A stretch of DNA of 23,584 bases from a virus. Position 1 is the first letter of the stretch; each line of letters starts with the position of its first letter. Both the position numbers and the translations under genes were made by a program. The stretch covers positions 1 to 23,584 of IMG/VR virus record IMGVR_UViG_3300021962_000665. One strand, 5' to 3'. Below, piece after piece: positions 1-23,584 of the stretch. The notes beneath the pieces are model-generated. The model made no database searches. It saw nothing but the letters and a program-made list of their open reading frames with translations, and had not been told where the DNA came from.

Positions 1-1
1 T

Positions 2-400
2 ACATATAAAGAAAAAACAAATACAACTTTTAATGGGTGCATAAGAGGATTTAGTGGAATTAAGCAATATGCTTCAGAATTAGTTTTTAATTCTACTCAA
101 GCAAATCAGCACTTAGATGGAACTGAAGTAACTAATTTAAGTGTTTTATTTTTACAAGAATTTTACAAAAAAATTAAATATACGATATTACCAGAGTTAG
201 AAACATCTTCTCTAGTTGAAGGTTTAAATGTAAATAATTTTCTTAAAAATACAAAGTCACTATATCAAACAAAAGGAACTAAAGAGTCATTCAGAATTCT
301 TTTTAATGCATTATATGGGACTAAACCAAAGATAATTGATTTAGAAACCTTATTGGTAAAAACTTCTGATGCAGAATATATAAAAAGAAAAGAATTACTA
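2..400 (+). other. gp7 C-terminal-like module within the giant protein
   Basis: Visible residues ~1-133 contain N-G-C-I-R-G-F-S-G-I, then L-x-x-L-F-L-Q-E-F-Y-K-K-I-K, then the Y-Q-T-K-G-T-K-E-S-F helix-turn and L-F-N-A-L-Y-G. In T4 gp7 the equivalent F-Y-S-T-K-G-I segment lies about three quarters of the way along the chain. Similar K-G-T segments occur in other contractile-tail wedge proteins. This is the main evidence for placing the giant protein as a gp7 counterpart. It is motif recognition from memory, not an alignment. Confidence 0.6.
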
Positions 401-3400
401 TTTGAAAATTTAAGTCTAGATAAAGATCCTACTCTTTTAATTGGACAAAAAGTTATAAAAAATGATGATCCGTCAACATTTGGCGCTATTTCTGAAATTG
501 AAACTTTTTCCAGACAAAATAAACTTTATTACAAATTTTTAATTTTTTTGGGATATGATGAAAGCAATATAGAAAACTCTGGTGAATTTATTCCAACTCC
601 TTCAAGTAGATTAGTTGATAGTATACTTGCTTCTGACAAATTAGACACTATTACTTTAGATTCTACTATTAGTTTCCCCAAATCTGGAAGTGTATTTTTT
701 AATCAGACAGAAATTTTTTATGCAGATAAAAGTGTTAATCAACTTTTTGGATGTTATACCAAAGGAAAATCTTTTGTAGACATTGATATCCCAAAAACAT
801 CTAACATTGTATCAAATTCAACTTATTTTGGGTATCAAAATGGAATAGTAAGTGATGAATATAAAGTCAATCTTCGTCTTTTAAATGTAATTTCTGGAAT
901 ATCTGCGGTTGACAATAATAATGCAAAAAATTATATATTTGATGATGGTGAAAATATTTTTGTAAAAAATTTAGGAGTTATCGTTGAAGGAAATAAATCT
1001 AAAATTATATCCGACAGTTTAATTTACAATACTAGTTGTAGATATCAATTAGATCAATTTTTTAGAGAATCAAACTATGCTTTAACTTTGAGTGATATTG
1101 ATTCATCTTCTTTAAGAGTTGGTGACAGAGTTGAATTTCTTGAAAGAAATACAGAAATTAAAGTAAATACTTTAAGTAATGTTTTAATAACCAATATTGA
1201 CACAACTATTGGTGAAATTAGATTCGAATCTAATCTATCTGATCTCAATGATTTAAAGAAATATGATATTAGGAGAAAAATTAAAACGGCTTCAAGTTCT
1301 ATAGTGCCTCTGAAGTACAAAAATATTACTTCAGATGTATCTAATTTATATGATGAGAATGGATCGAATGTTTACATAACTTCTAATTCGTTACCATCTT
1401 ATCAAATAGATACAAATATATTTTCTTATAGTCCATCTTCTTTATTCGATTATGATGATGTAGAACAAAAATATACTTCACTATTATTTGATAAAGAGTT
1501 ATCCATAATTAGTGGAGATAGAGTTTATTATGATTATACTGGATCTCCAATACCAGGATTGTCTAGAGGATATTACTATGTGGTAGTATCAGAAGATTAT
1601 AAAAAAGTTAAATTATTTACTTCTAGATCTTTTATATCAATAAACAAATTTGTTTATCTTGGATCATCTTCTAGTGGATCCACTATACAAGGAATTCATT
1701 CATTCACATTATTGTCTCAGTACACTGAAGATAAAAAAATATATCCTCAAAAACTTTTTAAAAAGATTGATCTAAAAAAAGATCCCTTAAAAGAAACTGG
1801 ATCTGACATTGGTACAGAAACTGTAGGTATTCTTGCAAATGGTGTAGAAATTCTTAGTTACAATTCAAAAGATAAAGTTTATTATGGTCCTTTAAAAACT
1901 GTAGATGTTATAAATTCTGGCGAAGATTATGATGTGGTCAATCCACCAAGATTACAATTATCAAGTGGATCTGCAAAAGTACAACCAATTGTTACTGGAA
2001 CTTTACAAAAAATTATTGTAGATCCTCAAGAATTCAATATTGAAAAACCGCTAAAAATTGAAGTTACTGGAGGAAATTCAAAAAATATATCTGTTATTCC
2101 GCTAATTAAGAAAAAATCAAGAGAAGTATTTTTTGATGCTAGAATACTTGAAGAGGGTGGTGGATTGAGCATCACATCAGAAACTATAACGTTTTTGACC
2201 GATCACAATTTTATAGATGGTCAAAAAGTAATTTATGATATTAATAATATAAACAATCAAAGAATAGGATTAGGAACTTATCTAGGTTCTAATATAAATC
2301 AAAATATTTATCTTGGGAACAACACTCCATTTTATGTTGAAGTAGTCAATAGCAAAACTGTTAAACTTTATAAAACAATAGGTGATTATAGAACAGGTAT
2401 TAATACTGTTGGATTTACAACTGTTGGAAATTTTGGAATTCATAAATTTAAAACTGACCCTAAAAATGTAATAGATTCGGTTAAAGTAATAAATCCCGGA
2501 ACTGGATTTGAAAATAGAAAATTAATAGTGAATTCATCTGGAATATCAACTTACTTTAATACTATAAATTTTACTAATCATGGATTTTCTAGTGGAGAAC
2601 TAATTTCTTATGATTATCAAACTACGCCAATTTCAGGACTTTCAACATCTAATCAATACTACGTTTTAAAAGTAAATGATGATTCCTTTAGATTATGTAA
2701 TGCTGGAATTGCCGGAACAGATAATAGCAATTATTTGAGAGGTAAATATGAAAAGTTAAAAACTGTTGGAAGTGGTTATCAGTATTTTAGTTATCCAGAA
2801 ATAAAGGTATCGATAAGTTATATTTCAGAATCTCAAACAATACAAGAGATAAAAGCAACTCCAGTTGTAAAAGGATCCATTACAGGTATTTACTTATACG
2901 AATCTGGTTTAAATTATGGTTCAACAACGGTTAATCTTGAAAATATTCCAAATATAAAGATTTTAAATGGAGATTTTGCTCAACTAACGCCAGTAATATC
3001 TAATGGAAGAATAGTAGACGTTATTATAACTTATGCTGGTACCAATTATTATTCTGTACCAAATTTAATTATTGATACTAAATCTGGAGTTGGTGCAGAA
3101 ATAAGATGTGAAATAAGTAATGGTAAAATATCAAATGCAATTGTTATATCTGAAGGATATGGATATAATTTTGCAGATACATCAATACGTGTAGTTTCCT
3201 CCGGAAAAAATGCTGCATTTAGAGTGAAAATTAGAGAATTGACATTGAATAATTCTTTTAGATATGGTATTCAATATCTAAATTATCGTGATCCATCTGT
3301 AGAGATACTTTACAAAAATAAAAAGAATGAATTACAATACGTTGTAACAGGATATTCCGAAAATTTAAACTCATTATTTAACGAATCATTATCAAAACAC

Positions 3401-6400
3401 TCCCCAATTATTGGTTGGGCATATGACGGAAACCCAATTTATGGGCCTCACGGATATTCAGATCCAACAAACACCTCATCCAATATAAAACTTCTAAAAT
3501 CTGGATACTCATTAACTACTGTAACAAACAGACCAAGTGGTACCAATTTTAAGTCTGGGTATTTTGTAGATGATTATGTATTTACAAATTCTGGAGATTT
3601 AGATGAGCATAATGGTAGATTTTGCAAAACACCAGAATACCCAAATGGTGTTTATGCATACTTTACTACTGCAAATATTAACCCAGATGGTAACTATATT
3701 GGTGTATTTCCATATTTTATTGGTAAGACATACCGATCCAATGTAATAGAGGAAAATAATCAATTAAGTTTTAATCAATATTATGATTTTAAAAATTCAA
3801 CATTGCTTAGAAATACTTTACCATATAAATCTTCAGATTTACATGCAAGGTATGATTTTTTCAATGAATCTTTAGATCAGATATGTGAAGTAGATGGCAC
3901 ATCTTACGGAAACATAGATAATATTTTAATAACAGATAAAGGTAATGACTATAAAGTTAATGACATAATATATTTTTCAAGTCAAGATAACACTGGATAT
4001 GGATTAAATGCAATAGTTGATAGAATAGAGGGGAAACAAATATCTTCTATAGAATCTAAAATTAAAAAATTTGAAAATGCTAAGTTTTATAGTTTGGGGT
4101 CTAATGATTTTTATATTAAATATTCTCCAAATTTTGATATTCCAGAAAATTCTGCAGTAACAATAACAGGATTGAGCACACAATATGCAAACGTTAATGG
4201 TACTCGTAAAGTAGACTTCAGTAATTTTACCACAAAATTAAGTGATAATATAGTTTTTAGTTCTGTTGGATTTGTAACTGATATTCAATTACTAAGTTTT
4301 CCAAATAGAGTATCAATAGGTAGTTCTATTAAAATTAAAGGTCAGTCTTATGATGAATACTTTAAAATTTTAAATTATTTTAGAGATTTAAATATACTTA
4401 AAGTTAAAAAAGTTTCTTCATCTGGATTAAGTACTTCCGGATCAATAGTGACCTTTTTATCAGATGTGTTGAGATTTAGAGATAATCAATCTCCACAAAC
4501 ACAACCTGAAAATTATATTAATTATTTTAATCCACAGTTAGCAATTGGTATTGGTACATATTCTGGTTCTTTTATAGAAAATACTTTCAATATTGGATCA
4601 AATTCTCAAACAATTTCTATTCCAACTCAAAGCATTTATATACCTAATCATGGATTCAAAACAAATCAAAAAGTTATATTAAAACGTCCGAGTGGAGCAG
4701 CAGCTATTTTAGTTCAAAATAGTCCTAGCGAAGCAAGTTTTAACCTTTTACAAAATCCAGACACACAAAAAGAACTTTATGTTATTTCTAAATCTAAAGA
4801 CTTAATAGGAATAGTTACCTCAAAAGACTTAACTTCAAGTACAAACGGATTGTATTTTCCAAATTTAGCCAATGCTGGATCTTTTAACTACGAATATTCG
4901 TTAGAAACTACTTTTAATGAGGTTTTATGTAATGTTGATAGTAGAACTGCTACTGTTTCAATATCAACTTATCATAATTTATCTAAAGATGATGAAGTAG
5001 ATATAACTTTAATTTCAAATAAATCTGTAGGCATTGGAACTACTTCTGTAAAATTAAAATATAATGATAAAATAAAATCTGTAATATCAAAATCATTATT
5101 ATTTACTCCTAATGAGGTAAATGTACAAAAAAATACTATAAACGTAGTTGATCATGGATTAATAAGTGGTGACTTAGTATACTACATTTCAACTTCCATA
5201 ATATCTGGTTTAACAACAAATTTTTACTACGTCCATAAAATAGACTCAAATAATATTAAACTTTCAGAAACATATATTGATTCTACCTCTAGTTCACCCA
5301 TTTTAATAAGTTTCAGTTCTTCAGGCATTGGTACACAGGAATTACATTTAATTCACTCAAATATAAATGTTACTAAAAATAATAATTTAGTATTTGATTT
5401 ATCCGATTCATCGTTAACTGATTACAAATTAAAAGTATATCAGGATAAGGATTTTAAAAAGGAATTATTACATATAATTGATGATCAAAAAAATTATGTG
5501 CTAACTGGGTTAGGAACTCCAGGAATTTCTACTGATGCATATTCTACTTTACAATATTATAATGAAATTCCAGAAGAATTATATTATACATTAGAAAAAA
5601 ATAATAATGTAATAAAACCCGATTTTGTCGGGAAAGACCTTTCAAAGATAACCTTTGTTACTAGTAACTATACCGGAAAATATAACATTTTTAATTTAAC
5701 GGATACGAAATTTGACATATATTTAAATGGTGATCCAGAACAAAATTCTTACTTGAAGGATGAATGTGATATTTTAAATTATTCTACAAACTCTCTTAGT
5801 GCTAGTGGATCTGTTAATAGAATAAGAATATTAGACAAAGGATCAAACTATAAAGATATACCAGTATATAAAAATACATCTTCAGAAAATGGTTATGGAT
5901 TAAATGTAATTCCATCTTCATCCACTATTGGAAAAATTAAAAACATTAATTTAAAAAATAATCTATTTGAGTATCCTTCAGATAATACATTAAAACCATT
6001 AGTTTATACACCTTTTCGTTCTGAAATAAAAGATTCTAATGTTTTAGTCAAAGTTAATGTTTTGTTTGGTGGTAAAAATTATCCATCTGCACCAGATTTA
6101 GTTGTAATTAATAGTGAGACGAAAAAAGAAATTTCTGGTGGATTGATACGTGCAAAAATGAGTGGAACGACAGGGACTTTTGGAGTTGAATCTGTAAATA
6201 TTGATATCCCTTATACGGGATTACCTCAAATTCCAGTTGAAGTGAAAAGTATTAATAATTCTAATGGAGTTATTATTGATACTATTCTTTCTTCCAGTAG
6301 TTCTGGTATAATGACTTGTTTGTTAAAAACTCCAATTTTAGGTTTCATCACAGATCCTTTCACAGTTGGAGAAGAAGTTTTTGTTGAAGATATTGAAAAT

Positions 6401-9400
6401 CAACCAAATACTGGTATTGGATTTAATTCTCCAGATCATGGATATCAATTTTTGAAAGTAATTGATTACGATACCAACTCAAATCCAGGTAAGATAGTAT
6501 TATCTATTCCAAAATTGTATGGAAATCCTGGTGTTGCTGTTACATTCCAAATTAATACTCTTCCATCCATAGTCAAAAAATCAAATTATCCAATATTTGA
6601 AGTGATTCAAGATTATGGATTATTCTTAATTAATGAAAAAATTTCTGTAGTTAAAGACGGAAATATTTTACAAACAGATTTAACTATTACCAAATCTGTA
6701 ACTAATTATGTAAAATTTATAGGAAAATATAAGTTATCAGTTGGTGATGTAATTAGAGGATCTACAAGTGGACAACAAGCAACAATTCAAAGTATTTCAT
6801 TTATAGATTCTTCATTTACAGTTGGTGGTTTTAATGATAGATTTTATGGTTGGAAAAAAGATACTGGACAAACTAGTAATGATCTTCAAATAATTCCAAA
6901 TAACGATTATTACCAAAATTTATCGTATACAATAAAAACTGATAAAACCTGGGATGAAGTTTCTCCAATAGTCAATTCAACTTTACATCCAATAGGAACA
7001 AAGAACTTCGTAGATACTGAAATAGATTCTGTTGGAATAATAACGACAGATTTAGCAAAAGAATCATACTTAGATATAATTACAAGTTATGTTTCTGAGT
7101 CAAGAGTTGATGTTATTAAGAACTTTGATTTAGTTACCGATTATGATACGTTCAATCAAAGATCTAAATTTATAAAATTTAAAAATATTAAGTTAATTGA
7201 CTATTTTGAATCTAGATCAAATAGAGTTTTACAAGTTGATGATATCAGTAGTCAATTCTCAAGTTCAGATGATGATGAAAAATCACTTAAGCAAATTATA
7301 TCGGTTCTTTCACCAAACCAACTATGTACTAAGTTTTTAATACAAGTTAAATCATCAGATTTAAATTTAATAGAAAAAAATATAAATGAATTACAATTTA
7401 CAGAATTAGTTTGTATAAGAAATAACAATAATACTTATTTCTTGGAAAAGAGTAGTTTATCAAATAAGGATTCTAAAATAGTTGATATTGAACCAGTTAT
7501 AGATGAAGCTAGAAATTATTATTTACAATTGACTCCAACTAATCCATATGATATTGACTATGAGGTAAAAATACTAACTAAAGAGTTTTCAACAATTTTA
7601 CCAAAAGGATCTTCTTTTACAATTGGATCAGTAGATATTTTAAGTGAAATAAAAGATGTACAAGTAAATTCTACAGATAATATTCTTTCAATAGATTCTT
7701 CGGATTATTCTGCTTTGTATCTTGAAGTTCACATATTAAACAAAAAAACAAAAGAAACGGAATATATTGAAATATATTCAGTCAATGATCAAAATAATGT
7801 ATATTACAGTGATTATTATTTTAATTCATACGGAGATGATTTCAGTTATGGATTTATAGGATCTGTTGGATTATCAATTTCAAGTGGAACTATTAATCTA
7901 AAATGCACTAATATTTCAAATTCAAATATCACTGTTAGTGTAAAGACTGTAGGATTTAATACTACAAGTGGAATAGGTACATATAGATTTAAATCACAAA
8001 GACAATCTGATTCTTCTGAGAGAACTGTTATATATGAATCTGGTCAGAAAATAGTTTCTTCAGCATCTACTATAGTTGGATATGATAGAAACTTATTCTC
8101 ATCTATAAAATCAATAGTTAATGTAAGTGTGGGAAGCACATTCTCATTACACCAATTAATGGTAATGCAAGACTCTGAAAGTTCTTACTTAGTTGAATAT
8201 CCAATGGTTTTATTTGGTGATAGTATTGGAATAGGAACTTTTGGGGCAGATATAAATTATGGAAAATTAAATATTAATTTCTATCCAGCTTCTAAATTTA
8301 GTGGTTCTAATATTGAAATAAAATATTTAAATGATGTATTTTACACTTTATTGGATGAAATAAATTCTCCACGTCCTTTGCTTTTAGAACCTTTATCTGA
8401 GAACCTATCAATAGCAAAGTATTTTGGTTTAAATTCTAGAAATGTCAATAGATTAAACTTCAAATTAAATTATAATAATATTCCTATTTTTGCAAAAACT
8501 TTTGATCCATTTGACTCCAATGTTTTAAATTCTCAAACTGGAATTTTCACAATTAATAATCACTTTTTTAGCACTGGTGAAAAATTAATTTATAAACCAA
8601 AATCAACTTTCATAGGACTTGGACAAAGTTCAATGGGAATTGTAAGTTCTTTAGATGATAATGGAATTTCAACAAATAGACTTCCTTCAACCGTATATGC
8701 AATAAAAATTAATAATAATCAATTTAAAATTGCAACTAATAAACAAAATGCGACTTCTGGTACAGGAGTAGTTTTCACAGATTTGGGAGAAGGAAATGCT
8801 CACATGTTTGAAATGGAAAAGAAGAATGAAAAAGGGATTATAACAATTAATAATCTTATTCAATATCCATTAATTTATACCGGAATAGCACATTCACTTT
8901 TTGGTAATTCTGGGCAAATAGGAATTGGCAATACATTCTTTACTTTGAGTGGAATTAGTTCTGTAAAACCAACAGATGTGATTAAAATTGATAACGAGTA
9001 TATGCAAGTATTAAATGTTGGTATAGGAACAAGTAGTTCTGGTCCAATATTATTCTTTACTGGAGACAAAAATATTGTTGAGGTTCAAAGAGGTTTTGTT
9101 GGATCATCTGCCACATCTCACTTAGATGGATCCAAAGTATCTATTTACAGAGGTTCATATAATATTTCAGAGGATCAAATATATTTTACGCAACCACCGA
9201 GGGGTAATGTATTTGACTTAGTTACTTTTGATGAAAGAAATCTTCCTAGAGCAAGAGCGAAATTTACCGGTAGAGTATTTTTAAGACAAGATTATACAAC
9301 AAATCTCATTTTTGATGATATATCACCAGAATTTACTGGAATTGGTCAAACTTTTATATTAAAATCTCAGGGAATTAATACCGTTGGACTCGGCACAACA

Positions 9401-12001
9401 GCAGGTAATGGAATAGTTTTGATTAATGGAATTTACCAAACTCCCCTTACGGAAAATATAACAGATTATAATTTTAAAATTGTAGAAAATTCTGGGGTTG
9501 GAATTAGTAGTATTGTTTTTAGTGGAATTAGAGATGAATTCGACAATATTGACATTTCAGAATCTGATGTGAATAAAAATCAAATTCCTAGAGGTGGAAT
9601 TATTGTTTCTTTAGGATCTACTGCAGGACTTGGATATGCCCCATTAGTGGGTGCTAGAGTCGGTGTTTTGACTAATTCTAACGGATCTATTAGTAATATA
9701 GTTGGAATTGCAACTACTGGAAACACTATTGCGATTACCACTGCAACGTATGATAATAAAACTGGCATTTTAGACATTTATACACCATCAACATTAAATC
9801 TTACTGGTATAAATCAAGTAAAACTTGTTGGTTTGGCATTTACTTGCCCATCTAACCCTGGTATAGTGTCTTACTTCCCAAGTCATAATAACCCATTAAA
9901 TGTAATTGGTATAGGAACAACATCTTTCTCAGTTAGAGTTGGTACTAGCACTCTTCCACACACATATGTTGGTCAAGGAACTGCATATACTTGGTATGAA
10001 TATCTTACTTTTGGTTCTGGTTATAGAAATCCTGTTTCTATTGCCATTACAGAATCTGGAACAACAGGTACAGGAGCTTCAGTAATAGCAATAGCGGGTA
10101 ATGGGGGAGAACTAACATTTACAATAGATAATCAAGGTTCTGGTTATGCAAATCCACAGATTTTGATACCACCACCAAATTATGAAAATCTTTCAATAGT
10201 CGGCGTATCTAGATTAGGTATAGGTACAACAACAGACACAGGAATAGGAATGTTAATGAATGTTGATGTTGGTCCTAGTTCAAATAATACCAATGTTGGT
10301 ATTGGTACTACTTTATTTGAAGTTTCTTCGTTTAAAATAACAAGACCCGGTTATAACTTTAAGAGGGGTGATATTTTTAAACCAGTTGGATTAGTTACTG
10401 GACGTAATTTAGAACAACCAATTCGTGACTTTCAATTAGTTGTTTTAGAAACTTATAATGATAGTTTTGCGTCATGGCAATTTGGAGAGGTAAATTTATT
10501 AGATTCAATAAAGAGATATCAAGATGGTTCCAGAACAAATTATCCTTTATATTATGAAGGTCAACTTCTGAGTTTCCAAAGAAGTTCAGAAAATGTTGAT
10601 TCGCAAGTTATTGATTTTGATTCACTATTACTTATTTTTATAAATGGTATATTACAAGAACCAAAATATGCATATACATTCAATGGTGGATCTTCTGTAA
10701 GATTTACAACTCCACCAAAACAAAATGATAATGTTGAAATATACTTTTATGCTGGTACTAGAGGTGTTGATTCTACAAGAGTAGATGTTGTTGAAACTAT
10801 TAAAATAGGTGATACTGTACAAATTTATAGTAATAATGGCAATTTAAGAAATACTGTAACTCAGAATACCAGAACTGTTTTTGATTTTCCATCTGCAGAT
10901 TTAATGGAAACTAACATATATTCTGATCAAGGTGTTGATGATCGAAATGATAAACCATTGTTCTGGATAAAACAAAAAGAAGACATTATAATAAATGATT
11001 TTGTTTATTCAAAGTCTAGAGATTCTATTGAACCTCAAGTATACCCAACAGCAAGAATAATTAAAGACTTTACTTCTACTAGTTCCAATTTATTTGTCGA
11101 TGATGCTTCTATCTTTGATTATGATTTTAACGAACCTGGGGCAACAGAAAAAATTAATCTTTTAGTTGTTCCATCTACAGAATCTATATCTGTGGGTGTA
11201 GTAACTGCCGTTGTATCTTCAGCGGGTACAATACAATCACTTTCTATTGAAAATTCTGGAATAGGGTATACTGGTTCCGATATAAAAATTAAAATTTCAA
11301 ATCCATATTATGGAATTGGAGTTGGATCTACAGCTATTGGATCAATATCTTCTTTAAATGGATCTTTAATAAATGCCAATGTAGTAAGTCCAGGATTTGG
11401 ATATACTAATACAAATCCTCCACAAGTAATAGTTGAAAGTCCTAAATTTAACACAGAAAAACTAAAAAATGCCAACGTAGTGGAAGGATTTAGTGGAGTA
11501 ATAATTGGAATTAATACTGCGGTTGGTATTGGAACTAGTTTAGCACTACAATTTGAAATAAAAACTTCCACTGACACGTACCCAAATTTACAATCTGGAT
11601 ATCCAATTTACATTTTTGACACTAAAGTTGGTAACGGTGTAACTTCAATATATGGAAATGAAACTGAAATAGTGGGCATCTCTACTTATTATTTGGATAA
11701 CATTTACAACATACACAGTATCACTGGTACTAACAATGCAAATGGTGCAAGGATAATAACTTGTAATATATCCGAAAACACTAATATCGTAGGAATAGCT
11801 ACAACTGGAACATTTGTAAGACCCGTTGGAAAGTTTTCTTGGGGTAAAATTACAGGTTTTTCTAGATCTACAAATCCAATTTCTATAGGTGTTAGTGGAT
11901 ATAATGTTTCATCTGGTTTATCAACTTATCCAACAGTACAAAGAAAAGGATATGGATTAAGAAAAACCGGTGCTTTGAAAAAAGATTTGATAACTACTTA
12001 A
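2..12001 (+). CDS. Giant gp7-position baseplate wedge / virion structural protein, 5' partial
   Basis: The reading frame is open from the first base of the window, so this is the last 3,999 residues of a protein whose start lies upstream. The TTG at 353 is only an internal Leu codon. Numbering from nt 2, residues ~90-125 carry the motif Y-x-T-K-G-T-x-x-S-F-x-x-L-F-x-x-L-Y-G. This matches the C-terminal region of T4 gp7 (Y-S-T-K-G-I-x-A-S-x-x-F-L-F-x-x-L-Y), and gp8 follows immediately, as in T4. The remaining ~3,850 residues are Ser/Gly/Asn/Ile-rich and beta-repetitive. They include HG[FL]-SG-[DE]-x-[VI]-x-Y repeats, GxGY repeats, a YHYH domain (~residues 1131-1245), many G-I-G-T motifs and two N-G-I-x-Q modules near the C-terminus. 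No signal peptide or membrane segment is seen. T4 gp7 is 1,032 residues, so this is at least four times longer. Known: T4 gp7 is a baseplate wedge core protein. Inferred: this protein joins the wedge core to peripheral fibre-like decorations. Giant structural proteins of this type are known in marine T4-like phages. Confidence 0.88.
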   Translation, partial: TYKEKTNTTFNGCIRGFSGIKQYASELVFNSTQANQHLDGTEVTNLSVLFLQEFYKKIKYTILPELETSSLVEGLNVNNFLKNTKSLYQTKGTKESFRILFNALYGTKPKIIDLETLLVKTSDAEYIKRKELLFENLSLDKDPTLLIGQKVIKNDDPSTFGAISEIETFSRQNKLYYKFLIFLGYDESNIENSGEFIPTPSSRLVDSILASDKLDTITLDSTISFPKSGSVFFNQTEIFYADKSVNQLFGCYTKGKSFVDIDIPKTSNIVSNSTYFGYQNGIVSDEYKVNLRLLNVISGISAVDNNNAKNYIFDDGENIFVKNLGVIVEGNKSKIISDSLIYNTSCRYQLDQFFRESNYALTLSDIDSSSLRVGDRVEFLERNTEIKVNTLSNVLITNIDTTIGEIRFESNLSDLNDLKKYDIRRKIKTASSSIVPLKYKNITSDVSNLYDENGSNVYITSNSLPSYQIDTNIFSYSPSSLFDYDDVEQKYTSLLFDKELSIISGDRVYYDYTGSPIPGLSRGYYYVVVSEDYKKVKLFTSRSFISINKFVYLGSSSSGSTIQGIHSFTLLSQYTEDKKIYPQKLFKKIDLKKDPLKETGSDIGTETVGILANGVEILSYNSKDKVYYGPLKTVDVINSGEDYDVVNPPRLQLSSGSAKVQPIVTGTLQKIIVDPQEFNIEKPLKIEVTGGNSKNISVIPLIKKKSREVFFDARILEEGGGLSITSETITFLTDHNFIDGQKVIYDINNINNQRIGLGTYLGSNINQNIYLGNNTPFYVEVVNSKTVKLYKTIGDYRTGINTVGFTTVGNFGIHKFKTDPKNVIDSVKVINPGTGFENRKLIVNSSGISTYFNTINFTNHGFSSGELISYDYQTTPISGLSTSNQYYVLKVNDDSFRLCNAGIAGTDNSNYLRGKYEKLKTVGSGYQYFSYPEIKVSISYISESQTIQEIKATPVVKGSITGIYLYESGLNYGSTTVNLENIPNIKILNGDFAQLTPVISNGRIVDVIITYAGTNYYSVPNLIIDTKSGVGAEIRCEISNGKISNAIVISEGYGYNFADTSIRVVSSGKNAAFRVKIRELTLNNSFRYGIQYLNYRDPSVEILYKNKKNELQYVVTGYSENLNSLFNESLSKHSPIIGWAYDGNPIYGPHGYSDPTNTSSNIKLLKSGYSLTTVTNRPSGTNFKSGYFVDDYVFTNSGDLDEHNGRFCKTPEYPNGVYAYFTTANINPDGNYIGVFPYFIGKTYRSNVIEENNQLSFNQYYDFKNSTLLRNTLPYKSSDLHARYDFFNESLDQICEVDGTSYGNIDNILITDKGNDYKVNDIIYFSSQDNTGYGLNAIVDRIEGKQISSIESKIKKFENAKFYSLGSNDFYIKYSPNFDIPENSAVTITGLSTQYANVNGTRKVDFSNFTTKLSDNIVFSSVGFVTDIQLLSFPNRVSIGSSIKIKGQSYDEYFKILNYFRDLNILKVKKVSSSGLSTSGSIVTFLSDVLRFRDNQSPQTQPENYINYFNPQLAIGIGTYSGSFIENTFNIGSNSQTISIPTQSIYIPNHGFKTNQKVILKRPSGAAAILVQNSPSEASFNLLQNPDTQKELYVISKSKDLIGIVTSKDLTSSTNGLYFPNLANAGSFNYEYSLETTFNEVLCNVDSRTATVSISTYHNLSKDDEVDITLISNKSVGIGTTSVKLKYNDKIKSVISKSLLFTPNEVNVQKNTINVVDHGLISGDLVYYISTSIISGLTTNFYYVHKIDSNNIKLSETYIDSTSSSPILISFSSSGIGTQELHLIHSNINVTKNNNLVFDLSDSSLTDYKLKVYQDKDFKKELLHIIDDQKNYVLTGLGTPGISTDAYSTLQYYNEIPEELYYTLEKNNNVIKPDFVGKDLSKITFVTSNYTGKYNIFNLTDTKFDIYLNGDPEQNSYLKDECDILNYSTNSLSASGSVNRIRILDKGSNYKDIPVYKNTSSENGYGLNVIPSSSTIGKIKNINLKNNLFEYPSDNTLKPLVYTPFRSEIKDSNVLVKVNVLFGGKNYPSAPDLVVINSETKKEISGGLIRAKMSGTTGTFGVESVNIDIPYTGLPQIPVEVKSINNSNGVIIDTILSSSSSGIMTCLLKTPILGFITDPFTVGEEVFVEDIENQPNTGIGFNSPDHGYQFLKVIDYDTNSNPGKIVLSIPKLYGNPGVAVTFQINTLPSIVKKSNYPIFEVIQDYGLFLINEKISVVKDGNILQTDLTITKSVTNYVKFIGKYKLSVGDVIRGSTSGQQATIQSISFIDSSFTVGGFNDRFYGWKKDTGQTSNDLQIIPNNDYYQNLSYTIKTDKTWDEVSPIVNSTLHPIGTKNFVDTEIDSVGIITTDLAKESYLDIITSYVSESRVDVIKNFDLVTDYDTFNQRSKFIKFKNIKLIDYFESRSNRVLQVDDISSQFSSSDDDEKSLKQIISVLSPNQLCTKFLIQVKSSDLNLIEKNINELQFTELVCIRNNNNTYFLEKSSLSNKDSKIVDIEPVIDEARNYYLQLTPTNPYDIDYEVKILTKEFSTILPKGSSFTIGSVDILSEIKDVQVNSTDNILSIDSSDYSALYLEVHILNKKTKETEYIEIYSVNDQNNVYYSDYYFNSYGDDFSYGFIGSVGLSISSGTINLKCTNISNSNITVSVKTVGFNTTSGIGTYRFKSQRQSDSSERTVIYESGQKIVSSASTIVGYDRNLFSSIKSIVNVSVGSTFSLHQLMVMQDSESSYLVEYPMVLFGDSIGIGTFGADINYGKLNINFYPASKFSGSNIEIKYLNDVFYTLLDEINSPRPLLLEPLSENLSIAKYFGLNSRNVNRLNFKLNYNNIPIFAKTFDPFDSNVLNSQTGIFTINNHFFSTGEKLIYKPKSTFIGLGQSSMGIVSSLDDNGISTNRLPSTVYAIKINNNQFKIATNKQNATSGTGVVFTDLGEGNAHMFEMEKKNEKGIITINNLIQYPLIYTGIAHSLFGNSGQIGIGNTFFTLSGISSVKPTDVIKIDNEYMQVLNVGIGTSSSGPILFFTGDKNIVEVQRGFVGSSATSHLDGSKVSIYRGSYNISEDQIYFTQPPRGNVFDLVTFDERNLPRARAKFTGRVFLRQDYTTNLIFDDISPEFTGIGQTFILKSQGINTVGLGTTAGNGIVLINGIYQTPLTENITDYNFKIVENSGVGISSIVFSGIRDEFDNIDISESDVNKNQIPRGGIIVSLGSTAGLGYAPLVGARVGVLTNSNGSISNIVGIATTGNTIAITTATYDNKTGILDIYTPSTLNLTGINQVKLVGLAFTCPSNPGIVSYFPSHNNPLNVIGIGTTSFSVRVGTSTLPHTYVGQGTAYTWYEYLTFGSGYRNPVSIAITESGTTGTGASVIAIAGNGGELTFTIDNQGSGYANPQILIPPPNYENLSIVGVSRLGIGTTTDTGIGMLMNVDVGPSSNNTNVGIGTTLFEVSSFKITRPGYNFKRGDIFKPVGLVTGRNLEQPIRDFQLVVLETYNDSFASWQFGEVNLLDSIKRYQDGSRTNYPLYYEGQLLSFQRSSENVDSQVIDFDSLLLIFINGILQEPKYAYTFNGGSSVRFTTPPKQNDNVEIYFYAGTRGVDSTRVDVVETIKIGDTVQIYSNNGNLRNTVTQNTRTVFDFPSADLMETNIYSDQGVDDRNDKPLFWIKQKEDIIINDFVYSKSRDSIEPQVYPTARIIKDFTSTSSNLFVDDASIFDYDFNEPGATEKINLLVVPSTESISVGVVTAVVSSAGTIQSLSIENSGIGYTGSDIKIKISNPYYGIGVGSTAIGSISSLNGSLINANVVSPGFGYTNTNPPQVIVESPKFNTEKLKNANVVEGFSGVIIGINTAVGIGTSLALQFEIKTSTDTYPNLQSGYPIYIFDTKVGNGVTSIYGNETEIVGISTYYLDNIYNIHSITGTNNANGARIITCNISENTNIVGIATTGTFVRPVGKFSWGKITGFSRSTNPISIGVSGYNVSSGLSTYPTVQRKGYGLRKTGALKKDLITT
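2759..3232 (+). repeat. Tandem GxGY beta-repeat array in the giant protein
   Basis: Four near-consecutive copies of a repeat are readable as [VI]-x-x-x-G-x-[GN]-Y-x-x-x-P-x-[VI]-x-[VI]: G-S-G-Y-Q-Y-F-S-Y-P-E-I, S-G-L-N-Y-G-S-T-T-V, A-G-T-N-Y-Y-S-V-P-N-L and E-G-Y-G-Y-N-F-A-D-T. Each is followed by a G-A-x-x-x-x-x-[VI]-x-x-G-x-I strand pair. A preceding copy lies at ~2480-2515 (P-G-T-G-F) and another at ~1907-1996. Confidence 0.65.
3394..3737 (+). other. YHYH-type domain embedded in the giant protein
   Basis: Residues ~1131-1245 (numbered from nt 2) hold two diagnostic blocks. The first is I-I-G-W-A-Y-D-G-N-P-I-Y-G-P, matching the G-x-A-x-D-G-x-P-I-Y-G-P signature of the YHYH family (Pfam PF14240). 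The second is L-D-E-H-N-G-R-F, followed about 13 residues later by Y-A-Y-F-T-T and then P-Y-F-I-G. This matches the family's L-D-x-x-N-G-R ... Y-H-Y-H-x-T ... P-Y-x-x-G order, except that the name-giving Y-H-Y-H reads Y-A-Y-F. The domain's biochemical role is not established. In marine T4-like phages it occurs in large structural proteins, so an extracellular surface or adhesin role is an inference. Confidence 0.8.
10001..10190 (+). repeat. GxGY beta-repeat pair, C-terminal third of the giant protein
   Basis: Two copies, F-G-S-G-Y-R-N-P-V-S-I and Q-G-S-G-Y-A-N-P-Q-I-L-I, are separated by a G-T-G-A-S-V-I-A-I-A strand and a Gly-rich turn. A weaker third copy (R-P-G-Y-N-F-K-R-G-D) lies at about 10340-10370. 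These are close to the repeat family consensus. Confidence 0.65.
11216..11436 (+). repeat. GxGY beta-repeat pair near the giant protein C-terminus
   Basis: Two copies: I-E-N-S-G-I-G-Y-T-G-S-D-I-K-I and V-S-P-G-F-G-Y-T-N-T-N-P-P-Q-V-I-V. They are joined by a segment with G-I-G-V-G-S-T-A-I-G. Same family as the arrays in gp8, the DUF4815 protein and gp14. Confidence 0.65.
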
Positions 12002-12009
12002 TATAAATA
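12002..12009 (+). promoter_or_regulatory. T4-type late promoter box before gp8
   Basis: An exact TATAAATA lies in the 26-base gap between the giant gene's stop (11999-12001) and the gp8 start (12028). This is the T4 late promoter consensus recognised by gp55-type late sigma factors, normally centred at -10. That would put the transcript start near 12015 with a leader of only ~13 bases. In such AT-rich DNA an exact match is expected a few times per strand by chance, so its intergenic position is the real support. Confidence 0.55.
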
Positions 12010-12027
12010 GTAAAAAAATCTCTTAAA

Positions 12028-13611
12028 ATGGCAGCTTTTGTTACAGATAAATTTAGAATTATAAATACGACAAATTTTGTAAATTCCATAAGTACCTCTG
12101 AAGATTATTATTATATTTTTGTTGGTTTACCAAATCCAAATACTCCTGGATTTGGAAGAGATGAGAACTGGGATGGACCCGACTTAGCGGTTCCAAGTTC
12201 TGCTGTGTTACCGAACCCAACAGATAATTTTGATTATTTGCCACATTATGGTGATAATATGTTGTATGGTAAAAGAGTTGTTTCTGAAAACGTTAGGCGT
12301 TGTATAAGAAGGATTGATTGGACGCAAGGTGTAAAATATGATATGTACAGACATGATTATAGTGTATCTAATCCAGCAGCAGTTACAAATAGATCTAGAC
12401 TTTATGATTCAAATTATTATGTAATGAATAGTTTATACCAGGTTTATATTTGTATAAGTAATGGATCAAGTGGAATAAGTTCAACTGGAAATCAATCTCA
12501 AGATGAACCTTTGTTTACAGATTTAGAACCATCAAAAGCTGGAACTAGCGGGGACGGATATATTTGGAAATATTTGTTCACAGTTCCCCCAAATGATATA
12601 ATTAAATTTGATTCTACTGAATATATACCAGTACCCAATAATTGGGAAACTTCATCTTTGTCACAAATAGTTTCTGTTAGAGAAAACGCAAATTCTGATA
12701 ACAACAATAATCAAATTAAATTTGTTTTTATAGATAATCCTGGATCCGGATATTATACTGGAGAAGTTGATATATTGGGAGATGGAAGTGGGGGTAGAGT
12801 TTTTGTTGAAGCAAATGAAGAAGGTGAAATAGTAAATACCACAGTTACTGTTGGTGGTAGTGGTTATACCTATGCTTTAGTCGATTTAGGTCCTTTACAA
12901 TCGTCAGACACAATTTCGGATCCAGCAAAATTAATACCAATTATACCACCATCAAAAGGTCACGGATACGACATATACACGGAATTAGGAGCAGATAGGG
13001 TTTTACTTTACTCTAGATTTGATGACACTTTTAAAGATTTTCCAACTGATACTAAATTTTGCCAAATTGGAGTATTAAAAAATCCATCAGTATACAATTC
13101 TAATACTTTATACAATTCAGATAGATTCTCCGCATTAGGTTCTTTAAAAATTATACTGTCCGGAAACATTGTTCCACAAGTTGGAGAAAAAATTGAGCAA
13201 ACTTTGCCTAATGACAAAAAAGCATTTGCTTATGTTGCTTCATATGATAAAGATACTACAGTATTAAAATATTTTAGAGACAGATCTCTATATTTTAATC
13301 CTACAGAATATGATCAAACAGACTATGTTGGAATTTCTTCATTAGGAAATGGTACATTAAAGTTTAGTTCTAGTGGAGGGTCTATTAGGGGGAAAACTTC
13401 TAATTTCACAGCTTCTATAGATTCTTCATTTACCGGTTTAACAACAACAGTGCAAAATAAAACTGTTCCCCTAGATGTTTATATGACTGCTGGTATGGCA
13501 GATCCTGAAATAAATAAAACATCTGGAGATATTATTTACCTAGATAACAGACCTTTAATACAAAGGAACTCTAGACAAAAAGAAGATATCAAAATTATTC
13601 TAGAATTTTAA
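12028..13611 (+). CDS. gp8: Baseplate wedge subunit gp8
   Basis: 527 residues, ATG start directly downstream of a late promoter box; no strong Shine-Dalgarno is seen. It is recognised as T4 gp8 by three blocks. The N-terminus has V-T-D-K-F-R-I ... N-F-V-N-S-I, against V-T-S-K-F-R-T ... N-F-Y-N-S-I in T4. Residues ~175-205 have G-D-G-Y-I-W-K-Y-L-F-x-x-P-P ... E-Y-I-P-V-P. The C-terminus has G-D-I-I-Y-L-D-N-R-P and ends I-L-E-F, against G-E-M-I-Y-M-E-N-R-P ... I-L-F-T-F. Known: T4 gp8 is a dimeric wedge protein that joins gp10 and gp7 during wedge assembly. T4 gp8 has 334 residues. The extra ~190 here include a GxGY beta-repeat pair at residues ~233-287 that T4 lacks. The next gene starts 3 bases after the stop, so the two are very likely co-transcribed. 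Confidence 0.93.
   Translation: MAAFVTDKFRIINTTNFVNSISTSEDYYYIFVGLPNPNTPGFGRDENWDGPDLAVPSSAVLPNPTDNFDYLPHYGDNMLYGKRVVSENVRRCIRRIDWTQGVKYDMYRHDYSVSNPAAVTNRSRLYDSNYYVMNSLYQVYICISNGSSGISSTGNQSQDEPLFTDLEPSKAGTSGDGYIWKYLFTVPPNDIIKFDSTEYIPVPNNWETSSLSQIVSVRENANSDNNNNQIKFVFIDNPGSGYYTGEVDILGDGSGGRVFVEANEEGEIVNTTVTVGGSGYTYALVDLGPLQSSDTISDPAKLIPIIPPSKGHGYDIYTELGADRVLLYSRFDDTFKDFPTDTKFCQIGVLKNPSVYNSNTLYNSDRFSALGSLKIILSGNIVPQVGEKIEQTLPNDKKAFAYVASYDKDTTVLKYFRDRSLYFNPTEYDQTDYVGISSLGNGTLKFSSSGGSIRGKTSNFTASIDSSFTGLTTTVQNKTVPLDVYMTAGMADPEINKTSGDIIYLDNRPLIQRNSRQKEDIKIILEF
12724..12888 (+). repeat. GxGY beta-repeat insertion in gp8
   Basis: Residues ~233-287 of gp8 read I-D-N-P-G-S-G-Y-Y-T-G-E-V-D-I, then a G-D-G-S-G-G-R-V-F-V strand, then V-G-G-S-G-Y-T-Y-A-L-V. 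This is the same module as in the giant protein. It lies in the middle of the gp8 fold, where T4 gp8 has no such sequence, so it looks like an inserted decoration. Confidence 0.7.
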
Positions 13612-13614
13612 AAA

Positions 13615-16600
13615 ATGGCACAAAAAACTAATCTCAACGTAAACCCATATTTTGATGATTTTGATCCGAATAAAAATTTTTATAAGGTTCTTTTCAGTCC
13701 TGGGAAACCAATACAGTCTAGAGAATTAAATACAATCCAGTCAGTATTGCAAAATCAAATTGAATCCTTTGGAAGTCATATATTTAAAGAAGGATCTATG
13801 GTAGTACCTGGATCTATTACTTATGATCCAGAATATTTTGCAGTTAAGTTAAATCCACTTTCTTTTGGTGTGGACATATCATTATATATTGAGAAGTATG
13901 TTGGCAAAACAATTAGAGGAGAAGTATCTGGAATAAGTGCCAGTGTAAAACAAGTTATCTTTCCAAATAATAAAGATGTTGAATACATTACTTTATATGT
14001 AAAATATTTAGAATCTGATAATGATTTTACACAGTCTTCATTTATTGATGGTGAATCTTTATTATCTACAGAAGCAATATCATATGGAATTAATAATATT
14101 GTTATTTCTGATGGTGTAGCATTTGCATCATTGGTATCGGAGAATGCTACAGCAGTCTCTTCATCAGTTTCTATAGATGAAGGAATCTATTTTATCAGAG
14201 GAATTTTTGCAAAAGTATCAAAAGAGACTTTAATTCTTGATTATTATACAAATAATTCATCATATAGAGTAGGGTTAAAAGTATCTGAACAACTAATAAG
14301 TGCAAAAGAAGATGGATCTCTCTATGACAATGCTAAAGGATTTACTAATTTTTCAGCTCCTGGTGCAGATAGATTTAAACTTGATTTAAGTTTAACAAAA
14401 AAATTCTTAACTGATAATCAAAATGATACTGATTTTGTCGAATTATTAAGAGTAGAAAATGGTATCTTAAAAAGGATAAAAAATAAAACAGAATATAGTT
14501 TAATAAAAGATTATATTGCACAAAGAACTTATGATGAATCTGGAAATTATTCCGTAGTTCCATTTAAAGTAACAGTTAATAATTCTTTAAACAATTTATT
14601 GGGTAATAATGGATTGTTTCTTTCTGGAGAAACAACTTCAATAGGAAATACCCCGTCTGATGATTTAATGTCTGTGTCAGTTAGTCCAGGAAAAGCATAT
14701 GTTAAAGGATATGATATTGAAAAAACTAGCACAACAGTGTTGGACATAGACAAACCCAGAGATACGGAAACAATTGAAAATGTTGTAGTTCCATTTAAAA
14801 TGGGAAATATTTTAAGAATTAACAATGTCTATGGAGCACCCGTTAATAGAAATACTGTCTCATTTTATGATCAAAGAAGAAATGAGACAACAAATGCAAC
14901 AGGCACAAAGATAGGAGAAGCTAGAGTATATCTGTTTAGATTGACAGATTCTCCTTATTCAAGTGCCATGTCAAGTTGGGATTTATATTTTTATGATCCA
15001 CAATTTTACACATCATTAACAATAAACACATCATTAACTTCTACTGAACTTCCACAATCTTCTTTAATAGTTGGAAATAGTAGTGGTGCTGTTGGATATG
15101 TTGTTACGGCAGGATCTACAAATAATCAGATCACAATTAGACAAGTATCTGGAAAATTTTTAAAGAATGAATCAATATACATAAATGGTTCTAATTCTTT
15201 ACCAAGGTCGATTTTATCGGTAAAAGAATATAATTCATCAGATATTAAATCGGTATATCAATATAATGCAACTACTCCATTTTTGGGAGATATATCTTTA
15301 CAAAAAAGTTCTCCAATTGGGTTTAGCAGTTTAGATGAAATTACTATAAGTTCAAGTGGTGTAGTAAAAACTACAAATAAACCATTTTCTGGAATAGCAA
15401 CAGGCACAATTATACGATATTCTAGACCTGGTTTTAGCACAGAGACTTATAACGTTGTTACTAGTGTATCTTCTGAAGGTACAACACTTAATGTTTCCGG
15501 TATTACAACAGTTTCTGGAATTGCTGATGGTGCATTACCAAGTTCAGACATAAAAGTTAAATTTGTAGTTGGGAACTCTAATGTATTGAATCAAAATTCC
15601 TCATATTTATATTCTGTACTACCAAATACAAATATATCAAGTGTTGACTTAAACGGATCACAATTAACGTTTTCTTCTCAAGCCATAATCAGTAGTACAG
15701 TTTCTGGAAACAGTCTGGTTTTGTCAACTTCAGATTTTACATTACCAGACAATTTTGGATCTGTAAAGTTTGATACTTATGATTCCGAAAAATATTCTAT
15801 TCACTATGCAGATGGCACTACAGAGTCTTTATCTGGAGATCAAGTAACCTTTAACAATACTTACACTCAGATTACATTCAGCGGTATTCAAAACAAACAA
15901 TTGAGATTAGTCAATGGAACATTTATAAAGACTGGAATACAAAGTAAAACAAAAGTACATAAAAAAAGTAATGTATTAAACGTAAATTTATCCAAATATC
16001 AACAATCTGGAACATCAACAAATTCTTCTATAGAAGATGGATTAACTTATAATCAGTATTATGGTTTGAGAGTACAGGACAAAGAAATATGCTTAAGATA
16101 TCCGGACGTAACTAAAGTTCTTGCAGTATATGAATCTTTAGACAGTTCTTCAGTCACATTTGACTCATTAACATTTTCTTCATTATATTCTATATCAAAT
16201 AATTCAAATGTTGGAGAGAATGTAACCGGTAAAAATAGTAAAGCGGTAGCTAGAATAGTGTCCGTTGCTGGAGACACAATAGAGTTTGTCTATTTGAACG
16301 GAAATTCTTTCCAGGTTGGAGAAGATGTTGAATTTGAATATTCTGGTTTGACTGTTCCACTTTTATCCTTATCTTTTGGAAAATATAAAAATATTACTAA
16401 TTCATTTGGTCTGGATAAGGGACAAAGAGATCAATTTTATGATTACTCCAGAATAATTAGAAATTCAAATTCTCAAGAACCAACTAAAAAATTAACTATA
16501 GTATTTGATTATTTTGATGTTCCACCAACCGATGTTGGTGATATTTTTACAGTTTTAAGTTATCCAGAAGAATCTTATAATAAAGATATTCCAAATGTTG

Positions 16601-19600
16601 GATTTTTAAAGATCAGAGCTTCTGATATTTTAGATTTTAGACCAAGAGTTTCTTACTTCGCTGGATCAGGTTCATCTCCATTTGATTTTTCTTCCAGAAA
16701 TTTTGACAATTCAATAAAAGTAATACTAACTCCTAATGAAGCTTGTTTAATAAAATATGCTGTTTATTTGGGAAGAATTGATAAGTTATATTTGGACAGT
16801 TTAGGATCGTTCATATTGGAAAGAGGAGTTTCTTCTTTGAAACCAATATCGCCAACTAAAGGTCAAGATTTCTTAGAGATTGCAACTATTAACTTACCAC
16901 CATATCTTTATGATCCAAGTGATGCAAAGGTAACTTTAATTGAAAATAAACGGTATACTATGAGAGATATTGGCAAAATAGAAGATAGAGTTGAAAATTT
17001 AGAAAGGATAACATCTTTATCTTTATTAGAGTTACAAACACAAACTTTACAAATTCAAGATTCTGACGGAATTGATAGATTTAAAACTGGATTTTTTGCA
17101 GATTCATTTAAAGATGATGCATTTATAAATCTTGATTTATCTTTAGTGGAATTAGATGAAGATAATAAAGAATTGATACCCCTTAGATCTAGAAATAGTT
17201 TAAAAAATCAACTAATTCCCCTCAACAATGCATCTGATGAGACTTTAGATTTGTCTCAAGATTTTATTTTAACGGATTCCCGTGCTAAAAAATCTGGAAT
17301 TGTAGTTACATTAGATTATGATAAAGTACCTTGGTTGGACCAACCATTAGCAACACGAGTTGAAAATGTAAATCCATTCCACGTTATATCATATGTTGGC
17401 GATATTACATTAAATCCTGTTAGAGATACTTGGATTAGAACTGTAAAACTTCCAGATAACATAATAACACATAATAATAACTTAAATTTAGAAAGTCAAG
17501 TTACTACTGAACGACTAACTTTAAACAATGTTAATAACACCAGTGGAAGACCTGCTGCTAGCGGTGGTGGTGATACTGGATCGATTACAGTTAGAGATAC
17601 TTGGACAGATCTAAGTTTATCTGATGCAGTTCCAACAGGATCGGAAACTTTTACATCAACAGACTCCTCAACATCGAGAAGCACGGAAAGAACTTTTGTT
17701 GAGAGTCAATTGGAAACTTATATAAGATCTAGAAATACTGAATTTACAGTAGCAAATCTAAGATCATATACTAGATATTATGCATTTTTTGATGGACTAA
17801 GCACAATTGACATAGTTCCAAAATTAATAGAAGTAACCAGTGATGAATTTTTATCAAATCCAGGAACTGATGGATCCTTTATTATGGGAGAAACTGTACG
17901 TGGATATGATGTTACTGGCAATCAAACTATAAGTTTTAGACTTGCAAAATCCAATCATAAGTTTGGACCTTATAATAATCCATCTACAGTTTTTACAAAT
18001 AATCCTTATTCAAGAACTGATATCATTCCATCAGAATATAGTTCATCATCATCGTTATTAAATGTAGATACTTTCTCTTTATCGGAGGAAGCACAAGGAA
18101 ACTATACTGGTTTTATAACTGTTGGTACACATTTAGTTGGAGAGTCTAGTGGTGCTTCTGCATTTGTAAAAGATATTAAACTGATATCTGATAATTATGG
18201 TGATCTAATAGGAACGTTTTTTGTTAGGGACCCAAATACTTTGCCGCCACCAGCATCTAGATTTGTTACAGGAAATAAAACCTTTAGATTGTCTAGTAAC
18301 CAAAATAATGAAAATGCCTTGCTTAACAGTGCTGATGTTTCTACAGCAGAAACAAATTATCTTTCGGAAGGGGTAATTCAATCATACCAAAATACAATAA
18401 GAGTTCATACTGTTAGCGCAACTTTAGCAACTACAAATAATATTAGAACAAGAACATTAACTGCAACTAGAAATGAAGAGGTTTCGAGTATAAATCTTCC
18501 TCCCCCAGTTGTTAATAACATAACAAATGTAACCAACAATTTAACTACAAATGTGACGAATGTTACTCAAAATATAACTAGAAATGTAACAAATGTTACT
18601 AGAAATATCAACAGAATTATAGAGAGACAGGAGTATTCGGATCCTTTGGCACAAACATTCCTTGTTGGTAGTGCTAGAGGTTTAAATTCATTTACTGATG
18701 ATGAAAATGGAGCATTTTTAGTTGCTGTTGATCTTTTCTTTGCTAAAAAAGATCCAGGAAATATTCCAGTTACTGTTCAAATAAGAACCACTCAATTTGG
18801 TATACCTACTCTCACTATAATTGGAAATCCTGTCACATTAAGACCAGATCAAATTGAAACATCTGATGATGGTTCAAAAGCAACAACTGTTACTTTCCCA
18901 TATCCAATATTTTTACCACCAGGTAATGAATATGCCATTGTTCTCATGTCACCACAAAGTGATAAGTATGAAGTATGGGTGGCTCAAATGAGTGAAAAAA
19001 CTAAAAACACTGCCAATTTACCAGATGGTGAAAATGTAAGGTATACGAAACAGTTTGCTATAGGAAGTCTTTTTAAATCTCAAAATGGTTCTACTTGGAC
19101 TCCCGATCAAACCGAAGACTTGAAATTTAAATTATACAAAGCTAAATTTAATACTACAGAAGGTATTGCATACTTCCAAAATCCAACATTAAATAAGAGT
19201 AATACTTATATCAGAAAATTACCTCCCAATTCAATAACAACATTACCAAGGAAACTAAAAGTTGGAATAACAACAGTTTATGGTAGTGAAACTGTTAATG
19301 ATATTTTAACTATTGGTAGAAAAATTTCTGATAGTGTGAAAACTTACATGTATGGCAATATTGTAGGAACAGGAAGTTCTGTTTCTAGTGTTGCTATTTC
19401 TACAGGTGGTTCAAATTATAGTGTTGGCGTTTCTACAGTACAAACTTACAATATTGCTGGAAATGGATCTGGATTGCAGTTAGAGGTAAATGTTGGTTCA
19501 AACGGTTCGGTATCGAGTGCAACTGTAAAAAATCCAGGAAATGGATATAGTATTGGTGATGTTGTTGGAATTGTTACTTCAACTATAACAGGAAATACAA

Positions 19601-21183
19601 ATAGCAGTAAAGGTAAAAATGCATTAATATCAATTACTGGAAATAGTTCTAGCATTGACACATTATATCTTTCAAATGTTCACGGTGAAAGTTTTACAAT
19701 AGATTCTGGAAAGATCGTTTATTTTAACAATGCAGGAACAAAAGTAACTATAGGAGTTGCTACAATTACTTCTTCATCAACATATGGAGGATCTTTTTAC
19801 GACGGATCTTATTTTAAAGTTGATCATTTTAATCATGGTATGTATGCATCCAATAATTTGGTAGAACTAAGTGGTGTTTTTCCAGATGGTCCTGGCGCTA
19901 GATTAACATCGCCACTACTCAGAACAGATTCTTCTCTTAATATACCCGCAGGTGATATACCAAACTTCCAAACTTTTGAAGGGGTGCCAGTAAGTCCATC
20001 AAATCCTGGATATATTTTAATTAACAGTGAAATCATAAAATATACAGGTTATTCAAATGCAGGAACTCTTAGTGGACTTTCAAAAGGAATAGATAATACT
20101 ATTTCTATAAAACATGATACAAATTCAATAGTTTACAAGTATGAAATTAGTGGAATATCTTTAAGAAGAATTAATAAAACTCATGACATTGAAAATTCTT
20201 CTATAGATTTAGATTCATATTATTTACAAATAGATCGTGATGGAATAGATGAAAATGGTATTACTATTGCTACAAATAGACCAGATGCTGAAAATATTAA
20301 TGGAACTACTTACCCATTACTATGTTTTAATTCTGAGAAAAACGTTGGAGCAGATAATACTTATGCATCCGAAAATATAATTTATGATACGGTAACACCT
20401 CATTTTGATGTAATATTACCAGGAGGACTTACAAATGTTAGTGCATTAATGAGAACTATAAGTGGAACTAGTTGTAACGGAAATGAAACCTCATTTGAAG
20501 ACTTGGGATATACTGATGTTCAGTTAAATTCTCCAAATAAATTCAATTCTCTTCGTATGATTGCATCAAAAGTAAATTCTTTAGAATATTTGACAGCACT
20601 ACCACGAAATAGATCTATGACTATTGGAATAGTTATGCAAACGCAGAATTATAATTTATCTCCGATGATTTTCTTAGATAATAATTTTACTGAATATGAT
20701 TCTGTTAGATTGAACAAACCAATTAATGACTTTATTGGAGATGGTAGAATTAATCAAATGAATGATGATCCTCATGCTGCAATTTATGTTTCAAAGACTA
20801 TTAGATTAACAAAACCATCAAATACTCTTAAGGTATTCTTCTCTGCATATAGACATTCTTCTTCAGACATAAGAGTCTTGTACTCACTAGTAAAACCAGG
20901 TTCATCAGAATCACAACCATCATTTAATTTATTCCCAGGATATAATAATTTAACCACTGATAATAATTTGGATGGATATTTGGATGTGATTGATGAATCT
21001 CAAAATAGTGGATTACCTGACATTTTTGTTCAAGATAGTTTAGATAATCAGTTCTTAGAATATCAGTATACTGCTGCGGATGTTGGACCTTTTATTGGTT
21101 TTTCAATAAAAATAATCATGTCTGGTACAAGACAAGATAAATATCCAAGATTTAAAGATATTAGAGCAATTGCACTCGCATAA
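13615..21183 (+). CDS. DUF4815-family giant tail / baseplate structural protein
   Basis: 2,522 residues, ATG start 3 bases after the gp8 stop. The N-terminus (N-P-Y-F-D-D-F-D, K-V-L-F-S-P-G, Q-S-R-E-L-N-T-I-Q-S-x-L-Q-N-Q, G-S-H-I-F-K-E-G) is the DUF4815 signature common in phage structural proteins. Further on are SSGA beta modules near residues 486-530 (V-G-N-S-S-G-A-V-G-Y-V-V) and ~1515. A coiled-coil-like stretch (I-E-D-R-V-E-N-L-E-R-I) is at ~1119-1148, and a Ser/Thr/Gly linker with I-R-S-R-N-T ... Y-A-F-F-D-G follows at ~1330-1400. A perfect 11-residue repeat is at 1635-1667, then a D-P-L-A-Q-T-F beta domain from ~1672. GxGY repeats lie at ~1922-1985 and a conserved-looking C-terminal domain closes the protein. 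No signal peptide or transmembrane segment is seen. It fills the place of T4 genes 9-12, so a peripheral baseplate or fibre role is inferred; the exact function is unknown. Confidence 0.9.
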   Translation: MAQKTNLNVNPYFDDFDPNKNFYKVLFSPGKPIQSRELNTIQSVLQNQIESFGSHIFKEGSMVVPGSITYDPEYFAVKLNPLSFGVDISLYIEKYVGKTIRGEVSGISASVKQVIFPNNKDVEYITLYVKYLESDNDFTQSSFIDGESLLSTEAISYGINNIVISDGVAFASLVSENATAVSSSVSIDEGIYFIRGIFAKVSKETLILDYYTNNSSYRVGLKVSEQLISAKEDGSLYDNAKGFTNFSAPGADRFKLDLSLTKKFLTDNQNDTDFVELLRVENGILKRIKNKTEYSLIKDYIAQRTYDESGNYSVVPFKVTVNNSLNNLLGNNGLFLSGETTSIGNTPSDDLMSVSVSPGKAYVKGYDIEKTSTTVLDIDKPRDTETIENVVVPFKMGNILRINNVYGAPVNRNTVSFYDQRRNETTNATGTKIGEARVYLFRLTDSPYSSAMSSWDLYFYDPQFYTSLTINTSLTSTELPQSSLIVGNSSGAVGYVVTAGSTNNQITIRQVSGKFLKNESIYINGSNSLPRSILSVKEYNSSDIKSVYQYNATTPFLGDISLQKSSPIGFSSLDEITISSSGVVKTTNKPFSGIATGTIIRYSRPGFSTETYNVVTSVSSEGTTLNVSGITTVSGIADGALPSSDIKVKFVVGNSNVLNQNSSYLYSVLPNTNISSVDLNGSQLTFSSQAIISSTVSGNSLVLSTSDFTLPDNFGSVKFDTYDSEKYSIHYADGTTESLSGDQVTFNNTYTQITFSGIQNKQLRLVNGTFIKTGIQSKTKVHKKSNVLNVNLSKYQQSGTSTNSSIEDGLTYNQYYGLRVQDKEICLRYPDVTKVLAVYESLDSSSVTFDSLTFSSLYSISNNSNVGENVTGKNSKAVARIVSVAGDTIEFVYLNGNSFQVGEDVEFEYSGLTVPLLSLSFGKYKNITNSFGLDKGQRDQFYDYSRIIRNSNSQEPTKKLTIVFDYFDVPPTDVGDIFTVLSYPEESYNKDIPNVGFLKIRASDILDFRPRVSYFAGSGSSPFDFSSRNFDNSIKVILTPNEACLIKYAVYLGRIDKLYLDSLGSFILERGVSSLKPISPTKGQDFLEIATINLPPYLYDPSDAKVTLIENKRYTMRDIGKIEDRVENLERITSLSLLELQTQTLQIQDSDGIDRFKTGFFADSFKDDAFINLDLSLVELDEDNKELIPLRSRNSLKNQLIPLNNASDETLDLSQDFILTDSRAKKSGIVVTLDYDKVPWLDQPLATRVENVNPFHVISYVGDITLNPVRDTWIRTVKLPDNIITHNNNLNLESQVTTERLTLNNVNNTSGRPAASGGGDTGSITVRDTWTDLSLSDAVPTGSETFTSTDSSTSRSTERTFVESQLETYIRSRNTEFTVANLRSYTRYYAFFDGLSTIDIVPKLIEVTSDEFLSNPGTDGSFIMGETVRGYDVTGNQTISFRLAKSNHKFGPYNNPSTVFTNNPYSRTDIIPSEYSSSSSLLNVDTFSLSEEAQGNYTGFITVGTHLVGESSGASAFVKDIKLISDNYGDLIGTFFVRDPNTLPPPASRFVTGNKTFRLSSNQNNENALLNSADVSTAETNYLSEGVIQSYQNTIRVHTVSATLATTNNIRTRTLTATRNEEVSSINLPPPVVNNITNVTNNLTTNVTNVTQNITRNVTNVTRNINRIIERQEYSDPLAQTFLVGSARGLNSFTDDENGAFLVAVDLFFAKKDPGNIPVTVQIRTTQFGIPTLTIIGNPVTLRPDQIETSDDGSKATTVTFPYPIFLPPGNEYAIVLMSPQSDKYEVWVAQMSEKTKNTANLPDGENVRYTKQFAIGSLFKSQNGSTWTPDQTEDLKFKLYKAKFNTTEGIAYFQNPTLNKSNTYIRKLPPNSITTLPRKLKVGITTVYGSETVNDILTIGRKISDSVKTYMYGNIVGTGSSVSSVAISTGGSNYSVGVSTVQTYNIAGNGSGLQLEVNVGSNGSVSSATVKNPGNGYSIGDVVGIVTSTITGNTNSSKGKNALISITGNSSSIDTLYLSNVHGESFTIDSGKIVYFNNAGTKVTIGVATITSSSTYGGSFYDGSYFKVDHFNHGMYASNNLVELSGVFPDGPGARLTSPLLRTDSSLNIPAGDIPNFQTFEGVPVSPSNPGYILINSEIIKYTGYSNAGTLSGLSKGIDNTISIKHDTNSIVYKYEISGISLRRINKTHDIENSSIDLDSYYLQIDRDGIDENGITIATNRPDAENINGTTYPLLCFNSEKNVGADNTYASENIIYDTVTPHFDVILPGGLTNVSALMRTISGTSCNGNETSFEDLGYTDVQLNSPNKFNSLRMIASKVNSLEYLTALPRNRSMTIGIVMQTQNYNLSPMIFLDNNFTEYDSVRLNKPINDFIGDGRINQMNDDPHAAIYVSKTIRLTKPSNTLKVFFSAYRHSSSDIRVLYSLVKPGSSESQPSFNLFPGYNNLTTDNNLDGYLDVIDESQNSGLPDIFVQDSLDNQFLEYQYTAADVGPFIGFSIKIIMSGTRQDKYPRFKDIRAIALA
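13636..15290 (+). other. DUF4815 domain
   Basis: Residues ~8 to roughly 560 of the 2,522-residue protein. The opening N-P-Y-F-D-D-F-D and Q-S-R-E-L-N-x-I-Q-S-x-L-Q-N-Q-I-E blocks are followed by G-S-M-V-V-P-G, V-S-P-G-K-A-Y-V-K-G-Y-D-I-E and a D-L-Y-F-Y-D-P-Q-F strand near residue 455. This order is typical of DUF4815 (PF16075). The domain end is approximate. Confidence 0.7.
18517..18615 (+). repeat. 33-bp tandem repeat encoding an 11-residue (hendecad) stalk
   Basis: Three exact-length units (18517-18549, 18550-18582, 18583-18615) encode N-I/V-T-N-V-T-x-N-L/I-T/N-T/R (residues 1635-1667). Hydrophobic residues fall with spacing 3-4-4 over all three units, and one further Ile is in phase after the last. 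The units differ by several bases, so selection has kept the pattern at the protein level. A 3-4-4 period fits a right-handed trimeric coiled coil. The high Val/Thr/Asn content also allows a beta-fibre. A proline-rich linker (L-P-P-P-V) precedes it and the D-P-L-A-Q-T-F domain follows. Confidence 0.8.
18628..19200 (+). other. DPLAQTF-type beta domain of the DUF4815 protein
   Basis: Residues ~1672-1862: S-D-P-L-A-Q-T-F-L-V, then V-A-V-D-L-F-F-A-K-K-D, I-P-V-T-V-Q-I-R-T, F-G-I-P-T, Y-A-I-V-L-M-S, and finally L-K-F-K-L-Y-K-A-K-F. It is an all-beta, jelly-roll-like pattern that I recognise as recurrent in large tail proteins of marine T4-like phages. No function is assigned. It sits directly on the hendecad stalk, which suggests a head-on-stalk arrangement (inference). 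Confidence 0.55.
19378..19575 (+). repeat. GxGY beta-repeat pair in the DUF4815 protein
   Basis: Residues ~1922-1987 contain S-T-G-G-S-N-Y-S-V-G-V-S-T, then G-N-G-S-G-L-Q-L-E-V-N-V, then V-K-N-P-G-N-G-Y-S-I-G-D-V-V. The second copy is very close to the copies in gp8 and gp14. Confidence 0.65.
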
Positions 21184-21184
21184 T

Positions 21185-21400
21185 ATGAAAAATTTAATAC
21201 CTGTAGAGGGACACTTAAACCTCTACAGAGATGAAAAAACAGGAGCTATTGTAAATTGTGATTCTATTGCATATGATCAATATATAAATGGTATGAATAA
21301 TAGAAAAAATTACAAAAAGGACATAGAAAATTTAAAAAATGAAGTTAGTGAAATCAAATCTCTACTAAAGGAATTAATTAATGAATCCCGAAAAAATTGA
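21185..21400 (+). CDS. Small coiled-coil protein, likely conserved in T4-like marine phages
   Basis: 71 residues from the ATG at 21185, one base after the preceding stop. An in-frame ATG at 21170 would add five residues, but it overlaps the end of the DUF4815 gene. The N-terminus reads L-I-P-V-E-G-H-L-N-L-Y-R-D and is followed by T-G-A-I-V-N-C-D. I recall a near-identical opening in small hypothetical proteins of cyanophages at this locus. Residues ~43-70 (I-E-N-L-K-N-E-V-S-E-I-K-S-L-L-K-E-L) form a clear heptad coiled coil. No Shine-Dalgarno is evident, so translation is probably coupled to the upstream gene. A 9-bp perfect stem-loop lies inside its 5' end. Function unknown; a small assembly chaperone or linker is possible but unproven. 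Confidence 0.85.
   Translation: MKNLIPVEGHLNLYRDEKTGAIVNCDSIAYDQYINGMNNRKNYKKDIENLKNEVSEIKSLLKELINESRKN
21201..21228 (+). other. Perfect 9-bp stem-loop inside the 5' end of the small gene
   Basis: CTGTAGAGG (21201-21209) and CCTCTACAG (21220-21228) are exact reverse complements with a 10-base loop. Five of the nine pairs are G-C, which is unusual in DNA this AT-rich. No T-run follows, so it is not a standard intrinsic terminator. It encodes the V-E-G-H-L-N-L-Y-R stretch, so coding constraint alone could explain it. Confidence 0.55.
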
Positions 21401-21551
21401 ACTAACAGATATCAATAAACTTTTTGAATATGAAAAACACTGCAGAATAATTGATGAACTGAGTGCAGATGAATTAAAAATTTTTTCTAAACTTTACTTT
21501 AAATTATATTTAAAACAACAAGAGGTTATTTCCTCTCTACAATTATCATAA
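21381..21551 (+). CDS. Tiny helical protein overlapping the preceding gene
   Basis: 56 residues, ATG 21381 to TAA 21549-21551, overlapping the previous gene by 20 bases in another frame. A good Shine-Dalgarno (AAAGGA, 21367-21372) sits 8 bases before the ATG, better than those of its large neighbours. The sequence is charged and helical: D-I-N-K-L-F-E-Y-E-K-H-C-R-I-I-D, then F-S-K-L-Y-F-K-L-Y-L-K-Q-Q-E. I recall similar short proteins with N-K-L-F-E-Y-E-K at this locus in cyanophages. No transmembrane segment. Function unknown. Its tight overlap with the 71-residue gene suggests the two are made together. Confidence 0.75.
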   Translation: MNPEKIELTDINKLFEYEKHCRIIDELSADELKIFSKLYFKLYLKQQEVISSLQLS

Positions 21552-21554
21552 ATA
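21547..21554 (+). promoter_or_regulatory. Possible late promoter box before the Ig-like protein gene
   Basis: CATAAATA matches the T4 late consensus TATAAATA at 7 of 8 positions. It overlaps the stop codon of the tiny gene and is followed by the only other gap of more than 20 bases in the window. A start near 21560 would leave a leader of ~21 bases before the ATG at 21581. Weak by itself because the DNA is AT-rich. Confidence 0.3.
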
Positions 21555-21580
21555 AATTATAGTTTTATTTTTGGTAGTAA

Positions 21581-21931
21581 ATGGCATCACCATATGTAGT
21601 TAATTTAAGTATTAATAGTGGTACATCATTTACTCAATCTTTTACATTATCCAATGAAAGTGGATCTGCACTCAATCTTTCAAGTTATGAAATTAAATCT
21701 CAATTAAGAAAGCATCCACAAAGTAATTCTTACGTAAATTTCATAACAACCGCAGTATCACCAGCATCTAGTGGTGTTTTAAAATTACAATTACAACCAG
21801 AATCTACATCTAGTTTAAAACCTGGTAGATATATGTATGATATTATTATTACAAACAATCAGACTGGCGAAAAAACAAAAGTAATAGAAGGGTCTGCTAT
21901 TGTTTCAAAGAGTATAACAAGAGATAGTTAA
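21581..21931 (+). CDS. Small virion protein with predicted Ig-like / BppU-like fold
   Basis: 116 residues, ATG start with a GGTAG element (21573-21577) a few bases upstream. The pattern is typical of small phage Ig-like or BppU N-terminal-type beta domains. It shows F-T-Q-S-F-T-L, then S-G-S-A-L-N-L-S-S-Y-E-I-K-S-Q-L-R, then S-G-V-L-K-L-Q-L, then L-K-P-G-R-Y-M-Y-D-I-I-I-T, then a G-E-K-T-K-V-I-E-G strand and I-V-S-K-S-I-T. This is a full seven-strand-like alternation with no spare termini, no signal peptide and no membrane segment. It precedes gp13 where T4 has wac (fibritin), but it shows no fibritin coiled coil. Inferred role: a minor virion protein at the neck or baseplate. The fold assignment is by pattern only. 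Confidence 0.8.
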   Translation: MASPYVVNLSINSGTSFTQSFTLSNESGSALNLSSYEIKSQLRKHPQSNSYVNFITTAVSPASSGVLKLQLQPESTSSLKPGRYMYDIIITNNQTGEKTKVIEGSAIVSKSITRDS

Positions 21932-21935
21932 TGAC

Positions 21936-22763
21936 ATGTCAAAACCATCAACAAGGCAAGAATTAATAGACTATTGTTTACGTAGGTTGGGAGCACCAGT
22001 ACTGGAAATAAATGTTGACGATGATCAAATAGATGATTTAGTCGATGATGCTTTACAGTATTTCAATGAACGCCACTTTGATGGTGTGGAAAGAATGTAT
22101 TTAAAGTATCAAATAACACAAGATGATGTTAACAGAGGAAAAGCAAAAAACACTAGTGGTCCAGGAATAGTAACTACTACTGCTTCATCTGCAGGGAATA
22201 CTTTTAATTTTTATGAAACATCAAACTATATTCAAGTCCCAGACTCTGTAATTGGTATAGAAAAAGTATTTAAATTTGATACTAGTTCTATTTCTGGTGG
22301 AATGTTTAGTATAAAGTATCAGTTATTTTTAAATGATCTTTATTATTTTAATTCTGTAGAATTATTACAATATGCAATGGTAAAAAGTTATCTTGAAGAT
22401 ATTGACTTTTTGCTGACAACCGATAAACAAATAAGATTTAATAAAAGACAAAACAGAATGTATCTTGATATTGATTGGGGAGCACAATCAGTTGGTAACT
22501 TTTTAGTAATAGATTGTTATAGAGTACTAAATCCGAATGATTTTACTAAAGTTTATAATGATAGTTTCTTAAAAAAATATTTAACTTCACTTATTAAAAA
22601 GCAATGGGGGCAAAATTTAATTAAGTTTAGAGGTGTCAAATTGCCAGGTGGAGTAGAACTAAATGGTAGAGAAATATATGATGATGCTCAAAGAGAAATA
22701 GATGATTTGATGCAAAAAATGTCTATGGAATATGAATTACCTCCATACGACTTTATAGGATAA
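21936..22763 (+). CDS. gp13: Neck protein gp13
   Basis: 275 residues, ATG start 4 bases after the previous stop. It is recognised as T4 gp13 by two blocks. The N-terminal block (residues ~16-58) reads R-R-L-G-A-P-V-L-E-I-N-V, then D-D-D-Q-I-D-D-L-V-D-D-A-L-Q-Y-F, then E-R-H-F-D-G; T4 has R-R-L-G-A-P-I ... D-Q-I ... E-Y-H-F-D-G. The C-terminal block L-P-G-G-V-E-L-N-G-R-E-I (from residue ~236) is followed by an acidic helix and P-P-Y-D-F-I-G; T4 has L-P-G-G-V-T-I-D-G-Q ... P-P-F-G-I-L-V-G. T4 gp13 has 309 residues, so this one is slightly shorter in its middle. Known: gp13 and gp14 form the neck that closes the filled head and lets tail attach. The gp14 gene starts 2 bases downstream. Confidence 0.95.
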   Translation: MSKPSTRQELIDYCLRRLGAPVLEINVDDDQIDDLVDDALQYFNERHFDGVERMYLKYQITQDDVNRGKAKNTSGPGIVTTTASSAGNTFNFYETSNYIQVPDSVIGIEKVFKFDTSSISGGMFSIKYQLFLNDLYYFNSVELLQYAMVKSYLEDIDFLLTTDKQIRFNKRQNRMYLDIDWGAQSVGNFLVIDCYRVLNPNDFTKVYNDSFLKKYLTSLIKKQWGQNLIKFRGVKLPGGVELNGREIYDDAQREIDDLMQKMSMEYELPPYDFIG

Positions 22764-22765
22764 TC

Positions 22766-23584
22766 ATGGCATTAAATCCATTTTTCTTACAGGGTTCTGG
22801 ATCAGAGCAGAACTTAATTCAACAACTAATTAATGAACAATTAAAAATTTTTGGAGTTGAAGTATCATATTTACCACAAAAATTTATTAGAAAAGAAACA
22901 ATATTAAGAGAAGTAACTGCATCAAAATTTGACGATAATTTCTCAATAGAAGCTTATGTCAGCAATTATGATGGGTATACTGGGTCTGGAGATATTCTAT
23001 CAAAATTTGGAATGAATTTGAAAGATGAACTCACATTAATAATATCCAAAGAAAGATTTGAAGATTTTATTGCTCCATTCTTGTTGGATATGGATCCAGA
23101 TGAAATTACTGTTTCCAGTCGTCCAAGAGAAGGAGATTTAATCTATTTTCCACTAGGTAAAAGATTATTTGAAATAAAATTCGTTGAGCACGAGCAACCA
23201 TTTTATCAATTGGGGAAAACTTATGTTTATGAATTAAAATGTGAACTTTTTGAATACTCTGATAATATTGGTGGTTGGAACAATATGAACACAACAGTTG
23301 AAGAAATAGATAAGACTTTAGAGAATCAAGGATATATAACGTCTCTCAAACTATTCCCATCTGGATCACAATCTGTTGTTGGAACTTCCACAGTTTCTGG
23401 ATATGTAAGAAAAATAGATTTGATTAATGATGGATATAATTACAAAACAGTACCAACAGTCTCAATTAGCACTGCTCCTTCTGGTGGAATAAATGCTCAA
23501 GCAGTAGCAATTACTTCATGTATAGGTAATTCTTGTTCAATTAAACAAATTTTATTAGTAAATCCTGGAGCAGGTTATACTGTA
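22766..23584 (+). CDS. gp14: Neck protein gp14, 3' partial
   Basis: 273 codons are open to the window end. The ATG at 22766 has AGGA (22757-22760) 5 bases upstream. T4 gp14 is recognised by G-V-E-V-S-Y-L-P-Q-K-F (residues 30-40; T4 G-V-E-C-Y-Y-V-P-R-E-Y). Further matches are A-Y-V-S-N-Y-D-G-Y-x-G with K-F-G-M-N-L-K-D-E-L-T-L (63-91), and G-D-L-I-Y-F-P-L ... L-F-E-I-K-F-V-E ... P-F-Y-Q-L-G (123-150), all nearly identical in T4. Known: gp14 acts with gp13 at the head-tail neck. T4 gp14 ends at 256 residues without beta repeats. Here residues ~215-273 add a GxGY repeat pair (N-D-G-Y-N-Y-K-T-V-P-T-V and N-P-G-A-G-Y-T-V) and the frame continues, so this is a C-terminally extended gp14 whose end is not visible. 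Confidence 0.94.
   Translation, partial: MALNPFFLQGSGSEQNLIQQLINEQLKIFGVEVSYLPQKFIRKETILREVTASKFDDNFSIEAYVSNYDGYTGSGDILSKFGMNLKDELTLIISKERFEDFIAPFLLDMDPDEITVSSRPREGDLIYFPLGKRLFEIKFVEHEQPFYQLGKTYVYELKCELFEYSDNIGGWNNMNTTVEEIDKTLENQGYITSLKLFPSGSQSVVGTSTVSGYVRKIDLINDGYNYKTVPTVSISTAPSGGINAQAVAITSCIGNSCSIKQILLVNPGAGYTV
23405..23584 (+). repeat. GxGY beta-repeat extension of gp14
   Basis: Residues ~214-273 of gp14: I-D-L-I-N-D-G-Y-N-Y-K-T-V-P-T-V-S-I, a G-I-N-A-Q-A-V-A-I strand, then I-L-L-V-N-P-G-A-G-Y-T-V running into the window end. The unit order (GxGY, P-x-V-x-I, G-x-x-A-x-A, next GxGY) is identical to the arrays in the giant protein. Confidence 0.7.

Follow-up and report, generated by a model that had tools for sequence, protein, structure and literature searches.

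The locus and its baseplate genes

The window, by which we mean the whole stretch of DNA analyzed, is a 23,584-base IMG/VR virus fragment with all of its listed genes in + orientation: an open ORF of at least 3999 amino acids (aa), then a gp8-type wedge gene, a DUF4815/VrlC gene, a small gene, and genes for Ad2-type and Hc2-type connectors. The features outside the region of main interest are as follows.

3383-3682, + strand: YHYH domain, residues 1128-1227 of the giant ORF (at least 3999 aa) upstream of gp8 (Pfam, E = 1.1e-27)
12028..13611, + strand: T4 gp8-type baseplate wedge protein (Pfam Phage-Gp8, E = 9.3e-15; phrog_438, E = 5.4e-152)
13615..21183, + strand: DUF4815/VrlC baseplate protein P0001, 2522 aa (Pfam PF16075, E = 1.3e-61; phrog_358, spanning residues 1-2522, E = 0; ORF65 of Staphylococcus phage 812 in the PDB, E = 2.6e-42)
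21170-21400, + strand: 76-aa ORF that starts at a TTG codon and overlaps the VrlC gene at its end; the C terminus of the 76-aa product is heptad-like

With a score of 209 bits against PF16075, for which the cut-off is 30, P0001 belongs to DUF4815, and only 3 bases separate its gene from the gp8-type gene upstream, placing it directly beside a baseplate-wedge gene. Its best annotated relatives were found in Synechococcus myophages, with S-SRM01 at the top (53.5%), and 1531 phage records matched it. VrlC proteins are common in myophages that infect cyanobacteria, enterobacteria, or Gram-positive hosts. Trimers of one family member, A511 gp106, are described in a review as pyramids on the double-layered baseplate that turn towards the host on adsorption (PMC9863714). 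The literature under the term DUF4815 contained nothing on phage baseplates, as judged by titles, and nothing was found under PDB entry 9EUF.

In T4, the gene order is 7-8-9-10. In the window (2-21183), the giant ORF precedes gp8 at the place of gp7 and VrlC comes after gp8; from position only, we therefore doubt that VrlC replaces gp7 here, a substitution that appears to apply to VrlC according to passages of an earlier paper (PMC7029224). An ORF of 66 to 82 aa was also seen at the end of the VrlC gene in several relatives, and in two Bacillus phages a protein of 63 to 64 aa after VrlC is listed as a chaperone (PMC11406892).

A periodic Asn/Thr-rich tract before the lectin-like domain

Between two conserved parts of P0001 lies a joint that contains a tract of N-phi-T units. 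The features of this region are as follows.

17932..18378, + strand: residues 1440-1588, a conserved domain that precedes the joint (AlphaFold2 pLDDT of 69-92 when taken in blocks of ten residues)
18346..18507, + strand: first part of the joint, residues 1578-1631, from AETNYLSEG... to the proline hinge NLPPP; kept by close relatives, whereas distant ones lack it or have a shorter form
18508..18621, + strand: N-phi-T tract, residues 1632-1669, VVNNITNVTNNLTTNVTNVTQNITRNVTNVTRNINRII; its three 11-residue units occupy 18517-18615
18622..18639, + strand: exit segment ERQEYS, residues 1670-1675, leading to DPLAQTF (locus alignment)
18640..19155, + strand: lectin-like beta-sandwich, residues 1676-1847, starting with DPLAQTF (AlphaFold2 pLDDT of 86-93 for the middle blocks, model residues 261-350, and of 51-82 for the other blocks)

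The three units at 18517-18615 (residues 1635-1667) read NITNVTNNLTT / NVTNVTQNITR / NVTNVTRNINR and form the best 3-4-4 window of the whole 2522-aa protein. The 3-4-4 hydrophobic spacing that the first-pass annotation had described is exact in each unit, with 9/9 hydrophobics on the lattice and none off it; the further in-phase Ile that it mentioned is Ile1669, and Val1632 upstream is in phase as well. Its consensus, N-V-T-N-V-T-x-N-I-T-R, matches unit 2 letter for letter but not units 1 and 3. We also recovered the DNA divergence that it reported between units (pairwise differences of 10, 11, and 7 of 33 bases, 16/28 of them at third positions; TRF, 2.7 copies of 33 bp at 80%) and the near-absence of charge (3 Arg and 0 Lys, Asp, or Glu in 33 residues).

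The helical phase concentration of the window tract was R = 0.90 at 3.65 residues per turn; when its spacings were put in random order, 7% of the arrangements did as well. Chance would hardly produce such hydrophobic regularity, but among arrangements of N-phi-T units with steps of 3 or 4, the 3-4-4 order stands out only slightly. With a period near 11/3 and every hydrophobic on the lattice, the window tract taken by itself would suit a trimeric coiled coil of alpha helices, continuous and right-handed, with a hendecad repeat.

The rhythm and length of the tract differ between relatives

In an alignment of 100 loci, close relatives carried the same kind of tract with other rhythms: NVTNVTR heptads (3-4) in L010, N-phi-T-Q with a hydrophobic residue every four in L005 and L011 (4-4-4-4-4 in L005), two steps of five (5-5) in L040, an alternating VNVNVNV (2-2-2) in L003, and mixed spacings in others. 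More distant orthologues had long runs of 3-spacing, and up to six 3s in a row were counted in L145. Over 36 distinct tracts, we counted 128 threes, 65 fours, 9 fives, and 7 twos in many orders, the longest runs being six threes and five fours. The persistence of the 11-residue period in orthologues had been set as a check beforehand, and the period was lost, with the window's tract alone (1/36) keeping 3-4-4 throughout. The step from a hendecad to a right-handed coiled coil, as originally made, is thus not supported, given the heptads and the 4-4-4-4-4, 2-2-2, 5-5, and six-3 arrangements of the orthologues. Hartmann et al. (2016) place periodicities of 4.0 and 3.0 beyond the range accessible to coiled coils (PMC4786415), and this is where the orthologue runs of five 4s and six 3s fall. 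Since spacer length and rhythm both differ between relatives, the 11-residue rhythm of the window is probably one of several arrangements, and a conserved hendecad coiled coil is unlikely. As read from the sequences, the recurring element is not the hendecad but the triplet N-[VI]-T with 0 to 2 linker residues.

Measured from the conserved AETNY to DPLAQTF, the joint is 98 residues long in the window, 86 to 103 in 13 close relatives, and 28 in four Herelleviridae. Across the 97/100 loci that span it (the contigs of L026, L033, and L046 do not and were left out), it ranges from 25 to 132 residues, with a median of 50. The number of units had been proposed as a length ruler that varies between phages: the length does vary, but nothing ties it to a measured distance. 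Two or more prolines occurred in the 20 residues before the first N-phi-T in 19/40 tract contexts. Many orthologues have an irregular Thr/Arg/Asn-rich linker at the joint, and no N-phi-T unit was present in 67/142 distinct contexts, a set from which 27/226 loci without an anchor context had been dropped and to which the N-V-T scan (L101-L146) and a query containing the stalk (L147-L226) had contributed loci. The tract is therefore not essential to the DUF4815 family.

The 36 tracts, 811 residues in all, contained 0 Gly, Pro, Ala, Met, or aromatic residues, and Val/Ile made up 246/248 of the regular hydrophobics; this composition is partly circular, because the heuristic used for tract delimitation forces polar/phi/Thr-Ser-Asn triplets (it also cut some tracts short, such as those of L050 and L009). 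Propensity tables and the GCN4 sequence were used for comparison. Chou-Fasman values over all tracts were 1.20 for strand versus 0.90 for helix, and on the Pace-Scholtz scale, the window tract scored 0.55 versus 0.38 for GCN4, a sign of poor helix formers throughout. The idea of an unusual fibre motif is supported, the tract being distinct, Asn/Thr-rich, charge-poor, and fibre-like.

The triplet recurs at one joint

We scanned IMG/VR DNA for codons that would encode N-[VI]-T four times in a row, without reference to DUF4815. The scan matched 48 contigs, 32 of which encode DUF4815 proteins, the other 16 having short or unrelated ORFs. In 28/48, the tract lies 20 to 64 residues upstream of DP[LIV]A[QE][TS][FL]; a 29th contig with the tract, L126, ends inside this motif. 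A control scan with the same codons in the order (N-T-[VI])x4 matched 55 contigs, 0/55 of them at the joint. Three further DUF4815 proteins (L119, L134, and L140) carry the tract between the equivalents of P0001 residues 271 and 274, and L140, the only one of them to reach the usual joint, has no tract there. In L140 (as also in L119 and L134), the tract, at about ORF residues 300 to 350, lies between a proline-rich stretch on its N-terminal side and a glycine-rich stretch on its C-terminal side.

Bacterial genomes (GTDB), scanned for five triplets, gave 93 stretches, of which 80 were retrieved as loci (L282-L361). After ORFs shorter than 150 aa had been left out, the array fell within an ORF in 41/80, and 14/41 of these had a GWxP[LT] motif. 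Two of six bacterial ORFs scanned against Pfam matched DUF6600, both of them of the GWxP[LT] kind, with the domain ending just before the array. In L302, L319, and other GTDB loci from several phyla, a DUF6600 domain or a GWxPL motif immediately precedes the N-V-T array. By sequence, then, N-phi-T appears as a recurrent triplet module that is not phage-only, and the motif alone is no proof of a trimer, since arrays occur in unrelated bacterial proteins and in another DUF4815 loop (L140).

Long arrays of the opposite order, T-I-N, were observed in unrelated viral ORFs (L229, L240, L241, L243, L261, L262, L268, and L272, and also L228, L233, L242, L269, and L275). Their flanks recur, with, for example, STREVSGFEIEYRNC before the array or VCxxDEIPSG after it.

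A tandem 33-bp repeat could also be a neutral low-complexity product of DNA slippage, with no selected function, and the occurrence of such arrays in unrelated bacterial proteins would suit this explanation. Neighboring same-residue codons were identical in 277/466 cases versus 247 expected from codon usage, a slight overall excess that was strong in only a few tracts (16/18 in L004 and 11/12 in L144), which points to recent slippage in places. In the window, however, 7/16 were identical, below the 8.9 expected, and slippage is likewise at odds with the failure of the control order to appear even once at the joint. We consider this explanation very unlikely. Because the codons inside the units are nearly randomized, what is kept by selection appears to be the protein motif and not the DNA repeat.

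On a tree of the downstream domain, reduced from 194 to 107 rows by removal of near-copies and including the loci fetched by tract as above, the label "at least 4 units" needed 10 changes, of which starred branches force 6 or more; a recombined domain would inflate this number. Within the subset L001-L100, the same label needed 2 changes.

Predicted structure of the tract and the downstream domain

The fold search with the first AlphaFold2 model bears only on the lectin-like domain, which VIA-align placed closest to the chains of phage 812 ORF65 (Z = 17.5-18.7) and, at Z = 10.7, to Cwp84, a protein that holds a lectin-like domain. A Cwp84-like lectin fold is described by Nuytten et al. for the equivalent region of VrlC proteins from two Bacillus phages, which are homologues of A511 gp106 (PMC11406892). 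Comparison of the tract with PDB sequences gave chance-level matches alone (best E values, 0.31, 0.75, and 0.07), and no solved structure of the tract was therefore identified by sequence.

In single-chain AlphaFold2 models, pLDDT at the tract was about 30 to 40, which denotes neither confident disorder nor a confident monomeric fold. The model from the deeper alignment left residues 1589-1672 below 50 and without secondary structure; the one from the stalk-enriched alignment formed a helix at 1648-1669 with a pLDDT of about 33. This helix is what a hendecad coil would predict, but it is missing from the deeper-alignment model, and the runs at spacings of 3.0 and 4.0, together with the poor helix propensity, disfavor a continuous alpha-helical coiled coil, which we regard as quite improbable.

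The main rival to short beta segments is a flexible, largely disordered Asn/Thr-rich interdomain linker without stalk structure. Low pLDDT with both alignments is consistent with it, as are the irregular Thr/Asn/Arg-rich linkers of other lengths that most orthologues have at the same place. Such a linker would nonetheless not be expected to keep a strict Val or Ile at every third or fourth residue, to dispense with Gly, Pro, and Ala altogether (in part a product of tract delimitation), to recur at the joint in one order of residues and not in the other (28/48 versus 0/55), or to hold its motif through codon saturation. We judge it unlikely, though still worth serious attention. Neither helical periodicity nor ordinary linker composition fits the tract.

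Proposed role of the tract

What was established directly is where the tract lies, the unit it is built from, the variability of its spacing and length, the saturation of its codons, how it recurs at the joint, and the fold of the domain downstream. Our preferred reading, to which we give about an even chance (roughly 0.5), is that the tract serves as a trimeric spacer, variable in length and probably rich in beta structure, that separates the body of the DUF4815/VrlC baseplate protein from its lectin-like domain; we infer its trimeric state, its beta structure, and its function as a spacer. A trimer is plausible by analogy with A511 gp106 of the same family, for which trimers have been described.

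N-[Val/Ile]-Thr triplets with 0 to 2 polar linker residues would build the spacer at the joint. Three chains probably run side by side, their Val/Ile residues facing inward and their Asn/Thr residues exposed on the surface, as a thin parallel stalk almost without charge that would hold the lectin-like part and the C-terminal ~670 residues off the baseplate. Its secondary structure would most likely consist of short beta segments (stacked crossing strands, for example, beta-layers) rather than a continuous alpha helix, since helix formers are scarce. Units may be gained and lost singly while selection keeps the amino acid motif, so that length would change quickly. A recurrent triplet module, specific in its order and varying in length at a single joint, would reveal how phages adjust the reach of a baseplate domain that contacts the host.

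More speculatively, N-[VI]-T could be a portable fibre module in which three chains stack beta-layers of three residues, one directly after another, into a thin fibre that tolerates linkers of 0 to 2 residues. Its stalk length would be tuned by single triplets, and it would have been acquired repeatedly at the same VrlC joint (in one lineage, at another loop) and possibly also by unrelated bacterial proteins. We think this extended version improbable as it stands. If true, it would represent a fibre fold with a 3-residue repeat, which the passages on beta-layers in the paper of Hartmann et al. do not describe (PMC4786415).

Comparison with known systems

The protein belongs to a known kind, the VrlC/gp106 baseplate proteins, and its N-phi-T stalk sets it apart as a variant. 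Within the A511 gp106/812 ORF65 group, the window protein resembles 812 ORF65 in belonging to the same Pfam family and in its alignable N-terminal blocks, 1042-1277 block, and lectin-like domain. It differs in size (2522 aa versus 1152 aa) and in the joint, which in four Herelleviridae proteins is made of 28 residues without N-phi-T units and in the window protein of 98.

The tract is also reminiscent of the alpha/beta coiled coils and beta-layers of Hartmann et al. (2016), with which it shares hydrophobic-polar-polar triplets and a departure from helical periodicity by multiples of 3 (PMC4786415). Where a beta-layer precedes a helix, Asp, Asn, Thr, and Ser are favored at the last beta position, according to the same passages (PMC4786415). 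The known beta-layers given there alternate with helical segments of 3 or 6 residues, whereas directly repeated triplets, as seen in our tract at the level of sequence, are not described in them (PMC4786415). Finally, the polar N@d coiled coils of trimeric autotransporter adhesins are likewise trimeric stalks with Asn in a repeated role (PMC4786415), a likeness that extends to our tract insofar as it is a trimer. In those coils, Asn sits in the core at position d, whereas in the window tract it is Ile, Val, and Leu that occupy the regularly spaced, core-type positions, and Asn precedes them.
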